64,000 nt of DNA, from positions 117,433-181,432 of the forward strand of contig JAFWEP010000004.1 of assembly GCA_017512885.1 (NCBI GenBank), given 5' to 3'. The DNA is from Erysipelotrichaceae bacterium (lineage in GTDB: Bacteria; Bacillota_I; Bacilli_A; Erysipelotrichales; Erysipelotrichaceae). The notes under the pieces are model-generated. The model was not told where the DNA came from, ran no database searches, and saw nothing but the letters and a program-made list of their open reading frames with translations. Numbering within the stretch: the first letter of the stretch is position 1; each line of letters opens with the position of its first letter. Both the position numbers and the translations under genes were made by a program. Of the stretch, positions 1 through 64,000 are shown one piece after another.

Positions 1-1
1 C

Positions 2-229
2 CATAATGGAGCACAACTGATATTCAATACTCACGATATCAGTCTTCTGGATCTTAGCCTTTTCCGAAGAGATCAAATCTATTTCGTCGAAAAGAATAAC
101 AGTACCGGCATAACAGATCTTTATTCTCTCGCCGACTATTCGCCTAGGAAATCGGAAAACATTCAAAAAGGATACTTGCAGGGTAGATACGGTGCTATTC
201 CGTTCCCGGAAAGCGGAATCGAATGGTAA
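2..229 (+). CDS. AAA family ATPase (RloA/AbiLi-like), C-terminal fragment
   Basis: Only the last 75 codons are in the window, and the gene enters from the left edge in the frame that ends with TAA at 227-229. The residues include FRRDQIYFVEKN and KGYLQGRYGAIP, which I recognise as the conserved C-terminus of COG1106-type AAA15/AAA21 ATPases (RloA, AbiLi). In these proteins it follows the Walker B/Switch region of an SMC-like head. The stop overlaps the ATG of rloB at 223 by 7 nt, so the two are translationally coupled. This pairing is the hallmark of RloAB/AbiL-type phage-defence operons. The Walker motifs lie outside the window, so intactness cannot be judged. Confidence 0.8.
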   Translation, partial: HNGAQLIFNTHDISLLDLSLFRRDQIYFVEKNNSTGITDLYSLADYSPRKSENIQKGYLQGRYGAIPFPESGIEW

Positions 230-861
230 AAAGAATCAAGAAAACAGTTAAAAACAAGCCGACCAGAGAGAGGAAAAAGATTATCGTTATCGGCACAGAG
301 GGCAACAACAAAACCGAGGTCCAGTATTTCCGTAATTTGGAAAGGCAACAGAGCCAGTACCGCTTCATTTTTGCTCAAGGCAATGAAACGGATCCGATTA
401 AAATCCTTAAAAACACTATTCATCGGTCGAGAGAAGAGGAATTGTCATTCAAAAACGGTGATATGTCACTAAGCGTGTTCGATCTGGATCTTGATATATC
501 GAAAGTTCCACAACTTGATGAAGCAAAGAAACTCGCCAAAAAAGACAATACTTGTATCATTACTTCAAATCCATGCTTTGAGATATGGTATTTAGAACAC
601 TTTGGATATACAAGCAAATCTTTTAGCAATAGCCGCGAGCTTATTCGAGAACTGAAAAAACATATACCTGATTATCAGAAGAATACATGTGACTTTAAAT
701 TGCTGTTTCCGCTTACAGATCAGGCTATAAAGAATTGCAAATCATTGGATGAACATCATTGTATGAACAGTGAAGAAATCGCATTCGAATTCAGCAACCC
801 ACGCACCGATGTCTATAAAATCATTGAAAAAATCCTTTTTGAAAGGGGTGATAATAAATAG
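223..861 (+). CDS. rloB: RloB family protein (Toprim-like defence nuclease partner)
   Basis: This is a 212-residue protein. The N-terminus is basic (lysine-rich), then IIVIGTEGNNKTEVQYF at about 22-38 matches the RloB domain start, where the Glu of the TEG segment is the expected Toprim acidic residue. A second acidic cluster, FDLDLDIS near residue 86, fits the Toprim DxD. SNPCFEIWYLEHF (about 116-128) is also typical of RloB. It overlaps the upstream AAA ATPase and probably acts with it in an abortive-infection type system (RloAB/AbiL). No Shine-Dalgarno is needed because of coupling. The family is well supported, but the defence role is inferred from the pairing. Confidence 0.82.
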   Translation: MVKRIKKTVKNKPTRERKKIIVIGTEGNNKTEVQYFRNLERQQSQYRFIFAQGNETDPIKILKNTIHRSREEELSFKNGDMSLSVFDLDLDISKVPQLDEAKKLAKKDNTCIITSNPCFEIWYLEHFGYTSKSFSNSRELIRELKKHIPDYQKNTCDFKLLFPLTDQAIKNCKSLDEHHCMNSEEIAFEFSNPRTDVYKIIEKILFERGDNK

Positions 862-900
862 CAAGCAATAAACCATTGCACATTATGCATAACTAAATAA

Positions 901-935
901 AAACTCATCTGTTGTTCCAGCAACAAATGAGCTTC
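901..935 (-). terminator. Hairpin, terminator-like on the minus strand
   Basis: CTCATCTGTTG at 905-915 pairs with CAACAAATGAG at 922-932 (11 bp with one G-T). On the minus strand the hairpin is followed by a TTTTTATTT tract, so it would terminate leftward transcription. No leftward gene is present, so it may protect the island or be a leftover boundary element. Confidence 0.45.
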
Positions 936-1041
936 AACCGGATATGTTTCCATAGTCGATCGACAAAACTATTCTAACATCTCCGGTCCTCACCTGCCAA
1001 GAAAGAAACGGTTTTTCTGTTATGAAAGGAGAGTTAGAATA

Positions 1042-1716
1042 ATGAGAAAAACGATTTTTGATGATGGTTTCCATAGCTATTTAGTTGAAGGAGCCAGATT
1101 CGTCGGAGATGCCGGGATTCCGATGTTAATGGATCTGAACAACACACAAATCCCTAAAGGATTGATCCCATTTACAAAAGCAAAACGATCCACTAACAAA
1201 AGGAACTATGTCCATTTTTATCAACACGACAAATATTTTAGCAGTGTTCTTACATACACCAAAGAATACGTTGACCTGCTGAAGCAGTATGATGGTGTTA
1301 TTACTCCTGATCCAACGCTTTTCGTTGGTAATTCGAAGTGTTTATTAGAAACCAGCACTTATTTTAATCGGGCTGTTGGTTTCTACTTGCAGAAACAAGG
1401 AATTCCCGTTATCCCGAATATCAGATGGACTGATGAAAACAGTTATGATTTCTGTTTTCTCGGCGTTCCAAAGCATTCGATCGTATCGATAAGCACTCAT
1501 GGATGCTGCAGATCCTACGCAGAGAAAAAGCGATTACGTTCGGGCATTTCTAAAATGCTCGAAGTTTTGGAACCTAGCGGGATAATTGTTCATGGACACA
1601 TGCCTGATTCGGTTTTCAAAGATTATTTATCTGCCGCCTCGTTTTACAGATTTCCAAGTGAATTTGAATTAACGCACCAATCCATGGAGGCTAAAACTAA
1701 TGGGATTAACCTTTAA
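1042..1716 (+). CDS. DUF4417 domain-containing protein
   Basis: This is a 224-residue protein. LIPFTKAKRS (about 41-50), YDGVITPDPTLF (84-95), NRAVGFYLQKQGIPVIPNIRW (about 109-129) and the STHGC segment (about 152-156) follow the DUF4417 family pattern known from mobile elements. The ATG at 1042 has a good Shine-Dalgarno (GAAAGGAG) 8-9 nt upstream. The 3' end overlaps the next gene by 17 nt, so the two are translated together. The function of DUF4417 is not established. Position between a defence pair and a toxin-like/immunity-like pair suggests a mobile-island gene. Codon use is AT-rich, unlike the region beyond 2.8 kb. Confidence 0.8.
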   Translation: MRKTIFDDGFHSYLVEGARFVGDAGIPMLMDLNNTQIPKGLIPFTKAKRSTNKRNYVHFYQHDKYFSSVLTYTKEYVDLLKQYDGVITPDPTLFVGNSKCLLETSTYFNRAVGFYLQKQGIPVIPNIRWTDENSYDFCFLGVPKHSIVSISTHGCCRSYAEKKRLRSGISKMLEVLEPSGIIVHGHMPDSVFKDYLSAASFYRFPSEFELTHQSMEAKTNGINL

Positions 1717-2071
1717 GGGCGGGGCTAAAAGGCATTTTGCTATTACTGAAAACATACCCGAGGTTGCTTCTTCTTATCCCTATAAGGAGGGTTACTTCGG
1801 TGAACCAGGAACAAGCAGCAAAGTCAGAGTCATTCTCAGTAATGATCCTGCCGCTACAGGAAAAGATTTCTATGATAAGATCGCTCATGGAGGCATCGAA
1901 CAGGCGATGCCAAACGGAAAAGGTTTTGTTACAAAAATGTCTGACGGAACGATAATATCTTTTAGACCAACTACGAAATCTGACAATAATCCTGGTGTCG
2001 ATATCAATATCGAAAAAAGCGCAGATCACGGAAGCTTAAAGCAGCAAAAAATCCATTTTGAGAAAGGATAA
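1700..2071 (+). CDS. Small protein resembling a polymorphic-toxin C-terminal domain
   Basis: This is a 123-residue protein. The pattern DFYDKIAHGG...NGKGFVTKMSDGTIISFRPTT...VDINI...LKQQKIHF resembles C-terminal domains I associate with LXG/YeeF- or RHS-type polymorphic toxins, recalled from memory and unverified. Here the domain stands alone with no secretion or LXG module. The ATG at 1700 has GGAGG 11 nt upstream and lies inside the 3' end of the DUF4417 gene. The next gene starts 2 nt after the stop and could be its immunity protein. Alternatives are an orphan cassette left after recombination, or an unrelated phage protein. Confidence 0.5.
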   Translation: MGLTFKGGAKRHFAITENIPEVASSYPYKEGYFGEPGTSSKVRVILSNDPAATGKDFYDKIAHGGIEQAMPNGKGFVTKMSDGTIISFRPTTKSDNNPGVDINIEKSADHGSLKQQKIHFEKG

Positions 2072-2073
2072 AG

Positions 2074-2637
2074 TTGAAAATGAAACAATATGACTACCGC
2101 TTTGATAAGAATCTATTGAGATCGTTCGTTGGCAAAACGTTCAATAGGTTCGTACATCCGCAGTTTATTTATACAAAAACTGCAACAATGTATATCGGTT
2201 TTATGATCGATAATGTTTCATATTGCATTGAAAACGATTATGAATCGTTGGATTATTTCGGATGGGATAATGAAGCAACTGTAACCAGATTATATGAAAA
2301 GCCATGGCAAGATATCGTGGAAATGTGGAAAGATAAAGCTTCTATAACAGAGGTGCAAGAAACTATTGAGTCCATCACAGTTATTAATGACCATTATTCG
2401 TCATTCTCTAACGATGTACAGAACTATGATTATTGGGAAACAAGGGCAATTATCTTTCATTTTAAAGATCATGAAGTAGCATTCACAAAAAGTGACTGCT
2501 GGTTCTCGATGGAAATTGAAATCAGTAAAGGTCACGATTTGCTCAAATATATTCCTGATGGGAAGTTTATCTTAGATGATTTTACACAATCAAAGAAACA
2601 AACGATATCTACTGAAAGAGAGATTTACACAATCTAA
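2074..2637 (+). CDS. Hypothetical protein, candidate immunity protein
   Basis: This protein of up to 187 residues is not recognised. It is acidic and aromatic-rich (repeated W and Y, for example DYFGWDN and NYDYWETRAIIFHF), with no signal peptide or membrane segment, as is common for cytoplasmic immunity proteins. A TTG start at 2074 is 6 nt from AAAGGA. The in-frame ATG at 2080 is an alternative with a longer spacing. It follows the toxin-like gene by 2 nt, which is the classic toxin-immunity order. The immunity role is inferred from position only. Confidence 0.6.
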   Translation: MKMKQYDYRFDKNLLRSFVGKTFNRFVHPQFIYTKTATMYIGFMIDNVSYCIENDYESLDYFGWDNEATVTRLYEKPWQDIVEMWKDKASITEVQETIESITVINDHYSSFSNDVQNYDYWETRAIIFHFKDHEVAFTKSDCWFSMEIEISKGHDLLKYIPDGKFILDDFTQSKKQTISTEREIYTI

Positions 2638-2647
2638 TATGTATCCA

Positions 2648-2664
2648 TTCTCTAAATAAGAGAA
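2648..2664 (+). terminator. Weak stem-loop after the island operon
   Basis: TTCTCT (2648-2653) pairs with AGAGAA (2659-2664) across a 5-nt loop, 11 nt after the last stop codon. There is no U-tract, so it is only a possible end of the AT-rich operon. Confidence 0.25.
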
Positions 2665-2749
2665 TCTCTCAAACAGCATATGTCGATCATGCACTGCTTA
2701 TTATCATATCTTCCTGGAAGAATTGGCCAAGGTCAATCAGGAATAAGCC

Positions 2750-2782
2750 AAAGGCTACAGGAATGCAGCCTTTCTTCTTTCC
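2750..2782 (+). terminator. Rho-independent terminator
   Basis: AAAGGCT (2750-2756) pairs with AGCCTTT (2767-2773), followed by TTCTTCTTTCC. It separates the AT-rich island from the zinc-ribbon operon. Confidence 0.6.
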
Positions 2783-2798
2783 TGTCGGAAGTTCTGAC

Positions 2799-2804
2799 TA
2801 TAAT
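2799..2804 (+). promoter_or_regulatory. -10 box of the zinc-ribbon operon
   Basis: A perfect TATAAT lies 25 nt before the ATG at 2829, with GGGGGA as ribosome binding site between them. No convincing -35 is present 16-18 nt upstream. Confidence 0.5.
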
Positions 2805-2828
2805 AGATACAGTTAATGGGGGAAGACC

Positions 2829-3620
2829 ATGGAAGAGAAGACTTACTGCCCTTTCTGCGGAGCGGAGAACAGTACGGAACAGAAACACTGCTCCGCCTGC
2901 GGAAAGCCATTGCATCCTCAGCCCTACGGCCTGAAGGATTATCTTTATGACACGACCAAACGGGAACTGCAGGGGAAACTGGAAGACACTTTCTTTACAG
3001 TCCTGAAGAACTGGACCCTCTCCCATGCCTACGGTCTCGTCGTCACCATCGCCCTGATCTCTTTAGGGACGGTCATCGTACAGGGAAACTCTTTGCCGCC
3101 CTATATCGAGCGCTGGCAGGGCGCTGCCCCCGGAAGCAGTGAGACGGTTCTGCAGCCGCAGGAGAGCGCAGTTGCGCTCAAAACGGAAGGGATCAGTGAA
3201 GAGGATGAAGATCAGATCTATGAACTGCCCTATCGCTACGATCTGCTGCTGGATATCACCGAACGCGGAGTGATCGTGGAGGATGAAGATATCGACAGCT
3301 TGCAGGATCCGGGAGCACTGCTGCTGCCGGAAGAGTACGGCGAACGCGGCAATATCGCCTTCGTCAGCTCCGGCCATATCGTCCAGGAGGTCAGAGCCTA
3401 CTCCGTCCGTACCGATCTGGAGATCCTTACGGTCAATGATCCCTCTGATCCTGTCGGCAAAGCTCTGCAGGAAAAGGGTTATCCGGTCGTCGAAGCAGTT
3501 TACAGCGAAGACTTCTACGGAGAAGATGAGACCACCGTCCTTCATTCCCGTTCTCATCGTTTTACTCTCGTGAAGGCTGACGGAAGCTGGTATATCGCCG
3601 AGATCGTGCAGGAGGACTGA
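2829..3620 (+). CDS. Zinc-ribbon, single-pass membrane protein
   Basis: This is a 263-residue protein. An N-terminal zinc ribbon has two CxxC knuckles (CPFCGAEN at about 7-14 and CSACGKPL at about 21-28), then a basic/acidic linker and one membrane segment around 62-85 (AYGLVVTIALISLGTVIV). The rest is an acidic extracytoplasmic domain. The C-terminal 110 residues look like a small NTF2/DUF4101-like module (ending WYIAEIVQED), which I could not name firmly. It is coupled to a second zinc-ribbon membrane protein 1 nt downstream. The pair may sense or scaffold at the envelope. No enzymatic motif is seen. Confidence 0.7.
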   Translation: MEEKTYCPFCGAENSTEQKHCSACGKPLHPQPYGLKDYLYDTTKRELQGKLEDTFFTVLKNWTLSHAYGLVVTIALISLGTVIVQGNSLPPYIERWQGAAPGSSETVLQPQESAVALKTEGISEEDEDQIYELPYRYDLLLDITERGVIVEDEDIDSLQDPGALLLPEEYGERGNIAFVSSGHIVQEVRAYSVRTDLEILTVNDPSDPVGKALQEKGYPVVEAVYSEDFYGEDETTVLHSRSHRFTLVKADGSWYIAEIVQED

Positions 3621-3621
3621 A

Positions 3622-4173
3622 ATGAAGTGTAAACATTGCGGAAAAGAAAATGTCGTACAGGCCTCCTACTGCGTACACTGCGGCAAGGCCTTCCCCGAGG
3701 AAGAAAGGAAAGAAGCGTTCGCAAAAACGATCTGGGGCAAGCTGCAGAAGCTGCATGAGCTGCGGGTCATCGCCGACCTTTCAGTCATCACCGGAAACCG
3801 TATCTTCCGGGCATTGTTCCTGCTGGGACTGCTCCTCATCGGTCTCCTCTTCTCCCATAACCAGGGCAGTCAGCTGCGCCTGTTGGAAAGTCCCGACTAC
3901 CGTCTGGCCTATAACGATACAGCCAAAGAATACTATCTCTTCTCCGATCAGGAGAAGATCTTCCTACAGCTCTATCTGCCCGGTAAGCCGGAAGGCATCA
4001 GAGTGTACAGCCTGAATGAAACAGGAGAAGTCCTGGAGACAAAAGAACTCAGCACTTCTGAAGCGCCGGTCCTGGAACGGGATAGTTCCTCCTATCGCAT
4101 CAGCGGAGTCTACAGTGACAAAGAAGAGTCGCTGCAGCTGCGTATCTACAGCAATGAGCTCTGGCCGGAATAG
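3622..4173 (+). CDS. Zinc-ribbon, single-pass membrane protein
   Basis: This is a 183-residue protein. It opens with MKCKHCGKENV and CVHCGKAF, a four-cysteine zinc ribbon at residues 3-24. A membrane helix follows at about 64-78 (FRALFLLGLLLIGLLFS), and then an extracytoplasmic domain of about 100 residues rich in D/E/S. GGAGG is 6 nt before the ATG, and the gene starts 1 nt after the preceding stop, so both belong to one operon. The shared architecture suggests duplication and divergence or partner proteins. The function is unknown. Confidence 0.7.
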   Translation: MKCKHCGKENVVQASYCVHCGKAFPEEERKEAFAKTIWGKLQKLHELRVIADLSVITGNRIFRALFLLGLLLIGLLFSHNQGSQLRLLESPDYRLAYNDTAKEYYLFSDQEKIFLQLYLPGKPEGIRVYSLNETGEVLETKELSTSEAPVLERDSSSYRISGVYSDKEESLQLRIYSNELWPE

Positions 4174-4183
4174 TTTCTATGAA

Positions 4184-4209
4184 ATATCTCGGAATGTACT
4201 CCGAGATAT
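4184..4209 (+). terminator. Perfect 10-bp inverted repeat after the zinc-ribbon operon
   Basis: ATATCTCGGA (4184-4193) and TCCGAGATAT (4200-4209) enclose a 6-nt loop 10 nt after the stop codon. There is no downstream T-tract, so this is a weak intrinsic terminator or a 3'-end stabilising hairpin. Confidence 0.4.
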
Positions 4210-4268
4210 CGTCACGATCGACTGCGAATACTTTGCATACAATATAGATCTCTTTATAAAGTATCCTA

Positions 4269-4296
4269 TTGACATTTCTTACGTTTGAGAGAAAAT
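4269..4296 (+). promoter_or_regulatory. Promoter of the T-box/ABC transporter operon
   Basis: A consensus -35 TTGACA lies at 4269-4274, with GAAAAT at 4291-4296 (16-nt spacing) as the best -10. The T-box leader begins shortly after. The -35 is strong and the -10 weak. Confidence 0.5.
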
Positions 4297-4316
4297 GGAA
4301 TCAATAAACCAATGAC

Positions 4317-4560
4317 AGAGCGGAGTACCTGATACGAACGTTCCAAGAGAGTCCCGGAGGGTGGAAAGGGACAGCGGGGAGATCAGCGAATGGGCTCTGG
4401 AGGGCGGACCGAATCAAGTAGGCTCCGACGGGACTTCCCATCCGTTACCAAGCGGGAGGCGCATGATGGTGCGCTCAGCGAGTGGATACCGTAAGGTATC
4501 AATTTGGGTGGTATCGCAGAAGAATACAGCTTCTGTCCCATGTGGACAGAAGCTTTTTAT
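4317..4560 (+). promoter_or_regulatory. T-box leader, tRNA-Trp specific
   Basis: The T-box core AATTTGGGTGGTATCGC is at 4501-4517. The small stem GATACC-GTAA-GGTATC (4485-4500) precedes it, in the stem III position. The terminator AGCTTCTGTCC/GGACAGAAGCT (4528-4554) is followed by TTTTTATTT. In stem I the strand GCTCTGG (4394-4400) pairs with CCAAGAG near 4343. The codon immediately before it is TGG at 4391-4393, in the context GAATGG, so the specifier reads Trp. Uncharged tRNA-Trp should favour antitermination and switch on the importer downstream. The specifier is assigned by eye, not by alignment. Confidence 0.88.
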
Positions 4561-4616
4561 TTAAATCCTCTCCCGGCAAGAGAGGAGACATCTGCCGCTC
4601 AAGGAAAGGAGTCGTT

Positions 4617-5630
4617 ATGAAAACGATCAGAAAGTTCCTCAGCATCACCGCAGTCCTTCTTCTTACTCTCACGATGTTCGGCTGTTCCTCAGCCTCTTCT
4701 TCCGCTGCTCCCTCTGAGAGCAGCGAAGAAACGGTCCTGACCATCGCCATCGTCAAACAGCTCGATCATCCTTCGCTCGATGAGATCGCCAACGCCGCTG
4801 CGGCGAAGTTGGATGCCCTGGCAGCCGAAAAGAAGATCGTCATCCACTACGAGATCTATTCCGGACAGAACGATCCCTCGACCCTCCAGCAGATCGGCGA
4901 ACAGCTGGTCTCCGAAGAGGTCGATGCGATCATCCCGATCGCGACCATGGCTGCGCAGGTCATGACTAACGCCGCTGCCGAAAAAAAGATCCCGGTCATC
5001 TTCGGTGCTGTCTCCGATCCGGAAGGGGCTGACCTCACCGGTATCGACTATGTCAGCGGGACCTCCGATGCCCTCAATACCAACTTCATCATGGACATGA
5101 TCCTCAAGGAAGATCCGGATACGGCCAAGGTCGGCTTACTGTACTCCACCTCCGAGATCAACTCCGAGAAACCGATCGCCGAAGCCAAAGCCTTCCTCGA
5201 TTCCCACAACATCCCCTACGTCGAAGCGACCGGTACCACCGCTGATGAAGTACTGACGGCCGCCAGTGTGCTGATCTCCGAAGAGGTCGATGCGATCTTC
5301 ACCCCCACCGACAACGTCATCATGGACAGTGAACTGGCGCTGGCTCCGCTGTTTATCGCAGCCGGCATCAAGCACTATGCCGGAGCCGACTCCTTCGTCC
5401 GCAACGGCGCCTATGCCACCTGCGGCGTCAACTACACCGATCTCGGCGCTTATTCGGCGCAGCTGGCGGTCACTGCAGCCACTGCCGGCATGGAAGGCCT
5501 CGAAGACTACTACCTGATGGAAGGCGGCATCATCACCGTCAATACCGAGACGGCCCAGGCCCTCTCCGCAGACTACTCCGTCTTCAAAGATATGGGTACC
5601 TTAGTCGAAGTCATCACCACGGAAGAATAA
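4617..5630 (+). CDS. trpX: ABC transporter substrate-binding lipoprotein (TrpX-like)
   Basis: This is a 337-residue protein starting at ATG 4617, chosen because AAGGAAAGGAG lies just upstream and the reading begins with a lipoprotein signal (KKT-type n-region, LTMFGC lipobox with Cys near residue 22). The mature part, with AIVKQLDHPSLDEIANA, fits the ABC_sub_bind family (PF04392) that pairs with TrpY/TrpZ-type permease and ATPase. It would capture tryptophan or a close aromatic compound outside the membrane. The Trp T-box upstream is the main reason for the substrate assignment. It is the first gene of a three-gene operon. Confidence 0.82.
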   Translation: MKTIRKFLSITAVLLLTLTMFGCSSASSSAAPSESSEETVLTIAIVKQLDHPSLDEIANAAAAKLDALAAEKKIVIHYEIYSGQNDPSTLQQIGEQLVSEEVDAIIPIATMAAQVMTNAAAEKKIPVIFGAVSDPEGADLTGIDYVSGTSDALNTNFIMDMILKEDPDTAKVGLLYSTSEINSEKPIAEAKAFLDSHNIPYVEATGTTADEVLTAASVLISEEVDAIFTPTDNVIMDSELALAPLFIAAGIKHYAGADSFVRNGAYATCGVNYTDLGAYSAQLAVTAATAGMEGLEDYYLMEGGIITVNTETAQALSADYSVFKDMGTLVEVITTEE

Positions 5631-5636
5631 TTCGCT

Positions 5637-6521
5637 ATGCTGTATATATTGGAGACTGCTCTGCGGCTGGGACTCTTCTATGCCCCCATCCCGCTGGCCC
5701 TGTTCCTCAGCTACCGTATATTGAATATCGCCGATCTGACGACAGACGGCTCTTTCGTCCTGGGCATGGCAGTCTCCGTCAGCATCGCTGCTTTGGGGCA
5801 TCCCTTTTTAGGGATGCTTCTGGGCATGGCTGCCGGCGCTCTTGCCGGCAGTGTCACCGCGCTCTTACAGACCAGGGGCGGCGTCCCTTCGATCTTAGCC
5901 GGCATCATCACCAATACCGGTCTTTACACCGTCAACCTGGCAGTCATGGGCTTCTCCTCCAACAAGTCCCTCCTGAAACAGGAGACGGTCTTCTCCCTGC
6001 TGAAGAAGCTCATTCCGGGCGAACACTACGAGATCCTGATCGGACTCTTCCTGATCGCCCTGCTCTGTCTCTTCCTGCGTTTCTTCCTCTCTACAAGGCT
6101 TGGGCTCTCGCTGCGGGCGACCGGCGACAATATCGCCATGATCCGCTCCTCTTCGGTCGATCCTGACCGGATGATCCTGATCGGCCTCTGTATCTCCAAT
6201 TCCTTTACCGCATTAGCCGGCGCATTGGTAGCCCAGATGCAGCGTTCCGCCGACATCAATGCCGGCAGCGGCATCGTCACCGTCGGTCTGGCCTGCCTCA
6301 TCATCGGGGAGACCCTGCTTGGGAAACGCTCCCTCACCCGCAACATCCTCGCCGCCGTCACCGGTTCCCTCTTCTACCGTCTCTTGTACGCCCTGATCCT
6401 GAAGACCCGGGTCGTACCGGTCGAATGTCTGCGTCTGCTGACGGCTGTGATCGTCGCCGCCGCGATCGTCATCCCCTACCTGCAGGAGCAGGCTGCCGTA
6501 AGGAGGAGAAGAGAATGCTGA
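5637..6521 (+). CDS. trpY: ABC transporter permease (TrpY-like)
   Basis: This is a 294-residue integral membrane protein with about eight hydrophobic segments, of the branched-chain/ribose permease type (BPD_transp_2). The stretch LNIADLTTDGSFVLGMAVS near residues 26-44 is characteristic of the TrpY/CD3073-type permease that partners PF04392 binding proteins. It starts 6 nt after trpX and its last 7 nt overlap trpZ, which indicates tight coupling. It should form the membrane channel of the tryptophan importer. Confidence 0.82.
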   Translation: MLYILETALRLGLFYAPIPLALFLSYRILNIADLTTDGSFVLGMAVSVSIAALGHPFLGMLLGMAAGALAGSVTALLQTRGGVPSILAGIITNTGLYTVNLAVMGFSSNKSLLKQETVFSLLKKLIPGEHYEILIGLFLIALLCLFLRFFLSTRLGLSLRATGDNIAMIRSSSVDPDRMILIGLCISNSFTALAGALVAQMQRSADINAGSGIVTVGLACLIIGETLLGKRSLTRNILAAVTGSLFYRLLYALILKTRVVPVECLRLLTAVIVAAAIVIPYLQEQAAVRRRREC

Positions 6522-7312
6522 AGTGTGAAGGATTAAAGATCTCCTTTGACAAAGGAACAGCCCACGAAAAGACCGTCCTGCAGGATCTCTCCTTTGAACT
6601 GCAGGAAGGCGACTTCGTCACGGTCATCGGCGAGAACGGCTCCGGCAAGTCGACTCTCCTGAACTGTCTCTCCGGCACCTATCTGACCGACAGCGGAAAG
6701 ATCCTTCTCGATAACGAAGACGTCACTCTGCTGCCGGAATACAAACGGGCCCGGAAGATCGGCCGGCTCTTCCAGGATCCCCTGCGCGGTACTGCTCCGC
6801 ATCTGACCGTGGCCGAGAACCTGGCTCTGGCCTACCTGCGGGCAGCCGGGCATTTCCACCCCTTCTCGCGCATCTCCGCCAAGGACCGGCAGTTCTTCGC
6901 GGAACGCTTAAAAGCCCTGGATATGGGCCTGGAAACGCGTCTGGATGACAAAGTCGGACAATTGTCCGGCGGACAGCGGCAGGCGATGACCTTGCTGATG
7001 GCAACATTGGTGCCGCCGAAGCTGTTATTGCTGGATGAACATACAGCAGCTCTCGATCCGCAGGCCGAAGAGAAGGTCAGCGACCTGACTAGGAAGATCG
7101 TGGAGGAACACCATATCACCTGTCTGATGGTCACCCATGACATGCAGCGGGCGCTGGATACCGGCAACCGCACCTTCATGATGGCCGGAGGAAAGATCAT
7201 CTTCGAACTGAACGAAGAAGAAAAAAAGACCCTGTCAGTACAGGATCTGCTGGTACGCTTCCGGGAAGCGTCCGGCAGGAACCTGGCCAGTGACCGGATC
7301 TTATTGGGGTAG
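6515..7312 (+). CDS. trpZ: ABC transporter ATP-binding protein (TrpZ-like)
   Basis: This is a 265-residue protein with Walker A GENGSGKST at about 39-47, signature LSGGQRQ near 152, Walker B LLLLDEHTAALD near 172, and the switch His in MVTHD. The start at 6515 is set by the ribosome binding site AAGGAGGAG at 6501-6508 and overlaps the permease stop. It powers the importer encoded with trpX and trpY. The C-terminal extension after the H-loop is normal for this subfamily. Confidence 0.85.
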   Translation: MLKCEGLKISFDKGTAHEKTVLQDLSFELQEGDFVTVIGENGSGKSTLLNCLSGTYLTDSGKILLDNEDVTLLPEYKRARKIGRLFQDPLRGTAPHLTVAENLALAYLRAAGHFHPFSRISAKDRQFFAERLKALDMGLETRLDDKVGQLSGGQRQAMTLLMATLVPPKLLLLDEHTAALDPQAEEKVSDLTRKIVEEHHITCLMVTHDMQRALDTGNRTFMMAGGKIIFELNEEEKKTLSVQDLLVRFREASGRNLASDRILLG

Positions 7313-7332
7313 GAAACTGCCCCTTTTCTTTA
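7306..7332 (+). terminator. Terminator of the trpXYZ operon
   Basis: GGGGTAG (7306-7312) pairs with CTGCCCC (7317-7323) around a GAAA tetraloop, followed by TTTTCTTT. The stem contains the trpZ stop codon. Confidence 0.85.
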
Positions 7333-7545
7333 CTGCCAGTGGATGGTAAGTTTCTTCTTCTGATCAGCGCATTCCTTCAGGTACAGATTGATCAGTGTCT
7401 GGTAAGGGATCCCGGTCGCTTCTGCTTCTGCCTTGAAATAATCGATCACATCGCAGTACAGGTTGATCGTGACCTGTTTCTTCAGCATACCGGAATATGG
7501 ATTCCGATGTGGATTCAGTGTCTTGATATCATACTCTTCTTTCAT
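7330..7545 (-). CDS. BrnA-like ribbon-helix-helix antitoxin
   Basis: This is a 71-residue protein. The second half (KKQVTINLYCDVIDYFKAEAEATG, then YQTLINLYLKECAD) has the strand-helix-helix pattern of BrnA/CopG-type antitoxins. No BrnT toxin is adjacent, so it is solitary or has lost its partner. A TATAAT at 7553-7558 (minus strand) ends 7 nt before the ATG and no Shine-Dalgarno is present, so the mRNA may be leaderless. The end overlaps the trp operon terminator. Confidence 0.65.
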   Translation of the reverse strand: MKEEYDIKTLNPHRNPYSGMLKKQVTINLYCDVIDYFKAEAEATGIPYQTLINLYLKECADQKKKLTIHWQ

Positions 7546-7552
7546 ACTTATA

Positions 7553-7558
7553 ATTATA
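7553..7558 (-). promoter_or_regulatory. -10 box adjacent to the antitoxin start
   Basis: TATAAT on the minus strand is 7 nt from the ATG at 7545. The surrounding sequence is a run of TATAAT-like words, so the exact box is uncertain. Confidence 0.4.
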
Positions 7559-7587
7559 TTATATGTATGATCTATTTGCTTTAATGA

Positions 7588-7944
7588 TCAGCGCAATTGC
7601 AATGCATGATTCTGGCTGAGCAGATAAAGACAGTACTGGTTCATGCTGATGCCTTCTCTCCGAGCACTTTCGGCCAAAGACCGATGCAGTGTCTTTGGGA
7701 TGCGCAGTTTGAACTGACCGGAATAATCAGTGACCGGCTCCGGGATATTGATGTTTTCTTCCAACGCCGCAAAGATCCATTCTTTTTTAGCGTCTTCTGC
7801 ATTTCTGATCGTTTCTTCGATATCTTCTCCTGTTGTCAGACAGCCGGGAAGTTCCGGATAAGACGCCATGTAACCGCCCTCGTAGGGGTCCGGCACCAAT
7901 TCCAGACGATAGGGAAGATGAAGGTAATAATCAAGGTCTTTCAT
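7588..7944 (-). CDS. hicB: HicB family antitoxin
   Basis: This is a 118-residue protein. The N-terminal RNase-H-like fold shows YRLELVPDPYEGGYMASYPELPGC, followed by a C-terminal ribbon-helix-helix (FKLRIPKTLHRSLAESARREG, ISMNQYCLYLLSQ). It should neutralise HicA and repress the shared promoter. Its ATG overlaps the stop codon that the restored hicA frame would use, as in canonical hicAB operons. GGAGGAGG precedes the start. The antitoxin is intact although the toxin frame is broken. Confidence 0.88.
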   Translation of the reverse strand: MKDLDYYLHLPYRLELVPDPYEGGYMASYPELPGCLTTGEDIEETIRNAEDAKKEWIFAALEENINIPEPVTDYSGQFKLRIPKTLHRSLAESARREGISMNQYCLYLLSQNHALQLR

Positions 7945-8182
7945 TCTTTTTCCTCCTCCAGGATGATCTTTGCCACCGCTTCAACATATATCTTTTTCAC
8001 CGGAGATCTTTTTGGAATGGTAATAGGTTTTTTCCTGTTTTTCGAAATGTACAGTGGCTGCTGCCACTTTCGGGCATACGCATCTGGTATCCGTAAGATT
8101 TCAGAATCGTACATAATTCGTCAAAACGCAGATCGTTCGAAAGCGAGAGGATCTTCTCCAGCAATTTATCCCACTTGGACAA
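7941..8182 (-). pseudogene. hicA: HicA toxin, reading frame shifted
   Basis: The first frame gives 61 residues: normal HicA up to GSSHCTFRKTGKN, with the catalytic His in GSSH, then an out-of-frame tail. The correct continuation (PITIPKRSPVKKIYVEAV...) is in the -1 frame and ends at TGA 7941-7943, overlapping hicB. The switch point is the A run at 8028-8033 (plus-strand T run), where the codons read GGA AAA AAC, exactly an A_AAA_AAC slippery heptamer. It could be a one-base loss, a homopolymer sequencing error, or -1 programmed frameshifting. The TTG start at 8182 is 8 nt from GGAGGTG. Confidence 0.75.
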
Positions 8183-8196
8183 TGAATTTCACCTCC

Positions 8197-8225
8197 ATCA
8201 TATATGGTGTCATATATGGTGTCAA
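8197..8225 (-). promoter_or_regulatory. hicAB promoter with tandem operator repeat
   Basis: On the minus strand, TTGACA (8220-8225) and TATGAT (8197-8202) are separated by exactly 17 nt. A 12-bp direct repeat, CATATATGGTGT on the plus strand (8199-8210 and 8211-8222), covers the spacer and part of both boxes. That is where the HicB ribbon-helix-helix domain would be expected to bind. Confidence 0.75.
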
Positions 8226-8356
8226 TACTGATTCTTTTCTGCTCTCTGTGAATGCGCGGTGAGAAGGGACCCGCCTTACGAAAGCGAATAATGTGATTTT
8301 CTTTTTCGTTCTGTTCATACTATATTCTTTCCGACGATCCCTCAAATTCCTACCCC

Positions 8357-8386
8357 AAAAAGAAAAAAGGCAGCATTTCTGCTGCC
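8357..8386 (-). terminator. Terminator of the oxygen-stress operon
   Basis: On the minus strand GGCAGCA-GAAA-TGCTGCC (8386-8369) is followed by TTTTTTCTTTTT. It lies just after the rubredoxin-fusion gene. Confidence 0.85.
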
Positions 8387-8392
8387 TGTAGC

Positions 8393-9331
8393 TTATGCCG
8401 GGTTGAACTTGTCTTTGCCCTGCCTGCAGCGGGGACATTTCCAGTCTTCCGGAAGATCCTCGAAGGGGATATCGTCGTGTTCCGCCGGATCATAGACATA
8501 ACCGCAGATGCTGCAAACATACTTGCCGGTCTTCGTCTTGCAGGTCACTTCTCCGACCGGGATGGTCTCCGGCGGATCAGAGAGATCGATGACTTTCTTA
8601 TTCTCCAGGTTCTCATAGCCTAAAGGCGTATGGGTGGAGAGGTAGACGGTCGGATGGTGGGTGATGAAATCACGGACCCGGTCCATCGTCTCCCGGGCTG
8701 CCGGCAGATCTTCAAAGACCACCGAGAGCTTGTTGGCGTAGAGCGCTTCATCGGTATAGGTGATATCTCCGTGCAGCATGTAAAACAGTCCGTCATCCTC
8801 GACGATCACGATACTGTTGCCCTTGGTATGTCCTTTGGCCTTGATGTAGGTGATGCCTTCGGCGATCTTCTGGGATTCCGGGAAATTATAGTAGGGACCG
8901 TCGGTAAAGTATACCGGAACGATATTTCCGATGCCCTGCAGTTCCTCTGCCTCCAGTTCCTCCGCATTCACATAGATCTTCGCATTCGGGAAAGAACGCA
9001 GTTCTCCGGAATGGTCGCTGTGCTTGTGAGTCAGCAGGATCCTGCTGACCTGTTCCGGTTCATAGCCCAGAGCTCGGAAAGCTTCCATGTAGCTGCAGAT
9101 GTCTCTGCCGGTATAGATCAGGGTATCCTCGTTCGGTACTTCTTCCGGGGTGCCGGCCGGTAAGCCGGTATCGACCAGGATGACTTCCTTTCCGGTATCG
9201 ATCAGGAAGTTCTGCAGACCGGAACGGTAGCGTACCTGGGGATCGAAGTTCTGCGGTCCTTCCTCTCCGCCGAAAGCGAAGGGCTGGGACGCGAAGCCGT
9301 CTTTACGGAACCTGATGGCTTTGATGATCAT
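8393..9331 (-). CDS. MBL-fold metallohydrolase fused to a C-terminal rubredoxin domain
   Basis: This is a 312-residue protein. Residues 1-250 are a metallo-beta-lactamase fold with the metal motif HKHSDH (102-107), later H in LHGD and STHTP. The final 50 residues are a rubredoxin with two iron knuckles, [10 protein letters not shown] and CPRC. There is no flavodoxin domain, so it is not a standard FprA/ROO, and its MBL part resembles AHL-lactonase/glyoxalase-type hydrolases more than diiron oxygen reductases. It is the last gene of an operon with a PNPOx-like protein, a flavodoxin-like protein and glutathione peroxidase, so a redox role is likely. The reaction is not known. Confidence 0.8.
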
Positions 9332-9340
9332 AACTGCCTC

Positions 9341-9880
9341 CTACAATAAACTCTTAACGCACTCCTCGACATCTTTCATGTCGGCGGTCGGTTCAAAACG
9401 GGCAACGACATTGCCTTCGCGGTCAACGACGAACTTGGTGAAGTTCCACTTGATGTCCGGCTTTTTATCCCATTCCGGATCTGCCTTCGCAAACATGCCC
9501 TCCAGCAGTTCCTTATAGGGATGAGGATCGAACCCCGCAAAACCCTTCTCACTCTTCAGATAGGTGTAAAGAGGAAGTTCGTTCTCTCCGTTGACATCGC
9601 TCTTCTTCATCTGCGGGAAGGTGGTGTTGTAGTGGACGGTGCAGAACTCATGGATCTCTTCATCACTGCCCGGAGCCTGTCCCCCGAACTGGTTGCAGGG
9701 GATGTCCAGGATCTCCAGACCCTGATCGTGGTAGTTCTTATAGAGTTCTTCGATCGGGGCGTACTGCGGAGTGAAACCGCAGCCTGTTGCCGTGTTGACG
9801 ATCAGGATGACCTTGCCCTGATAGTCGGAAAGCGAGAGTTCCTCTCCCTTTCCGGTCGTGACGGTGTAGTCGTAGATCAT
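9341..9880 (-). CDS. Glutathione peroxidase family thiol peroxidase
   Basis: This is a 179-residue protein. The peroxidatic Cys is in NTATGCGFTPQY (Cys34), and the Gln of CNQFGGQ and Trp of WNFTKF complete the Gpx tetrad. It is a Cys, not selenocysteine, enzyme, which in Firmicutes usually takes electrons from thioredoxin. It should reduce peroxides in the cytoplasm. It lies between the flavodoxin-like gene (13 nt) and the MBL-rubredoxin gene (9 nt), which is consistent with one oxidative-stress transcript. Confidence 0.9.
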   Translation of the reverse strand: MIYDYTVTTGKGEELSLSDYQGKVILIVNTATGCGFTPQYAPIEELYKNYHDQGLEILDIPCNQFGGQAPGSDEEIHEFCTVHYNTTFPQMKKSDVNGENELPLYTYLKSEKGFAGFDPHPYKELLEGMFAKADPEWDKKPDIKWNFTKFVVDREGNVVARFEPTADMKDVEECVKSLL

Positions 9881-9893
9881 GTCCTCTTCCTTT

Positions 9894-10280
9894 CTACAGA
9901 AACTTCTCCGCGAAGGCAGCTGCCTCCTTCAACTGAGCTTCCGAGGGCTTGCCCCGGACATAGAAGACCTCTTCCGCGGCCGGGATCCCGGCATCGCTCA
10001 GTCCCTTGCGGATCAGATCGACCGCATGTTTCGAGAGCCAGGAAGTCGAGAAGATCACGGCCTTGCCGGCATCTTCCTTCTTCAGGGTCTTCAGATAATC
10101 GCTGAGGTGCGTATCGAGGCCGTAGGCGTAGAGAGCGCCGCCGATGAAGAGGACATCGACCGGTTCATTCTCCTTCAGCGTATCGACCGATACGGCCGTT
10201 ACCCCGGCCTTGGCGGCGATCGCTTCGGCGATGGCTTTCGTATTCCCGGAACGGGAGTAATAGCGTACAGCGACGCTCAT
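9894..10280 (-). CDS. Flavodoxin-like protein
   Basis: This is a 128-residue protein. The P-loop for FMN phosphate is SRSGNTKAIAEAI (residues 9-21), then a Rossmann-like DVLFIGGALYAYG strand and loop. At this length it is a short-chain flavodoxin or flavodoxin-like reductase domain. The stop/start of the upstream PNPOx-like gene share base 10280. It may supply electrons to partners in this operon, such as the rubredoxin domain downstream; that link is inference. Confidence 0.8.
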   Translation of the reverse strand: MSVAVRYYSRSGNTKAIAEAIAAKAGVTAVSVDTLKENEPVDVLFIGGALYAYGLDTHLSDYLKTLKKEDAGKAVIFSTSWLSKHAVDLIRKGLSDAGIPAAEEVFYVRGKPSEAQLKEAAAFAEKFL

Positions 10281-10681
10281 CAGAAGGTCACTGTCTCCGG
10301 CGCTTCGGTGAAGGAAGCGAAGGTCGCTGTCGCATCCTTCATGTACAGGACCTGGGTATTGTCGTCATCGGCATTGTACATGGCCTTTAAGGAAGGCATC
10401 TTCTCCAGCATGGCCGCCTTGACTTCACGGTCATCATCATTGATCAGCTCGCAGCTGATGCGCAGCCATCTGCCGTCCTTGAAAGCACAGATCTCTGCTT
10501 TCGGATTGACAGAGAGCTGTTTGGAAACGTTCTTGACCTTGCCGGTCTGGATGTACAGTCTTCCCTTGCAGAGCAGGATCGTACCGAAGGGGCGGACATG
10601 GGGCTGATCACCTTCCACGGTCGCAAGATAGTAGGTCCCGGCTTCTTCCAGGAACTGACAGACTCTTTCAATAGCAGACAT
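10280..10681 (-). CDS. Pyridoxamine 5'-phosphate oxidase-like FMN-binding protein
   Basis: This is a 133-residue protein. The split-barrel flavin fold is indicated by YYLATVEGDQPHVRPFG (17-33), LYIQTGKVKNVSKQL and AEICAF. This size matches the NimA/PNPOx-like putative flavoprotein family rather than true PdxH. It is the first gene of a four-gene operon. AGAAAGGAG precedes the ATG. A minus-strand TACAAT at 10721-10726 is a likely -10. Confidence 0.8.
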   Translation of the reverse strand: MSAIERVCQFLEEAGTYYLATVEGDQPHVRPFGTILLCKGRLYIQTGKVKNVSKQLSVNPKAEICAFKDGRWLRISCELINDDDREVKAAMLEKMPSLKAMYNADDDNTQVLYMKDATATFASFTEAPETVTF

Positions 10682-10720
10682 AGAAACTCCTTTCTGATCC
10701 GAAGATCATTCCATATTTAC

Positions 10721-10726
10721 ATTGTA
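10721..10726 (-). promoter_or_regulatory. -10 box of the oxygen-stress operon
   Basis: TACAAT on the minus strand lies 39 nt before the ATG at 10681, in an AT-rich stretch. No clear -35 or PerR-type box was recognised. Confidence 0.35.
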
Positions 10727-10746
10727 CACTATTTATTTATCAGGGA

Positions 10747-11493
10747 TTACGATGTAGCCTGTACGGCCATCTCCCGCAGATCCAGCTTCAGATCAGCGCT
10801 GGCCAGGATGACCTTTCCGGCTCTGATGCCTGCTTCCCTGACCTGTTCGCTGCCGTAGAGGAAGGGGATCTCCCCCAGTCCGGTCCTTACCGTAAGCAGG
10901 GAGCAGCGAAAAGCTGCTTCTCCGACATGGATCTTCATCTTCCTTACTTTCAGGACTTCGCCCAAGAAGATACAGAAGCTTTCCGCTCCGCCCAGCGAAC
11001 CGCAGGCCAGGAAGTCATCAGCCAATTGCGCCTTCCCTTCCCGCTGCTTCGCGAGATCTTCGTAGTTCTCGTAGACATCAGCCCGGAACAGGATGCCGGA
11101 TACCTTCGCCCGGTATCCTTTCTTCTCACCTTCCGGCAGGAAGTGCGCAAAGACGGTCTCCCCTTCGGTGACCTTGTCGTCATAGTCGATGCGCCAGTAT
11201 TCGTTGCCTTCAGTGACGGAGAGTTTCTCGCGCAGGGAAAGCTCCACCTCCGGTGCATCCCTGACCACGATGTCCATGTCCACGATCTCACTGTTCTCAC
11301 CGCCTCGGGCGGTCACGACGCATTCGAGCACTGCTTTCTCACGGCTGTCCTTCAGTTCATAGACGGCAGCCGCATATTCCTGATCGGCGCTGAGCAGCAC
11401 CTGATCCGGTTCCTGCTGCGGCAGTTCCAGCAGAGGCCGGTAGAGTTCGTCCATGACGGACTGCGGCAGGAAGTTATTGATGCGTATCGGCAT
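10747..11493 (-). CDS. Hypothetical cytoplasmic protein linked to a PfkB kinase
   Basis: This is a 248-residue protein that I do not recognise. It has no signal peptide or membrane span and is acidic, with alternating beta-rich segments (AAAVYELKDSREKAVLECVVTARGG, then VDMDIVVRDAPEVEL). Its start lies inside the last 20 nt of the sugar-kinase gene, so the two are translationally coupled, and it may act on the kinase product or substrate. It ends shortly before the promoter region of the oxygen-stress operon. Confidence 0.6.
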   Translation of the reverse strand: MPIRINNFLPQSVMDELYRPLLELPQQEPDQVLLSADQEYAAAVYELKDSREKAVLECVVTARGGENSEIVDMDIVVRDAPEVELSLREKLSVTEGNEYWRIDYDDKVTEGETVFAHFLPEGEKKGYRAKVSGILFRADVYENYEDLAKQREGKAQLADDFLACGSLGGAESFCIFLGEVLKVRKMKIHVGEAAFRCSLLTVRTGLGEIPFLYGSEQVREAGIRAGKVILASADLKLDLREMAVQATS

Positions 11494-12412
11494 ATTTCAT
11501 CCTTTCCCGGACATAGTCCCGTGACAGTAAGGGATTGATCGTTTCTTCGCTCTCGACAGCGATCGCTGCGGCCGTGACCGCAAAGGCTGCCTTCTCTTCG
11601 AGGCTCTCCCCTTCCAGCATGCCTCTTACCCAGGCCGCGCTGAAGGCATCGCCGGCACCGGTCGTGGAAGCGACCTGCGCTTTGACAGCCGGCTGCAGGA
11701 AGGCTTTCTCCCGGTCAGCGACATAGACACCTTCGCTGCCAAGGGAGATGCAGACCTCTTTGAGACCTTTCTCCAGCAATACCTGTGCAGCTCTTTGCAG
11801 GCTCTCTTCGTCGTAGATCATCTCCCCGCTCAAGAGCTCCGCTTCGATGCGGTTGGGCTTCAGGGTATGCAGAGCCGGCAGTACGCCCTTCAGCTTCTCT
11901 GCTTTCGTCACGGAGACCGGATCGCAGAAGAGCGGAGCCTGACAGTGTTCGGCCAGCCATTCGATAGAGGATAAAGGGATATTGGTATCGAAGCCGACCA
12001 CCGCTGCTTCGTTCAGCAGGGAGAGATGCTGCTGCAGATAAGCCGGGGAGATCTCTTCGCAGAGGCGCATATCGCTGACGGCTAAAGCCATATCGCCTCC
12101 CGCGTCGTTGATGTAGAGATAGGTGGAATTGCGGAAGCCTTCCGCCTTCTTCAGCAGGGAGACATCGAGACCCAGCTCCTGCAGGTTCTCCCTGATCAGG
12201 GAGGTGTAGGAATCTTCGCCCAGGGCGCTGAGGAAACGGACTTCCGCCCCCAGCTTGCGGAGATCATGGGCGATGTTGCGGCCGACTCCGCCGAGACTGG
12301 TAAAGACGATCCCGGGATTGGAATCGTGTGCGATCAGGGAATGCGCGGACTGAGCACCGATATCGATGTTGATGCCGCCTATGATCACTGCGTACTTCAT
12401 CGTCTTCAGCAT
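11474..12412 (-). CDS. PfkB family carbohydrate kinase, pseudouridine-kinase-like
   Basis: This is a 312-residue protein. PfkB signature 1 is the GGVGRNIAHDLRKLG segment (about 42-56). Signature 2 is TTGAGDAFSAAW near 255-266, with the catalytic Asp in GAGD. The start IIGGINIDI resembles PsuK-like pseudouridine or ribonucleoside kinases, but no PsuG glycosidase is adjacent, so the substrate is open. The start at 12412 (ATG CTG AAG) is favoured over the internal ATG at 12400 because GGATTTGGG lies ahead of it. Two inverted repeats sit upstream of the start and may attenuate transcription. Confidence 0.75.
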   Translation of the reverse strand: MLKTMKYAVIIGGINIDIGAQSAHSLIAHDSNPGIVFTSLGGVGRNIAHDLRKLGAEVRFLSALGEDSYTSLIRENLQELGLDVSLLKKAEGFRNSTYLYINDAGGDMALAVSDMRLCEEISPAYLQQHLSLLNEAAVVGFDTNIPLSSIEWLAEHCQAPLFCDPVSVTKAEKLKGVLPALHTLKPNRIEAELLSGEMIYDEESLQRAAQVLLEKGLKEVCISLGSEGVYVADREKAFLQPAVKAQVASTTGAGDAFSAAWVRGMLEGESLEEKAAFAVTAAAIAVESEETINPLLSRDYVRERMKYADTHQ

Positions 12413-12434
12413 AACCCAAATCCGGATAGAAAGA

Positions 12435-12467
12435 AAGAACGCAGCCTCATGCGTTCACTGCGTTCTT
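12435..12467. terminator. Bidirectional terminator-like hairpin before the PfkB kinase gene
   Basis: AAGAACGCAG (12435-12444) pairs with CTGCGTTCTT (12458-12467). T-rich tracts follow on both strands. On the minus strand it lies between abiEii and the kinase ATG, 22 nt from the start, so it can end the AbiE transcript or act as an attenuator. Confidence 0.6.
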
Positions 12468-12499
12468 TTCTTCTGTTTATGCATTATAGAAAGGAGTCT

Positions 12500-12529
12500 A
12501 TACAGAGAGTCTGGGTCTTCTCTCTGTAT
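12500..12529. repeat. Perfect 10-bp inverted repeat upstream of the kinase
   Basis: ATACAGAGAG (12500-12509) and CTCTCTGTAT (12520-12529) enclose a 10-nt loop. It is just downstream (minus strand) of a TATAAA at about 12531-12536, so it may be an operator or leader hairpin. Confidence 0.4.
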
Positions 12530-12602
12530 CTTTATAGTACACGATACTTATCAAGGGAATTTGTCGGGAATAAGGTAAATTATGTGATGTGCTGCCGATC
12601 AT

Positions 12603-13469
12603 TTATGAAAAATGCAGGGAATTCACCGTAGACAGGAAGAATTCCGGTTTCCAGAGTTCCAAACGATAACCGGCCGGAACAAACGGCAAAACATCTTCTT
12701 TTGCGGATGCAAGATCTACGGTCCGGAATCTGTCCGTCAGCAATCGTTTTAGCAGATCCATATCCAGCCGTGTTTCTTCCGTCAGTTTTTCGGAATCTTT
12801 CAGCTTGTTCTCGAGATAAGGAAGATTGATCCCGGTCCCCTTCCCGATATAGAAAAGGTAATCGTAATAATCTCTCCCTTTCACGCGATGAGCATACTCA
12901 CGGCATAAAAGCGCATGGATCTTTCCGGAGAAGAGAGTCGGTTCATCGAAGATGCGGATCTCATAAGGCGACGGAAGCAGTCTATAGGCATATTCGGTCT
13001 TTCCGCCGGCAGGATTATCTGTATCTATTTCGAACTTGATCTTCGTTTTCCTGCCGGAGAACACTTTTCGGGCGTCTTCGCTTGCAGGGAAGAAAGAGAC
13101 CAGCAAAGTCAGCGTATCTCCTTTCAAAAAAGCACTCTGCACGTTGGTCTCTGTATTCTTATGTTTCGCTTCAATGTCCAGATCGATGCCATAAGATGTG
13201 AATTCTTTTTGAAGCGATGGAAAGAATGTTTCCAATTGAAAAGATGGTTCCCTTTCCAATAATGCGAAGTCAAGATCTTCGCTGAAACGATCCAATCCGT
13301 GAAATATCCTGAGACAGGTCCCTCCGTAAAAAGCAGCTTTATCGAAAAAGCCTCCTCGGGAAAGACCGGCCAGTGCGATCTCCTGCAGAATCTCTTTTAC
13401 GGCGTTTTCCCGGTCGGTATTGTTTTGGATCGCATACCTGTTCAGCATCATTTCGATCGCACTATTCAT
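12603..13469 (-). CDS. AbiEii/AbiGii-type nucleotidyltransferase toxin
   Basis: This is a 288-residue protein. The GG-(12)-DLD pattern of DNA polymerase beta-type nucleotidyltransferases is plain: AFYGGTCLRIFHGLDRFSED, then LDFAL. Further Lys/Asp-rich helical segments include FSGKIHALLCREYAHRVKGRDYYD. AbiEii proteins pair with AbiEi antitoxins in type IV toxin-antitoxin and phage-exclusion systems. Several homologues transfer nucleotides to tRNA or other targets. It overlaps the upstream AbiEi-like gene by 8 nt. The locus is poorer in GC than its flanks, a sign of transfer. Confidence 0.85.
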   Translation of the reverse strand: MNSAIEMMLNRYAIQNNTDRENAVKEILQEIALAGLSRGGFFDKAAFYGGTCLRIFHGLDRFSEDLDFALLEREPSFQLETFFPSLQKEFTSYGIDLDIEAKHKNTETNVQSAFLKGDTLTLLVSFFPASEDARKVFSGRKTKIKFEIDTDNPAGGKTEYAYRLLPSPYEIRIFDEPTLFSGKIHALLCREYAHRVKGRDYYDYLFYIGKGTGINLPYLENKLKDSEKLTEETRLDMDLLKRLLTDRFRTVDLASAKEDVLPFVPAGYRLELWKPEFFLSTVNSLHFS

Positions 13470-14055
13470 CGTTGTACTCCTTTCTGATCAGTCTTTCTAA
13501 AAGAGAGTGGTTCTTTTTACGATATAACGCTGCCAGCCGGCTCATCTCCCGAAAGTCACAGGAGGAGAATTCTGTTTCGTCGATCCTCTTGTCTTCAAAC
13601 AGGAGCTCTCTCAGTTCTGACACATTGTGAACAATCCGCCATTTGCACAGTGAATCACAGATCGCTTTTTCCTTCGTAGCGATCCGTACCATATGATCCC
13701 CGTTCCCCAGAAAGGTAAGTCCTTCCGAAAATGCTTCTGCCGGTATGTCCTGATATTCGTAGCGCCCGAAACAATTGATAAAGATCTTCCTTTTACCGAG
13801 ACCAAGAGACGCAGAAGAGATCACCGTGACCTTTTCCGGGATCAGACCATAATGAGAAAGAGCGAAGTCAAAACTCAGATACGAGGGTGAAAGGATCACC
13901 GGAGCCAGGAGAGCAGGCTCTGTTCCTCTGTCAGTCTCATAGATCCCCCGGGTAATACGAAAGATCTTATTGTCTCTGGCGTCTCTGCTGATCTTATCCA
14001 AAGGATTGACATATTCACGATACTTTTCTTTCAGCATCGATGTAGTAACTATCAT
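13462..14055 (-). CDS. AbiEi-like antitoxin / transcriptional regulator
   Basis: This is a 197-residue protein starting at ATG 14055, chosen because GGGAG lies 5 nt upstream. A longer start at 14103 would run through the promoter and operators. The N-terminal part (KEKYREYVNPLDKISRDARD, FRITRGIYE) is the wHTH typical of AbiEi. The rest (SYLSFDFALSHYGLIPE and MVRIATKEKAICDSL) is the AbiEi_4/C-terminal antitoxin region. It should repress its own operon and counter the AbiEii toxin. Two palindromes overlap the promoter, as expected for AbiEi. Confidence 0.82.
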   Translation of the reverse strand: MIVTTSMLKEKYREYVNPLDKISRDARDNKIFRITRGIYETDRGTEPALLAPVILSPSYLSFDFALSHYGLIPEKVTVISSASLGLGKRKIFINCFGRYEYQDIPAEAFSEGLTFLGNGDHMVRIATKEKAICDSLCKWRIVHNVSELRELLFEDKRIDETEFSSCDFREMSRLAALYRKKNHSLLERLIRKEYNDE

Positions 14056-14068
14056 ATTTTCTCCCTTT

Positions 14069-14103
14069 AATCCAATTTTATTGGATTTACTGGAGTAAAT
14101 CAA
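14069..14103 (-). promoter_or_regulatory. abiE promoter with two palindromic operators
   Basis: On the minus strand TTGATT (14098-14103) and TAAAAT (14075-14080) are 17 nt apart. AATCCAAT-TTT-ATTGGATT (14069-14087) covers the -10. ATTTACT-GG-AGTAAAT (14085-14100) fills the spacer. Two adjacent palindromes match the way AbiEi is known to bind cooperatively. Confidence 0.75.
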
Positions 14104-14209
14104 TGTTTTTATCGTGAAGCGCTTCCTTCTCTTCAGTCGATCGGGAGGATCCTTTGGGAATAAGCGGGATCATGTGATCTCAGAGGATAAGTCTGCTGCG
14201 CAGTGTATC

Positions 14210-14872
14210 TTACTTTATCCGAAAGTGTCCGATGATCTCCCTGTCCAAGAGGATATCTTCCTCGTAGGACCATTGAAAGGAGCTGTAATGATGTAAGACA
14301 TAGGGGATGCCCTGTGCATTCCGGCGTTCGCTGACGATCCCGATATGACCGGGAAAGATCACGATATCCCCGCCCTGCCATTCTTCGATATCCAGGGGAT
14401 CCTCGCTCAGTTCCTCGGCGGTATGACGGAAATAGACCAGCAGGTTCCGGACCCGGCGGAAATCGATGTTCCTGTCCCGCTGCGGGACATCATAATCGGA
14501 AGGATGAGAACGGATATCCTCATCCACCAGTTGCGAGAGATCATAGCCGGCGCCCAGCAGCCCGAAAGCCACGACATCCGTACAGACCCCGAAACCGTCA
14601 TCCGGATAGCCGCTCTCATAGTAGGCGCTTCGATAGTGCGGCCTTGTTTTCAGATATTCCAGGGCGCTCTGCAGCAGATCGCTCTGATCATCGATCCCGT
14701 CGCCGTCCTGATCGTTCTGACTGTGACAGACCTCTATACTGCCGGCGTAACAGTCTGCCTTCCGGCGCAGATCGGAAAAGGGCAGATGCCCCAGCGCGAT
14801 CCCGCCGACGCAGAGACCTATCACCACCAGGAACGACAGTACGGTCACGAACACTTTCTTCATCTTCCTCAT
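14210..14872 (-). CDS. Membrane-anchored DUF1287 (NlpC-like) protein
   Basis: This protein has about 220 residues, counted from ATG 14872 (ATG 14863 is an alternative). A single N-terminal membrane segment (VFVTVLSFLVVIGLCVGGIAL) is followed by NDQDGDGIDDQSDLL, a calcium-loop-like acidic stretch, and then the DUF1287 core. CTDVVAFGLLGAGYDL carries the likely catalytic Cys. PGHIGIVS and YVLHHYSS carry the His residues. DUF1287 is related to NlpC/YiiX cysteine peptidases or amidases, so a cell-wall or peptide substrate outside the membrane is likely. It is divergent from the alpha/beta hydrolase, with only 30 bp between the two starts. Confidence 0.78.
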   Translation of the reverse strand: MRKMKKVFVTVLSFLVVIGLCVGGIALGHLPFSDLRRKADCYAGSIEVCHSQNDQDGDGIDDQSDLLQSALEYLKTRPHYRSAYYESGYPDDGFGVCTDVVAFGLLGAGYDLSQLVDEDIRSHPSDYDVPQRDRNIDFRRVRNLLVYFRHTAEELSEDPLDIEEWQGGDIVIFPGHIGIVSERRNAQGIPYVLHHYSSFQWSYEEDILLDREIIGHFRIK

Positions 14873-14902
14873 TATCTCAGAATCTCTGTTAAGATATAAG
14901 AG

Positions 14903-15676
14903 ATGTATTTCGCTGACTGTGAAGAGCGCATCTGCCGTAAGGACGGCAGGAAGATCTACGGAGTCCTGCACAAGCCGGCAGGAGAAGGGAAACGGCCGCT
15001 GATCATCTTCGCCCATGAACTGGGCAATTCCCATGTCTCCGGCACCCGCTACGGAAGACACCTGATCAAGGAAGGCTTCCTTTTCTATACCTTCGATTTC
15101 TGCGGAGGCAGCGCCCGGCCCAACCGTTCCGACGGATCCTCGACCGAGATGTCGATCCTGACCGAAGTTCAGGATCTGCTGGATGTGATCGAAGAAGCGA
15201 AAGAATGGCCGGAGGTCGACAGTGAACACATCCTCCTCTTGGGAGGCTCGCAGGGAGCGGCCGTTGCCGCCCTGGCTGCAGCCAGGATCCCCGAGGCGAT
15301 CGAAGCCCTGATCCTGATGTATCCCGGCTTCCGTACCACCGATGACCTGCACCGGATGTTTCCCTCCAAAGAAGCGATTCCCGAGAAGTATTTCTTCCTG
15401 GACTGGATCTGGCTGGGGAAACGCTATGCCCTGGATATGTGGGACGTCGATGTCTATCAGGCGATCGGTCATTACAAGGGTCCGGTACTGCTGCTGCACG
15501 GCGATCAGGATGAAGTGATCCCTCTCTCTTATTCGGAGAGGGCTGCTGAGATCTACGAAGACTGTAAGTATGTCATCATCCCGGAAGGACATCATGAATT
15601 CCACTACGAAGCCTTTGCGCAGGCCCGCAAAGAGATCGATCTGTTTTTAGAAGAGAAAGGACTTATCCATGGATAA
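14903..15676 (+). CDS. Alpha/beta hydrolase (serine hydrolase)
   Basis: This is a 257-residue protein. The nucleophile elbow is GGSQGA (Ser about 116), the acid Asp is in HGDQDEVIP, and the His is in PEGHHEFHYEAF. A lid region follows the nucleophile. It resembles the BAAT/feruloyl-esterase-like acyl hydrolases of Firmicutes. No Shine-Dalgarno precedes ATG 14903, but TAAGAT ends 7 nt before it, so the transcript may be leaderless. It overlaps the small acidic gene downstream by 8 nt. Confidence 0.85.
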   Translation: MYFADCEERICRKDGRKIYGVLHKPAGEGKRPLIIFAHELGNSHVSGTRYGRHLIKEGFLFYTFDFCGGSARPNRSDGSSTEMSILTEVQDLLDVIEEAKEWPEVDSEHILLLGGSQGAAVAALAAARIPEAIEALILMYPGFRTTDDLHRMFPSKEAIPEKYFFLDWIWLGKRYALDMWDVDVYQAIGHYKGPVLLLHGDQDEVIPLSYSERAAEIYEDCKYVIIPEGHHEFHYEAFAQARKEIDLFLEEKGLIHG

Positions 15677-15971
15677 CGAACTGGTACTGACCATCCTCGA
15701 AGAACTGCAGGATGAACTGGAAGACGAAACACTGACCCTGGATGACTGCATCCAGGTCCAGCGCGACGGGAACGGACATATCATCGACTGGTGCTATGAT
15801 GCGAAGATGATGGAGGAGATCGGAGAGACCCACTTTACCGATCCGCAGGAAGAAAAAGAAAAGGAGGCCCAGTATCAGGCCTACCTGGAGATGAAGGAGA
15901 AGCTGCAGACACTGACCTTACGGGAAGTGCTGGCAGAGTTGTCCGAAAATGTGAGAGTGGAACTGCTGTAG
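15669..15971 (+). CDS. Small acidic hypothetical protein
   Basis: This is a 100-residue, strongly acidic, mostly helical protein (ILEELQDELEDETLTLDD and EEKEKEAQYQAYLEMKEKL) with no recognised domain. AAAGGA precedes the ATG, which lies inside the 3' end of the hydrolase gene, so the two are coupled. A terminator overlaps its stop codon. Confidence 0.6.
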   Translation: MDNELVLTILEELQDELEDETLTLDDCIQVQRDGNGHIIDWCYDAKMMEEIGETHFTDPQEEKEKEAQYQAYLEMKEKLQTLTLREVLAELSENVRVELL

Positions 15972-15985
15972 CAGTTCTTTTCTTC
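15960..15985 (+). terminator. Terminator of the hydrolase operon
   Basis: GAACTGC (15960-15966) pairs with GCAGTTC (15971-15977), followed by TTTTCTTC. The stop codon is within the loop and stem. Confidence 0.8.
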
Positions 15986-16652
15986 AGATGATGCCCAGCG
16001 GGATAAGTGTCACCAGCAATATCCCCACCAGCCCCCAGATCCCGATCAGGAAACGTTTCCGGTCCTCCGGTTTCATGTCGGGGACATAATTGCTGGCGAG
16101 GAAGAAGGGAATGTAGGTCGTGATGAAGACCGGCAGTACGCCCCACCACCGATAGACCCAGATGAAGGAATGATTGGAAGTACCGGCCAGGAAAGACTCA
16201 ACCAGCGCAAATAAGAGGGCCATGCTGAGTGCTCCGGCCAGGCGGCAGTCGATGCCGCCTTTTCCGTCTTTGGCGAAATACCGGGTGCTCCTGTCCTGCG
16301 GCAGCATCTTGAAAGAGATGATGCCGGCCAGGGAAAACATCATCGAGAGCTCCCAGCAGACCCCGATCAGCAGGATAAAGGTCGTAGAGGCATTGCTGAC
16401 GGACCATAAGGGATACCCGAAGAAATGGGCAATGACCGCATTGCCGATCTCGTAGAGCCAGTGTACGCCGTATAAGGCCAGACCGGCATAGATCGCCTCG
16501 TAGTTCCTCTTATGGATCTCGGACCAGTAGACATAGAAGACGACAGCCAGGATGAAGATAAATGTCCAGTTGAAGTTTGCGGTGCTGCGCACCTGGATCC
16601 CGTCGACCAGATCTCTGGCGGTATCGGAACCGTCGCCCCAGAATACAAACAT
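15984..16652 (-). CDS. Multi-pass membrane protein, hypothetical
   Basis: This is a 222-residue protein with about six hydrophobic segments (WTFIFILAVVFYVYW, TTFILLIGVCWELSMMFSLAG, ALSMALLFALVESFLAG and WGLVGILLVTLIPLGII among them). No transporter or enzyme signature is recognised. GGAAAGGAG stands 9 nt before the ATG. It is convergent with the hydrolase operon and stands alone. Confidence 0.65.
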   Translation of the reverse strand: MFVFWGDGSDTARDLVDGIQVRSTANFNWTFIFILAVVFYVYWSEIHKRNYEAIYAGLALYGVHWLYEIGNAVIAHFFGYPLWSVSNASTTFILLIGVCWELSMMFSLAGIISFKMLPQDRSTRYFAKDGKGGIDCRLAGALSMALLFALVESFLAGTSNHSFIWVYRWWGVLPVFITTYIPFFLASNYVPDMKPEDRKRFLIGIWGLVGILLVTLIPLGII

Positions 16653-16740
16653 AAAGACCTGCTCCTTTCCTATGGATGATGATCTGCTTCCCTTACCTTC
16701 ATTCTACAGAGTTTCTTTGAAAAAAGCAGAGTTATCCGCT

Positions 16741-17229
16741 TCAGACTCTGTCACTCAGTTCTTTTAGCAGGAAACCCAGCAGGAACAGGATCACCAGCGC
16801 CGCTTTCCCCAACAGCGTGCTCAAGGCCAGAGAGACCCAGCCCAGGACCGGCAGGGACAGGATGACCTTCCCGATCACCAGATGGTAAGGGATCGGGACG
16901 ATGTCTTCGGAGGAGTTGCTGTCGCCTTTGGTGATCAGTTCCTTCTCTTCCACATGGTTCTCAAGTACCCGGTGAGTGGTCGGCGTCGGAGAACTGTAGT
17001 TCATATAAAAGGTCACGATCTCGCCCTCTTCCAGCTCAGCCGGTTCGCAGTCTCTGACATAGACGACACTGCCGACCGGGATCGTTGCCTGCATCGAACC
17101 GGAGATGACGGTAAAAGGCCGGATGCTGAAAAACGGCGGCAGCACCAGCAGCAGCACCACTGCCACTAACGGCAGCAGACACAATACAGACAGGATATAC
17201 AGAGCGAAACTCAGACTCTTCTTATTCAT
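16741..17229 (-). CDS. sipW: SipW-type signal peptidase I
   Basis: This is a 162-residue protein. The N-terminal membrane anchor (LSVLCLLPLVAVVLLLVLP) is followed by the catalytic Ser in SGSMQATIPVGS (Ser45). His86 in TTHRV replaces the usual Lys, which marks the ER-type/SipW class. A second membrane segment closes the C-terminus. SipW enzymes process TasA/camelysin-like fibre subunits, and such proteins are encoded next door. A terminator at 17272-17321 and its own -10 (TATACT, 17238-17243) make it a separate transcript from the fibre operon. Confidence 0.88.
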   Translation of the reverse strand: MNKKSLSFALYILSVLCLLPLVAVVLLLVLPPFFSIRPFTVISGSMQATIPVGSVVYVRDCEPAELEEGEIVTFYMNYSSPTPTTHRVLENHVEEKELITKGDSNSSEDIVPIPYHLVIGKVILSLPVLGWVSLALSTLLGKAALVILFLLGFLLKELSDRV

Positions 17230-17237
17230 CTTTCTAT

Positions 17238-17243
17238 AGTATA
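17238..17243 (-). promoter_or_regulatory. -10 box of sipW
   Basis: TATACT on the minus strand ends 8 nt before the ATG at 17229. Only AAAG is available as a ribosome binding site, so translation may be leaderless or near-leaderless. Confidence 0.4.
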
Positions 17244-17271
17244 TCTGTTTCTCGTGTTTTGCATCACCCTA

Positions 17272-17321
17272 ACCACACAAAAAGCTGTCTCTCGACAGCT
17301 CTTGTGCAGTGTTGTGTGGTC
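17272..17321 (-). terminator. Terminator of the surface-fibre operon
   Basis: The inner hairpin AGCTGTC-GAGA-GACAGCT (17300-17283, minus strand) is followed by TTTTT. An outer stem ACCACACAA/TTGTGTGGT (17272-17280 and 17313-17321) clamps it. It isolates the operon from sipW. Confidence 0.85.
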
Positions 17322-18277
17322 TATTCGATGTCTTTCTTCCTTCTTCTGAGGAAGGCGATGAGAAGACCTAAGATACCGATGCCTAAGACTCCTCCGGTAG
17401 CCGGTAAGATCCAGGAAGGAAGCGAACCGCTGCCTCCGGGCTCTGTGCCGGGTTCGGGAGATTCGGTGGTACCCGGATCTAACGGGACAGGCTCATCGGT
17501 GATCACCGGCTCTTCGGTCGTGCCGGGATCTAAGGGTGTCGGCTCATCCGTGATCTCCGGTGTCTCTCCGCCGCCTTCATCCGGATTTACCGGAGTGACG
17601 GGAGTGACAGGAGCCGTTCCGCCTCCGCCGCCTGTTCCGCCGCCTGTTCCGCCGCCGCCGGGAACGATGACGGTCTCATAGATATAGGTCGTACCGCCGG
17701 TGGCCCGGTTATAGGTAAAGGTGATCGTCTTGCCGGAAGCGTCCAACAGGAATGTCTGGTTGCCTTCGACAGGCAGATGATCGGCCACATAGCGCGGGGC
17801 AACGGTGATCTCTTCGCCCTGCGTGCCATGGAAGGTCGCAGGAGATAAGAGGTTATTGCCGTTAGAGTCAACGTAACGTACGGTGTATTCCAGTAAGTCA
17901 CCGGGGATGCCGTAAGTCAGGACGTAGGAGAGATCCTCTTCGGCCGCGACCGTAAAGGATTGGGCAACGGAAGAATCATCGTTGTCGTATCCGGTCTCCT
18001 TGATACCTCTGGCCCGGTACTTGTTGTCGGAGGAGGAAGAAGGGACATAGGGGTAGACATGGGATTCGCCGTCGACTTCGATCTCGAAGGTGCCTTTCTC
18101 GACATCCAGTTCGAGGTAGACGTTCGCGCCTTCCTTGACGTCCAGGCTGACTGAGGAAGCGCCGTTGATGGTGCCCCAGTTGCCGCCGTAGACCGTTACT
18201 TCGTAGGTGCCTTCCGCATGGACCGGTAAGAGGCTTAAGAGAAGCGAGACAGCGACTAAGAGGAAGGGCTTACGCAT
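17321..18277 (-). CDS. LPXTG-anchored MucBP-type surface protein
   Basis: This is a 318-residue protein. A signal peptide ends near VHA-EG. A beta-rich N-terminal domain is followed by a MucBP-like unit (YTVRYVDSNGNNLLSPATFHG...KTITFTYNR), a Gly-rich linker, and a Pro/Thr/Glu repeat region (PLDPGTTE, ITDEP). The C-terminus is a full sorting signal: LPATG, a hydrophobic stretch and RRRKK. It should be linked to peptidoglycan by a sortase, which is not encoded in this window. It is the last gene of the fibre operon and could be its wall anchor. Confidence 0.85.
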   Translation of the reverse strand: MRKPFLLVAVSLLLSLLPVHAEGTYEVTVYGGNWGTINGASSVSLDVKEGANVYLELDVEKGTFEIEVDGESHVYPYVPSSSSDNKYRARGIKETGYDNDDSSVAQSFTVAAEEDLSYVLTYGIPGDLLEYTVRYVDSNGNNLLSPATFHGTQGEEITVAPRYVADHLPVEGNQTFLLDASGKTITFTYNRATGGTTYIYETVIVPGGGGTGGGTGGGGGTAPVTPVTPVNPDEGGGETPEITDEPTPLDPGTTEEPVITDEPVPLDPGTTESPEPGTEPGGSGSLPSWILPATGGVLGIGILGLLIAFLRRRKKDIE

Positions 18278-18947
18278 TTGCTTTTCCTCCTTTCCTGCTC
18301 AGAAGCAGATAAAGGAAGGAGAAAGCCGATACGGCTAAGGCTCCCACTAAGACAGAAGAGTACGCCGCTTCCTTCGCGTGTCCGGCAGAAGTATTGACGA
18401 TCCTCACCACGTTCTCGGTCTGATCTTCGACTGCGAAACGCAGAGCCAGCTCGCCGGTCTTGTTCTGGTAGGCATTGGGCTGCGACTCGCCGTCGAGTCC
18501 TACGACGATCCTGATCACGCCGGAAGCGCCGGGTGCCAGGGTATCCAGATAGAAGTATTCCTTTAAGGATTCGTCTGCCGGATGTAAGCCTTCCTGGCCT
18601 TCACCGCCGACGACGCCGTTCTCGTATAAGGGATTCAAGGAACCATTGGGAGCGATATAGCTCACTTCATAGGTATAGCCGCCGTTCTCCGTGCTGCCTT
18701 CGAGTAAGGTCTTTAAGATCTCATTGCTGAGATACCAGGCCGTCTTGGAAGAGGAGTTATTGGCGAAGGTGACATCGATCACCGCTTCCTGTCCGGGGAA
18801 GAGACCGGAGACCGTCTGGTTGATGCCGTCGACGGCACCGGCCTTGACTTCGACCTTCTTGCCGTCATAGACGACATCGGCTTCAGCAGCGCTGACCGGT
18901 AAGAGGAGAAGGAGGAAAGCAGCGAGGGTAAGGATGATCTTTTTCAT
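18270..18947 (-). CDS. Secreted surface protein with a C-terminal membrane anchor
   Basis: This is a 225-residue protein. A signal peptide (ILTLAAFLLLLLPVSAAEA) is followed by an extracellular beta domain of about 170 residues (DGINQTVSGLFPGQEAVIDVTFANNSS) that looks like a DUF11/TasA-type strand pattern. It ends with a membrane helix (SVLVGALAVSAFSFLYLLL) and a short basic tail. There is no LPXTG motif. It overlaps the LPXTG gene by 8 nt and lies 19 nt from the previous subunit. It probably holds or initiates the fibre at the membrane. Confidence 0.65.
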   Translation of the reverse strand: MKKIILTLAAFLLLLLPVSAAEADVVYDGKKVEVKAGAVDGINQTVSGLFPGQEAVIDVTFANNSSSKTAWYLSNEILKTLLEGSTENGGYTYEVSYIAPNGSLNPLYENGVVGGEGQEGLHPADESLKEYFYLDTLAPGASGVIRIVVGLDGESQPNAYQNKTGELALRFAVEDQTENVVRIVNTSAGHAKEAAYSSVLVGALAVSAFSFLYLLLSRKGGKANA

Positions 18948-18966
18948 ATCTGTCTGTCCTCCTTTC

Positions 18967-19647
18967 TTACTTTAAACTGAGCACGCCGTTATCGGCAGCG
19001 ATATTGGTGACGCCCCAGACCGAAGTGACCGCTTTCTGTCCTTCCGGTACCTGCAGGGACTGGGCTTCCATCTCGACGACGAACTCGGCGTTGTCGTTAT
19101 CGTAGGTATAGGTAACGGTGATGACCTTGCCGTCGCTGGAAGTGGAAGTGCTGTAGTTCTTGGCGATCTCCTTGTCGATAGAGATCGAAGTGAAGAGAGC
19201 GGCAGAGAGCTCTTCTCCCTTCAGGGAATTGCGCAGATAGTAGACGCTTCTTTCTGCCGTACGCTCATTCGGGTTCTCAAACCAGGAAGAGCTCTCCGGC
19301 GAAAGAACGATCAGAGAAGGAGATAAGGAGGTGTCCTTCTCTCCTTCTGTGTTCCAGTACTTGCGGACCACGACCCTGACGTATTCTTCGTTTTCGGTCG
19401 TGTTCTTGACGGCGATCGTGTCCTCGTAACTCTTACCGGGATCGATCTCTGTCAGAGAAGAGTAGAGCGTTTCCGCTTTCTTGCCGTTCTCCCAGAGCTC
19501 AACACCGATCTCGGCAGTAGCGATATCGGAGATATACTGGCCGTCCGAGGGATTCAAGACCGCTCTCGTGCCATAGACGGCAGCACCGGCGAAGACCGCG
19601 ATCAGTAAGGAGAAGAAGGCCAGGAAAGTAACTGCTTTTCTTTTCAT
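18967..19647 (-). CDS. TasA/camelysin-like secreted subunit
   Basis: This is a 226-residue protein. The N-terminal hydrophobic signal (VTFLAFFSLLIAVFAGAAVYGTRA) is followed by AEIGVELWENGKK and a long beta-sandwich segment with EEYVRVVVRKYW, a pattern shared by TasA/CalY-type proteins (two strands flanking an R/V-rich edge). It is likely cleaved by the SipW peptidase encoded nearby. It is in the middle of the fibre operon with 17-19 nt spacers. The polymerising role is an inference. Confidence 0.65.
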   Translation of the reverse strand: MKRKAVTFLAFFSLLIAVFAGAAVYGTRAVLNPSDGQYISDIATAEIGVELWENGKKAETLYSSLTEIDPGKSYEDTIAVKNTTENEEYVRVVVRKYWNTEGEKDTSLSPSLIVLSPESSSWFENPNERTAERSVYYLRNSLKGEELSAALFTSISIDKEIAKNYSTSTSSDGKVITVTYTYDNDNAEFVVEMEAQSLQVPEGQKAVTSVWGVTNIAADNGVLSLK

Positions 19648-19664
19648 ATCCTTATTCCTCCTTC

Positions 19665-20147
19665 CTAGTAGCCGATGTAGGCCCAGCCATCGGGCCTCGC
19701 TACGCTGTCTCCGTTATAGGTGACTCTTTCCGCTTCTTCGATGATGACGATCTCGAAGTGGTAGTTGGGGATATTCTCCTTTTTGAGGTTGACCTCTAAG
19801 ACCGAGGTGGACTCACCGGGAGCGAGGACTTTCTTGTAGTAGTAATAGCCGTCGCCGCCGTTGACCCAGTTCTCTCCGGCAGGTTCTTCGATATACGCGG
19901 CATTGGCGAAGACTGCGACCCTTACGACGACAGGGGTATCACCGGTGTTATTCAGGGTGATGTCCTTATTGCCTTCCGAATCGATTTCTTCCTTGATGGT
20001 GACAGTCTGGCCTAACTTGATGGAGTTGCCGCCCTTCGCTTCATCCCGGTCCGAGAAGTAAGCGCCGGTAAGATGTGCTCCATAGGGGAGGAGAAGCAGC
20101 AGGGAGAGGAATGCGATCAGAAGATATCTTTTATTTCTTTTCATCAT
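19665..20147 (-). CDS. TasA/camelysin-like secreted subunit (SipW substrate)
   Basis: This is a 160-residue protein. Its signal region ends with GAHLTGAYFSDRDEAKGGNSI, which matches the SipW-dependent motif (TxAYFSDxE...N). The mature domain (QTVTIKEEIDSEGNKDITLNNTGDTPVVVRVAVFANA) has the TasA-like beta-sandwich pattern. AAAGGAGG precedes the start; ATG 20147 and ATG 20144 are both possible. It follows the giant adhesin by 16 nt. Confidence 0.75.
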   Translation of the reverse strand: MMKRNKRYLLIAFLSLLLLLPYGAHLTGAYFSDRDEAKGGNSIKLGQTVTIKEEIDSEGNKDITLNNTGDTPVVVRVAVFANAAYIEEPAGENWVNGGDGYYYYKKVLAPGESTSVLEVNLKKENIPNYHFEIVIIEEAERVTYNGDSVARPDGWAYIGY

Positions 20148-20163
20148 GTCTCATTCCTCCTTT

Positions 20164-23100
20164 CTACTGTCCCACCACAGGTACGGGGGATTCCTCCGAA
20201 GGGGTCTCCTCCGTGACCTGAACGTATTCTTTTTCTTCGTACATGTTGGCGACGCCGCTTCCCGGAGGAGGTACGTCTCCCGGTTCGTTGGTGAAGGTGA
20301 ACTCGTACATCCTTGCTTCCTTATCGAACTTATCGGTGAAGGAGGATACATAGTTCGCGCTGTAGACCTCTTCGACCTTCAGCACGTCACCGGCATCCGG
20401 ATCACAGGGGATGTCCTTCAGGACCTTGGAGTACTCGTAGGTGCCTTCTTCGATCGTGATGCCGACATAGTTCTCGTAGGACTTGCCTTCTTCGGCATAG
20501 TCCACGGTGACCTTGAAGACGAAGGTCGTACCTTCATACTGCTTAAGGTCATAGACCGCCGGCAGTTCCTTCTTGATGGTCAGATCGACAAACTTCAGTT
20601 CGTTGGTGATCTTCGCCGTGTAACGCTTGGTCTCGGCATTGAAGGCCAGTTCGACATTGCCGACATAGTTCGGGATCTCAGTCTCTTCCAGTGTGTAGAT
20701 GTACTGCGTCTCGCTTTCTTCATCGAAGACCGGCAGCTCCTGGAAGATATGCATCCAGTCGTTCTTCTCGCCAAACTTCACGGTCTGTACCAGTTCCTTT
20801 TCGCCGCCGCGTACTTCGCGGTAGAGCTTGACCTCGATCTCGTCCGGCTGAACTTCCAGCTTGTCTTCGCGGTCGTTCCATTCCTTGGTGACTTCGATTT
20901 CGGTCAGCGGCGTATGGGTATTGGTGATGGTGAATCCTTCGATCTTCGTTTCGTACTTCTCGACCGGTTCTTCACTGACCGTGTAGGTGATCAGTTCGCC
21001 CTTGTCGTCATACTTGCGCAGATCGGTGAAGCTGTGCTTCCAGTTGTTTTCGGAAGTGATCTCAGCCTCATCGACAGGTTCATCATTAGCCAGCAGGTTG
21101 ACGATGATCGACTCCGGACGGTCTCCGTCGTAGTCGTTATAGTCTTCCCAGACCTTGGTGACGTCGATATTGACGAGTTCGTGGTTGACGAAGGTGTAGG
21201 GAACCTTACCGTCATCATAGGTGACTTCCGCGACCAGATCGCCCTCGAAGTTATCGCTGACGACGATCTTGACAGCCACTTCATGTTCATCGTAAGCGAC
21301 GAGATCATCACCCTTGACTTCCTTGATGGTGTATTCGTAAGTACCGACTTCTTCGAAGTGCAGCTCCTTGAAGGTGACGTTTCCGCCGACGTTTTTCTTT
21401 GTGTCATAGACAGCACCGCCGGAGATCAGCTCGAAGCTGAACATATCGTCTTCCAGCGTTCCGTCGTAAGACTTCTTCGCCTCCAGGACCACATCGACCG
21501 GTTCCGGTTCATAGGTATTCGTGAAGGTCACTTCACCGCTGTATTCGACCGTTGCGCTCATCTTGCCGTTCGCATCGTCCTTGACCGTAACGGTCGCGGT
21601 GACGGTGTGCTCGTCATAGGTGACGCCCTTCTCCGTGCCCTTGACTTCCCTGATGGTGTAGACGAAGTCTTTGGTCATCACACCGTCGAGATCAGCCTTT
21701 TCATAGTTGATCGTCTTGAAACTGACCTTGCCTTCCGCATCATTTGTGACTTCTTCCAGGACTTCGCCATTCGCATCCAGCAGCTGGAAGGTGAATTCAC
21801 CAGCCTTCAGCGGACGGTTGTTGTCGGAAGTGAGAGCCTTGGTGACGCCGAGATCAATGCTGGTCGGTTCCGGTGTGTAGGTGTTGTTGAAGGTCTTGTC
21901 TTCCGGATAGGTGACAGTGGCGTGCAGCGCACCCTGGCCGTCGTCGGTGACTTCGACCGTGACCGTGATCGTTTCCGTGGAGTATTCGACGCCCGGCAGT
22001 TTCTCATCCGGTACGACTTCGGCGATCGTGTAGGTATGCGTGCCCTTATTCTCTAAGAGATAAGTGATCTCACCGAAGGTGACCTTGCCGTCAGCGGTGT
22101 TGTTGGCAGTCTGCAGGACTTCCCCGTTCTCGGAGAGCGTGAAGCTGAACTCAGTAGCCTGCAGGTCACGTCCGGCGAGGGCTTTCTCCACTTCGATCGT
22201 CGCCTTGGCAGCTTCCGGAACGTAAGTGTTGGTGAAGACGATCTCAGTGATATTTTCGCCGAGATCCCATTCAACGGAGAGCGAAGCGTCTTCGAAGTTG
22301 TCGGTGACGACTGCCGTGACCGTGTAGGTCCTGCTGTCATAAGTGACAGCCGGCAGGCTTCCCTGAACTTCAGAGACTGTGAACGAATAGTTGCCGGACT
22401 TGTTGAAGGTGATGCCGGTGAAGGTCGCATTGCCCTGCGCATCGTTGGAGACGGTGCTGTCATAGCCGTTGCCGATCATCGTGAAGCTGAATTCGCCTGC
22501 ATTCAGAGCACGGCCGTTTAAGACCTTCCGGACCGGCAGTTCACTCGTGACCGGTGTCGGAGTGTAGGTGTTGGTGAAGGTGAAGAGCGGGACTTCTGCC
22601 GGAGAAGTGACAGCCGTCAGATGGCCTTCTCCGTCGTCGGTGACCGTGACCGTGAAGCGCTGCGGACCGGCATAGGAGATACCGGCCTTGCCGTCATTGG
22701 CTTCCGTGATCTCGTAGGTGAAGGTCATTTCGCTCGCATCGCCCAGATCGCCCTTGGTGAAGACCAGGGTGCCGAAGTGGACTGCGCCGCCGGCTTCGTT
22801 CGTGGCGCTCAGCGAATCGACCGTATCGTAACCTTCTTCGGTCTGCTTATGGATCGGGGCGCCGTCCACACCGCTCAGCGTGAAGCTGAACATATCCGCT
22901 TCCAGTTCTCTGCCGTTCAGTACCTTCGTACCGTCGGCGGTGACCGTTGCTTCATCGGTGGTATAGGTATTGATGAAGTTCAGACCGCTGCCGTAATCGA
23001 TCGTGGGCGTCAGCGTACCGTCGCCGTTGTCCTTCACTTTGACCTGGAAGGTCAGGGTCTGGGTATTCGCCTGGATCGCTGGGTTGCTGGGGGTGTTTTC

Positions 23101-26100
23101 ATTGACGGTGTAGTTGATGGTGTAAGTAGCCAGGCCGTCCTCGCCGACACTGACCGTTGCCTTATTGGCAGCGACCAGAGCCTGCAAAGAATTCTCGCCG
23201 GTCGTTGTGTAGTTCAGTGCGGAGAAGCTGATCGCATTGCCGCTGCTGATCGTACCGGTTCCGGCTGCACTGCCGTCGGAATAGGTGACGTTGAAGGTGA
23301 ATTCCTGATCGATCGTCAGATCGGTTTCCCCGTTCTTCAATACCTTCGTGCCTTCCGGGGTGATGCTGGCGGAAGCGCTGTAGGTGTTGTTGAAGGAAGG
23401 TTTCTGTTCACTCGGCCAGGATGCCGTCAGGACCGTCTTGCCGTCATCGGAACGGGTCACGGATTCCACAGTGACCGTTACGCTCTTGACGCTCGTATCA
23501 TAGGTCACACCGCCTTCGCTGCCGGCTGTTTCGCTGACATTGAAGCTGTAGGTGCCGGGTGCGTAGAAGGTGATCTTGTCGAAGATGAAGCCCTTGGCCA
23601 CGCCGTCCTTGCCTCCGCTGACCGTAGCGCTCAGAGAAGTGGCAGCCGCATCATCATTGAAGACGACAGTATGACTGGCGATCGCCGCATTGGTGGCGTC
23701 GTCACCGCCGGTCAGGGTGAAGGTGTAGACTTCGCCCGGTTTCATATCGCGTCCGGTCAGGGTCTTGTCGCCGTTGATCGCGTCATCGCCTTCCAGGGTG
23801 CCCGGCGTGAATACGTTGGTGAAGACTGCTCCGTCCGTATCATAGCCAACGCTGACCAGCAGGCTGCCGGCTTCGTTGTCCGTTACCGTGAATGTCACAG
23901 TCTCTTCATGCGTATCGTACGTGACACCCGGAAGCTTTTCGGCATCTGCCGGAATGACTTCCTTGATGGTGTAAGTGTAGGTACCGACTTCGGTGAAGGT
24001 CAGTGCATCAAAGCTTACCGATCCGTCTGCCGCATTGGTCTTGGTCTGTACCGGCGTTCCTTCGCTGTTGAGCAGCTGGAAAGAGAACTCACCTTCTGCC
24101 AACGAACGCGGGCCGCTCATGACTTTCGTAGCAGCCGGTGCAGCTGTGACCGGATCCGGAGTGTAGGTATTGGTGAAGGTATACGGTGCTGTTTCATCGT
24201 ATTCCGTATCGTTGTACTTCACGGAAGTGACTTCCAGCTTGCCGGTCGTAGCCGTATTGTCGGTGACCGTTACGACGACCGTTGCGACATCCGTGGTGTA
24301 CGTGATATGGCTGTCGCTGCCGGCGACCTCAGAGATCGTGTAGGTGTAGGTGCCGGGCGTGCTGTAGGAGATCGCCGCAAAGTCGATCATGCCGTCGCCG
24401 TCGTTGGTGACGGTCTGCAGGACTTTGCCTTCGGCATCTTTCAGCTGGAAGCTGAATTCACCGTTCTTGGCCGGAGAGTCTGCCGTGCCGTTCTTACGGC
24501 CGGTCAGGACCTTCTTCGCATGCAGTTCATTGGTGACCGGTTCCGTGTTGAAGACGTTCGTAAACTCTGCTGTCAGTGTTACAGCGGTCTTGGAGCCGTT
24601 GACAGACAGGGTGCCGTCCTGATTGTCCGTGACCGTGAAGGTCAGTGTCTTACCGGATGCAGCATCTGCGTCATTGGTGACACCGGTCACGGTACCGGAT
24701 TCGGTGATCGTGTAGGTATAGGTGCCCGGTTTCGAGAACTCAACGGTGCCGAAGGTGACCGTGGGCTGTGCGTTCTTCAGACTGGTGTTCTCTAATGCCG
24801 GAGCGTTCTCCGAACCGGCAGCCGTGAAGGTGTACTGGTTCGTGATATCCGGTCCCTGATAACCGTTCGTGTCCAGGATCTTCTTCGCCTGAACAGTGCC
24901 GCTGATCGGGCTTACGCTGTAGGTGTTGGTGAAGGTCTGGCTCAGCGTGCTGCTTTCATCGATCGAGAGCGTACCGTCTCCGTTGTCGTTGACAACGATC
25001 GTGATCTTCTTGCCGGTGCTGGCTGCCGTATCATTGGTGATACCGGCTACTGTACCTGCTTCGGTAACGGTATAGACATAGGTTCCTGGCTTATTGAACT
25101 TGATGCTGCCGAAAGAAGCCGTGCCGCCATCGGCATCCGGGTTCGTGACGACATCGCCGCCGCTCGCCGGCATCGGGTTGCTCGAGGAATCCGCTCTCAG
25201 GGTGAAGGTGTACTCACCGGTGATATCCGGCGGGTTCAGGCCATCGGCTGCCGAAAGTTCCTTCGTGACCGAAGGTGTTGCGGTGACTTCCGTGACCTCG
25301 TAGGTGTTGGTGAAAGTCAGCGGATCCTGTGCCGTAGAGCTTGCGGTAGCGGTCAGCGTGCCGTCCTTGTTGTCGACGACAGAAACGGTGACCGTCTTGC
25401 CACTCTCTGCAGCGGTGTCATTGGTGACGCCTGCGACCGTTCCGCTCTCGGTGATCGTGTAGGTGTAGTTGCCCTTGCCGGAATAGCTGATCGGACCAAA
25501 GGTAACGGTGCCGCCGTCAGCATCCGGGTTGGTGTAGCTGAGCGTTGCCGGAACAGGTGTGCCGTCCTCAGCAGTTAACGTGAAAGTATATTTACCGGTG
25601 GTATTCGGCGGAGTCAGGCCCTCTTCAGATGCCAGGATCTTCTCGACCGGGAAGCTGACGGTGACCGGATCGGCACTGTAGGTATTGGTGAAGGTCAGCG
25701 GATCTTCAGTGGTAGAAGTCGCGACTGCGCTTAAGACACCGTTGTTGTCGGTGACCGTGACTGTGACGGTCTTGCCGCTTGTAGCTGCTGCATCATTCGT
25801 TACACCGGCGACTGTTCCGTTTTCCGTTACAGTATAGGTATAAGTTCCGGGATCATTGAAAGTGATCTCGCCGAAGGAAGCGGTATCGCTGGTGGAATTG
25901 CTGATGGTGACGGTTGCCGGTGAAGCAGCCGGTGCACTTCCGCTCGGAGTCAGCGTGAAGTCATAGCTCCAGGAAGCCGGACCTTCCAGCCCTTCCGGAA
26001 CGGAGAGGACCTTCTTGACCGGGATCGTGACCGTTGCCGGTTCAAAGCGGGTGTTGGTGATGTTGACGACACGGTTCTCATAAGTGAACGTAACGTTTTC

Positions 26101-29100
26101 GTTCTCAGACTGGACCGTGATCTCTTTGGCAGTGCCATCTTCATTAACGAAGTCAACACCAGTTACACGGATCTTGTGACCGTTCTCGTCCGTAAGAGCC
26201 ACCGGATCGCCGACTTCTTCGCCGTCTACCAGGATCGTGGCTTCAACCGTTCCGGTCGCACCCAGAACACTGACGACGATGTCCGTCGTTCCGGTATAGA
26301 CTGTCTTATACCCGTCCACCGGAGTTTCCAGAACAGTATAACGGATCGGGTTGTTGCCACCGGTCTCAAGATCTGCATAGGTGTAAGTCCAATTGCCGGC
26401 TTCATTCAGGGTCTGAGTAGAACCCGCAACAGCCGCTCCGTTCGCATAGAGCTGAACATCGACACTGCTTTCCTCGTCCTTTTCCCAGACCTTGTTGACA
26501 GTGATCTTGGTCTTGTCGTAAGCGTTGGTGAAGGTAACACCGTAATCCTTGTTGGATTTAGCGACTACGCTGCTGACCGATCTGGAGTCTGTCACAACTC
26601 TGGCGACATCATCGTCTCCCCAGACTTCAGCACTGGAGAAGACATAGTTCTCCGGCATCGTAGCACTCTCCGTAAAGGTATAGGTCGTACCGGCCGGTAC
26701 GTTACCGAAACGGATATTGTTGTGGGAGGTCATGTTGTCGATATGCAGTTTCGTGCCGTTGGGGGCATAGTAGTAGCCTGTCGCGGCTCCGGACTGATTG
26801 ACTTCAGCAGTCCAGTTGGTCGGAGAGAGACCCATTACCATGGAAGAAGTATTGTAATCCCACATCGAGAACCAGATCGCTTCCTGGTAGGTGTAGGTCG
26901 ATATGGCATCTTCGCCGGTACCGGTCGTTGTCACCGTACCGTAAAGGACAACGGAGTTTCCTTCTTCTGTGTAATAGAGAGCCTTGCCGTTCGCATCAAC
27001 AGTAACACTGATGCCATCCAGGTTGGTATAATTGTATGTACCGTCGCCGTTGGCGGTCACTTCCTGCTTATGCGGGTCAAAGGCTGCATTAACAGTCAGA
27101 TCAAAAGTGAATTCGGCAGTTCCCGGATCATCACCTTCGATATTCTTATATAAGGAAAGGTAACTTCTCTTGGTATTGGTAGCAGTCAGGTTGCCGGTCG
27201 CGCCGGAAGTAGACAGTTCATAGATATGTCCTGCCACTTTATAGTAGGTCTTGCCATCTTCCTGCAGAAAGATATTGCTTCCCATAGCGGTGTTAATCTC
27301 GGCAGCTTTTGCCTCGTTTTCAACGAGTACCAGCGAAGAGATCACCGTTGCCGAGTTGATCAGCATCGGACGTACGGTCTCTACATCCAGATCCCAGTAG
27401 TAGGAACTGTCGTCCATTTCCGAGAAGGCATAATCATGACCCTGGTCAAGGATCTTGACAGATTTGATCGTTGTGTTGTCTTCTTCGTATTCCTGATGGA
27501 TCAGACCGGTGGAGATATTGACTGTTGCGGTATAGTTGTTTGCCGCAGTCATCTCTACATCATAGAAGTTCTCTCCGTCCTTGGTGACCGTCATCGTAAT
27601 GTCGGTAGCTTCCGTGATCGGATCCCAGGACTTGCTGACAGTCATGGCTGAAGATACCGTAGGAACACCGCCCAGAGTATTGAAGTTGGAGGTCTGCGGG
27701 CCGTCATCCGTTCTGGTATCTGTATAGCTCAGGGTCGCAGTCGTATTGGTCGTCAGAGCATAGTCTTCACTGAGATACTTTCTGATATTCGCATCGAGGC
27801 TGGCGTACGTGACCGTTCCGTTCTTCAGATCGGCGATCAGGTCATAGGTATACTGGCTCGGATAGACATCAAAAGTAACGGAGTAAGTAACACCGTTCAG
27901 CAGCGTGCCGACGCTCTTCAGATCCCAGTCTACTGCACCATCAACAAACTCTGCAGTCGGCGGATTATAGTTGTAGAAAGCATTCGCGGATTCCCACTTA
28001 TATTTGAAAACACCGCTTGTAAGGGTACCGGTCACGGTGACGGAATTCGATCCCCATGTGATCGTATAAGTACCATCATTATTATTGGTCAGGGTAAAGG
28101 TGACAGTATCACCGGTGACCGGATTGACACGGGTAAACTGATTATTGACTACCTGAGGAATGGAAAGCCAGTATTCATACGAAGTCTCATCAACTTCAAG
28201 AAGCTCAGCGATCTCACCCGTACTGGTCGCGACTGCCGCCGTTGTACCGTCTTCCATGGAAACAGCAGAGATGCCTAAGGTGCTAGCGATCTGTTCAAAG
28301 ATATCTTCAATTGCAGCTTCCAGAGCGGCAGAATTATTGGCGTTATAATAATTCGGCGTCGCGACCGTATTGCCGCTGACATTGCTTCTTTCTGTTCCGT
28401 TCTGCGAGTAGTAGACCAGATCGTCCAGGAAGTCTTCCTCATTACCGAAAGCATAAATACCGAAGAAAGTCGTATTCGGTTCTTCGGCTCCTGTCGTCTG
28501 ATACTGTTCGATATCGCGGGCTTCATCGATCGCCGCAAAGTAATGCTGGTTTACTGTATACGGGGTGGGATGCGAAACATTCTGCTGAGGTGCACCATCG
28601 GTAACAAATATAACGAAAGTAGGATCGGAATCTGCACCTGTCAGAGTACCTGTACCGTCCAGAACATCTACCGCTTTTCTTAAACCGGCTTCCCAGTTCG
28701 TACCGCTCGCATAAGTGAGTTTTGTAGATGTTCCGTTGCTTGCCAGATGATTCAGGTAAGTATTCTTATTGTCTGTCCAGTCCTGAATAACAACAGCCGC
28801 CCCTCGGGAATCGGAGTTATTAAAGGTAACCAGAGCCATTTCTACACCGCTGTATCCGAACAGACCGTTCGCAAAATCATAGACCGTTTTTTCAGCCGCC
28901 TGATTGCGGGTCTGCGTGGTGTAGCGGGTGCCGGTGTATTCAGTATAACGCCTGTTGTTCTGGTTGTACTGATATACCGTGCCAGTGTATGCTTCTGCAT
29001 CCGTCAAAGCAACATAGTTCGGCCTAGCTGTCGTTCCGGTATTCTTATACAGCTGGAACGGGTTGTATCCATAATAGGTAGAACCCATGGAACCGGTCGC

Positions 29101-29364
29101 ACTTTCAATGTTCCAGTTCATACTGGTCGAGGCGTCATACACGACCAGTATGTTGGCAGTAGCCGTCGTCGTTGTCGTATCCGCATCACCGGTAACAGAC
29201 AGTTCCAGTTTGTACGTGCCATCGCCGTTACTATTGATGGTCTTATTGTGCTGTGGGACATCTCCGGCATCCGCCAGTACCGTCACCGGTGCCGTGCTGA
29301 TCGTGCCTACAAACAACGACAGTGTTGCCAGCAGGGTCAGTAGTTTCTTGCCAAGTTTCCTCAT
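20164..29364 (-). CDS. Giant vWA / isopeptide-repeat surface adhesin
   Basis: This is a 3,066-residue protein. Residues 1-32 are a signal peptide. At about 70-370 lies a von Willebrand A domain with MIDAS DASTS (77-81). About 370-1110 holds beta domains including a CnaB-like unit (ITVNKVWEKDEESSVDVQLY). About 1110-2735 is thirteen pilin-type repeats of roughly 125 residues, each opening with a V-x-K-x-L-type strand, carrying Y-T-Y-T-I/V-x-E and closing with FTNTY or a variant. That is the Lys/Glu/Asn triad of Spy0128-type isopeptide domains. About 2735-3028 holds CnaB domains. The tail is Pro/Glu-rich and ends PVPVVGQ, with no LPXTG motif or membrane helix. It is the first gene of the fibre operon. 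Confidence 0.9.
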   Translation of the reverse strand: MRKLGKKLLTLLATLSLFVGTISTAPVTVLADAGDVPQHNKTINSNGDGTYKLELSVTGDADTTTTTATANILVVYDASTSMNWNIESATGSMGSTYYGYNPFQLYKNTGTTARPNYVALTDAEAYTGTVYQYNQNNRRYTEYTGTRYTTQTRNQAAEKTVYDFANGLFGYSGVEMALVTFNNSDSRGAAVVIQDWTDNKNTYLNHLASNGTSTKLTYASGTNWEAGLRKAVDVLDGTGTLTGADSDPTFVIFVTDGAPQQNVSHPTPYTVNQHYFAAIDEARDIEQYQTTGAEEPNTTFFGIYAFGNEEDFLDDLVYYSQNGTERSNVSGNTVATPNYYNANNSAALEAAIEDIFEQIASTLGISAVSMEDGTTAAVATSTGEIAELLEVDETSYEYWLSIPQVVNNQFTRVNPVTGDTVTFTLTNNNDGTYTITWGSNSVTVTGTLTSGVFKYKWESANAFYNYNPPTAEFVDGAVDWDLKSVGTLLNGVTYSVTFDVYPSQYTYDLIADLKNGTVTYASLDANIRKYLSEDYALTTNTTATLSYTDTRTDDGPQTSNFNTLGGVPTVSSAMTVSKSWDPITEATDITMTVTKDGENFYDVEMTAANNYTATVNISTGLIHQEYEEDNTTIKSVKILDQGHDYAFSEMDDSSYYWDLDVETVRPMLINSATVISSLVLVENEAKAAEINTAMGSNIFLQEDGKTYYKVAGHIYELSTSGATGNLTATNTKRSYLSLYKNIEGDDPGTAEFTFDLTVNAAFDPHKQEVTANGDGTYNYTNLDGISVTVDANGKALYYTEEGNSVVLYGTVTTTGTGEDAISTYTYQEAIWFSMWDYNTSSMVMGLSPTNWTAEVNQSGAATGYYYAPNGTKLHIDNMTSHNNIRFGNVPAGTTYTFTESATMPENYVFSSAEVWGDDDVARVVTDSRSVSSVVAKSNKDYGVTFTNAYDKTKITVNKVWEKDEESSVDVQLYANGAAVAGSTQTLNEAGNWTYTYADLETGGNNPIRYTVLETPVDGYKTVYTGTTDIVVSVLGATGTVEATILVDGEEVGDPVALTDENGHKIRVTGVDFVNEDGTAKEITVQSENENVTFTYENRVVNITNTRFEPATVTIPVKKVLSVPEGLEGPASWSYDFTLTPSGSAPAASPATVTISNSTSDTASFGEITFNDPGTYTYTVTENGTVAGVTNDAAATSGKTVTVTVTDNNGVLSAVATSTTEDPLTFTNTYSADPVTVSFPVEKILASEEGLTPPNTTGKYTFTLTAEDGTPVPATLSYTNPDADGGTVTFGPISYSGKGNYTYTITESGTVAGVTNDTAAESGKTVTVSVVDNKDGTLTATASSTAQDPLTFTNTYEVTEVTATPSVTKELSAADGLNPPDITGEYTFTLRADSSSNPMPASGGDVVTNPDADGGTASFGSIKFNKPGTYVYTVTEAGTVAGITNDTAASTGKKITIVVNDNGDGTLSIDESSTLSQTFTNTYSVSPISGTVQAKKILDTNGYQGPDITNQYTFTAAGSENAPALENTSLKNAQPTVTFGTVEFSKPGTYTYTITESGTVTGVTNDADAASGKTLTFTVTDNQDGTLSVNGSKTAVTLTAEFTNVFNTEPVTNELHAKKVLTGRKNGTADSPAKNGEFSFQLKDAEGKVLQTVTNDGDGMIDFAAISYSTPGTYTYTISEVAGSDSHITYTTDVATVVVTVTDNTATTGKLEVTSVKYNDTEYDETAPYTFTNTYTPDPVTAAPAATKVMSGPRSLAEGEFSFQLLNSEGTPVQTKTNAADGSVSFDALTFTEVGTYTYTIKEVIPADAEKLPGVTYDTHEETVTFTVTDNEAGSLLVSVGYDTDGAVFTNVFTPGTLEGDDAINGDKTLTGRDMKPGEVYTFTLTGGDDATNAAIASHTVVFNDDAAATSLSATVSGGKDGVAKGFIFDKITFYAPGTYSFNVSETAGSEGGVTYDTSVKSVTVTVESVTRSDDGKTVLTASWPSEQKPSFNNTYSASASITPEGTKVLKNGETDLTIDQEFTFNVTYSDGSAAGTGTISSGNAISFSALNYTTTGENSLQALVAANKATVSVGEDGLATYTINYTVNENTPSNPAIQANTQTLTFQVKVKDNGDGTLTPTIDYGSGLNFINTYTTDEATVTADGTKVLNGRELEADMFSFTLSGVDGAPIHKQTEEGYDTVDSLSATNEAGGAVHFGTLVFTKGDLGDASEMTFTYEITEANDGKAGISYAGPQRFTVTVTDDGEGHLTAVTSPAEVPLFTFTNTYTPTPVTSELPVRKVLNGRALNAGEFSFTMIGNGYDSTVSNDAQGNATFTGITFNKSGNYSFTVSEVQGSLPAVTYDSRTYTVTAVVTDNFEDASLSVEWDLGENITEIVFTNTYVPEAAKATIEVEKALAGRDLQATEFSFTLSENGEVLQTANNTADGKVTFGEITYLLENKGTHTYTIAEVVPDEKLPGVEYSTETITVTVEVTDDGQGALHATVTYPEDKTFNNTYTPEPTSIDLGVTKALTSDNNRPLKAGEFTFQLLDANGEVLEEVTNDAEGKVSFKTINYEKADLDGVMTKDFVYTIREVKGTEKGVTYDEHTVTATVTVKDDANGKMSATVEYSGEVTFTNTYEPEPVDVVLEAKKSYDGTLEDDMFSFELISGGAVYDTKKNVGGNVTFKELHFEEVGTYEYTIKEVKGDDLVAYDEHEVAVKIVVSDNFEGDLVAEVTYDDGKVPYTFVNHELVNIDVTKVWEDYNDYDGDRPESIIVNLLANDEPVDEAEITSENNWKHSFTDLRKYDDKGELITYTVSEEPVEKYETKIEGFTITNTHTPLTEIEVTKEWNDREDKLEVQPDEIEVKLYREVRGGEKELVQTVKFGEKNDWMHIFQELPVFDEESETQYIYTLEETEIPNYVGNVELAFNAETKRYTAKITNELKFVDLTIKKELPAVYDLKQYEGTTFVFKVTVDYAEEGKSYENYVGITIEEGTYEYSKVLKDIPCDPDAGDVLKVEEVYSANYVSSFTDKFDKEARMYEFTFTNEPGDVPPPGSGVANMYEEKEYVQVTEETPSEESPVPVVGQ

Positions 29365-29414
29365 AATCAGTTACCCCCAAGTATAGTCAACTTGTTAATG
29401 TGGTTACTCAAAAG

Positions 29415-29431
29415 CAGTATACCCCATACTG
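29415..29431 (-). promoter_or_regulatory. -10 box and overlapping inverted repeat, fibre operon
   Basis: TATACT on the minus strand (29416-29421) sits in the inverted repeat CAGTAT-ACCCC-ATACTG (29415-29431). This would be a suitable operator for the adhesin operon. The ribosome binding site is GGGGGT, 9 nt before the ATG at 29364. The -35 is unclear. Confidence 0.45.
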
Positions 29432-29719
29432 TTTTAATATTACCCTACCCGAATTGGTCATTTCAAGCATTATGTACATTAATTGATATTCATTTTTCTA
29501 TTATATTTTGTGCAGTTTCTACATTTTTTAAATCGTCGAACATCCAGGTGAAGGAAACTGATCAAAAAAACGGAACTTCCCGTGTTTTAGACCATTATCT
29601 TTCCATCTCCTCCAACAAGATCCCCTACATCCCTGAGCTATATCCCTTCCATTTACCGAGTCGAGGATCTTATCGGAATGAAATGATCTTTCACTGTTTC
29701 AGGTAGGAATCCTCCTGTT
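29432..29719. other. Intergenic stretch between the adhesin operon and the ORF6N gene
   Basis: About 290 nt of AT-rich DNA without a convincing gene. The only structures I see are an imperfect hairpin around 29566-29590 (AAAACGG against CCGTGTTTT) and the TTGATATT-rich patch near 29480. Short frames on the plus strand here lack ribosome binding sites. Confidence 0.4.
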
Positions 29720-29741
29720 CTCCGGAAATAATGATTCGGAG
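29720..29741 (+). promoter_or_regulatory. Hairpin that can mask the ORF6N ribosome binding site
   Basis: CTCCG (29720-29724) can pair with CGGAG (29737-29741), which is the Shine-Dalgarno core of the gene starting at 29753. The short stem might limit translation. Confidence 0.3.
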
Positions 29742-29752
29742 GAAAAGAAACT

Positions 29753-30739
29753 ATGACAGAGAATAACCAACTGATACTGATCGATGAAAGGACGCTTAAA
29801 GATAAGATCTATACTATCCGGGGACAGCAGGTCATGCTGGACAGTGATCTGGCGGAGATCTATGGGTACAGTACAAAAGCCTTTAACCAGCAGGTCAAAA
29901 ACAACATCGAGAAGTTCGATGAAGACTTCAGGTTTCAGTTAACAGAAGAAGAAAACACTTATTTGCGGTCAAAAATTTTGACCGCAAATATCAGTCCCAT
30001 GAGCAGATCGCTTCCCTACGTCTTCACCGAACAGGGCATCTATATGCTGATGACGGTACTGAAAGGTGATCTTGCCGTACAGCAGAGTAAAACACTGATC
30101 AGGCTGTTCAAGGCCATGAAGGACCATATCCTTGCTTCGCAGATCCTCCCCGAAGAAAAAGGATACCTGGCTTTGCTGAGTAAGGTAGAAGAAAATACCC
30201 GGAGCATTTCTGAGGTGAAATCAGAGATGGTCAGCCGTAAAGAACTGTCCGATATGATAAAACTCTTTGATTCGCAGCGTAAGGAAGAAGAGATCCTGAT
30301 ATTGGATGGGGAACCCTTCAAAGCGGATGCTGCCTATCAGAAGATCTATGGTAAAGCGAAGAAAAGTATCGTGATCATCGATGACTACATCAGTGTGAAG
30401 ACATTGACTCATCTGGCAGGTATCAGAGACAGGGTATCTGTCACTGTCATCTCGGACAATAAAGGACAGAATCATCTGACCTTGCAGGAATATAATGACT
30501 ACTTAACGGAATATCCTGCCATGAATAAGCGTATCTCTTTCCTCCGTTCCATGCATATCGTCCATGACCGCTATATCTTCCTGGATCCTTCCTTAAAGTC
30601 TTTCTCTGTCTATCACTGCGGCGCTTCCTCCAAGGATGCCGGAAAGAAGATCACCACCCTTACAAAGATCTCGGATACCTCCGAATACCTTTCCTTATTA
30701 AATAGAGTGCTGGGAAACCCGGCACTCCGTTTACACTGA
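29753..30739 (+). CDS. ORF6N-domain protein with a C-terminal PLD-like domain
   Basis: This is a 328-residue protein. Residues 1-110 are an ORF6N (phage antirepressor-like) domain: IRGQQVMLDSDLAEIYGYSTKAFNQQV, NIEKFDEDFRFQLTEEE and LPYVFTEQG. A coiled helical linker runs to about 200. The C-terminal part (KKSIVIIDDYISVKTLTHLAGIRDRVSVTVISDN, then MHIVHDRYIFLD) has a phospholipase-D/NYN-like alternating fold seen with ORF6N proteins. Its role is unknown; ORF6N proteins are found in prophages and as stand-alone defence or regulatory genes. GGAGG lies 12 nt before the ATG. Confidence 0.8.
   Translation: MTENNQLILIDERTLKDKIYTIRGQQVMLDSDLAEIYGYSTKAFNQQVKNNIEKFDEDFRFQLTEEENTYLRSKILTANISPMSRSLPYVFTEQGIYMLMTVLKGDLAVQQSKTLIRLFKAMKDHILASQILPEEKGYLALLSKVEENTRSISEVKSEMVSRKELSDMIKLFDSQRKEEEILILDGEPFKADAAYQKIYGKAKKSIVIIDDYISVKTLTHLAGIRDRVSVTVISDNKGQNHLTLQEYNDYLTEYPAMNKRISFLRSMHIVHDRYIFLDPSLKSFSVYHCGASSKDAGKKITTLTKISDTSEYLSLLNRVLGNPALRLH
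30705..30727. terminator. Bidirectional terminator at the convergent ORF6N/racemase ends
   Basis: GAGTGCTGGG (30705-30714) pairs with CCCGGCACTC (30718-30727) through an AAA loop (10 bp, one G-T). On the minus strand TATTTAATAA follows. It lies inside the 3' end of the ORF6N gene. Confidence 0.6.
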
Positions 30740-31423
30740 TCAGTTTAATGACCGCAATGCTGCCTGTCGCGCATGGATCAGAGTCGTGTCATAGAAAGGA
30801 AGTTCACTGTCTCCCTGTTTCAGCAGGAGGCCCAGTTCCGTACAGCCCAGGATGACTGCTTCGGCCCCCTTTTCCTTCAGTTCTCTGCAGTACTGCAGAA
30901 GCTTTTCTTTTGAAGAGTCATTCAGCACACCTACGCAAAGCTCTTCATAGATGATCCGGTTGACCTCTTCGACTTCTTCCGGCAGGATCACCTGTAATCC
31001 GTTCTCCTTCAGTTTCCCGGTATAGAAGTCCTGAAGCAGCGTATACCTCGTACCTAAGAGACCGACCTTCCGGATATGATCTTTCTTCAGCTCTTCTGCA
31101 GTAGCTTCCGCAATATGCAAGAGCGGGATCTTTACGGCCTTCTCGACCTGCGGAGCCGCCTTATGCATGGTATTAGCCCCGATCAGCAGGAAGTCTGCAC
31201 CTCCGGCTTCCAGTCTCCTGGCCGCATCGACCATCAACTGTGCTGCTCCGTCCCAGTCATCTCTTTCCTGCATCTCTGCCAAAGGCGCAAAATCGATACT
31301 GTAGAGAAGGATATCCGCGGAATGCAGTCCGCCCAGTTCTTCCCTTATCGTTTCATTGATCACCTGATAGTAGGTGACCGTACTTTCCCAGCTCATGCCG
31401 CCGATGATCCCGATCGTTTTCAT
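30740..31423 (-). CDS. Aspartate/glutamate racemase family protein
   Basis: This is a 227-residue protein. The N-terminal IGIIGGMSWEST (4-15) and the second active-site motif LGCTELGLL (Cys about 193) identify the YgeA/RacX-type racemase family. The first catalytic position, usually Cys or Thr ahead of NT, reads IGANTMHK here, so Ala replaces it. It may use a one-base mechanism, have epimerase or hydrolase activity, or be altered. The stop abuts the stop of the convergent ORF6N gene. GAGGGAAG precedes the ATG. Confidence 0.82.
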   Translation of the reverse strand: MKTIGIIGGMSWESTVTYYQVINETIREELGGLHSADILLYSIDFAPLAEMQERDDWDGAAQLMVDAARRLEAGGADFLLIGANTMHKAAPQVEKAVKIPLLHIAEATAEELKKDHIRKVGLLGTRYTLLQDFYTGKLKENGLQVILPEEVEEVNRIIYEELCVGVLNDSSKEKLLQYCRELKEKGAEAVILGCTELGLLLKQGDSELPFYDTTLIHARQAALRSLN

Positions 31424-31498
31424 ATTCTTCCCTCTTTTCCTATATTATATATGATAAGGTAAAAGTGACAGAACGCTGAACAGCAAGGGGGAGAAAAC

Positions 31499-32470
31499 AT
31501 GGCAAAACGATACAAAGTCTGTCTGGATATCGGTGGAACCAAGATCCTGGGCGTCATCTTCAATGAAAACAACGAGATCGTCTACCGTTTAAAGAAACGG
31601 ACCAAAGGCAGCGGCGAAGCCACCGAGAACGTTGAACAGGTCATCATCGATGTGGTCGCGGAGATGCTGAAGAAATCCGGGATCAGCCGCAAGGAACTGA
31701 TCGCGATCGCCGCCGGAGCACCCGGCGTCATCGATCAGGCCAACGGCATCGTGCTCTTCTCTCCCAACCTGCCCTGGCGGGATTACGATATCCGTACCCC
31801 GCTGGAGAAGAAGTTCGGTGTCCCCTTCTATATCGGCAACGACGTCAATGTCGGTGTCCTCGGTGAATACAAGTACGGAGCCGGCAAAGGCTATCAGAAC
31901 GTCGTGGCCTTTTTCGTCGGCACCGGCATGGGCGGAGGTCTGATCCTCGACGGCAAGCTCTACACCGGTTCTCATTTCAAGGGTGCGGAATTCGGTCACC
32001 TGATCCTCGATCCGGACGGACCGCTCTGCAACTGCGGCCAGAGAGGCTGTCTGGAAGCCTTCTCCAGCAAGCAGGGCATCACCAAATACATCCGTCAGCA
32101 GATCGGCAGAGGCCGTCCGACGATGATGGAAGACCATCTGGAAGGTGCTACCTTCCGCAGCAAATACCTCAAGAAAGCTTTAAAAGAAAAAGATCCGGTC
32201 GCCGTCGAAGCGGTCAACCGGGCCTGCCACTGGCTGGCGGTCGCTACCGGCAACATGATCAATACCTTCAGCCCGGATATCGTCATCTACGGCGGAGGCG
32301 TCATCGAAGCGACCGGCGATCTCTTCGTGAAGAAGATCCTCAAAGATGTCGACAGATACTGCATGCCTTCGATCCGCAATACGGTGGAACTGAAGAGCGC
32401 AGCCTTAGGCGATGATTCGATCATCTATGGTGCATTGTCGCTGATCGAAGAAACGAAACAGGAACAGTAA
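31499..32470 (+). CDS. ROK family sugar kinase (glucokinase-like)
   Basis: This is a 323-residue protein. The phosphate motif DIGGTKILG is at 9-17. The catalytic Asp is in IGNDVNVG. The sugar-binding segment is GAEFGHLILD, and the ROK zinc motif is CNCGQRGCLEAF near 180. There is no N-terminal HTH, so it is an enzyme, not a repressor. It phosphorylates glucose or a related hexose in the cytoplasm. The Shine-Dalgarno GGGGGAG is 6 nt ahead. It is monocistronic, with a terminator right after it. Confidence 0.88.
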   Translation: MAKRYKVCLDIGGTKILGVIFNENNEIVYRLKKRTKGSGEATENVEQVIIDVVAEMLKKSGISRKELIAIAAGAPGVIDQANGIVLFSPNLPWRDYDIRTPLEKKFGVPFYIGNDVNVGVLGEYKYGAGKGYQNVVAFFVGTGMGGGLILDGKLYTGSHFKGAEFGHLILDPDGPLCNCGQRGCLEAFSSKQGITKYIRQQIGRGRPTMMEDHLEGATFRSKYLKKALKEKDPVAVEAVNRACHWLAVATGNMINTFSPDIVIYGGGVIEATGDLFVKKILKDVDRYCMPSIRNTVELKSAALGDDSIIYGALSLIEETKQEQ

Positions 32471-32473
32471 TTT

Positions 32474-32497
32474 CAGGAGGCAGCTGCCTCCTGTTTT
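32474..32497 (+). terminator. Terminator of the ROK kinase gene
   Basis: A perfect 20-bp palindrome (CAGGAGGCAG/CTGCCTCCTG, 32474-32493) is followed by TTTT. Confidence 0.75.
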
Positions 32498-32613
32498 ACT
32501 GAATTCGAATACGGCGTATTAAATTTCAGTATAGACGCAAGGATCGGACCCATCTCCGTCGATGCTTCCGGGCTGAAACATGCGCTTACCGGAGTAGACC
32601 TCTGCAACATATG

Positions 32614-32655
32614 AAAAGATCCCCTTCCGTACAGAAACGGAACGGGGATCTTTTT
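32614..32655. terminator. Strong bidirectional terminator
   Basis: AAAAGATCCCCTTCCGT (32614-32630) pairs with ACGGAACGGGGATCTTTTT (32637-32655). T-tracts follow on both strands. It ends the aldo/keto reductase operon leftward. Confidence 0.9.
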
Positions 32656-32659
32656 CATT

Positions 32660-33625
32660 CTACCTTGCCCCTACGATCCGATGCGGTTCGTAGAGCTCTT
32701 CCAGATAGGTCACTTCTTCTTCCGTTAAGCTGAAGTCTACGGCTTTGGCGGCATCTTCGAGATACTTCACCTTCCCGGCTCCGACGATCGGAGAGGCAAC
32801 GCCCTTCGCAAAATGCCAGGCCAAGGCAATGACCGCCATCGGTACACCGTGTTTCTCCGCCAGTTCACTGACCCGGGCGATGATCTTCATGTCGTTCTCC
32901 TGAGCCTGATCATACTTGGCACGAAGGTTCGTATCGGTAGCCGAGCGCTTGGAATCGGAGAGCCATTCCTTATGGGTCAGGTGTCCTCCGGCCAGAGGAG
33001 AGTAAGGGATCAGGGAGACTCCGTACTGTTTGCAGACCGGGATCAGTTCCCGTTCATCCTCTCGGTACAGAAGATTGTAGTGGTCCTGCATGGTGCTGAA
33101 CTTCGTCCAGCCATGCTTTTCAGCGGTGATCTGCAGGTTGTGGAACTGGTAGCCGTACATCGCCGAAGCCCCGATCGCTCTCACCTTTCCGGCTTTCACC
33201 AGCTGATCCAGGGTCTCCATCACTTCTTCATCCGGAGTATCGTAATCATAGCGATGGATCTGGTAGAGATCGAGATAGTCCGTACCCAATCTCTGCAAAG
33301 TCCCTTCGATCTCCCGCAGGATCGCTTCTCTCTTCAGTTTGCCTTCGTTGAAGTAGACCTTGGAAGCGATGACCACATCTTCTCTCTTTACGCCCAGTTC
33401 CCGGAAGGCATGTCCCAGATACTCTTCACTGGTGCCGTGCGAGTAGGTATTGGCGGTATCGAAGAAGTTGATGCCGAGATCCAGAGCGGCCTTGACAACT
33501 TCGGTCGTTTCTTTCTGGGGCAGGGTCCAGAGATGGAAGTCTTCCGAGGCTTCGCCGAAAGACATGCAGCCCACACAGATGCGGGAGACCTTGATGCCGG
33601 TATTGCCTAATTCGGTGTATTTCAT
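32660..33625 (-). CDS. Aldo/keto reductase
   Basis: This is a 321-residue protein. It has the catalytic tetrad of the AKR TIM barrel: Asp in FFDTANTY, Tyr of the same segment, Lys in VIASKVYF and His in YQIHRYD. The NADPH-binding end includes the SPIVGAGKVKYLEDA segment. It is closest to the YajO/AKR11-like group. It starts 1 nt after the carboxymuconolactone-decarboxylase gene, so both enzymes probably act on related small carbonyl compounds. The physiological substrate is unknown. Confidence 0.88.
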   Translation of the reverse strand: MKYTELGNTGIKVSRICVGCMSFGEASEDFHLWTLPQKETTEVVKAALDLGINFFDTANTYSHGTSEEYLGHAFRELGVKREDVVIASKVYFNEGKLKREAILREIEGTLQRLGTDYLDLYQIHRYDYDTPDEEVMETLDQLVKAGKVRAIGASAMYGYQFHNLQITAEKHGWTKFSTMQDHYNLLYREDERELIPVCKQYGVSLIPYSPLAGGHLTHKEWLSDSKRSATDTNLRAKYDQAQENDMKIIARVSELAEKHGVPMAVIALAWHFAKGVASPIVGAGKVKYLEDAAKAVDFSLTEEEVTYLEELYEPHRIVGAR

Positions 33626-33626
33626 C

Positions 33627-34379
33627 TTATTCTGCTGCCTTTCTTATCGCATTCATCGCATTCAGGGAACGCGGATAACCGATATAGGGCACCATCTGGG
33701 AGACCACTTCGATCAGAAAGGCTTTGTCGTTGCCGACGTTCATGTTGCCTTTCGCATGAGCGATCAGCTGCGGCTCACAGCCGCCCTGCGCGGCGATATA
33801 GCAGAAAGTGATCATCTCTCTCTGTTTCAGATCGAGGCCTTTGCGGGTATACCAGTCTCCGAAGCAGTGGGCAGCCAGCCAGTAATTGATGTGCGGTGCA
33901 TCTTCCGGTCCGGACTTCCAGAAGTCCTTCATCCCTTCTCCGAAGATCTCGACCTGGCACTCCGTACCGGCTTCTCTCCGGGTCTCCATGGTAGTCGTAG
34001 CCTGACCTTCTAACGGCAGGGTGATGCCTTCTTCGGTGAAGATCTCGTTGACGGCCTTTAAGAAGGGGAAGACCCTTCCGATGCCTAAGTAAGCCGTAGC
34101 CTGGTAGACGGTCTCTTTGACTTCCACCGGGGTGACGCCCATATGCAGAGCAGCCGGCACCATGACTTTGAATTCTTCCAGACCCTGACAGCCTAAGAGG
34201 GTGGCCAGGATGGCCAGGAAGCGGGTCTTCTCATCGAGGAGCTTTCCCTGCTCGATGACCTCGTCAAAGGCGAAATTCATGAAGCGTTCAACGAATTCCG
34301 GATCCGTTGACTGCAGCTGCGGGGTCTTGCCCGGAAGCATCTTCTCGTGGTATTTCTTTGCGTTGTCAGTAACTGCCAT
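33627..34379 (-). CDS. Carboxymuconolactone decarboxylase family protein (two CMD domains)
   Basis: This is a 250-residue protein. The first CMD/AhpD-like unit is at about 40-120 (LDEKTRFLAILATLLGCQGLEEFKVMV and VKETVYQATAYLGIGRVFPFL). The second is at about 170-245 (LDLKQREMITFCYIAAQGGCEPQLIAHAKGNMNVG). The AhpD CxxC pair is not complete; single cysteines remain in each domain. GAAGGAGGAG stands before the ATG, and a minus-strand TATAAT at 34421-34426 is a likely -10. It forms an operon with the aldo/keto reductase. Confidence 0.82.
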   Translation of the reverse strand: MAVTDNAKKYHEKMLPGKTPQLQSTDPEFVERFMNFAFDEVIEQGKLLDEKTRFLAILATLLGCQGLEEFKVMVPAALHMGVTPVEVKETVYQATAYLGIGRVFPFLKAVNEIFTEEGITLPLEGQATTTMETRREAGTECQVEIFGEGMKDFWKSGPEDAPHINYWLAAHCFGDWYTRKGLDLKQREMITFCYIAAQGGCEPQLIAHAKGNMNVGNDKAFLIEVVSQMVPYIGYPRSLNAMNAIRKAAE

Positions 34380-34420
34380 AACTCCTCCTTCGTACTGTGC
34401 TGTATCATATTTCCTGTTTC

Positions 34421-34426
34421 ATTATA
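34421..34426 (-). promoter_or_regulatory. -10 box of the CMD/AKR operon
   Basis: TATAAT on the minus strand, 41 nt ahead of the ATG at 34379. No clear -35. Confidence 0.4.
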
Positions 34427-34513
34427 TCGCAGAACATTGAGGCCAGAGATTTCCTCCCGGCCTGAGACCCGGCAGAAGACAGAAAGGAAACGATCCTCTG
34501 CCGGAAGTATGAA

Positions 34514-35821
34514 CTAATAGATGAAGGATCCCACGACCATGCAGACGATGGAAGCCATGATCGGAAGCAGGACCGACATCTGGAACAGCGGCCAGTAAGC
34601 GGTCTTATGGCTCTCCTTGGCCTTCTTGATGGCGAAGACGACCGTACCGTTGTGCGGGACCGAATCGAAAGCCGTAGCAGAAACGACCATCGTACGGGCA
34701 GCCATCTCCGGATTGAGACCCATTGCCGTATAGATCGGGCCCAGGATCGGAGCGACGATGCCGGCAGCTCCGGAAGCTGTACCGGTGATGCTGCACATGA
34801 CGTTCGTCGCCAGCGCCAGCGAGACCAGCGGCGGACCCGGGATGCGGGGGATCAGATCAACGATCGTCTGGAAAGCCGGGGAAGCCTGGATGACATAACC
34901 GAAGCCTACGATCGCACAGGTCAGCGCGATCAGGGATACGGAACTCTCAGCAGATTCTCCGATATACCCGACGACCTTCCTGAAACCCAGTTCTTTGTAG
35001 CTGAGCAGCCAGGCAGCTGCACAGCCGATCAGCATGGCTTCTTCGATCTCAAAGACGTTCTTGCCGCCCCACTGAACATTGACGCAGAAGACGGTCAGGA
35101 CCAGCGGCAGGGCAGAGGTCAGCAGGCTCGGAAGTTCTCTCTCTTCCCTTTCTTCCTGTTCTTCCTGATAGTCAGACGCAAAGTGTTCGTCGTTCCGGCG
35201 GCACTTATTGACGATCGCCTGGAACCAGAGGCAGCCAACGATGACCGTGAAGATCACCGCACACATGCCCGGAATGAATCCTGCAGAAGGTGCTACGCCC
35301 AACGAACCGGTGACGATGTTGTTCAGGATCGAGGGAGTGCCGGGAGCGAAATTTGCGAAGGTCCCGGTGCCCAGAAAATACATAGCCGGCATCAGGCGTT
35401 TCGGAACGTCCAGATCCTTAAATACTTCGGTCATGATCGGCCAGAAGATGAAGATCGCTACGAAACCGTTCAGGCCGCAGTAGACCAGGATGCCCATAGC
35501 GATCGGCAGGGCGATCAGGGAAAACTTCCTTCCTGCGAACTGCATGATCGTTTTGGCAACTTTCTCAGCAACTCCGGTCACTTCCAGCAGTTTTCCGTAG
35601 AAGGTCCCGATAAAGAACATCAGGAACCAGCTCTGCATGAACGATACAAATCCTGACATGTATGCCGTTTTGAGCGTACTGTAGACATCCATGCCGGAGA
35701 ATACCGTAACGACCAATGAGCTTACGATACCGCAGATAAAGATATTGACTCCCTTCATACAGAGAATGACGAGAACTGCCAGCGAAAGCAGCAGTCCGAT
35801 AACGCTTAATGCCTGTGTCAT
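34514..35821 (-). CDS. GntP family permease
   Basis: This is a 435-residue protein with about 12 membrane segments. NGFVAIFIFWPI, LGTGTFANFAPGTPSILNN and the C-terminal GTASGAAGIVAPILGP with SATAFDSVPHNG are typical of GntP gluconate:H+ symporters and relatives. A charged cytoplasmic loop (YQEEQEEREERELP) sits mid-protein. It lies 51 nt downstream of a beta-lactamase-like hydrolase, so it may import a compound linked to that enzyme. An imperfect hairpin (about 34471-34507) follows the stop, without a T-tract. Confidence 0.85.
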   Translation of the reverse strand: MTQALSVIGLLLSLAVLVILCMKGVNIFICGIVSSLVVTVFSGMDVYSTLKTAYMSGFVSFMQSWFLMFFIGTFYGKLLEVTGVAEKVAKTIMQFAGRKFSLIALPIAMGILVYCGLNGFVAIFIFWPIMTEVFKDLDVPKRLMPAMYFLGTGTFANFAPGTPSILNNIVTGSLGVAPSAGFIPGMCAVIFTVIVGCLWFQAIVNKCRRNDEHFASDYQEEQEEREERELPSLLTSALPLVLTVFCVNVQWGGKNVFEIEEAMLIGCAAAWLLSYKELGFRKVVGYIGESAESSVSLIALTCAIVGFGYVIQASPAFQTIVDLIPRIPGPPLVSLALATNVMCSITGTASGAAGIVAPILGPIYTAMGLNPEMAARTMVVSATAFDSVPHNGTVVFAIKKAKESHKTAYWPLFQMSVLLPIMASIVCMVVGSFIY

Positions 35822-35872
35822 ATTGTCTCCTTTACCGGCCGGGATCTCCTGGCCGGTCTATCTTTTCTTTGA

Positions 35873-37162
35873 TCAGAGGCCGCGGTCGGCTTCTGCGCGC
35901 TGCTTGTTCAGCTCATCCGGATCGACTTCGATCAGAGGCAGATCATGGACAGCTCTTTCCAGGTTCCGGAAGACCGAAACGCAGGCAGGATGAGCAGACG
36001 GTGAATTCGCCATCATCGCAACGATCGCCAGTCCGTTTTCGATATCGGCCGTGAAGTAGGTATCCGCACCGCCGAACCAGGCCAGGGCATTCTTCCCTCT
36101 GCCATCCAGTGTTTCTTTTTCGTTGACCAGGAAACCCAGACCCCACTTCATCGGCTGCTGACCGTAGAAGAAGTCCGGTTCCGATTCAAAGGTATTGAAC
36201 AGTTTCTTATCGGTGACCCAGTGAGCGATCAGATCGCCGATCTGGTTCTTGCGCATCTCTTCGACAGACTCCTCGGAAAGGATCCTGACCCCGTTCAGGC
36301 CTACGCCCTTGTTGAGGAAGACAGCCAGGAACTTCGCATAGTCGGAAGCGGAAGAGAAGACGCAGTTAGTAGCGTCACGGCCGCCGTAGGAACGCCAGTA
36401 TTCCGGCTTACCGAACCAGGAAGCCTTGAAACCGCAGACCGTATTGGAACGCAGGGTATTGTCAGCCTGACGGATATGGATCTGCGCTACGCGCGGAGCG
36501 ATATCCGGATCGGAATAGGGCAGGCAGGTCGTGGAGGTCAGTTCCAGCGGCTTGAAGAAGACGTCTTCAAGGTAATGGGCCCAGTCACGGCCGTTTCCAT
36601 CGACCGCCAGGACGATCTCCGCCAGGATGTTCCAGCCGGCATTGTAAGCCCAGTCCGTACCGGGATCGAAGGACAGCGGGGCATGCCACTGGCAGGGCTC
36701 GGCAAAGACGATGCTGAAGCGGGATTCATATTTGAAACGCTTTGTATCGTAAGCTGCCTGAGTCGCAACACCGGAGGTGCAGTTCAGCAGACTGCGGATC
36801 GTTAAGGGCGTTTTCGCCGGACGCAGGACAGGCATGTCGTTCTCTTCGTCCCAGTGATCGATGACCAGCGGTTTCTTATAGGCATCGAGATAATCTCCTG
36901 CTTCCTTGTCGAGATCGATCTTTCCCTGTTCGACCATACGCATGACAGCCGCATTGCAGTAAGCCTTGGACATGGACATCAGCTGGTAGACCGTTTCATC
37001 GGTAGCTGCCGTACCCAGTGCCATATCGGCATAGCCGCAGGCGTCATTGAAGAGCACTTTCCCGTCCTTGTTCAGGACATAAGCGGAATAACCGGCAACG
37101 ACTTTGGCATCGATCAGTTTTCTGACGTACTCTCTGTACTGTTTGGTGATCTCTTTGTTCAT
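35873..37162 (-). CDS. Serine hydrolase (beta-lactamase / class C penicillin-binding fold)
   Basis: This is a 429-residue protein. The SxxK motif is SMSK (Ser63-Lys66), and the second motif region is WAYNAGWNIL, where Tyr-Asn-Ala replaces YxN. There is no signal peptide, so it acts in the cytoplasm, like EstB-type esterases and D-aminoacylase-like hydrolases rather than cell-wall enzymes. GGAGAAAATC precedes the ATG. It is in line with the GntP permease downstream and an MFS remnant upstream, as if one catabolic operon lost its original transporter. Confidence 0.85.
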   Translation of the reverse strand: MNKEITKQYREYVRKLIDAKVVAGYSAYVLNKDGKVLFNDACGYADMALGTAATDETVYQLMSMSKAYCNAAVMRMVEQGKIDLDKEAGDYLDAYKKPLVIDHWDEENDMPVLRPAKTPLTIRSLLNCTSGVATQAAYDTKRFKYESRFSIVFAEPCQWHAPLSFDPGTDWAYNAGWNILAEIVLAVDGNGRDWAHYLEDVFFKPLELTSTTCLPYSDPDIAPRVAQIHIRQADNTLRSNTVCGFKASWFGKPEYWRSYGGRDATNCVFSSASDYAKFLAVFLNKGVGLNGVRILSEESVEEMRKNQIGDLIAHWVTDKKLFNTFESEPDFFYGQQPMKWGLGFLVNEKETLDGRGKNALAWFGGADTYFTADIENGLAIVAMMANSPSAHPACVSVFRNLERAVHDLPLIEVDPDELNKQRAEADRGL

Positions 37163-37173
37163 GATTTTCTCCT

Positions 37174-37517
37174 TTACTTCTTTTTCGCCTTTTCCAGCGA
37201 ACCTTTGGCAACGAGCATCAGCACAGCCATGATGATCCAGACCAGGGCGCAGCCCAGAACAGCGGAATCGATATCACAGGCCCGGTGGAAGATCGCATCA
37301 CTGATGTTGATGAAATAGGCAGAGATATAGACCCCCAGCATGTTGGCACATACGATCAGGGTAGAAGTGAAAGCCATACGGGAAGGGGACCGGCGATGAT
37401 GCTCCAGGCGAAGCAGAAGGTGTTGGCATAACCCAGGAAGGCTGCCTGCTTGCTTTCTTCGATGGCTCCGGTGACGAAGGCATTCCGCGGACCGAGGAGA
37501 CCGACACCGACACCCAT
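37174..37517 (-). pseudogene. Remnant of an MFS transporter (C-terminal part, frameshifted)
   Basis: From 37517 the reading MGVGVGLLGPRNAFVTG...FCFAWSIIAGP is MFS-like. It then runs out of frame near 37380-37395, and the continuation SRMAFTSTLIVCANMLG...AKKK is found in another frame down to 37174. The two N-terminal thirds of a normal MFS protein are missing altogether, and the regulatory region of the lysR gene begins directly upstream. It is therefore a truncated, frameshifted pseudogene, 11 nt before the serine hydrolase. Confidence 0.75.
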
Positions 37518-37563
37518 TTTTCACGGTCTCTGACATAGGCAGCTCCCTCCTGAACAAGATCTC

Positions 37564-37577
37564 CTTAAGCGCTTAAG
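37564..37577. promoter_or_regulatory. 14-bp perfect palindrome between lysR and the MFS remnant
   Basis: CTTAAGCGCTTAAG lies in the divergent region. It is a plausible operator for the adjacent LysR regulator or a leftover site of the lost transporter promoter. Confidence 0.45.
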
Positions 37578-37609
37578 TTCTTATCTGGTTTCATAATAAC
37601 CGAGGAATA

Positions 37610-37658
37610 TTGTCCGCTGGTTCTTACTTCGCTATAATGGTGGTAACCAAAAGGTTAC
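37610..37658 (+). promoter_or_regulatory. lysR promoter and leader hairpin
   Basis: TTGTCC (37610-37615) and TATAAT (37633-37638) are 17 nt apart. The short leader contains GTAACC-AAAA-GGTTAC (37643-37658), which ends 4 nt before the ATG at 37663. It could be an autoregulatory site or a translation-modulating hairpin. Confidence 0.65.
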
Positions 37659-37662
37659 TACC

Positions 37663-38562
37663 ATGGACAACCAGAAACTGAAATATTTCCTGTCTGTCGC
37701 TGATACCGGCAGCTTCACCAAAGCAGCCCGCAGGAACTACATCTCCCATAATGCGATCATGAAGCACATCAACAGTCTGGAACAGGAACTGGGTGTGCCG
37801 CTTTTTGAGCGGAGCCGCTCCGGTGTATCTCTGAACAAAGCCGGCGAGGTCTTTTATCAGGGTGCCAGAAGACTTCTTGCCCTGGAGAACGAAGTCATCG
37901 ATCAGACCCGTTCGGCCTACCACGACTACCGGACCACGATCCGTATCGGTTCTTCGCCCTTACGACCCCACAACATGGTCTTCGATCTCTGGAAAAGCAT
38001 CTCTTTCCTGCACCCTCACCTGCGCTTCCGGGTCGTCTCCATGTCTGATCCTTCCGGCGCTTACTACGGCAGCCACGAATTCTTCGATCAGCTGGGAGAG
38101 GACTATGATGTTGTTTCCTGCGTCTATTCCTCCAATCTTTGGCATGGACGCTGTCAGGCCCTGAAGATCTCCGATCTGCCTCTGATGATCGGTGTACCGT
38201 TCACACATCCGCTGGCCCACAAAACGAAACTGAAAGTCGATGATCTGGAAGGAAACACTCTGTATCTCGCTCCTCGCGGCAATACAGAACCGGTCGATCG
38301 GATGCGCAGCATGCTGGAGAAGGAACATCCTTCGGTGATCCTGCGGAAAGACCTGACCAGTCTCGATACCTTCAATCATTGCGCCGAAAACAACTTCCTG
38401 ATGGTCTCCTTCGAAACATGGAGGAACGTCCACCCTTCTTTCCTGCTGAAAGAAGTCGACTGGGATTACACCCTTCCCTTCGGGATCATCTATGCCAACG
38501 ATCCTACTCCCGCCGTCAGAGAATTCATCGAGATCATGCGCACCGTGATCAGCACAGAATGA
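37663..38562 (+). CDS. LysR family transcriptional regulator
   Basis: This is a 299-residue protein. The N-terminal winged HTH covers 1-60 (FLSVADTGSFTKAARRNYIS, then SLEQELGVPLFERSRSG). The effector-binding domain spans about 90-295. It is transcribed divergently from the MFS remnant, serine hydrolase and GntP genes, which it may control. The leader hairpin and the 14-bp palindrome upstream are candidate binding sites. The inducer is unknown. Confidence 0.88.
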   Translation: MDNQKLKYFLSVADTGSFTKAARRNYISHNAIMKHINSLEQELGVPLFERSRSGVSLNKAGEVFYQGARRLLALENEVIDQTRSAYHDYRTTIRIGSSPLRPHNMVFDLWKSISFLHPHLRFRVVSMSDPSGAYYGSHEFFDQLGEDYDVVSCVYSSNLWHGRCQALKISDLPLMIGVPFTHPLAHKTKLKVDDLEGNTLYLAPRGNTEPVDRMRSMLEKEHPSVILRKDLTSLDTFNHCAENNFLMVSFETWRNVHPSFLLKEVDWDYTLPFGIIYANDPTPAVREFIEIMRTVISTE

Positions 38563-38564
38563 TC

Positions 38565-38570
38565 TATAAT
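38565..38570 (+). promoter_or_regulatory. -10 box 6 nt before a GNAT start codon
   Basis: TATAAT followed by ACAGTT and then ATG at 38577. No Shine-Dalgarno is present. The transcription start is expected at or next to the A of the ATG. Confidence 0.55.
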
Positions 38571-38576
38571 ACAGTT

Positions 38577-39128
38577 ATGAACATCCGTACCGCCGACATC
38601 GAAGATGCTGCTGCTCTGCTGCAGATCTATAAGCCCTATATCGAAGAAACAGCGATCACCTTTGAGACGGAAGTCCCCTCTCTGGAGGACTTCACCCAGA
38701 GGATCGCAAAGACCCTGCAGCGTTATCCCTGGATCGTCATCGAAGAAGAGGGAAAGATCCTGGGCTATGCCTATACCTCTGCTTTCAAAGGAAGGGCTGC
38801 CTATGACTGGTCGGCAGAGACTTCGATCTATGTGGCCATGGATCAGAAAGGAAAAGGTCTCGGCCGGAAGCTTTACGAAGAACTGGAGAAGGTCTCGAAA
38901 AGACAGGGCATCGAGAACCTCTATGCCTGCATCGCTTACCCGATCGGGGAGGATCCTTATCTTGATACTTCTTCCGTCTCCTTCCACGAACATCTCGGTT
39001 TCGCAAAGAAAGCACACTTCGAAAAGTGTGCCTATAAGTTCAGCAGATGGTATGACATGGTCTGGTACGGGATCGATCTCGGAGATCACGAAATACCGCA
39101 GCCTTTTGTCCCTTTTCCGGAACTGTGA
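38577..39128 (+). CDS. GNAT N-acetyltransferase (PAT/phosphinothricin-acetyltransferase-like)
   Basis: This is a 183-residue protein. The start at 38577 (MNIRTADIEDAAALLQIY) fits the family, and a longer frame would run into lysR. IEETAITFETEVPS and SIYVAMDQKGKGLGRKLYEEL (acetyl-CoA loop Q/R-x-x-G-x-G/A) match PAT-type acetyltransferases, with FHEHLGFAKKAHF near the end. It probably acetylates an amino-acid analogue or similar amine. A consensus -10 box is 6 nt before the ATG, without a ribosome binding site. Confidence 0.88.
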   Translation: MNIRTADIEDAAALLQIYKPYIEETAITFETEVPSLEDFTQRIAKTLQRYPWIVIEEEGKILGYAYTSAFKGRAAYDWSAETSIYVAMDQKGKGLGRKLYEELEKVSKRQGIENLYACIAYPIGEDPYLDTSSVSFHEHLGFAKKAHFEKCAYKFSRWYDMVWYGIDLGDHEIPQPFVPFPEL

Positions 39129-39143
39129 AAACAGTTCTTTTTT
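39120..39143 (+). terminator. Terminator of the GNAT gene
   Basis: GAACTGT-GAAA-ACAGTTC (39120-39137) is followed by TTTTTT. The next promoter starts within about 20 nt. Confidence 0.88.
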
Positions 39144-39158
39144 GTGCCGTTTTTCCGC

Positions 39159-39164
39159 TACAAT
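39159..39164 (+). promoter_or_regulatory. -10 box 6 nt before the L,D-transpeptidase start codon
   Basis: TACAAT then AGGGCT then ATG at 39171. AGGG is too close to serve as a ribosome binding site, so a leaderless start is likely. Confidence 0.5.
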
Positions 39165-39170
39165 AGGGCT

Positions 39171-40472
39171 ATGAAAAAATTCTTCGGTCTCTTGATCACA
39201 CTGGTATTCCTGGGTCTCCTGTACTTTGCCGGAATGACCTTTTTCCGTACGCATTTCCTGCCCCGTACGAAGATCAACGATGTCTCCGTAGCCTTCCGCA
39301 GCGCGGATACCGCTTCGGAAAGGATCTCCTCTGCACCTGTCGTCATCACCCTGAAGGAAAGGGCCAAAGACGGCAGCGAAGCCGAAGAAACGATCACCCT
39401 GGAACCGGAAGCGAACACTTCCTTCCGTTATGACTGCAGCGATCTTCTGACGCAGCAGGATCCGAAGATGTGGCTGCCTTCCTTCTTCCGGGAGAAGACC
39501 TATACCTGCAACAAGATCTACGGCTCCTACGATCTGGCTGCCTTGAAGCGCTCCGTTCATGCCCTGAACTGTCTGCAGAGCGCCAATGCAGAGGCCCCGA
39601 AGGATGCCTATCTGGCCTTGGAAGGTCAGGAGCTCTTCTTACGCGAAGCCACGGCCGGGAACCTGCTCAAGGAGGATGTCCTCACCGAAGCAGTGAAGAC
39701 CTTTGCCTCCGCTTACCTGAACGGTTCCGGCGAGGATGCTCTGGACCTTACGCCTTACTATGAGAAAGCGGCGGTGCAGGCAGACGATCCGGCGCTGCAG
39801 CAGCAGTTTCAGGATATGCAGGGCCTCTTAGGCAAGAAGATCCAGCTCAATATCTCCGACAGTCTGCGTCAGGACCTGCAGAAGGATGTCTTCTTCGACT
39901 GGCTCTTATTTGCCGACAATGCCTTCACCGTCAATGAAGAGAAGGTACAGGAATACGCCCGCAGCATTGCTGACAAATACAGCGTCTCCGACTACGAATA
40001 CATCAGCTCTTCCGGCCTCACCAAGCGCCTGAGCGAAGCGGTGCTCGCCACAGAGGACACCCTGGTCGATGCCCCCTGGGTCTATGAATCCCGCAAGAAG
40101 GTCGAAGTCTCGATTTCCCAGCAGACCCTCTGGTACTACGAGAACGATGAAGTCGTCTTCTCTTCTCCGATCGTCAGCGGCGATGTGCCGACCGGCTGCA
40201 GTACCCCGACCGGTACCTACTATGTCCAGCGCAAGGTCTCGCCCAATACGCTGCGGGGCAGTGATTATGTCGAATATGTCGGTTACTGGATCGGCTGGGA
40301 TAATGCCGGGGGGCATCTCCTGGGCTTCCACGATGCCAGCTGGCGCAGCGAATTCGGCGGTGACATCTATTTAATAGACGGTTCCCACGGCTGCATCAAT
40401 ATGCCTACCGACAAAGCCGGACAGCTTTACGCTGCGGTAGAGATCGGCACTCCGGTCTATATCTATAACTAA
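39171..40472 (+). CDS. Membrane-anchored L,D-transpeptidase (YkuD)
   Basis: This is a 433-residue protein. An N-terminal membrane anchor (FFGLLITLVFLGLLYFAGM) is followed by a long helical extracellular region (about 40-310) like the PG_binding_4 unit that precedes YkuD domains. The YkuD catalytic domain is C-terminal: VEVSISQQTLWYYENDEVV and STPTGTYYV, with the active site H-x(14-17)-SHGCINM (Cys408). It should form 3-3 or lipoprotein cross-links in peptidoglycan, or L,D-carboxypeptidase products. The length agrees with Firmicutes homologues. Confidence 0.9.
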   Translation: MKKFFGLLITLVFLGLLYFAGMTFFRTHFLPRTKINDVSVAFRSADTASERISSAPVVITLKERAKDGSEAEETITLEPEANTSFRYDCSDLLTQQDPKMWLPSFFREKTYTCNKIYGSYDLAALKRSVHALNCLQSANAEAPKDAYLALEGQELFLREATAGNLLKEDVLTEAVKTFASAYLNGSGEDALDLTPYYEKAAVQADDPALQQQFQDMQGLLGKKIQLNISDSLRQDLQKDVFFDWLLFADNAFTVNEEKVQEYARSIADKYSVSDYEYISSSGLTKRLSEAVLATEDTLVDAPWVYESRKKVEVSISQQTLWYYENDEVVFSSPIVSGDVPTGCSTPTGTYYVQRKVSPNTLRGSDYVEYVGYWIGWDNAGGHLLGFHDASWRSEFGGDIYLIDGSHGCINMPTDKAGQLYAAVEIGTPVYIYN

Positions 40473-40560
40473 GTTACATTCGCCTGCTTTTCGCGATACA
40501 ATGAGATAAACGAAAGAACTCTGCCTTTGACAGATCCTTTTTGCGTAATGGGGTATCGAT

Positions 40561-43212
40561 ATGAGTGAACGGAAACAGAATAAAACGACCCGGATCGCCC
40601 TCTTCGGCAGTCTGATCATTGCCCTGATCCTGATCCTGGGGACTGTCTGGATGGGGCAGAATGCCCGTAAAGACAACGAAGAAGCCGTACGGACGGTCTC
40701 TTTACTGTACCTGGATGAACTGGCCGGGCGAAGGGAACAGGTCGTGGAAAACAATCTGCAGAGCCATATCCGGGATCTGCAGGTCGCTGTCGATCTGATG
40801 GAAGCGGAAGATCTGCAGGATGCCGAACATCTGCAGGCTTACCAGCGCCGGATGAAACAGCTCTACAATCTGGAGAAGTTCGCTTTCATCGACAGCGAAG
40901 GGATCATCTATACCTCTCTGGGCATCCAGACCAACATCGATGAATACGACATCGACTATAAGTCTCTCAAAGAACCTTCGATCTCCATCCTCAACCTGGA
41001 GACCACCAAAAAGAAAGTCGATATCGCGATCCCGGTCGATCTTACCTATATGGGCAGACATCTGAAGGTCTGCTTCATGGAGATCGACATGCGGGAGATG
41101 CTGGAGGGGGTATCGATGAATACCGATCCCGATGCCGCGACTTTCTGCAATATCTATACCGATAAGGGCATCGCCTTAAGCAATACCATCCTGGGCGGTC
41201 TGGCCGTGGAAGACAATCTGCTGGACGCCATGCACAATGCGCAGTTTGAAGACGGAGAGACCTATGAAAGCTTCCTGGCAGGATTCCAGGGACATACCCG
41301 GGGAACGGTCTCCTTCAGCTATAACGGGATCAAGGAGACCCTAAGCTACGTACCGATCGACGGCACGAACTGGCTCTTGACCTACCTGATCCGGGAGAGC
41401 GTCATCTCCGACAGCATCAGCAGTATCTCCAACGGCATCATCACCCGCAGCGTCGTTCAGTCGGTCCTGACCGTAGGAGCCATGGCCGTGATGTTCGGCT
41501 TCATCATCTCCGAATCCCGTCGCAATGCCCGCCTGCAGCTGGAGACGGAGACCGCACAGGCCGAAGTCCGGGGCAAACAGGAAGAACTGGAACAGTGCAT
41601 CGCTCTGCAGGAAAAGCTGGAACAGCAGTCCCAGGTCCTGTCGGATGCCCTGACCGCTGCCGAAGAAGCCAGCAAGGCCAAGACCGCCTTCCTCTCCAAC
41701 ATGTCCCATGAGATCCGTACCCCGATGAATGCGATCATCGGTCTCGACAATATCGCCCTCAACGATCCGGAAACACCGGAGAAGACGAAAGAATACCTCA
41801 TCAAGATCGGAGATTCCGCCGATCACCTCCTGAACCTGATCAACGACATCCTGGATATGTCGCGCATCGAGAGCGGCCGCCTGACCCTCAAGCACGAAGA
41901 GTTCTCCTTCCCCAAACTGCTGGAAGCGATCAATACGATGTTTTCCGGACAGTGTCAGGACAAGGGTCTGAAATACAGCTGTCACATCAACAGTGAGGTC
42001 GATGACTACTATCTCGGCGACAATATGAAGCTTCGGCAGGTGCTGATCAATATCCTCGGCAATGCCGTCAAGTTCACACCGGAAGGAGGAAGCGTACAGC
42101 TGGATGTGAAGCGGAAAGCCCAGTATGACGGAAAGAGCACGATGGAGTTCCGGATCGCCGATACCGGCATCGGCATCGACAAGGACTTCCTGCCCCGCAT
42201 CTTCGATGCCTTTGCCCAGGAAGACAACTCCACCACCAATAAGTACGGCAGTTCCGGTCTGGGTCTGGCCATCACCAAGAATATCGTCGAGATGATGAAC
42301 GGCAACATTCAGGTCGAGAGCGAAAAAGGCAAAGGTTCCGTCTTTACGGTGACCGTGACCCTGGATGACTCTTCCCGGAAGGAAAGCGAAGAGGACAGCG
42401 AAAACATCCACCCCGAAGATATGCACGTCCTGGTCATCGATGATGACCCGATCGCCCTGGAACATGCCCGGCTGGTATTGGAAAAGGCCGGTATCGAAGC
42501 CGAAACGGCCGGTTCCGGAGCAGAAGCAGTCGACATGGTGCGTCTGCGCCATGTCCGCCGTGCACCCTACAACCTGATCCTGGTCGACTGGAAGATGCCG
42601 GAGATGGACGGGGTGGAAACGACCCGGAAGATCCGTGAGATCGTCGGACACGAGACCCCGATCATCATCCTGACCGCCTACCGCTGGGATGATGTCCTGG
42701 AAGAGGCGACGGAAGCCGGTGTCGACAGTTTCCTGTCTAAACCGCTCTTCGCCAGTGCCGTGCTGGAAGAATTCGAATCGGCTGCCGGAAAGAAGAATGC
42801 CGGAAAGGCTCCGCAGCAGAAGGTCGATCTTTCCGGAAAACGCATCCTCTTAGCCGAAGACGTGCAGGTCAATGCCGAGATCATGATGATGCTGCTGAAG
42901 ACGAGAGGCATGGAAGTCGATCTGGCCGAGAACGGAAAGATCGCGGTCGAGCTCTTCTCCTCCCATCCGGAAGGCTATTACGATGCCGTCCTGATGGATA
43001 TGCGGATGCCGGAGATGGACGGTCTGGAAGCCACACGGACGATCCGGGCCATGGAGCGCAAAGATGCCAAAGATCTGCCGATCATCGCCTTAACGGCAAA
43101 CGCCTTCGATGAAGACGTGCAGCGCAGTCTGCAGGCCGGCCTCAATGCCCACTTAAGCAAGCCTGTCCAGCCTGAGGTGCTCTTCGAAACACTGGAGAAC
43201 CTGATCCGCTAA
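40561..43212 (+). CDS. Hybrid sensor histidine kinase with two receiver domains
   Basis: This is an 883-residue protein. TM1 is at 12-32, a sensory extracellular domain at about 33-285 (dCache-like by length), and TM2 at about 298-318. A coiled coil precedes HisKA with His383 in MSHEIRTPMN. The HATPase has the N, G1 and G2 boxes (NILGNAVKF, DTGIGI, SSGLGLAI). REC1 has Asp676 (VDWKMPEMDG) and REC2 has Asp813 (MDMRMPEMDG). There is no HPt or output domain, so signalling must pass to another protein. A plus-strand TACAAT at 40497-40502 gives a leader of about 50 nt. Confidence 0.92.
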   Translation: MSERKQNKTTRIALFGSLIIALILILGTVWMGQNARKDNEEAVRTVSLLYLDELAGRREQVVENNLQSHIRDLQVAVDLMEAEDLQDAEHLQAYQRRMKQLYNLEKFAFIDSEGIIYTSLGIQTNIDEYDIDYKSLKEPSISILNLETTKKKVDIAIPVDLTYMGRHLKVCFMEIDMREMLEGVSMNTDPDAATFCNIYTDKGIALSNTILGGLAVEDNLLDAMHNAQFEDGETYESFLAGFQGHTRGTVSFSYNGIKETLSYVPIDGTNWLLTYLIRESVISDSISSISNGIITRSVVQSVLTVGAMAVMFGFIISESRRNARLQLETETAQAEVRGKQEELEQCIALQEKLEQQSQVLSDALTAAEEASKAKTAFLSNMSHEIRTPMNAIIGLDNIALNDPETPEKTKEYLIKIGDSADHLLNLINDILDMSRIESGRLTLKHEEFSFPKLLEAINTMFSGQCQDKGLKYSCHINSEVDDYYLGDNMKLRQVLINILGNAVKFTPEGGSVQLDVKRKAQYDGKSTMEFRIADTGIGIDKDFLPRIFDAFAQEDNSTTNKYGSSGLGLAITKNIVEMMNGNIQVESEKGKGSVFTVTVTLDDSSRKESEEDSENIHPEDMHVLVIDDDPIALEHARLVLEKAGIEAETAGSGAEAVDMVRLRHVRRAPYNLILVDWKMPEMDGVETTRKIREIVGHETPIIILTAYRWDDVLEEATEAGVDSFLSKPLFASAVLEEFESAAGKKNAGKAPQQKVDLSGKRILLAEDVQVNAEIMMMLLKTRGMEVDLAENGKIAVELFSSHPEGYYDAVLMDMRMPEMDGLEATRTIRAMERKDAKDLPIIALTANAFDEDVQRSLQAGLNAHLSKPVQPEVLFETLENLIR

Positions 43213-43235
43213 GACTCTCGAAAGAGAGTCTTTTT
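43212..43235 (+). terminator. Terminator of the hybrid kinase gene
   Basis: AGACTCTC-GAAA-GAGAGTCT (43212-43231) followed by TTTT. The -35 box of the next gene begins 3 nt later. Confidence 0.88.
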
Positions 43236-43237
43236 GA

Positions 43238-43266
43238 TTGACAAGTTCCGCAAAAACCCACATGAT
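43238..43266 (+). promoter_or_regulatory. Promoter abutting the EamA start codon
   Basis: TTGACA (43238-43243), a 17-nt spacer, then CATGAT (43261-43266), then ATCATC and ATG at 43273. The -35 is perfect and the -10 fits 5 of 6 positions, so the expected transcription start is the start codon itself. It is the clearest leaderless case in the window. Confidence 0.7.
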
Positions 43267-43272
43267 ATCATC

Positions 43273-44163
43273 ATGTCGAAAAATACCCGTCAGGTCTTCT
43301 TTACGATCTTATTGGCCTTTGCCGCTCTGATCTGGGGCTCTGCCTTCGTTGCCCAAAGCATCGGTGCGCAGCTGGTCGGTCCTTTTACCTTCCTGGCTTT
43401 ACGCAGCTGGATCGCGGTCGTGATGATGGTGATGATGTTGCTGTATAAACGTTATATCCTGAAAAAGCCCTCGGTCCTGCCGCACTTGCGCTTTGACCTG
43501 CGGGGCGGTTTCTTCTGTGCCTTATTCCTCTTCCTGGCTTCCCTGCTGCAGCAGATCGGCATCGCCTATACATCGACTGCCAAGGCCGGCTTCATCACGG
43601 CCATGTATGTGGTGCTGGTACCGGTGATGACTCTCTTCATGGGCAAAAAGATCAGTAAGAGGATCTGGTTCAGCGTCCTCTTAGGCGTCATCGGTCTCTA
43701 CCTCTTAAGCATGACCGGCGGCTTCTCCCTGCAGCTGGGCGATGCCCTGGTCCTGATCTGCGCTTTCCTCTTCAGTTTCCAGATCCTGGCCGTCGGCCGC
43801 TACGCCCTGCGCACCGATCCGATCGTCTTATCCTTACTGCAGCTCTTCTTCACCGCTCTCTTCAGTACGGTGTTCATGTTTATTTTTGAAGGGATCGACA
43901 TCCCGGCCATCAAAGCCGCTTCCGGCTCGATCCTCTATGCCGGCGTGCTCAGCTCCGGTGTTGCCTACACCATCCAGACAGTCACCCAGCGGGAACTGGA
44001 TCCGACCATTGCTTCCCTCACCATGAGTCTCGAGAGCGTATTTGCCGCGCTGACCGGCTGGATCGTCCTGCACCAGACGCTCACTACCAGAGAACTGACC
44101 GGCTGTGTGATCATGTTTACAGCGATCATCCTGTCGCAGCTGCCGGAGAAACGCTCTTCCTAA
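43273..44163 (+). CDS. EamA/DMT family exporter
   Basis: This is a 296-residue protein. The start at 43273 is fixed by the promoter placement and the family start (FFTILLAFAALIWGSAFVAQ). It has ten membrane segments in two EamA repeats, each with the family residues (GSAFVAQS at 20-27, and SLTMSLESVFAALTGWIVLHQ in the second). It exports a metabolite or drug-like compound; the substrate is unknown. It is convergent with the TSCPD gene. Confidence 0.88.
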   Translation: MSKNTRQVFFTILLAFAALIWGSAFVAQSIGAQLVGPFTFLALRSWIAVVMMVMMLLYKRYILKKPSVLPHLRFDLRGGFFCALFLFLASLLQQIGIAYTSTAKAGFITAMYVVLVPVMTLFMGKKISKRIWFSVLLGVIGLYLLSMTGGFSLQLGDALVLICAFLFSFQILAVGRYALRTDPIVLSLLQLFFTALFSTVFMFIFEGIDIPAIKAASGSILYAGVLSSGVAYTIQTVTQRELDPTIASLTMSLESVFAALTGWIVLHQTLTTRELTGCVIMFTAIILSQLPEKRSS

Positions 44164-44166
44164 ACA

Positions 44167-44190
44167 AAAACCGGGCTCATCCCCGGTTTT
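44167..44190. terminator. Bidirectional terminator, EamA / TSCPD
   Basis: AAAACCGGG (44167-44175) pairs with CCCGGTTTT (44182-44190) around CTCATC. A- and T-tracts flank both sides. The minus-strand TSCPD stop codon lies in the hairpin. Confidence 0.85.
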
Positions 44191-44443
44191 CCTGTAATAA
44201 GGCATCCTGTACGGCTTTGGCCAGCTGATCGGCACAGGAAGTTCCCCTGCCGGCACAGTCATTGCCCATTAAGACATCGACAGCCTTCTGCGCATCATAG
44301 CCTTCTAAGAGCTTGCTGATGGCCTGCAGATTTCCGGGGCAGCCCCCTTCAAACTTCAGCCCGTAGAGCTTCCCGTCTTCGATCCCGAAGCTCACCTTTC
44401 TGGAACATACTCCTTTCGGCTGATAACTATACTGTCTCATCAT
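44177..44443 (-). CDS. TSCPD domain protein (TIGR03905 family)
   Basis: This is an 88-residue protein. It resembles the C-terminal TSCPD module of class II ribonucleotide reductases in stand-alone form: YSYQPKGVCSRKVSF, then FEGGCPGNLQAISKLLEG, and GRGTSCADQLA, with three conserved Cys. It may bind a metal or a thiol. It starts inside the 3' end of the C_GCAxxG_C_C gene (17 nt overlap), forming a redox pair commonly seen in anaerobic Firmicutes. Confidence 0.85.
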   Translation of the reverse strand: MMRQYSYQPKGVCSRKVSFGIEDGKLYGLKFEGGCPGNLQAISKLLEGYDAQKAVDVLMGNDCAGRGTSCADQLAKAVQDALLQENRG

Positions 44444-44834
44444 TCATCACCTCATAATAAGCCCTTACGGCATTCCTGACGCATTCCTCACAGGGAGTAT
44501 AGACTCCCTTGTCATCGAGGCCCTTCAGGGTCATACACTTCAGCGCCCCGCACTTCTTCTCAAAGCTTTCCGAGATCTGCCTGGCCGCAATGACGGTGCC
44601 TTTGCCTTCCTTCTTCATGCCGGCTGCCATCACCGCACCGATCAGCGATCCGCAGGTCGCCTTGGTGCTGCCCATCCCGGCCGCAAAGCCGGAAGAGAGC
44701 TGCAGCCAGATCTCCGGAGACAATCCCGTTTCCTCGGCCAGCACTTCGGTCACGGCCTGGGTGCAGTTGCGCAGGCCTTTCTTTCGTAATTCTGCCGCCT
44801 GAGCGGCTTTTTCTTCGATCTGTTCCCTGTTCAT
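44427..44834 (-). CDS. C_GCAxxG_C_C family redox protein
   Basis: This is a 135-residue protein. The family pattern is visible: C-T-Q-A-V near residue 24, a GFAAGMGSTKATCGSLIGAV segment holding the central motif (here GMGSTKATCG), then CGALKC and CEECV. Such proteins are predicted redox or electron-transfer partners in anaerobes. The start at 44834 is taken because a longer frame would cross the promoter. TACAAT (minus, 44843-44848) ends 8 nt before the ATG and no ribosome binding site is visible. It diverges from the DUF975 gene with 49 nt between starts. Confidence 0.82.
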   Translation of the reverse strand: MNREQIEEKAAQAAELRKKGLRNCTQAVTEVLAEETGLSPEIWLQLSSGFAAGMGSTKATCGSLIGAVMAAGMKKEGKGTVIAARQISESFEKKCGALKCMTLKGLDDKGVYTPCEECVRNAVRAYYEVMNDETV

Positions 44835-44842
44835 GTATCTGG

Positions 44843-44848
44843 ATTGTA
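44843..44848 (-). promoter_or_regulatory. -10 box 8 nt before the redox gene start
   Basis: TACAAT on the minus strand; the gap to ATG 44834 is 8 nt with no Shine-Dalgarno. It is back to back with the plus-strand -10 at 44871. Confidence 0.45.
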
Positions 44849-44870
44849 ACATGTTTCCGGAGGCTTGTTC

Positions 44871-44876
44871 TATAAT
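44871..44876 (+). promoter_or_regulatory. -10 box 7 nt before the DUF975/CmpB gene start
   Basis: TATAAT, then AGTGACT, then ATG at 44884. No Shine-Dalgarno is present. Confidence 0.55.
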
Positions 44877-44883
44877 AGTGACT

Positions 44884-46671
44884 ATGGATGTCACCGAAAA
44901 AAGACGTGCGTTGAAACAGGAAGCCCGCAGGAATCTCAAAAGACACTACCGTCTTTTCGTCATCATCTGTCTGCTGGCCTCCTTTATCCATGCCGAATAC
45001 AGTTCTTCCCTGAACGTCTGGGACAGCGTCCAGCGTACGGTGGTGGAACACTTTGAGAATGCAGACCTGCAGTTTGACGGAAAGTTTCCCGGTACCGCCG
45101 AACTGGGGCAGTTGATCCTGCAGACCGTAGACAATAAAAAGAAAGCGGAGCAGCAGGTCGATGAACTGAAGAGCGAAGCCGAGGAGAAGGCCAAACAGAG
45201 TCCGATCCTGGGCCGTTCCCGCGGAGTGCTGGCCGAGATGGTCAACTTCCTGACTTCCGGTCAGATCTTCGTTTTACTGTTCCAGATCATTGAACGGATC
45301 GTGGAACAGAAGGAACTGCTGCCGGCGGTCTTCATGATCAGCGGTGCTTTGATCTATCTCTTTATCTGGACTTTCTTCATCAATGTCGTGCCGGTGGTGG
45401 AAAGACGTTTCTTCCTGGAAGGCCGGCTCTATGAAAGGATCCCGCTCGGCCGGGCCACCTTCCTTTACCGTACCCGGCACTGGGCGAACACGGCCTGGAT
45501 CCTGTTCAGGAAGACCGTACAGGAATACCTCTGGGCCTTAACGGTCGTCGGTCTCTTCATCAAACACTATGAATATCTGATGATCCCCTACATCCTGGCC
45601 GAGAATCCTTCGCTTCCCGCCAAGGAAGCCTTCCGGCTCTCCAGAGAGATGACAGACGGTCACAAGAAGGAACTCTTCCTGGTCGATCTGACCCTGCTGC
45701 CCTGGAAGATCCTGGGCATCCCGACCTTAGGTCTGAGCGACATCTTCTTCACCAACCCCTACAAGACGGCCTGCTTCAGTGAATACTATGCGGAATTGCG
45801 CAGCGCCGGCGAGCGTCTCAACGACCGCTATCTCTTTGAACGGGCGGAGGACCGCCTGCTGCAGACTGCTTATCCGGAAGCCTTCGAAGCGCTTGAGACC
45901 CCGGAAGTCGTCCTGCGTTTCGATGATCCGGTCCGGCAGTTCCTGGCCGATGCCTTCGGCATCGTCCTCTGGAACAGCGCTGAAGAAAAAGCCTATCAGG
46001 CCGATCAGGAACTGCGGATGCGGGTCATCGACCAGAAACAGGAAGCCACCGGCGTCAGCTATCCGACCCGGCTCTCTCCCTCCCGCAAGATGGCCGACCG
46101 TCCGCTGCCGGTCACCTTACATTTCCTGCGCATGTATTCCCTGCCCCATCTGATCGTGATCTTCTTCCTGTTCATGTTTATCGGCTGGCTCTGGGAAGTG
46201 AACCTTTCTTTGATCAACTACGGAATGTTCGTGAACCGCGGCACCCTGCTGGGTCCCTGGCTGCCGATCTACGGGGTCGGAGGGATCCTGATCCTGACCG
46301 TCCTCAAGAAGTTCCGGCCCTATCCGGTACAGTTATTCATCGCCGCCGTCGTGCTCTGCGGCATCATCGAATACGGCACGAGCTGGGCATTGGAAACGAT
46401 CTACGGCCTGCGCTGGTGGGACTACACCGGCTACTTCCTGAACCTGAACGGCAGGATCTGTGCCGAAGGACTGATGGTGTTCGGCTTGGGCGGTTTCGTG
46501 ATCGTCTATCTGGTCGCGCCCCTGATCGATGATCGGCTGCGGCAGATCTCCCCGAAGAGGATCCAGGCGGTTACGGCGGTGTTGTTGCTGGTGTTCGGCA
46601 GTGATGTGATCTATTCCGCTGTCCATCCCAATACCGGAGAAGGGGTCATCGAAGAGATCCATAACGAATAG
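44884..46671 (+). CDS. Fusion of a DUF975 membrane domain and an ABC_trans_CmpB-type domain
   Basis: This is a 595-residue protein. Residues 1-270 resemble DUF975: a basic N-terminus KRRALKQEARRNLKRHYRLF, followed by several membrane helices and the loop ENPSLPAKEAFRLSREMTDGHKKELF. A soluble linker spans about 290-415. Residues 420-580 are the CmpB/PF06541 domain: FFLFMFIGWLWEV, NRGTLLGPWLPIYGVGG and ALETIYGLRWWDYTGYFLNLNGR (split). The two modules are usually separate genes. Their biochemical role is unsettled, and CmpB-like proteins are annotated as putative ABC transporter permeases. The start at 44884 follows a -10 box closely. Confidence 0.8.
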   Translation: MDVTEKRRALKQEARRNLKRHYRLFVIICLLASFIHAEYSSSLNVWDSVQRTVVEHFENADLQFDGKFPGTAELGQLILQTVDNKKKAEQQVDELKSEAEEKAKQSPILGRSRGVLAEMVNFLTSGQIFVLLFQIIERIVEQKELLPAVFMISGALIYLFIWTFFINVVPVVERRFFLEGRLYERIPLGRATFLYRTRHWANTAWILFRKTVQEYLWALTVVGLFIKHYEYLMIPYILAENPSLPAKEAFRLSREMTDGHKKELFLVDLTLLPWKILGIPTLGLSDIFFTNPYKTACFSEYYAELRSAGERLNDRYLFERAEDRLLQTAYPEAFEALETPEVVLRFDDPVRQFLADAFGIVLWNSAEEKAYQADQELRMRVIDQKQEATGVSYPTRLSPSRKMADRPLPVTLHFLRMYSLPHLIVIFFLFMFIGWLWEVNLSLINYGMFVNRGTLLGPWLPIYGVGGILILTVLKKFRPYPVQLFIAAVVLCGIIEYGTSWALETIYGLRWWDYTGYFLNLNGRICAEGLMVFGLGGFVIVYLVAPLIDDRLRQISPKRIQAVTAVLLLVFGSDVIYSAVHPNTGEGVIEEIHNE

Positions 46672-46673
46672 AA

Positions 46674-46695
46674 AACGGCCTCCTCGGAGGCCGTT
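46674..46695. terminator. Bidirectional terminator
   Basis: AACGGCCTCC (46674-46683) pairs with GGAGGCCGTT (46686-46695). On the minus strand TTTTCTATT follows. It lies at the convergent ends of the DUF975/CmpB gene and the phosphatase gene. Confidence 0.8.
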
Positions 46696-47285
46696 CAGAT
46701 CGTATTCAGGACTTCTTCTTTCGTCTTCGGACCGACACACTCGATCACTTCCCCGTCTTTCAGGGTATAGATGCAGCAGTTGTCGAGCGGCAGTGCCCAG
46801 TACGCTCCGCCCTTCCCCAGCATCGCTCCGAAGAGGGCCCGGATGGTCACCCCGTGGGTGATGATCAGGATGTCTTCCCGGGGATCGATCTCCTGCAGGA
46901 AGGAAGTGACTCTGTCCATCAGATGGGGGATAGTCTCGGAACCTTCCGGCGGAGCTATGTGTTCGGGATCCATCAGGAAAGCCATCAGTTCCTTGGAGGC
47001 ATCCTCGAAGAGGGTGCCGTCAAAGGGACCGTAATCATATTCCAGCAGCCTCTCATCCAGCCGGAAGCCTTCTTCACTGCCTAAGGCCAGTTTCCCGGTC
47101 TCGCGGGTACGGGATAAAGGACTGCAGTAGATCTTATCGAAAGAGAGCCCGCTCTCTTGGATGCGTTCCTTCATCTCGGAAGCCTGCTGTCTGCCCTTTT
47201 CATTGAGCGGGATATCCATCTGTCCCTGCAGCCTGCCGCTGCGGTTCCAGTCGGTCTCCCCGTGACGCATGATATAGACGGCCAT
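46695..47285 (-). CDS. Histidine phosphatase family protein (phosphoglycerate-mutase-like)
   Basis: This is a 196-residue protein. The phosphohistidine motif is MRHGETDWN (6-14), with Arg in SPLSRTRETG and the second His in ITHGVTIRALFG. It resembles CobC/PhoE-type broad phosphatases rather than dPGM by size. GGAGAACGT precedes the ATG. It is downstream of parB but separated from it by a terminator hairpin. Confidence 0.87.
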   Translation of the reverse strand: MAVYIMRHGETDWNRSGRLQGQMDIPLNEKGRQQASEMKERIQESGLSFDKIYCSPLSRTRETGKLALGSEEGFRLDERLLEYDYGPFDGTLFEDASKELMAFLMDPEHIAPPEGSETIPHLMDRVTSFLQEIDPREDILIITHGVTIRALFGAMLGKGGAYWALPLDNCCIYTLKDGEVIECVGPKTKEEVLNTI

Positions 47286-47299
47286 ACGTTCTCCTTCCC

Positions 47300-47325
47300 A
47301 AAACAGGAGCTGACGCTCCTGTTTT
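47300..47325. terminator. Terminator after parB
   Basis: AAAACAGGAGC-TGAC-GCTCCTGTTTT (47300-47325). It overlaps the parB stop and ends the rsmG-noc-parA-parB transcript. Confidence 0.85.
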
Positions 47326-48184
47326 ATTCGTAGGACTCTTCGATCGCTCCCAGTTTCTCCAGGATGCGGTTCAGGTCTTCAGTGCTGTTGTAGCGGATCG
47401 TCATCGCTTTCTTACCGACTTCGACGGAAGTACCGAGGATGTCTTCTACACGATGGCGGACTTCTTCAAGATAGGGATCCTTCTTCAGTTCCTTGCGGAC
47501 CACGATCTTCCGGGCCGCCAGCTTCTCCAGCTGACGTACCGTCAGACCTTCTTTGACTGCCCGTCTTGCCAATGCCTTCTGGCGCTCTTCTCCTTCCACG
47601 GAAAGGATCGTCCGGGCCTGTCCGTAGGACAGTTCGCCCTTGCGGACCATCTCCTTTACCTCGTAAGGAAGCTTCAGCAGACGCAGGGAGTTGGTGACAT
47701 AGGTGCGGGACTTCCCGACCCGTTTGGCCAGTTCTTCCTGGGTATAGCCGACTTTATCGACCAGCTGCTTGAAGGCTTCGGCCTCTTCGATGGGGGAGAG
47801 ATCTTCGCGCTGGATATTCTCCAGCAGCGAGACTTCCATCATCTGCGTATCGTTGAAGTCGACGACGATGGCCGGGATCTTTTCCAGTTCGGCGATCTTC
47901 GCTGCCCGCAGCCGTCTTTCGCCGGCGACCAGTTCATAGCCTTCGATGGCCTTGCGGACCAGGACCGGCTGGAAGACGCCGTGTTCTTTGATGGACTCCG
48001 CCAGTTCCGCCAGTTTCTCCGGATCGAAGACCTTACGGGGCTGGTAGGGGTTGGTACGGATCTCGGAGATCGATATCTCCGAAGAGGAAGCTTTTTCGTT
48101 GTTGGTGATCTCATCCAGGACCTTGTCGATATCTCCGCCGAAGAGTTCTCCCAGGCCCTTGCCCAAACGCTTGTTGTCAGCCAT
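47324..48184 (-). CDS. parB: Chromosome partitioning protein ParB (Spo0J)
   Basis: This is a 286-residue protein. ParB N-terminal CTPase motifs are intact: NPYQPRK, AGERRLRAA and LLENIQREDLSP. The HTH is YTQEELAKRVGKSRTYVTNSLRLLKLP, and a C-terminal dimerisation domain follows. It should load onto parS DNA, slide as a CTP-dependent clamp and recruit SMC. ATG 48184 is chosen over GTG 48187 because AAAGGAGG lies 6 nt before it and it forms a TGATG overlap with parA. No parS palindrome was seen in the window. Confidence 0.95.
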   Translation of the reverse strand: MADNKRLGKGLGELFGGDIDKVLDEITNNEKASSSEISISEIRTNPYQPRKVFDPEKLAELAESIKEHGVFQPVLVRKAIEGYELVAGERRLRAAKIAELEKIPAIVVDFNDTQMMEVSLLENIQREDLSPIEEAEAFKQLVDKVGYTQEELAKRVGKSRTYVTNSLRLLKLPYEVKEMVRKGELSYGQARTILSVEGEERQKALARRAVKEGLTVRQLEKLAARKIVVRKELKKDPYLEEVRHRVEDILGTSVEVGKKAMTIRYNSTEDLNRILEKLGAIEESYE

Positions 48185-48957
48185 CACTTTCCTCCTTTAT
48201 TCGCATCGATCACTTCCTTGGTCAGGGCCACATAAGCCTTGGCTCCTTCGGAATGGATCGCATAATCGAAGATCGTCCGTCCCCGGGAAGGCGCTTCCGC
48301 CAGCTTGGTATTGCGGGGGATGACAGTCTTGTAGGTCTTTTCCTTGAAGTGCAGCCGTACTTCCTGCTGAACTTCGACAGACAGCCTCGTACGGGCATCG
48401 TACATCGTCAGTAAGACGCCTTCGATGCGCAGTGCGGGGTTGTAGAGCTTCTGCACCAGACGGATCGTCTGCAGCAGTAAGGTAACGCCTTCCAGGGCCA
48501 GGTATTCACACTGGACCGGAATGATGACGCTGTCGGCTGCCGTCAGGGCATTGGTGTTCAATAAGCCCAGCGAAGGCGGACAGTCGATCAGGATGAAGTC
48601 GTAGCGGGGGCGCAGCGGATCGAGCAGCCCCTTCAGTTTCTTCTCCCGGTCAGTCTCCGTACGGACCAGTTCCGGTTCCGCCCCGACTAACGAGATATTG
48701 GTCGGCAGGATATCCAACGGCGGGATCGAGAGCTTCTTTAAGGCATTGGTGGGATCGCCGGAATGCAGGGCATCGTAGACCGTCTCATCCTTCAGACCGA
48801 TCGCGCAGCCTACGCCCTGGGTCGCACTGCCCTGCGGGTCAAAATCGACCAGCAGGATACGCTTGCCGAGATAGGCCAGACCGGCTGCCAGATTGACGCA
48901 GGTGGTGGTCTTGCCGACACCGCCCTTCTGATTGACTACCGCAATGATCTTACCCAT
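48184..48957 (-). CDS. parA: ParA family ATPase (Soj)
   Basis: This is a 257-residue protein. Deviant Walker A is KGGVGKTT (11-18), the Walker A' region is DFDPQGSATQG and Walker B is IDCPPSLG. It is chromosomal Soj by context, binds DNA nonspecifically, and is stimulated by ParB in origin segregation and replication control. AAGGGGGAT lies just before the ATG. It overlaps parB and lies 9 nt downstream of the noc-like gene. Confidence 0.95.
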   Translation of the reverse strand: MGKIIAVVNQKGGVGKTTTCVNLAAGLAYLGKRILLVDFDPQGSATQGVGCAIGLKDETVYDALHSGDPTNALKKLSIPPLDILPTNISLVGAEPELVRTETDREKKLKGLLDPLRPRYDFILIDCPPSLGLLNTNALTAADSVIIPVQCEYLALEGVTLLLQTIRLVQKLYNPALRIEGVLLTMYDARTRLSVEVQQEVRLHFKEKTYKTVIPRNTKLAEAPSRGRTIFDYAIHSEGAKAYVALTKEVIDANKGGK

Positions 48958-48966
48958 AGATCCCCC

Positions 48967-49461
48967 TTATTTCCGGAAACGGATGACGAGCTTGATCTCG
49001 TTCTCGTATTCCGTTTCCTGCAGCGATGCATCGAGACCGCTCTTCCGGCAGAGCTCATAAGCCTGCTTCATGGTGTTGATCCCGATCCGCACGGAATTGC
49101 TGACACCGCGGTCATGAAGCGTATGCCGGGAAGCCAGCGAAGCGATATACTCTTCGCTCTCCCGGACCGTATAGTTCCTTTCCAGGATGACAGAAGCGAC
49201 TTTCTCCTGTTCTGCTTCCGCCACTTTCAGTAAAGCCCGCGCATGCCTTTCGCTGAGCCGTCCTTCATCGACAGCTTCCTGCACGCTCTCCGGCAGTTTC
49301 AGCAGGCGCAGTTTATTGGCCAGAGCCGACTGCGAATAGCCCAGCCTGCGGGCCAGTTCGCTCTGCGTCAGCTCTTCCGTTTCCAGATAATCGCGAATCG
49401 CTTTCGCTTCCGCTACAGCGGAAAGACGCTTCCGCTGTAGATCTTCGATGGTTACAGACAT
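48967..49461 (-). CDS. noc: N-terminally truncated Noc (nucleoid occlusion protein)
   Basis: This is a 164-residue protein. It aligns by eye with the HTH and C-terminal domains of Noc: LARRLGYSQSALANKLRLLKLPESVQEAV (split), then LSERHARALL, and RIGINTMKQAYELCRKSGL. The usual first ~110 residues are missing: the membrane-targeting amphipathic helix, GERR motif and ENLQRE CTP-binding motif. The upstream rsmG gene overlaps the start by 10 nt, so nothing is hidden in another frame. It can probably bind Noc sites but not cycle CTP or attach to membrane. A Noc-type palindrome lies at 50196-50209. Confidence 0.85.
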   Translation of the reverse strand: MSVTIEDLQRKRLSAVAEAKAIRDYLETEELTQSELARRLGYSQSALANKLRLLKLPESVQEAVDEGRLSERHARALLKVAEAEQEKVASVILERNYTVRESEEYIASLASRHTLHDRGVSNSVRIGINTMKQAYELCRKSGLDASLQETEYENEIKLVIRFRK

Positions 49462-50150
49462 TTCTTCTTGATCTCCGTATACAGCCGGGGATAACGGGAA
49501 GGTGTCTCCTTTTCCTTGCGGTAATAGCCCAGTATCCGCAGGGAACCGTCCGGCAGTTCTTCTTTTACAACAAGGGGCTTCCGGAAGCCCAGTTTCTTCC
49601 GGGCGTTCTCGGCATTCACGATCTCTTCTTCGCCTTTCGCTCCGCGTAAGGCCAGGAAACTTCCTCCGACTTTCACGGAAGCAGCACAGATCTCCATCAG
49701 GATCGGCAGCTCGGCTACGGCTCTGGCCGTTGCATAGTCATAGACTTCTCTTTCCTTCCGGGTGAAGTCTTCACTGCGGGCATTGATGACCCGGATATCC
49801 TGCAACGATAGCTTTTCGATCAGCCTCTGCAGGAAAGCACAGCGCTTGCCGTTGGACTCGATCAGATCGACCTGCAATTCCGGATAAGCGATCTTCAGCA
49901 CCACTCCGGGGAAACCGGCACCGGTACCGATATCGGCTAAGGAACCTTTCAGTTCCTCATGGAAAGAGACTAAAAGAGAATCGTAGAAGTGTTTCTCATA
50001 GATCTCCGGAAGCTCGGTGATCGCCGTGAGATTGACCTTCTCGTTCTCTTCGCGTAAATATGCGGCATAAGCCGCATACTGTGACAGCTGCTGTTCACTG
50101 AGTTGCAGACCGTGCTTGGCACAGGCCTCGTAGAATGCCTTTTGATCCAT
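49452..50150 (-). CDS. rsmG: 16S rRNA (guanine-N7) methyltransferase RsmG (GidB)
   Basis: This is a 232-residue protein. The SAM-binding core ADIGTGAGFPGVVLKI is near residue 71, with DLIESNGKRCAFL and ARAVAELPILMEI. It methylates G527 of 16S rRNA. The start at ATG 50150 is consistent with family length; a longer frame would read through the promoter. TATAAT (minus, 50157-50162) is 6 nt before the ATG, with no ribosome binding site. It leads the rsmG-noc-parA-parB operon, the usual arrangement near oriC. Confidence 0.93.
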   Translation of the reverse strand: MDQKAFYEACAKHGLQLSEQQLSQYAAYAAYLREENEKVNLTAITELPEIYEKHFYDSLLVSFHEELKGSLADIGTGAGFPGVVLKIAYPELQVDLIESNGKRCAFLQRLIEKLSLQDIRVINARSEDFTRKEREVYDYATARAVAELPILMEICAASVKVGGSFLALRGAKGEEEIVNAENARKKLGFRKPLVVKEELPDGSLRILGYYRKEKETPSRYPRLYTEIKKKCL

Positions 50151-50156
50151 GACCCT

Positions 50157-50162
50157 ATTATA
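50157..50162 (-). promoter_or_regulatory. -10 box 6 nt before rsmG
   Basis: TATAAT then AGGGTC then ATG on the minus strand. The Noc-type palindrome lies 34 bp upstream of this box. Confidence 0.6.
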
Positions 50163-50195
50163 CCCGAAGAGAGGTCGTTTCTCTACGGAAACAGT

Positions 50196-50209
50196 GTTTC
50201 CCGGGAAAA
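50196..50209. promoter_or_regulatory. Noc-binding-site-like palindrome
   Basis: GTTTCCCGGGAAAA contains the perfect 12-bp core TTTCCCGGGAAA of the B. subtilis Noc site (ATTTCCCGGGAAAT). It is located between the GNAT gene and the rsmG promoter. A perfect 12-mer is expected only once in millions of bases by chance. Confidence 0.7.
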
Positions 50210-50214
50210 GATTT

Positions 50215-50742
50215 CTACTGTAGCGGAGACCTTTCCCCACCGAAGCAGTAATAGACCGTATCGATCCCTTCGCCCCGGTCATTCGGGATGCGCAGCACTT
50301 CCCGGAAACCCAGTTTCGTCAGGACAGCCATATGTGCCGTATTGCCGGACCAGGTCCGCAGCAGGACCTTCTCTTCCGTGATCTTCCGTAAATGCTGATA
50401 CAGCTGTGCTGTGATCCCCTGTCCCCGATAAGGCTTGCGGACGATGACCGTGGAGACATAGGTATAGGCCTCTTTTCCCAGTTTCTCCAGCACATATCCC
50501 TGACGGTAAGAGAGGAAACCAAGAGTTTCTTCTCCTTCCTTCGCCAGCAGAAAAGACTGCTCCTGCAAAGCTGCAAAGTAGGCAGAGGGCAGTTCTTTTT
50601 CATTCGTATCCTGTAAGTCCTGCTGGACCGTACTGCTGCGGGCAGAGAGGGGCGGCACGAATTCCCGATCGCTTTCGATCAGGATCTGCCAGACCTCTCC
50701 CTTTTCTTTTTCCGACAATTCCTGCCGTTCGATGATGATCAT
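50215..50742 (-). CDS. GNAT family N-acetyltransferase
   Basis: This is a 175-residue protein. The acetyl-CoA motif is VRKPYRGQGITAQLYQHL near 110-127, followed by NTAHMAVLTKLGF (motif B). Its first bases overlap the 3' end of the phosphatase gene by 4 nt (ATGA), so it is translated with it. The substrate is unknown. Confidence 0.85.
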   Translation of the reverse strand: MIIIERQELSEKEKGEVWQILIESDREFVPPLSARSSTVQQDLQDTNEKELPSAYFAALQEQSFLLAKEGEETLGFLSYRQGYVLEKLGKEAYTYVSTVIVRKPYRGQGITAQLYQHLRKITEEKVLLRTWSGNTAHMAVLTKLGFREVLRIPNDRGEGIDTVYYCFGGERSPLQ

Positions 50743-52226
50743 TTCCTGTATTTCCCGGCGATATGAGTATAGCTGATGACCAGGAAGAGGCAGAGGAAGA
50801 CCGTTCCCAGATACGGGAGCAGGAAGAGCGGAGAGTTCTGCGGCAGGAAGAGGAAACTGCCGCCCAGCGCTGCAAAGAGCAGGGCAAAGAGGATCCAGAG
50901 CCTGGAAACAGAACGGTTATAGGCCGTGACATCGCTGACTTTCGGTCCTTCCTTTTCAAAGGTGAAGAAGGCAGCCGGCTTCTGCATGCGGCGTACATAG
51001 AGCCCGATACCCAGGAACAGCAGAGTCAGCGCTTCCCAGATCAGGAAGGCCGGCAGCATGCCCCTCCTCTTCGCGCTGCCGAAGAGCGTCGCGGGCTTGC
51101 AGAGCCTTCCTTCCAGCATGGCCAGACTCTCTTCCGCCATCCCGATCCTGAGCAGGAAAGCCTCGGCGGATGCCTTCAGATCGGTCTTCGTGATATCTTT
51201 CTTTTCATCGTTGACCACCACCCGGATCATATCGTTCAGGTTCTTCTCCAGGATGATGTCGTACTTGGCGGGGTCTTTTTCTATATTGATCTCGTAGTAG
51301 TTGTCGTAGGTCAGCATGTAGTCGTCGACGATCTCCTGATAGCTGGCCCCGCTCAGCGCTTCTAAAAGCATGCAGACGAAACCGGTGCGGTCCTTGCCTT
51401 CCGTGCAGTGAATGAGGTAGGGACCTTCCTGTTCCGCCATCGCTGTCAGACCGTTGACGAGCTTCTGCTGGAACTCTTCCGAACCGTAGTTCATATTCAG
51501 GGCAATGGGCAGTACCTGTCCGCTCTCATAGAGCGAAAGGAAATAGGGAGAAGCGAAGTCCTCCTTCGCCAGATAGCCCTGGATCTTTTCGTCGGTATCG
51601 GCCAGATTCAGGATGAACTGCACCCCGGCTCCTTCGATCAGCCGATCGACATAGGGGGCCCTTTTGTGCTGGTTGTCGCAGGGCGAAGCGGAACGATAGA
51701 AGATGCCCGGCTTCAGGTCGCCGACTTCCACATTGCGGAAGTTCGCAAAGGCTTCGTCGCTGGGATAGTCTTCCCGGATATCGGTGTAGTGGATATCCCG
51801 GGCCAGCTGCATCTCGAGATAAGTGCCGTGTTCCCGCAGGACGACGCTGGCGCTGCCGTCTTCTTTCAGATCCGCGATCTTCCAGAGATCTTCTCCGTTA
51901 TTGATGCCGACCTTGATGTAGGGATAACCGGGATAGGCAACTAAGAGAGGCGAGCCGACATCGACATAGTAGCCGTTGTAGTAAGGCAGATCCTCCAGGA
52001 CATAGCCGTTGGAGAAAGTCACGTCGACACTGTCACCGTAGACGAAGCCCTGCCCGTTGAAGTCATCGATGGTCATCTCGAGGTAGACACCGCCGAACTC
52101 TGTTTCATGTTGGAGGGGGAGATCCTTCACTTCCGGGATCTTCGCTTCCGTGCGGCAGGCACTGATCCCGGCCAGCAGGAACAGTACCGAACATATCGTC
52201 ATTATCTTATTTACTGTCTTTTTCAT
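50739..52226 (-). CDS. Tyrosine-phosphatase lipoprotein with C-terminal membrane region
   Basis: This is a 495-residue protein. The signal ends with LLAGISAC, a lipobox. Residues 40-150 (FGGVYLEMTIDDFNGQGFVYGD) are a beta domain resembling the C-terminal barrel of SAM-hydroxide adenosyltransferases. Residues 165-370 are a PF13350-type phosphatase with signature HCTEGKDRTG and the general-acid region FRNVEVGDLKPGIFYRSA. Two or three membrane helices end the protein. So a P-loop Cys phosphatase faces outside, tethered at both ends. GATAAT (minus, 52233-52238) is 6 nt before the ATG. Confidence 0.82.
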   Translation of the reverse strand: MKKTVNKIMTICSVLFLLAGISACRTEAKIPEVKDLPLQHETEFGGVYLEMTIDDFNGQGFVYGDSVDVTFSNGYVLEDLPYYNGYYVDVGSPLLVAYPGYPYIKVGINNGEDLWKIADLKEDGSASVVLREHGTYLEMQLARDIHYTDIREDYPSDEAFANFRNVEVGDLKPGIFYRSASPCDNQHKRAPYVDRLIEGAGVQFILNLADTDEKIQGYLAKEDFASPYFLSLYESGQVLPIALNMNYGSEEFQQKLVNGLTAMAEQEGPYLIHCTEGKDRTGFVCMLLEALSGASYQEIVDDYMLTYDNYYEINIEKDPAKYDIILEKNLNDMIRVVVNDEKKDITKTDLKASAEAFLLRIGMAEESLAMLEGRLCKPATLFGSAKRRGMLPAFLIWEALTLLFLGIGLYVRRMQKPAAFFTFEKEGPKVSDVTAYNRSVSRLWILFALLFAALGGSFLFLPQNSPLFLLPYLGTVFLCLFLVISYTHIAGKYRK

Positions 52227-52232
52227 AATTCT

Positions 52233-52238
52233 ATTATC
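52233..52238 (-). promoter_or_regulatory. -10 box 6 nt before the phosphatase start
   Basis: GATAAT then AGAATT then ATG at 52226 (minus strand). There is no ribosome binding site. GATAAT matches 5 of 6 consensus positions. Confidence 0.5.
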
Positions 52239-52279
52239 CCTGTACCTGCCACCAAAAAACAAGAGTTCTCACTCCTGTT

Positions 52280-52573
52280 TCATCGCACCCGGAGCTCCTC
52301 TGCTGGAGAGACCTGCAGCCGCAATCCCAGGGGATGCAGTATCTTCAACAGTGTATCCAGATTCGGCGTGATCCGGAACGTTTCAATACGAGCGATCGAA
52401 GACTGCGGCATGTTGCAGAGATCTGCCAGCTCCCGCTGGCTGAGACCAAGCATATTCCTCTGTTCGATGATCGTGCCGATGATCATGGACAGTTCTTCGA
52501 TCCTTTCCATCTCTTCTTTCCGTTCCGGACTGATATTTTTAACATAATTCTTATAATCTTCCCAGGATTTCAT
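52280..52573 (-). CDS. HigA-like XRE antitoxin
   Basis: This is a 97-residue protein. The HTH (LGLSQRELADLCNMPQSSIARIE) is in the middle, with a C-terminal LDTLLKILHPLGLRLQV helix typical of HigA partners of Gp49-type toxins. It overlaps the toxin gene by 4 nt. It appears intact while the toxin frame is broken. Confidence 0.85.
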   Translation of the reverse strand: MKSWEDYKNYVKNISPERKEEMERIEELSMIIGTIIEQRNMLGLSQRELADLCNMPQSSIARIETFRITPNLDTLLKILHPLGLRLQVSPAEELRVR

Positions 52574-52936
52574 GATATTGTTCCCTTTCTTTGCAGGTAA
52601 TCATTGATCTCTCTACGAGCTCTCTTCAATTCTTTTTCAGGTGTTTTTTGTGTGCGTTTGCGAAAAAGATGAAGAAGAACAAATGTGCTTCCTCCATCGC
52701 TGAAGTAGAAGATTCGATTTACGCCCGGTCTTAATTCCCACAGATCATTCTCTATGTGTTTCGAAATGATCACAGGGAGTCTCGTTCCTTTTTCCTGCAG
52801 TAACTGAATATAAAGACTGATCTGTTGATACTGGATCCTGGCATCTTTACTGAAGAAGGATCGTCGATGCAGATTCAAGCATTTCCCATAACTCAGATCG
52901 ATTGTCTTTGGTCTCGTAGAATATGATCTGAAACAT
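52570..52936 (-). pseudogene. HigB/Gp49-type toxin, frameshifted near the N-terminus
   Basis: The true start is ATG 52936, with GGAG about 8 nt upstream, reading MFQIIFYETKDNRSELWEML, then ES. It goes out of frame because of an extra base at 52870. The continuation HRRSFFSKDARIQYQQI...KRARREINDYLQRK is one frame away and runs to 52570. The second part contains the Gp49 core (LWELRPGVNRIFYF and HLFRKRTQKTP). A TTG at 52878 could start a short N-terminally deleted form, but no ribosome binding site supports it. It is probably inactive. Confidence 0.75.
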
Positions 52937-52959
52937 TGTCGTTCTCCGAAACCAACCTA

Positions 52960-52988
52960 ATAATATCATTTACGCTATCATATTACAA
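52960..52988 (-). promoter_or_regulatory. Promoter of the degenerate higBA pair
   Basis: On the minus strand TTGTAA (52983-52988) and TATTAT (52960-52965) are 17 nt apart. The 5' leader is about 20 nt with GGAG ahead of ATG 52936. Confidence 0.6.
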
Positions 52989-53062
52989 TGTTCGGTTTAC
53001 AAATCTCGTGTTCGGAACTCCTTTCAATAGATTATTTCCGATAAAACACTGTTTTCCTACAC

Positions 53063-53087
53063 TAAAAAGGACCTCCTCAGAGATCCT
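53063..53087 (-). terminator. Terminator after the WYL regulator gene
   Basis: AGGATC/GGTCCT (53087-53068, minus strand) with an 8-nt loop and TTTTT downstream. Confidence 0.5.
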
Positions 53088-54100
53088 CACTCCTGTTTCT
53101 CTCTCCTCCGATAAGCCTTTTCAGCAATGGAATAGAACTTATGGAGATCATTCTGTAGATCCTTCGGTTCCAACACTACCGCATGTCTGCCGAACTTCAG
53201 GAAATACTGGAAAGCCTGCGAAGGAGCACACTCAAAGGTATAGATATCTCCTTCCTTCCCTGTCAGACGGGGACGGTGCAGATAGATCTTCTTCAGCATA
53301 TCCTGTCCTCTTTCCGTAAGCCTGACCTTTACCAGCGGAGCCGTATCGCTGCGGTAGGCAAACTGCGGACCGTACTTCAGCATCATCCCGAAGACTTTCT
53401 CATTCTCTTCGCTGAAGGAAGCTGCTTCATTCAGGATGATCACCTTCCGTAAACGGGTGATCCGGAAACTGTAGGCATTCCCCTTGTATTCCCCGATCAG
53501 ATAGTTGAAGAGCTCTTCCTTGGAATTGGTGATCCGGTAGGGAGAGACGATATGCATGGCATCGTAGGATGTCGTCGTAAAGTAGATCTTCCGTTCGTTT
53601 GCGATCGCTTCCTCGATCGTTTCCACCGTCTCCTTGAAGATGATCCTCTCCCGGCGGTCCTGCGGCAGTAAAGTATAGCTCGCCAGCATGTTCCGGAAAT
53701 AGTTGGACATCGAAGAGTTCCGGATATGGTAGGATTCGATGAACTGAAAGATCCGGGAAGTATGTCTGGTCGGTTTGATGGAGATAGTGACTTCCGAAAG
53801 GTTCCCTTCCAGCTGATTGGACTTCGTTTCCACATAGTTCTGGATATCGGAAGCGATCTGCCGGATCTCCATGCTGTTCAGCGAAGAATGTTCGGCAATG
53901 ACGCCCTGGATATGATCGAAGATATCGCTGCTGCGTTCATGGTAGAGCTCATAGTAGTTCTCGATCAGGACATTGTAAAAGTCATTCCGGTTCAGAGAAC
54001 CGTCTTTCTTGAAGAACTCAAAGAGTTCCATGTCCTTCAGCAGGATATTCTGTACCTGTTCCGACAGATAGACCTTGATCTTTTCTTCCATAAAACTCAC
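53087..54100 (-). CDS. Ribbon-helix-helix / WYL-domain transcriptional regulator
   Basis: This is a 337-residue protein. The first 50 residues (KIKVYLSEQVQNILL, a turn, then SLNRNDFYNVLIENYY) have the strand-helix-helix pattern of ribbon-helix-helix DNA binders. The middle part is helical. The WYL region (about 170-260) includes KIYFTTTSYDAMHIVSPYRI and YLIGEYKGNAYSFRITRLRKV, followed by a C-terminal extension (WCX-like). WYL proteins sense nucleic-acid or nucleotide ligands. It faces away from the RNA array/DUF2828/rtcB locus and is its likely regulator. The ATG at 54100 has AAGAAGGTGAG ahead of it. Confidence 0.8.
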   Translation of the reverse strand: MSFMEEKIKVYLSEQVQNILLKDMELFEFFKKDGSLNRNDFYNVLIENYYELYHERSSDIFDHIQGVIAEHSSLNSMEIRQIASDIQNYVETKSNQLEGNLSEVTISIKPTRHTSRIFQFIESYHIRNSSMSNYFRNMLASYTLLPQDRRERIIFKETVETIEEAIANERKIYFTTTSYDAMHIVSPYRITNSKEELFNYLIGEYKGNAYSFRITRLRKVIILNEAASFSEENEKVFGMMLKYGPQFAYRSDTAPLVKVRLTERGQDMLKKIYLHRPRLTGKEGDIYTFECAPSQAFQYFLKFGRHAVVLEPKDLQNDLHKFYSIAEKAYRRREKQE

Positions 54101-54109
54101 CTTCTTACC

Positions 54110-54115
54110 ATTATA
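54110..54115 (-). promoter_or_regulatory. -10 box of the WYL regulator gene
   Basis: TATAAT on the minus strand, 9 nt ahead of the translation start. The AAGAAGGTGAG ribosome binding site lies between the two, so this may instead mark a very short leader. Confidence 0.5.
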
Positions 54116-54126
54116 ATACCCTTTCT

Positions 54127-54190
54127 GGGGTCACTATTCTATAGAGTATTCCTTTAATTAAAGTATTATTGGTTATTCTAAGGGGTCACT
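54127..54190. promoter_or_regulatory. Intergenic control region with a direct repeat
   Basis: GGGGTCACT occurs at 54127-54135 and 54182-54190, 55 bp apart in the same orientation, between the WYL regulator and the RNA array. These are candidate operators for the ribbon-helix-helix/WYL protein. No clear sigma70 promoter for the array could be fixed. Confidence 0.45.
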
Positions 54191-54259
54191 CAGTAATCTT
54201 TTCTGAGAATCGAAATCTATGTGTATATCCTTTACCATGAAGATGCCGGATGATCCGGA

Positions 54260-54352
54260 AAGACGCAGACCGCAAACCATTGGATGACTCTGGTGAAGGC
54301 GTTCGGCTTCGGCTGTCCGTCTGGGGTTCGACTCCCCACTGAATAGCGTCTT
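54260..54352 (+). ncRNA. RNA-array unit 1: tRNA-mimicking (Y-RNA-like) RNA
   Basis: The closing stem is AAGACGC (54260-54266) with GCGTCTT (54346-54352), 7 bp. Inside are a GCAAAC motif (54272-54277), a D-arm-like ACCA/TGGT stem (54276-54279, 54291-54294) with a GG-containing loop, and a CGGC-TTCG-GCTG tetraloop hairpin (54304-54315). A perfect T-arm follows: TGGGG-TTCGACT-CCCCA (54322-54338). Seven nucleotides separate the T-arm from the closing stem and there is no CCA, so it is not a normal tRNA. Bacterial Y RNAs (YrlA type) have this kind of tRNA-like module. Confidence 0.7.
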
Positions 54353-54358
54353 GTAGAA

Positions 54359-54413
54359 AAGGTGCGTACCGCAAACTATAGATCTTGACTGTCAATCTCT
54401 ATAAATGCATCTT
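54359..54413 (+). ncRNA. RNA-array unit 2
   Basis: The closing stem is AAGGTGC (54359-54365) with GCATCTT (54407-54413), 7 bp with one G-U. ACCGCAAAC follows the 5' strand as in unit 1. An inner stem TATAGA/TCTATA (54377-54382, 54398-54403) is capped by TTGA/TCAA. It is 6 nt from unit 1. Confidence 0.6.
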
Positions 54414-54429
54414 GTGATCTACGGCAAAG

Positions 54430-54494
54430 AACGACACCAACTGCAAACTCAGCGAACTCCTTGTCAGGAAATCTGACCCGCATAACGTGTCGTG
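54430..54494 (+). ncRNA. RNA-array unit 3
   Basis: The closing stem is ACGACAC (54431-54437) with GTGTCGT (54487-54493). Its sequence differs from the other units but is fully compensated. GCAAAC is at 54443-54448. An inner GTCAG/CTGAC hairpin (54463-54467, 54473-54477) carries a GAAAT loop. Confidence 0.6.
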
Positions 54495-54497
54495 AGT

Positions 54498-54570
54498 AAG
54501 ACGTCTTCAGCAAACCTTTCACTCATAAGCTTGGTGGCTGCTAAGGAACGATCCTTAGATATGACGTCTT
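54498..54570 (+). ncRNA. RNA-array unit 4
   Basis: The closing stem is AAGACGTC (54498-54505) with GACGTCTT (54563-54570), 8 bp. GCAAAC is at 54510-54515. The inner hairpin CTAAGGA-ACGA-TCCTTAG (54541-54558) is perfect. It is 3-4 nt from unit 3. Confidence 0.62.
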
Positions 54571-54575
54571 GAAGA

Positions 54576-54656
54576 AAGATGCTTTCAGCAGAGAGAGGGA
54601 TAAACCGACAAGCGAGTGCTCCGTTTTACCCGCACCGGTCTCACAAAAGGCATCTT
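54576..54656 (+). ncRNA. RNA-array unit 5
   Basis: The closing stem is AAGATGC (54576-54582) with GCATCTT (54650-54656). The internal-loop motif has diverged to GCAGAG. Inner pairings are less clear: GGGATAAA near 54598-54605 can face TTTTACCC near 54624-54631. It ends 4 nt before the GC-rich hairpin. Confidence 0.55.
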
Positions 54657-54659
54657 GAA

Positions 54660-54678
54660 AAGCCGGCATTGCCGGCTT
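54660..54678 (+). terminator. GC-rich hairpin closing the RNA array
   Basis: AAGCCGGC-ATT-GCCGGCTT (54660-54678). No T-tract follows, so it may be a processing or partial termination site that lets some transcripts reach the DUF2828 gene. Its AAG...CTT ends echo the array units. Confidence 0.5.
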
Positions 54679-54734
54679 CCACTTACAGGAACAGCAGTGA
54701 AACATTCGCTGCAATGACAGAAAGAAGGGATACC

Positions 54735-56180
54735 ATGACATTCATCAACGACATCAAACAGGAACAGTCCTGCACCTATACCGAAAACGGAGCCCTGGCC
54801 CTCAGCACGACCCAGGATGTCCTGGCAGACCTTTTTGCGACTGCCGGTGCTCTGCGCAGACGCGAAGAGTCCGAGATCGAACAGAAGTTCGCCAAAGCGA
54901 TGATCGCCGATCCATTGCTGGCGACGAAACTATCCTTCTATACCCGCGATGTCCGGGGCGGTCTCGGCGAACGCCGGACCGGCCGCATCTTCTGGCGTTA
55001 CCTGGCCAAGGCCTATCCGGAGATCCTGCGCAGGAACCTTGCGCTGATCGGCGAATTCGGCCGCTATGACGACCTGATCGCTCTGCTGGATATCCAGCCG
55101 GCGATGGTCACTTCCTTCATTCAGGAGCAGCTGCAGAAGGATCTGCAGGCCATGAAGGAAGACAAGCCGGTCAGCCTGCTGGCCAAGTGGCTGCCTTCGG
55201 TCAACACTTCCAGCCCGGAGACCGTGAATAACGCCAGGCGTCTGGCCAAAGGCCTGCACATGAGCGAGAAGGAATACCGTAAGGTCCTGTCCGCTCTGCG
55301 CAAGTACCTGAAGGTCACCGAAGTATCGCTTTCCGCTAAGGATTACGACAGCATCGCCTACCCGGAAGTTCCTTCCCTGGCCATGAACCGCTACCGCCAT
55401 GCCTTCTATACGCATGACGAAGAACGCTTCAAAGCGTATCTTGAAAGCGTACAGAAAGGCGAAGCAAAGATCAACGCCTCCGTACTTTACCCCTACGACA
55501 TCGTCGAGAAGTATCTCTACCAGACCAACGATATCGATCCGGTCCTGGAAGCCCAGTGGGAAGCCCTGCCGGACTACACCGAAGGAGACGAACGTTTCCT
55601 GATCGTGGCCGATGTCTCCGGTTCGATGTGGGGAAGACCGATGGCAACTTCGGTAGGTCTCGCCATCTACTTTGCGGAGCGCAACAAAGGCCCCTTCGCC
55701 AACCACTTCATGACCTTCTCGGCCCGCCCGGAACTGGTCGAAGTCAAGGGCGAGACCCTGCGCGACAAGATCATCTACGTTCAGAATGCCGAATGGACGA
55801 TGAACACCGATCTCGAAGCAGCATTCATGCTGGTACTGAAGACCGCCCTCAGAAACCATACTCCGGCCGATGAACTTCCTACCTCCTTAGTCATCATCTC
55901 CGACATGGAGTTCGATTATTGCACGGAAGGAAAACTGTTCTACGATGAGATGAAGGAACGCTATGCCAAAGCAGGTTACAAGCTTCCCAACGTCGTCTTC
56001 TGGAACGTCAACTCCCGTCAGGATACCTATCACGCCTCCTTCGACACCCCCGGTGTACAGCTGGCCTCCGGTCAGTCTCCACACGTCTTTGAGACACTGG
56101 TCAAAGGAGTGAACCTTACCCCTTATCAGTACATGTTGGAAGTCCTGAACGATCCCCGTTACGAAAGGATCACGGTCTAG
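54735..56180 (+). CDS. DUF2828 / TROVE-like vWA protein (Ro60-related)
   Basis: This is a 481-residue protein. The start at 54735 is set by GAAGGGA and the family beginning. Residues 20-270 form helical repeats of the DUF2828/TROVE type (ENGALALSTTQDVLADLF, KLSFYTRDVRGGLGERRTGR, GEFGRYDDLIALL). A vWA domain follows with MIDAS DVSGS (Asp293, Ser295, Ser297) and the Thr in MNTDLEAAF. Ro60-like proteins bind the ends of misfolded RNAs and Y RNAs. The upstream RNA array and the downstream rtcB make an RNP/RNA-repair role likely. The name DUF2828 versus TROVE would need a profile search. Confidence 0.82.
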   Translation: MTFINDIKQEQSCTYTENGALALSTTQDVLADLFATAGALRRREESEIEQKFAKAMIADPLLATKLSFYTRDVRGGLGERRTGRIFWRYLAKAYPEILRRNLALIGEFGRYDDLIALLDIQPAMVTSFIQEQLQKDLQAMKEDKPVSLLAKWLPSVNTSSPETVNNARRLAKGLHMSEKEYRKVLSALRKYLKVTEVSLSAKDYDSIAYPEVPSLAMNRYRHAFYTHDEERFKAYLESVQKGEAKINASVLYPYDIVEKYLYQTNDIDPVLEAQWEALPDYTEGDERFLIVADVSGSMWGRPMATSVGLAIYFAERNKGPFANHFMTFSARPELVEVKGETLRDKIIYVQNAEWTMNTDLEAAFMLVLKTALRNHTPADELPTSLVIISDMEFDYCTEGKLFYDEMKERYAKAGYKLPNVVFWNVNSRQDTYHASFDTPGVQLASGQSPHVFETLVKGVNLTPYQYMLEVLNDPRYERITV

Positions 56181-56200
56181 GGCTTCCGGAAAGGAGCCCT

Positions 56201-57406
56201 ATGATCACCATTCAGGGAAGATACAATACGGCATACGTCTATGCCGAAACCATAGAAGAAACAGCAAGGGAGCAGATCAGAGACCTCTGTGACATGGAGG
56301 TCTTTGCCCCCTGCCATATCGCCGTCATGCCGGATGTCCATGCCGGAGCCGGCTGCACCATCGGGACGACCATGACCCTGAAGGATGCGGTCGTTCCCAA
56401 CATGGTCGGAGTCGATATCGGCTGCGGGATGGAAACGGTGGAGATCGCCGAAAGGGAGATCGACCTGCCGAAGCTGGATGCGCTGATCCATCAGCAGATC
56501 CCCTGCGGCATGCATATCCGCAACAGGAGACATCCCTACACGCAGCAGATCGGTCTCTCGCAGTTGCACTGTTATGAGGAACTCAAAAGCATTGAGAAGG
56601 AATACTGCGCCCTGGGGACTCTCGGCGGAGGCAATCACTTCATCGAGGTGGATAAGGACGAAGAAGGAAGGCTCTACATCGTCATCCATTCCGGTTCCCG
56701 CCATCTGGGCAAGAGTGTAGCCGAGCTCTACCAGGAGAAGTCCTGGCGTCAGCTCAACGGCAATGCCCGCGAAGACATCGAAAGAGTCATTGCGGAATAC
56801 AGGGCAGAAGGCCGTCAGCAGGAGCTCTCTGCGAAACTCAAGGAGATGAAGGAGACCGTGAAGACGACTCTCCCCAAAGAGAGAGCCTACTGCACGGGAC
56901 AGCTCTTCGAAGACTACATCCACGACATGAAGATCGTGCAGGAATTCGCGATGCTGAACCGGAAAGCGATGATGGACATCATCCTGCAGGGGATGGGTCT
57001 GACCGCTGCCGATCAGTTCACCACCATCCACAACTACATCGATACCGAGAACCGGATCCTGCGCAAAGGCTCGGTCTCCGCGCAGAAGGGTGAGAAGCTC
57101 CTCATCCCCATCAACATGCGTGACGGTTCCCTGATCTGCATCGGCAAGGGCAACCCGGACTACAACTTCTCGGCTCCGCACGGCGCCGGGCGGCTGATGT
57201 CCCGCTCGGAAGCCTTCCGCAGTCTGAGTCTCGAAGAATTCAGGGAACAGATGCAGGGCATCTACTCCACCACCGTATCGCAGGATACGCTGGATGAATC
57301 TCCGATGGCCTACAAATCGATGGATGAGATCCTCGCCAACATCGCTCCGACGGCTGAAGTCATCAAGGTGATCCGGCCGATCTACAATTTCAAAGCTGAG
57401 GAATAG
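56201..57406 (+). CDS. rtcB: RNA-splicing ligase RtcB
   Basis: This is a 401-residue protein. The metal site is MPDVHAGAGCTIG and VDIGCGM (Cys75), with further ligands in GGGNHFIEV and SGSRHLG. The guanylylated His is in APHGAGR (His327). It joins 2',3'-cyclic-phosphate or 3'-phosphate RNA ends to 5'-OH ends with GTP. GGAAAGGAG precedes the ATG, and the gene lies 20 nt after the DUF2828 gene. The pairing with a Ro60-like protein parallels known rsr-rtc operons. No RtcA cyclase or RtcR activator is present. Confidence 0.93.
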   Translation: MITIQGRYNTAYVYAETIEETAREQIRDLCDMEVFAPCHIAVMPDVHAGAGCTIGTTMTLKDAVVPNMVGVDIGCGMETVEIAEREIDLPKLDALIHQQIPCGMHIRNRRHPYTQQIGLSQLHCYEELKSIEKEYCALGTLGGGNHFIEVDKDEEGRLYIVIHSGSRHLGKSVAELYQEKSWRQLNGNAREDIERVIAEYRAEGRQQELSAKLKEMKETVKTTLPKERAYCTGQLFEDYIHDMKIVQEFAMLNRKAMMDIILQGMGLTAADQFTTIHNYIDTENRILRKGSVSAQKGEKLLIPINMRDGSLICIGKGNPDYNFSAPHGAGRLMSRSEAFRSLSLEEFREQMQGIYSTTVSQDTLDESPMAYKSMDEILANIAPTAEVIKVIRPIYNFKAEE

Positions 57407-57450
57407 GCCGGCACGGCACGGTGCCGTGTCATTGACCGTTTCACAGAAAA

Positions 57451-57493
57451 AGCACAGCGTACTGTCGGAAGACAGCATGCTGTGCTTCTTTAT
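57451..57493. terminator. Bidirectional terminator after rtcB
   Basis: AGCACAGC (57451-57458) pairs with GCTGTGCT (57479-57486), with an inner CTGTC-GGAA-GACAG. T-rich tracts follow on both strands. A shorter palindrome (CACGGCAC/GTGCCGTG, about 57412-57428) precedes it. Confidence 0.85.
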
Positions 57494-57828
57494 TTCTCCA
57501 GTCCATACTTCTGACGCAGGGCTTTCTCTTTTTCTTCTTCGAGATCGTAGCTGCACCGAATGATCCCGGTCAGACTCTCGGTAAGTCCGACATCTTCCAG
57601 GTGTTTCCGGAGTTCTTCTTCACTGATCTCCTCGATCGAGTCCATGACCGACAAGGAACCGAAACCATAAGGTGATCCCGGAGGCTCATAGGGATCATAG
57701 CCCATCAGTCTGTCCCGGATCTCAGAATCCTTGTCTTCTTCCCAGCGTGTTCCGTTCAACAGGTAGTATTTTCCATCCTCACTCCTGCCGCACATTCCGC
57801 GGTCCTTGAGATAGTAGTATTTGGTCAT
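57490..57828 (-). CDS. Small hypothetical protein
   Basis: This is a 112-residue protein. It starts at ATG 57828, 8 nt after GGGAGG; the earlier ATG at 57834 is too close to the ribosome binding site. It begins MTKYYYLKDRGMCGRSEDGKY (split) and has an acidic helical C-terminus (EEISEEELRKHLEDVGL). I do not recognise the family. It may be convergent with rtcB by chance only. Confidence 0.6.
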   Translation of the reverse strand: MTKYYYLKDRGMCGRSEDGKYYLLNGTRWEEDKDSEIRDRLMGYDPYEPPGSPYGFGSLSVMDSIEEISEEELRKHLEDVGLTESLTGIIRCSYDLEEEKEKALRQKYGLEK

Positions 57829-57966
57829 TCTCATTTCCTCCCTTCTGCAGGATATTCCATTTCCATCTGCCTCACCAGCAAGCCTCCTTTTAACCTTCCG
57901 GCATCTTTTCAAGCTTCCCTTGATTCAAGCGAAAGTTTGTGTTCATTTTCCGGGTCTTCCGGCAGA

Positions 57967-58137
57967 ATAATCTTGGAGACCGGGATGTTTTGCCTGGACG
58001 GGGCATCGCATCTCGGTCACCCGCAGACCTCTGTCGACCCTGCATAGGCAAGACACAGTCAAAGGCCTGCAATATGGCTGCGGCCGCCTGATCTCGAACT
58101 GCTCATCTCCGAATCTGGAGGTTCTGAGCAGTTTTTT
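57967..58137 (+). ncRNA. Possible structured non-coding RNA ending in a terminator
   Basis: Within a gap of about 440 nt between genes. GACCGGGATG (57978-57987) pairs with CATCTCGGTC (58009-58018) with one G-U and encloses a TGCC/GGCA hairpin. CCGCAG (58021-58026) pairs with CTGCGG (58078-58083). AACTGCTCA (58097-58105) with TGAGCAGTT (58125-58133) and TTTTTT is a strong plus-strand terminator with no plus-strand gene upstream. So a small RNA ending near 58137 is plausible. I could not match it to a known class. Confidence 0.4.
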
Positions 58138-58220
58138 GATGCAAAGCGAGGGTTTTCTGATTTTCTCTACAACAATATATTGAAAGGAGAAAAACATGCA
58201 GAATCATCGTATTAACATAC

Positions 58221-58249
58221 TTGACAATATAAGTTATAACTTATATTCT
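58221..58249 (+). promoter_or_regulatory. Promoter and palindromic operator of the higBA-like pair
   Basis: TTGACA (58221-58226) and TATTCT (58244-58249) with 17-nt spacing. A perfect 22-bp palindrome at 58226-58247 fills the spacer and overlaps both boxes. It is an evident autoregulatory operator for the XRE antitoxin. Confidence 0.8.
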
Positions 58250-58269
58250 AATGCTGTAAAGACAGAGAA

Positions 58270-58635
58270 ATGTTTGATCTGATCTTTTACGAAACGGAGG
58301 ACGGAAAACTTCCTGTGTCAGATCTTCTGAAAACTCTGGAGCCCAAATTGCACGCCAGAGTCATCTCATATCTGGAGATACTGGAAGAAAAAGGAAATGA
58401 ACTGCGTATGCCTTATACGAAGCATCTCGATGACGGCATATTTGAATTATGCGTCTCACAAGGCAGCAACATCGTCCGGATCCTCTTCTTCTTCCTTCCC
58501 CAACGGCAGATCATCGTAACCAATGGGTTTGTAAAGAAGCAGCAGAAAACTCCGGTAAAGGAGATCCTTCTGGCAAAAGAAAGAAGAGACGATTACCTTC
58601 TCCGTTGTTACAAAGGAGGTACCAGACCATGCTGA
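58270..58635 (+). CDS. HigB/Gp49-type (RelE superfamily) toxin
   Basis: This is a 121-residue protein. It has the Gp49 pattern: MFDLIFYETEDGK, VISYLEILEEKG, KHLDDGIFELCVSQGSNIVRILFFF and NGFVKKQQKTP. It is an intact mRNA interferase-like toxin in toxin-first order. GAG-type Shine-Dalgarno is weak, consistent with low toxin production. The 3' end overlaps the antitoxin ATG by 7 nt. It provides an intact comparison for the broken copy at 52.6-52.9 kb. Confidence 0.87.
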   Translation: MFDLIFYETEDGKLPVSDLLKTLEPKLHARVISYLEILEEKGNELRMPYTKHLDDGIFELCVSQGSNIVRILFFFLPQRQIIVTNGFVKKQQKTPVKEILLAKERRDDYLLRCYKGGTRPC

Positions 58636-58928
58636 CACTGAAACAATACAAAGAAGAAGCGCTGAAAGATCCGGCGCTCGCAAAAGCCTACGAAGAACTG
58701 CAGCCGGAAATGAGAGTCGTTCGGGCATTGATCGACGCCCGTCTTTCACAGAACATGACACAGAAAGAATTATCCGCCAGGACCGGTATCGCCCAGGCAG
58801 AGATCAGCAAACTTGAGAACGGCACGCGCAACCCTTCAGTCCGGCTCTTACAACGAATAGCCGAAGGCATGGATATGGAACTGATCGTTGCTTTTGTGCC
58901 CAAAACAAAGATCACTCCCATCAGGTAA
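58629..58928 (+). CDS. XRE family antitoxin (HigA-like)
   Basis: This is a 99-residue protein. The start at 58629 follows AAGGAGGT. The HTH is MTQKELSARTGIAQAEISKLE, with the C-terminal RLLQRIAEGMDMELIVAFVP helix and strand typical of Gp49 partners. It should bind the 22-bp palindrome upstream. Confidence 0.87.
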   Translation: MLTLKQYKEEALKDPALAKAYEELQPEMRVVRALIDARLSQNMTQKELSARTGIAQAEISKLENGTRNPSVRLLQRIAEGMDMELIVAFVPKTKITPIR

Positions 58929-58949
58929 TGCCTCACGCTTTATAAAAGA

Positions 58950-58993
58950 AACCGTTCATTTCGGCCTTATCCCGAAGATATGAACGGTTTTTT
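58950..58993 (+). terminator. Terminator of the higBA-like operon
   Basis: AACCGTTCAT (58950-58959) pairs with ATGAACGGTT (58980-58989), with an inner TTCGG/CCGAA, then TTTT. Confidence 0.88.
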
Positions 58994-59014
58994 ATAAGGC
59001 TTTGATCATGGATA

Positions 59015-59449
59015 TCACCAATAGTGATCTGACCGGCTTTCCAGTTCAAGGAGGGCGTTGAACAGCTGTTCCCGCAATTCTGCTTTTGTCAGACGGTTGA
59101 CATAACTGCGCAGATCCGCCAGATGCTGCTCTTCCAGTTCCTCTTCCTCCTCTTCCCATTCCTCGATCTGCTTCAGGAATCTTTTTGCAGTACCCGGCAC
59201 AGCTGTAAAGTATAACGCGATCGCATGTTTGCAGACTACGCGCCTGCCGGCAGCAAATGCACAACTGCATGTAGACTTTCTCGGATGCTCGGTATCGACA
59301 TGGACAGTATACTTTTCGCCGTGGCTTCCCGAGACGATCCCATCAAAGCAATATCCTCCACTCTTTTCCCACGAAACGACTTTTTTACTCTGATAGTAAT
59401 CCAAACCGCGCCAGACAGATCTTCCGCTTGCGAGCTCTATCAATCCCAT
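59015..59449 (-). CDS. SWIM zinc finger protein
   Basis: This is a 144-residue protein. The SWIM motif CxCx(n)CxH is visible as CSCAF...VCKHAIALYF (about 62-80). It is preceded by a compact beta region (YQSKKVVSWEKSGGYCFDGIVSG, split) and followed by an acidic coiled region (EEWEEEEEELEEQ). SWIM domains bind DNA, RNA or protein. GAGGGAT is 6 nt before the ATG. No partner gene is adjacent. Confidence 0.8.
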   Translation of the reverse strand: MGLIELASGRSVWRGLDYYQSKKVVSWEKSGGYCFDGIVSGSHGEKYTVHVDTEHPRKSTCSCAFAAGRRVVCKHAIALYFTAVPGTAKRFLKQIEEWEEEEEELEEQHLADLRSYVNRLTKAELREQLFNALLELESRSDHYW

Positions 59450-59548
59450 GATTTATCCCTCTGATCCAGGACCGGCCTTTCCCGCTTCTACTTTATCATG
59501 TATCCTCTGCTGTTTCGATTACTGTCTGAAAAGCGAAACGAAAAGCCC

Positions 59549-60043
59549 TCAATCCCAAAACATCTGTTCTTCAACCAGTTTCTCTCCACAGCAGGGACAG
59601 GTCAGTCCCTTCCGGGCGATCGTTCTTTCACTGAGGATCTTCAGGGTTCCGCCGCAGCTCTGACAATGCTGCTTCAGCTGACCGACCTTTACATACTGAT
59701 CCTCCAGGTCCCACGGCGCGACAAAGCTGACACCTTCTGCCGGTACTGCAACGGACCACCTGCCCGCAGGCTGATGGACATAGCCCTCTTTCGGCACATA
59801 CAGCTTCAGTGCCGGAACTGTCTCATAGCGTCCGCATTCTTTGCATACCGCCAGTTCATACTCAGCATTCACAGCTCCGTCAGGATGATCCACAAAGAAC
59901 TGTTTCGCTTCCTCTCCCAGTTCTCCGCTCTTCATCTTTGCGACGGTCTCTTCATATACGTGCGGATACGCAAAACCTGCTCCAAGCATCACATCCAGTC
60001 GGTAACCACACTTCGGACATCTGTAACCGCTTCCCTGACCCAT
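59549..60043 (-). CDS. Zinc-ribbon protein with multiple CxxC pairs
   Basis: This is a 164-residue protein. Knuckles at CPKCGY (9-14), CKECG (about 67-71), CQSCGG (about 129) and CPCCGE (about 150) suggest two zinc ribbons. There is no enzymatic motif. AAAAGGAGG precedes the ATG. The role is unknown; it could bind nucleic acid or another protein. Confidence 0.68.
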   Translation of the reverse strand: MGQGSGYRCPKCGYRLDVMLGAGFAYPHVYEETVAKMKSGELGEEAKQFFVDHPDGAVNAEYELAVCKECGRYETVPALKLYVPKEGYVHQPAGRWSVAVPAEGVSFVAPWDLEDQYVKVGQLKQHCQSCGGTLKILSERTIARKGLTCPCCGEKLVEEQMFWD

Positions 60044-60094
60044 CTTCTTTCCTCCTTTTTACAATTAAAATGTATCATTGCCAAACATGCGAAA

Positions 60095-60113
60095 GGTAGC
60101 CTGAGAGGGGACA
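60095..60113 (+). repeat. Short imperfect repeat, copy 1
   Basis: GGTAGCCTGAGAGGGGACA; the second copy at 61418-61437 differs only in the middle (CTGAGAGG versus CTCTCAGG). The two lie either side of the SseB-family gene. Confidence 0.4.
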
Positions 60114-60192
60114 ATGTGCTGCGCTCCGGAAGATGATCTGAGCGCTCTGTCTTCTCTTGATCTTCGTTGAACTCTTCCTTCAAGGTATAATA

Positions 60193-60254
60193 AAAACGAA
60201 CGTTCCTCTATGGCTGTCTCAGGATGGCGTAGACTGCAAGGGAACGTTCGTTTT
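60193..60254. terminator. Long-stem terminator between the zinc-ribbon and SseB genes
   Basis: AAAACGAACGTTCC (60193-60206) pairs with GGAACGTTCGTTTT (60241-60254), 14 bp. The loop holds a GTCT/AGAC stem. On the minus strand TTTTTATTATA follows, which ends the SseB transcript. Confidence 0.8.
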
Positions 60255-60256
60255 CT

Positions 60257-61372
60257 TTATGCTTTCTCTGTTCTTTGGATCCTGCTCTTCATTTTCTCTA
60301 CCAGATCAAAGATCTCTGTTTCCAGTACGAAGGGTTCGCTGAAGGCATTGACGACGATCCCTCTGACCTGTTTCCCGTTATTGCGGGCAAGCACGATCGC
60401 ATGCAGGAAACTGTCTTCCAGCTTGGAAAAGTGATCGCCGTATTCGCCCATTTCCTCCGCAGAAGAGAATACCGGGAAGAAGAAGTCTTCTCCGTTTTGC
60501 AGGATATCCGGGACCATCCGGACCTGATCGGATGCCTTCAGTTCCAGACCCTTCAGCTTTTCCGGATCATCACCGTACTGTTCCAGGATCTTTCCCCAGG
60601 CTTCCTGATCCTTCTCGCTGAATACCGCATTGCAGGGGATCCAGACCGTGCTGTCACGCAGCAGTTCCAGCACTTCGATGAAGTTCTGTTCCGTACGGTC
60701 TTTGTTGAAGAGAGCGATCGCTTCCTTCAGCAGTTTCCCGTCCTTCAGATCTTCTTCCGTAAGGATCCGGCTGGGATTCATATCGGATACACAGACCGGC
60801 CTCCCGTCAGGACCTTTCTGCAGAAAGAAGGCGATCCTTTCTCCCAGATGATAATCAAAGTCCTGATCCGGTTCATTCAGCAGACTGCCGATGATGCAGT
60901 TCTTCTGCAGTCCTTCGATCCGGACCCAGCAGCCTTCCGGCTGCAGACCGTCCCGGCAGAGATAGACCAGCACATCATCCGGAAAGAACTTATCCCGGGA
61001 AGGATCCAGGAATTCCATCTTCCGGGTCTCCAGGACTTCTTCGTTCAGTTCATAGCTCTTCAGGCTTTCGATCCGGTCCCTGTAGGGATCCAGGGATACG
61101 TTCACCGGAAACAGTTCTGTTTCTTCCAGACTGTCTATGCGCAGTTTTACGCTGATCTCCGTAGAAGCATCATAGAAATGCAGTTCCTCTTTCCTGCCTA
61201 AGGCCAGTACTTCCAAAGTCATTCCGGCATCCCGGTCAATGTAGCCGTAGGTCAGCGCACAGTCGGCTTCACCATATCCCGGCAGATCGCGGAAAGCCCG
61301 TTCATGACCGGCCAAAGGCACGAGGATCGTCTTGCCGACGATATCGCGAAAGTTCATCTCTGTGTATTTCAT
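60257..61372 (-). CDS. SseB-domain protein
   Basis: This is a 371-residue protein. The C-terminal 130 residues (FIEVLELLRDSTVWIPCNAV, then FFFPVFSSAEEMGEYGDHFSK and VVNAFSEPFVLE) are the SseB N-terminal domain fold. The middle part (DDVLVYLCRDGLQPEGCWVRIEGL) resembles DUF2314-like modules, and the N-terminus is not recognised. Such proteins are common in Firmicutes as cytoplasmic proteins possibly linked to secretion or immunity. GGGGGAGAGAG precedes the ATG. Confidence 0.75.
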   Translation of the reverse strand: MKYTEMNFRDIVGKTILVPLAGHERAFRDLPGYGEADCALTYGYIDRDAGMTLEVLALGRKEELHFYDASTEISVKLRIDSLEETELFPVNVSLDPYRDRIESLKSYELNEEVLETRKMEFLDPSRDKFFPDDVLVYLCRDGLQPEGCWVRIEGLQKNCIIGSLLNEPDQDFDYHLGERIAFFLQKGPDGRPVCVSDMNPSRILTEEDLKDGKLLKEAIALFNKDRTEQNFIEVLELLRDSTVWIPCNAVFSEKDQEAWGKILEQYGDDPEKLKGLELKASDQVRMVPDILQNGEDFFFPVFSSAEEMGEYGDHFSKLEDSFLHAIVLARNNGKQVRGIVVNAFSEPFVLETEIFDLVEKMKSRIQRTEKA

Positions 61373-61417
61373 CTCTCTCCCCCTTCTCTTTCATTATCTT
61401 CTATCTGCCTTTCCGGT

Positions 61418-61437
61418 GGTAGCCTCTCAGGGGACAT
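61418..61437 (+). repeat. Short imperfect repeat, copy 2
   Basis: GGTAGCCTCTCAGGGGACAT; see copy 1 at 60095-60113. Confidence 0.4.
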
Positions 61438-62150
61438 TATCCCTTGATCCTTTTCCAGATCTCCGGATACAGGTCTTCCGCATTCAAGAGGTCCTTCTGC
61501 AGATCCCGATACTCTTCCCGATAGCTCTCATCAAGGGCTTTTCCGGCAATGTCCTGCAGCAGTCCTTCTGCATTCAACAATGCCCGGATACCTTTCTCTC
61601 TGTATTCCTCTGTCTCTTCATAGAGACAGCTCCTGCCGATATGTAAGAACAGGCAGAGCTCTTCCCGCCAGCCATAATACCAGACATAGTTTTTCTCAAT
61701 GGCTTTCCTGCGGCAGATCTCTGCTTCTTCCGGCCTGTCCTGCTGCAGGAGATCGCTCAGCAGGAATAATGCCAACGGATCTTCTTCTGCTTTCCTCAGA
61801 TGCCTCTTTGCCCTTTCAAGGTCTTTCTCTGTTCCCCGACCCTGCAGATAACAGCGTCCTACAGCCGCATTCAACAGCATTTGTTCCCGGCGGAGAGAAC
61901 GGCCTTTCTCCTCCTCCAGCAGCGCACAGGCCTGCCGGTAACAGCGATAAGCCTTCTCGGGATCTTTCGGCAGATAGGCTCCGTCTTCATTCAGGATGCC
62001 CAGACGGTAGGAAGCATACCAGCTTTGATCGCTGTATCGCTGATAGAGGGCGATGATCCTTTCCTGTTCTTCCGGATCCTGTATATAACCGTCTCTGTCA
62101 TTCTCAGACGCTCTGTATACTTTTTCACTGATATCTTCTTCGTATCCCAT
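61437..62150 (-). CDS. Sel1/TPR-repeat-like protein
   Basis: This is a 237-residue protein. The start at 62150 is preferred because AAGGAGGG precedes it. Helical repeats of the Sel1 type are seen: ASYRLGILNEDGAYLPKDPEKAYRCYRQAC (split), then LNAAVGRCYLQGRGTEKDLERAKRHLRKA (split). There is no signal peptide. It probably serves as a protein-interaction scaffold. Confidence 0.7.
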   Translation of the reverse strand: MGYEEDISEKVYRASENDRDGYIQDPEEQERIIALYQRYSDQSWYASYRLGILNEDGAYLPKDPEKAYRCYRQACALLEEEKGRSLRREQMLLNAAVGRCYLQGRGTEKDLERAKRHLRKAEEDPLALFLLSDLLQQDRPEEAEICRRKAIEKNYVWYYGWREELCLFLHIGRSCLYEETEEYREKGIRALLNAEGLLQDIAGKALDESYREEYRDLQKDLLNAEDLYPEIWKRIKG

Positions 62151-62245
62151 AGATCCCTCCTTATAATCCAATTCTAGGGCAGGAGAGAGGAAGAAAAACC
62201 CGACACCGCAGTGACAGGTCTCTCCTTTATTCTTTACTTTACTGC

Positions 62246-62251
62246 TATACT
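62246..62251 (+). promoter_or_regulatory. -10 box 7 nt before the CotH lipoprotein start
   Basis: TATACT, then TTACTTA, then ATG at 62259. No Shine-Dalgarno is present. Confidence 0.5.
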
Positions 62252-62258
62252 TTACTTA

Positions 62259-63839
62259 ATGAATATGTACTGTAGTGACCGATCCATGAAGATCCTGCTC
62301 CGCCTTTGTCTTTGTCTCCTCCTGCTGCTCGGCAGCAGCTGTTCTTCCGCGCAGAAGAGCGAGGCTCTGACCCTGTCCCAGCAGGATCTTTTCATCACGC
62401 TTTCCGCCGGAAAAGATGACCGCATCTTCTATACGACCGACGGCAGTCTGCCGGATCAGGATTCCCTGCTCTACACAGAACCTTTTCCGATCATCAGAAA
62501 TGACCGCCTGGCCCTCTCTGATGCAGAGATCAACGTTGGATCCCATCATGTCTATGCCGGGGATGTCCCTGCCGCGACCGTCGTCAGGGCGATCGCTGTT
62601 TCCCCGCAAGGCGAAGTCAGCGAGGTACTGACCAGGACCTGCTTCGCGAAACAGCCGGAACTGCTGACGGTCTCCCTGATCATGGACTATACGGATCTGC
62701 TGGATCCGCAGACCGGCATCCTGGTCAAAGGACAGATCTATGACGACTGGGCGAAAACTCCGGAAGGTCAGGAGATCCTGGCTTCCGGCGAAGATTGGAA
62801 ATGTCAGGGAAACTACACCCAGAAAGGAAAAGACTGGGAAAGGCCTGTTTTGTTAGAGATCATTGACGGGGATGATACACTGCTGCAGCCGGCCGGGATC
62901 CGCATCAAAGGCGATGCCTCCCGTGTATTCCCGCAGCGCAGCTTCAACATCTACTTCCGGGAGAGATACGGATCCGACAGACTGAACTATGAACTGCTGC
63001 CGGGGATCGCTTCTTTCCGTTCCTTCTCTCTGCGCAACGGCGGCAACGATGCGGTCTTTCTGAAGTTCAAGGATGCCTGGCTGCAGGAGCTGCTGTCGCC
63101 CCTGAACTTCACGGTTCAGGCATCCCGCCCCGCTCTGGTCTATATCAACGGGGAATACTGGGGCATCTATGACCTGCAGGAGAAATACAGCGCAGCCTCT
63201 CTGAAAGAACACTACGGAGTCGAGGATGTACTGATCGTCAAGGAAGGAGAACTTGATGAGGGAGAGGATGAGAGCGCCTATAACGAGCTGCTGAGTTTTG
63301 CCGGGAAGGATCTGAGCGATCCTGTCGTCTGGCAACAGTTTCAGGAGACGGTCGATACCGTTTCGATGGCCGACTACTTTGCGGCAGAGATCTATATCGG
63401 CAATGCCGACTGGAAGTTAGACCGCAACTTCTCTTTGTGGCGTACGGTCGAAAGAGGCGACGGTTACAGTGACGGGCGCTGGCGTTTCCTGCTGTATGAT
63501 ACCGAGTTCAGCTCCTCCCTCTACGGAAAAGCGGAGACCGCTGCTTCCTTCGATCATTACCGGCGAGCCCTTCAGGAGTTCCCGTTCTTTGCGGCAGCGA
63601 TGCGCAATGAAGAGTTCCGGGAACTCTTCCGGGAAAGCCTGTATCGGGTCAGAAATCTGTTCTCTGAAGAAGCGGTCAATACAAGTCTTGACCGTTACCT
63701 CTCAGAGCGGGGACCGTACATGCCGGACTTTTACCGGAAGTTCGGAAACTACAGTGCAAATTATGACTCGACGCCGATCCGCGACTTCTTCCGGGAAAGA
63801 CAGGAAATGGCCTGGTATTCTGGGGAGCAGGGCAGATAA
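62259..63839 (+). CDS. CotH-kinase-family lipoprotein
   Basis: This is a protein of about 526 residues starting at 62259 next to a -10 box; an internal ATG at 62284 also fits the signal. The lipoprotein signal is LCLCLLLLLGSSC. A chitobiase/HEX-C-like domain (FYTTDGSLPDQDS) is followed by a CotH-like kinase domain (GIRIKGDASRVFPQRSFNIYF, LYDTEFSSSL, YINGEYWGIYDLQEKY). In spore formers CotH phosphorylates coat proteins; here it is a surface protein, so the target is unknown. The substrate Asp/Lys residues look conserved by eye. Confidence 0.85.
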   Translation: MNMYCSDRSMKILLRLCLCLLLLLGSSCSSAQKSEALTLSQQDLFITLSAGKDDRIFYTTDGSLPDQDSLLYTEPFPIIRNDRLALSDAEINVGSHHVYAGDVPAATVVRAIAVSPQGEVSEVLTRTCFAKQPELLTVSLIMDYTDLLDPQTGILVKGQIYDDWAKTPEGQEILASGEDWKCQGNYTQKGKDWERPVLLEIIDGDDTLLQPAGIRIKGDASRVFPQRSFNIYFRERYGSDRLNYELLPGIASFRSFSLRNGGNDAVFLKFKDAWLQELLSPLNFTVQASRPALVYINGEYWGIYDLQEKYSAASLKEHYGVEDVLIVKEGELDEGEDESAYNELLSFAGKDLSDPVVWQQFQETVDTVSMADYFAAEIYIGNADWKLDRNFSLWRTVERGDGYSDGRWRFLLYDTEFSSSLYGKAETAASFDHYRRALQEFPFFAAAMRNEEFRELFRESLYRVRNLFSEEAVNTSLDRYLSERGPYMPDFYRKFGNYSANYDSTPIRDFFRERQEMAWYSGEQGR

Positions 63840-63841
63840 AA

Positions 63842-63858
63842 AGCGGGCAATGCCCGCT
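63842..63858 (+). terminator. Hairpin after the CotH gene
   Basis: GCGGG-CAATG-CCCGC core (63843-63857), 4 nt after the stop. No T-tract; the stronger terminator lies at 63872. Confidence 0.45.
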
Positions 63859-63871
63859 GCAGATTGTTGAC

Positions 63872-63918
63872 AAATACCCTTATTTCTCCTGTTCACAGGA
63901 AAAGATGGGGGTATTTTT
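63872..63918 (+). terminator. Second terminator after the CotH gene
   Basis: AAATACCC (63872-63879) pairs with GGGTATTT (63909-63916), with an inner TTTCTCCTG-TTCA-CAGGAAA, then TT and CATTTT. Confidence 0.7.
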
Positions 63919-63952
63919 CATTTTGGTTCTGATGATCGAAGGAAGGAAATAA

Positions 63953-63977
63953 GAAAAAAGAAGGATATCATCCTTCT
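63953..63977 (-). terminator. Minus-strand terminator of a gene beyond the right edge
   Basis: AGAAGGAT-GAT-ATCCTTCT on the minus strand (63977-63959), then TTTTTT. It implies a leftward gene ending at or beyond the window edge; the last 20 nt are too short to identify it. Confidence 0.6.
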
Positions 63978-64000
63978 CTGTGAGATCTTTTCCACTTCCA

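Follow-up and report, generated by a model that had tools for sequence, protein, structure and literature searches.

What are the five RNA-like units that stand in a row beside genes for a Ro60-like protein and an RNA ligase in a gut bacterium, and what might they do there? The array lies in a 64,000-nt stretch of DNA, referred to as the window, and the features of the locus are collected in Table 1. A preliminary description had placed five units between 54260 and 54656 with short linkers of about 3-17 nt; all five were present there on one strand, and the linkers measured 6, 17, 4, and 5 nt. Each unit was closed by a 7-bp stem as claimed, with one G-U pair in that of unit 2. The sequence GCAAAC, located 5 nt inside the 5' strand, was confirmed for units 1-4, the corresponding sequence of unit 5 being GCAGAG. 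The word "fused" used for the array was wrong, as the array is merely adjacent to the genes. Two features had escaped notice: a G directly 3' of all five units, and a T-arm in unit 1, the only one among the five.

Table 1. Features of the array and its neighbors (positions in the window)
Feature	Position	Strand	Details
WYL/WCX-like regulator gene, divergent	53087..54100	-	Pfam WYL E 6e-4, WCX E 7e-4, slightly below curated cut-offs
GGGGTCACT box 1, candidate operator	54127..54135	+	direct repeat
GGGGTCACT box 2, candidate operator	54182..54190	+	direct repeat, 55 nt past box 1
Unit 1	54260..54353	+	stem AAGACGC/GCGTCTT, AGACCGCAA strand, internal UUCG-capped hairpin, T-arm, 3' G (54260-54352 without G)
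T-arm in unit 1	54322..54338	+	TGGGG TTCGACT CCCCA, by sequence; weak tmRNA T-arm match 54321-54338
Unit 2	54359..54414	+	stem AAGGTGC/GCATCTT, GTACCGCAA strand, 7-mer CTGTCAA, 3' G (54359-54413 without G)
Unit 3	54431..54494	+	stem ACGACAC/GTGTCGT, CAACTGCAA strand, 3' G (54431-54493 without G)
Unit 4	54498..54571	+	stem AAGACGT/ACGTCTT (extended), CTTCAGCAA strand, 3' G (54498-54570 without G)
Unit 5	54576..54657	+	stem AAGATGC/GCATCTT, TTTCAGCAG strand, 3' G (54576-54656 without G)
Hairpin AAGCCGGCATTGCCGGCTT 3' of array, without T run	54660..54678	+	inverted repeat
DUF2828/DUF7788 gene, putative Ro60-like vWA protein, 481 aa	54735..56180	+	
rtcB, RNA ligase	56201..57406	+	Pfam RtcB PF01139, E 2.7e-62

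Ordinary tRNA genes were ruled out for the array, since ARAGORN found 0 in the window and no Rfam tRNA model matched, and so was a known Rfam family for the units, RF02553 (YrlA) giving no match in the window. None of the five units carries a well-paired anticodon stem-loop. The 7-mer of unit 2 forms a GUC anticodon loop in two relatives (L066 and L072), and only two adjacent pairs were seen by eye in unit 2 itself. Folding z-scores of the single units 1 to 5 were -1.4, -2.8, -3.1, about -4.5, and -1.5, the stability of units 1 and 5 being not exceptional by this measure. The terminator scan gave no call for the hairpin 3' of the array, and the sigma-70 promoter scan found no site on the plus strand 5' of it. 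Relatives of the WYL-like regulator, at 41-57% identity, occupy the equivalent divergent position in 11 other loci. Pairs of [AG][GT]GGTC[AG] boxes with a spacing of 54-56 nt were found in 11 of the 12 WYL-containing loci, L017 having the gene without the paired boxes.

Comparison with relatives revealed a conserved handle, which consists of the 7-bp end helix, a 5' strand of N2-ACAGCAA type, and the 3' G. In the sequence preceding the DUF2828 gene of 72 bacterial loci, ACAGCAA occurred 104 times, 70 of them with an in-register 7-bp stem; for the 104 other orderings of the same letters the total was 71 of 878, and 33 of these 71 came from three motif-shift words. The controls for ACAGCAA itself gave 0 of 5 within the DUF2828 coding region and 2 of 11 on the antisense strand. 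When one mismatch was allowed, 124 units were found on the sense strand of the bacterial loci, against 6 on the antisense strand, 9 in coding sequence, and 3 in reversed sequence; as judged from the antisense control, about 6 of the 124 are expected by chance, probably including the unit at 441 of L029. Coincidental hairpins were thus ruled out, because relatives keep the stems in register and the controls do not match them; folding energy is not the basis of this conclusion. The stems and GCAA strand, loss of which in homologous loci would have spoken against the preliminary description, were kept.

Of the 72 bacterial loci, 60 had units 5' of the DUF2828 gene, and at least two units were found in 46. 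No unit was found in ten bacterial loci with upstream sequence, nor in L093, and single units stood at a distance in L091 (about 4.7 kb) and L096 (about 3.0 kb). The TROVE loci of Bacillota also yielded no unit, but this control is weak, being confined to 5 matches, each about 3.2 kb long, from 4 of 392 genomes. Comparison of the loci establishes the handle, the register in which it pairs, and its association with the DUF2828 family. These observations support the view that the units represent a family of Y-RNA-like RNAs, partly resembling tRNA, that is linked to the DUF2828 protein; the protein would bind them through the handle.

The RNA enclosed by the handle is variable among relatives. 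It may be a tRNA body without anticodon arm, a whole tRNA-like fold enclosed by the helix, or a bare anticodon stem-loop, the last being all that many units of multi-unit loci contain. The armless bodies take two forms, either the YrlA order or an open tRNA into which the handle is grafted as a hairpin; the handle occurs in both circular permutations, the permuted form sitting in tRNA bodies. T-arm-bearing units were found in 38 of the 72 bacterial loci. Seven-nucleotide loops with U33, R37, and NNU anticodons recur among the units; the 37 units counted with U33 and R37 include some chance plain units, because the finder scanned the viral and named loci whole, coding parts included (for example, L087 7082, L092 6690, L094 6541, and L098 6675). 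The CU-NNN-AA loop was absent from 142 of 171 plain units, and the 29 plain units with it include three that the finder called plain despite a T-arm or tRNA-like fold (L031 3677, L076 3607, and L117 4400). The finder also missed two handle-in-tRNA RNAs detected by Rfam (L041 3214-3338 and L050 3691-3816) and labelled as normal order two units that by eye have the YrlA order (L075 3666 and L114 4578). Three units of relatives were called tRNA (L002, L007, and L008). Minimum-energy folds did not reproduce the proposed tRNA fold of L062 or the proposed anticodon stem of L118.

In Pfam the vWA protein matched DUF2828 and DUF7788 only, leaving the TROVE model (PF05731) unmatched, and its own genome gave no TROVE match. 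Its predicted fold is that of Ro60, a ring of helical repeats with a vWA domain, and this model supports the earlier notion of a TROVE-like protein in the sense of a Ro60-like one. DUF2828 relatives form at least 8000 protein clusters. RtcB belongs to the tRNA-splicing ligase family. The rtcB gene was found in 17 of the 72 bacterial loci within the fetched flanks; the RNA-repair half of the model therefore cannot be general, and a core function of the units as RtcB substrates was rejected. Of the multi-RNA system of Y RNAs, Ro60, and RtcB proposed earlier, the Y-RNA-like family tied to the DUF2828 protein is supported, and RtcB as a constant partner is not.

Bacterial YrlA-type Y RNAs associated with Rsr (Rfam RF02553) were reportedly described by Chen et al. 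in 2014. The units resemble these in being putative small RNAs by a Ro60-like gene, in pairing their ends in a helix that would bind the protein, and, in some relatives, in a tRNA-like domain that lacks the anticodon arm. The tRNA-like domain of RF02553 is matched below the gathering score by two relatives, L055 and L115 (model positions 23-89 and 23-85 of 114), the end helix lying outside the matches; L107 gave no RF02553 match. In contrast to YrlA, the DUF2828-linked units follow the N2-ACAGCAA...G rule at the end helix, often occur several to a locus, and include many mere anticodon stem-loops and some open tRNA bodies with a handle hairpin; the window array itself lacks a YrlA match, and the protein is DUF2828 and not TROVE. 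The Salmonella rsr-yrlBA-rtcBA locus likewise combines a Ro60-like gene, Y RNAs, and rtcB, whereas the window has a DUF2828 protein and five consecutive units, with the divergent WYL-like gene as the counterpart of RtcR. In the accessible text on the Salmonella operon, its authors put forward the tRNA-like domain of YrlA as a possible inhibitor of an anticodon nuclease (PMC7790460).

Handle-bearing RNAs were present in many phages too. DUF2828 relatives were detected in 681 of 50,697 phage records, those among the matches listed being named mostly hypothetical, RNA-binding, Ro-like, or DUF2828 protein, and several of the phage genes lie beside or inside tRNA clusters. The units stand 3' of the gene in L107, L110, and L115, and as far as 3 kb upstream in L118. 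Phage tootiki of E. coli K-12 MG1655 has four units at 43,270-44,037 of MN850647.1, next to tootiki_56. No unit was found within 6 kb in L108 and L112, and L109, L113, and L116 gave one to three one-mismatch matches, some likely due to chance, with one handle-in-tRNA RNA in L113. For Listeria phage CKA15, non-coding RNAs that are abundant in the 2 kb preceding an Rsr-like gene have been proposed to be Y RNAs (PMC12282133). This gene belongs to the DUF2828 family of the window, and the gap immediately 5' of it contains three units (region 25,290-25,552 of OR088597.1, minus strand); no unit lies in the region with the strongest transcription (26,236-26,727; PMC12282133). Unlike the present analysis, the accessible part of that paper gives no motif, structure, or family for its RNAs. 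A jumbo-phage survey of phage tRNAs with RNA ligases, as far as its accessible text goes, gives the RNA only as "tRNA-like partner" (PMC7824862). Our literature search found no report combining DUF2828 with RtcB, the DUF2828 literature found being concerned with plants, and, the CKA15 proposal aside, neither an array of this kind nor a Y RNA made of an anticodon arm; key Ro60 and Y RNA studies lay outside the search, and priority elsewhere is possible. The preliminary description mentioned neither the N2-ACAGCAA...G rule nor the permuted handle within tRNA bodies, and it did not cover the mimicry of anticodon stem-loops or the occurrence of these RNAs in phages.

Anticodon nucleases leave breaks with 2',3'-cyclic phosphate. 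As the best explanation, which we consider fairly probable as a whole, the Ro60-like protein would bind all five units through one common handle, held constant while the enclosed cargo varies, and the RNA set would thereby display tRNA parts on the Ro ring. The displayed parts may titrate or recruit enzymes that attack or process tRNA, above all anticodon nucleases, the units possibly serving as decoys that spare real tRNAs. In loci with rtcB, the ligase would reseal the cyclic-phosphate breaks, and the divergent WYL-like regulator may control expression via the paired boxes. Several results weigh against this explanation: the single T-arm and the lack of well-paired anticodon stem-loops in the window array, the modest stability of units 1 and 5, the failure of the scan to find a sigma-70 site, the flanks devoid of rtcB, the many plain units lacking the CU-NNN-AA loop, the minimum-energy folds of L062 and L118, the bacterial and phage loci that gave no unit, and the unit-free CKA15 region of strongest transcription. 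A bolder version, which we regard as rather doubtful, holds that one locus carries a tRNA in pieces, armless bodies and bodiless anticodon arms (most of the latter from NNU tRNAs, which decode ANN codons), with a common Ro-binding handle, as reusable anticodon-nuclease bait resealed by RtcB; as the handle would work in either permutation, some of the RNAs may be circles.

The RNAs might instead tether an exonuclease or RtcB to the Ro-like ring and control RNA entry, as in the Deinococcus RYPER particle (accessible parts of PMC8394870 and PMC4726728), the tRNA-like parts being mere handles for tRNA-processing enzymes. The predicted Ro fold with a Y-RNA-like handle is in agreement with such a tether or gate, and multiple different RNAs per locus would fit multiple partners, but the recurrent loops with U33, R37, and NNU anticodons and the phage genes at tRNA clusters are left unexplained; we consider it unlikely, though a serious possibility. 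The two circular permutations and the family of RtcB also recall splicing, by which an intron-like handle would be excised from tRNA-embedded RNAs and the exons joined by RtcB, or, in the permuted arrangement of arrays, the cargo would be freed as circles. By eye, an anticodon arm with U33 and A37 follows the handle in L062, L057, L058, L041, and L074, but no arm is readable in many embedded RNAs after removal of the handle (L044, L064, and L070). Most fetched flanks lack rtcB, no nuclease gene was identified in the window locus, and array cargoes would make tiny circles. The intron model was rejected as first choice on these points, and splicing is judged very unlikely. Least probable of all is autoregulation, in which the array would act as a leader of the Ro-rtcB operon by binding the products of that operon, without function in trans. 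In the window and close relatives the array is flanked by the candidate operators on one side and by the start codon of the Ro-like gene on the other, but the phage units downstream or far upstream of the gene and the distant single units of L091 and L096 argue against it.

If the proposal of tRNA-part display is true, a simple rule (7-bp stem, N2-ACAGCAA, and 3' G) would assign a partner RNA set to the DUF2828 family, and E. coli K-12 together with its phages would allow a direct test of the role of bacterial Ro60, Y RNA, and RtcB systems. The presence of a Ro60-like gene in phages that have tRNA clusters would also receive a concrete possible explanation.

The preliminary description had placed five units, each with a closing stem, next to a DUF2828 gene, and exactly such an array was found between a divergent WYL-like gene and the DUF2828/DUF7788 gene, with a 7-bp closing stem for every unit. 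The product of the latter gene, here called the Ro-like protein, is predicted to adopt the Ro60 fold, and rtcB is located 20 nt after this gene. The source genome (2.09 Mb in 50 contigs), the nearest named relatives of which are Erysipelotrichaceae, carries a single DUF2828 gene and a single rtcB; the rtcB match is split in two. The array was recognised neither by ARAGORN nor by Rfam at gathering score, and the sole match in a permissive Rfam scan was a weak tmRNA T-arm in unit 1. Gp49-like genes were observed on both flanks of the locus.

Features of the window (positions within the 64,000-nt stretch)
Feature	Position	Strand	Remark
T-box leader	4303-4543		Rfam E 5e-22
Gp49-like gene and HTH gene	52280-52878		toxin-antitoxin-like pair, one flank of the locus
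Divergent WYL-like gene	53087-54100	minus	
Paired boxes	54127-54190		candidate operator
Units 1-5	54260-54657	plus	five-unit array
DUF2828/DUF7788 gene	54735-56180		
Second Gp49-like gene	58270-58635		other flank of the locus

One pattern is shared by all five units: exactly five bases separate the 5′ stem strand from a GCA, and a G comes right after the 3′ strand. Relatives sharpened this rule to a 7-bp helix, N2, ACAGCAA, the enclosed RNA (cargo), the 3′ strand and G; the elements around the cargo are referred to as the handle. For 72 bacterial loci (81 fetched minus 9 duplicates), the counts of which are not independent because near-identical neighbours such as L044/L046 and L070/L081 were retained, the 1.5 kb upstream of the DUF2828 gene was scanned. 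ACAGCAA occurred 104 times, and at 70 of these sites the seven bases ending two before the word pair with a downstream strand (7 bp, at most one G-U). The other 104 orderings of the same letters gave, all together, a stem at 71 of 878 sites, 33 of the 71 contributed by three shifted versions of the motif itself. ACAGCAA stems were found at 0 of 5 sites within the DUF2828 coding region and at 2 of 11 on the antisense strand. With one mismatch permitted, 124 units were obtained in sense orientation against 6 in antisense, 9 in coding and 3 in reversed sequence. The 3′ G, which was not a criterion in unit finding, follows 69 of the 70 exact-word bacterial units, 113 of the 124 with one mismatch, 20/24 units in viral contigs and 32/35 in named loci. 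The end helix is retained as its letters change, with double changes at 7/7 pairs among 50 units; this result is inherent in choosing the units by pairing, and the unbiased test is the permuted-word control.

The units constitute an RNA family of wide distribution. At least one unit was detected in 60 of the 72 bacterial loci (two or more in 46), in 16/17 IMG/VR contigs and in 13/15 named phage or plasmid loci, each group including some background matches; two of the twelve unit-less bacterial loci have almost no upstream sequence. The named carriers include phages of Escherichia (L107), Bacillus (L100, L118), Mycobacterium (L099, L115), Staphylococcus (L110), Klebsiella (L111), Sinorhizobium (L114) and Listeria (L101), and a Subdoligranulum plasmid (L117). 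No unit was found at five TROVE matches from Bacillota, the sequences of which are short. Lone anticodon-stem-loop units were observed about 4.7 kb (L091 266-322) and 3.0 kb (L096 2024-2081) from the Ro-like gene, and these distances suggest action in trans.

Parts of tRNA are mimicked by the cargo in relatives. Some units carry, in the order of the bacterial Y RNA type YrlA (RF02553), T-arm, acceptor 3′ strand, loop, acceptor 5′ strand and D-arm; this label was assigned by script to 10 units. Rfam YrlA matches exactly the tRNA-like cargo in L055 (E 1.5e-8) and L115 (E 5.7e-7), below gathering score and with the end helix outside the match, and gave no match in Escherichia phage L107. Among 41 additional T-arm units not in this order by script, two are so by eye, some lack a clear D-arm, and many form a tRNA-like fold within the helix, such as L033 3733-3835, the duplicate of which in L008 was called tRNA-Ala(tgc) by ARAGORN. 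In 37 RNAs (15 from bacterial, 21 from viral and 1 from named loci), the circular permutation of the YrlA-order units, the handle sits as a hairpin within a tRNA body that is otherwise open, most often between the D-arm and the anticodon arm. Five such RNAs were called tRNA by Rfam at 111-126 nt against the usual ~73, three within the 37-RNA catalogue and two (L041 3214-3338 and L050) missed by the unit finder; viral contigs L082, L092, L094 and L098 hold another seven tRNA matches, 112-144 nt long. In nineteen aligned examples acceptor, D-arm, handle and T-arm fold, with double changes at 18/23 pairs. By eye, L042 3697-3747, between two array units, is a short tRNA-like segment that has a T-arm and an acceptor-like stem but no D-arm. 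A viral contig also holds a Pistol ribozyme match (L097 8629-8691), close to its Ro-like gene and to numerous tRNAs.

The remaining, short units (171 distinct ones analysed) contain a 5-bp hairpin with 7-nt loop in 60 cases, against 24.2 (s.d. 4.6) in shuffles; loops of 3-6 and 8-10 nt were within about 2.3 s.d. of shuffles. U33 together with purine 37 was found in 37 of the 171, against 3.8 in shuffles (maximum 11 of 300), and a CU-NNN-AA loop on at least four pairs in 29 (27 clusters), against about 0.7. In twenty-three aligned examples the anticodon stem is kept, with double changes at 5/5 pairs, as counted in examples that had been chosen by pairing. The last anticodon base is U in 23/29 CU-NNN-AA units, compared with 101/274 tRNAs called across the fetched loci; tRNAs with such NNU anticodons carry t6A at position 37.

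The window array is a plain, somewhat diverged member of this family, as judged from the few tRNA parts in its units compared with relatives. Unit 1 carries a T-arm and a UUCG-capped hairpin at the place expected for the anticodon arm; unit 2 has the CTGTCAA loop of L066 and L072, but only two adjacent pairs; no tRNA part could be named in units 3-5. L031 and L032, from the same genus, hold four units apiece, one with a T-arm in each, and that of L031 also has a UAU anticodon loop.

RtcB, described beforehand as part of the operon, proved to be a frequent but optional partner: rtcB was present in the fetched flank, of differing length, of only 17/72 bacterial loci (including an L072 match of only 29% identity), and in a survey of 272 Erysipelotrichaceae genomes a DUF2828 relative (50 genomes) and RtcB (59) occurred together in 30, against 10.8 expected from the two genome lists. 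A divergent WYL-like relative is present in 12/72 loci, including the window. In 11 of these 12 (the window, L005, L007, L010 and L031-L037; L017 is the exception) two [AG][GT]GGTC[AG] boxes of GGGGTCA/GTGGTCA type lie 54-56 nt apart just 5′ of the array, on the side of the WYL-like gene, against a density of 0.09 paired boxes per 300 nt in other bacterial loci.

For Listeria phage CKA15, the published study places three non-coding regions no more than 2 kb upstream of the Rsr-like gene CKA15_055, counts them among the most transcribed parts of the genome and considers that one or more of them may be Y RNAs (PMC12282133). Its record OR088597.1 contains three units, at 25,552-25,497, 25,463-25,408 and 25,394-25,290, all within the gap that immediately precedes CKA15_055. 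These units are likely among the reported regions, two of which are placed by the 2-kb limit; the third and most strongly transcribed one, 26,236-26,727 (L119 3237-3728, ~490 nt), contains no unit motif. Inside this last region lie CKA15_059 and CKA15_060, regarded as likely non-coding, to which ~67% of the transcripts of the phage at 40 min are assigned; the study also reports the CKA15_055 protein in purified particles (57.1% coverage), with the caution that proteins found there need not all be particle-associated (PMC12282133).

To our knowledge, the handle, such arrays beside DUF2828, the handle-in-tRNA RNAs and anticodon-arm Y RNAs have not been described; except for the CKA15 proposal, none was found in the literature searched, outside which the central papers of the field lie. 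Earlier work (PMC7790460, PMC8394870 and PMC4726728) has already placed Y RNAs close to Ro60 genes and described tRNA mimicry and the linkage to rtcB; the first of these papers also discusses tRNA breaks in Salmonella.

In the window's genome the array is probably transcribed, the Ro-like protein would bind the units, and the WYL-like protein may control the locus. A role of the units as RNA tether or gate, modelled on RYPER, the Deinococcus Ro-Y RNA-exonuclease particle, is a serious rival. RtcB seals the type of break left by anticodon nucleases. As the recurrent cargo is exactly what these nucleases see, and RtcB closes their breaks, we prefer protection as the function: the units would be decoys that protect tRNA from anticodon nucleases.
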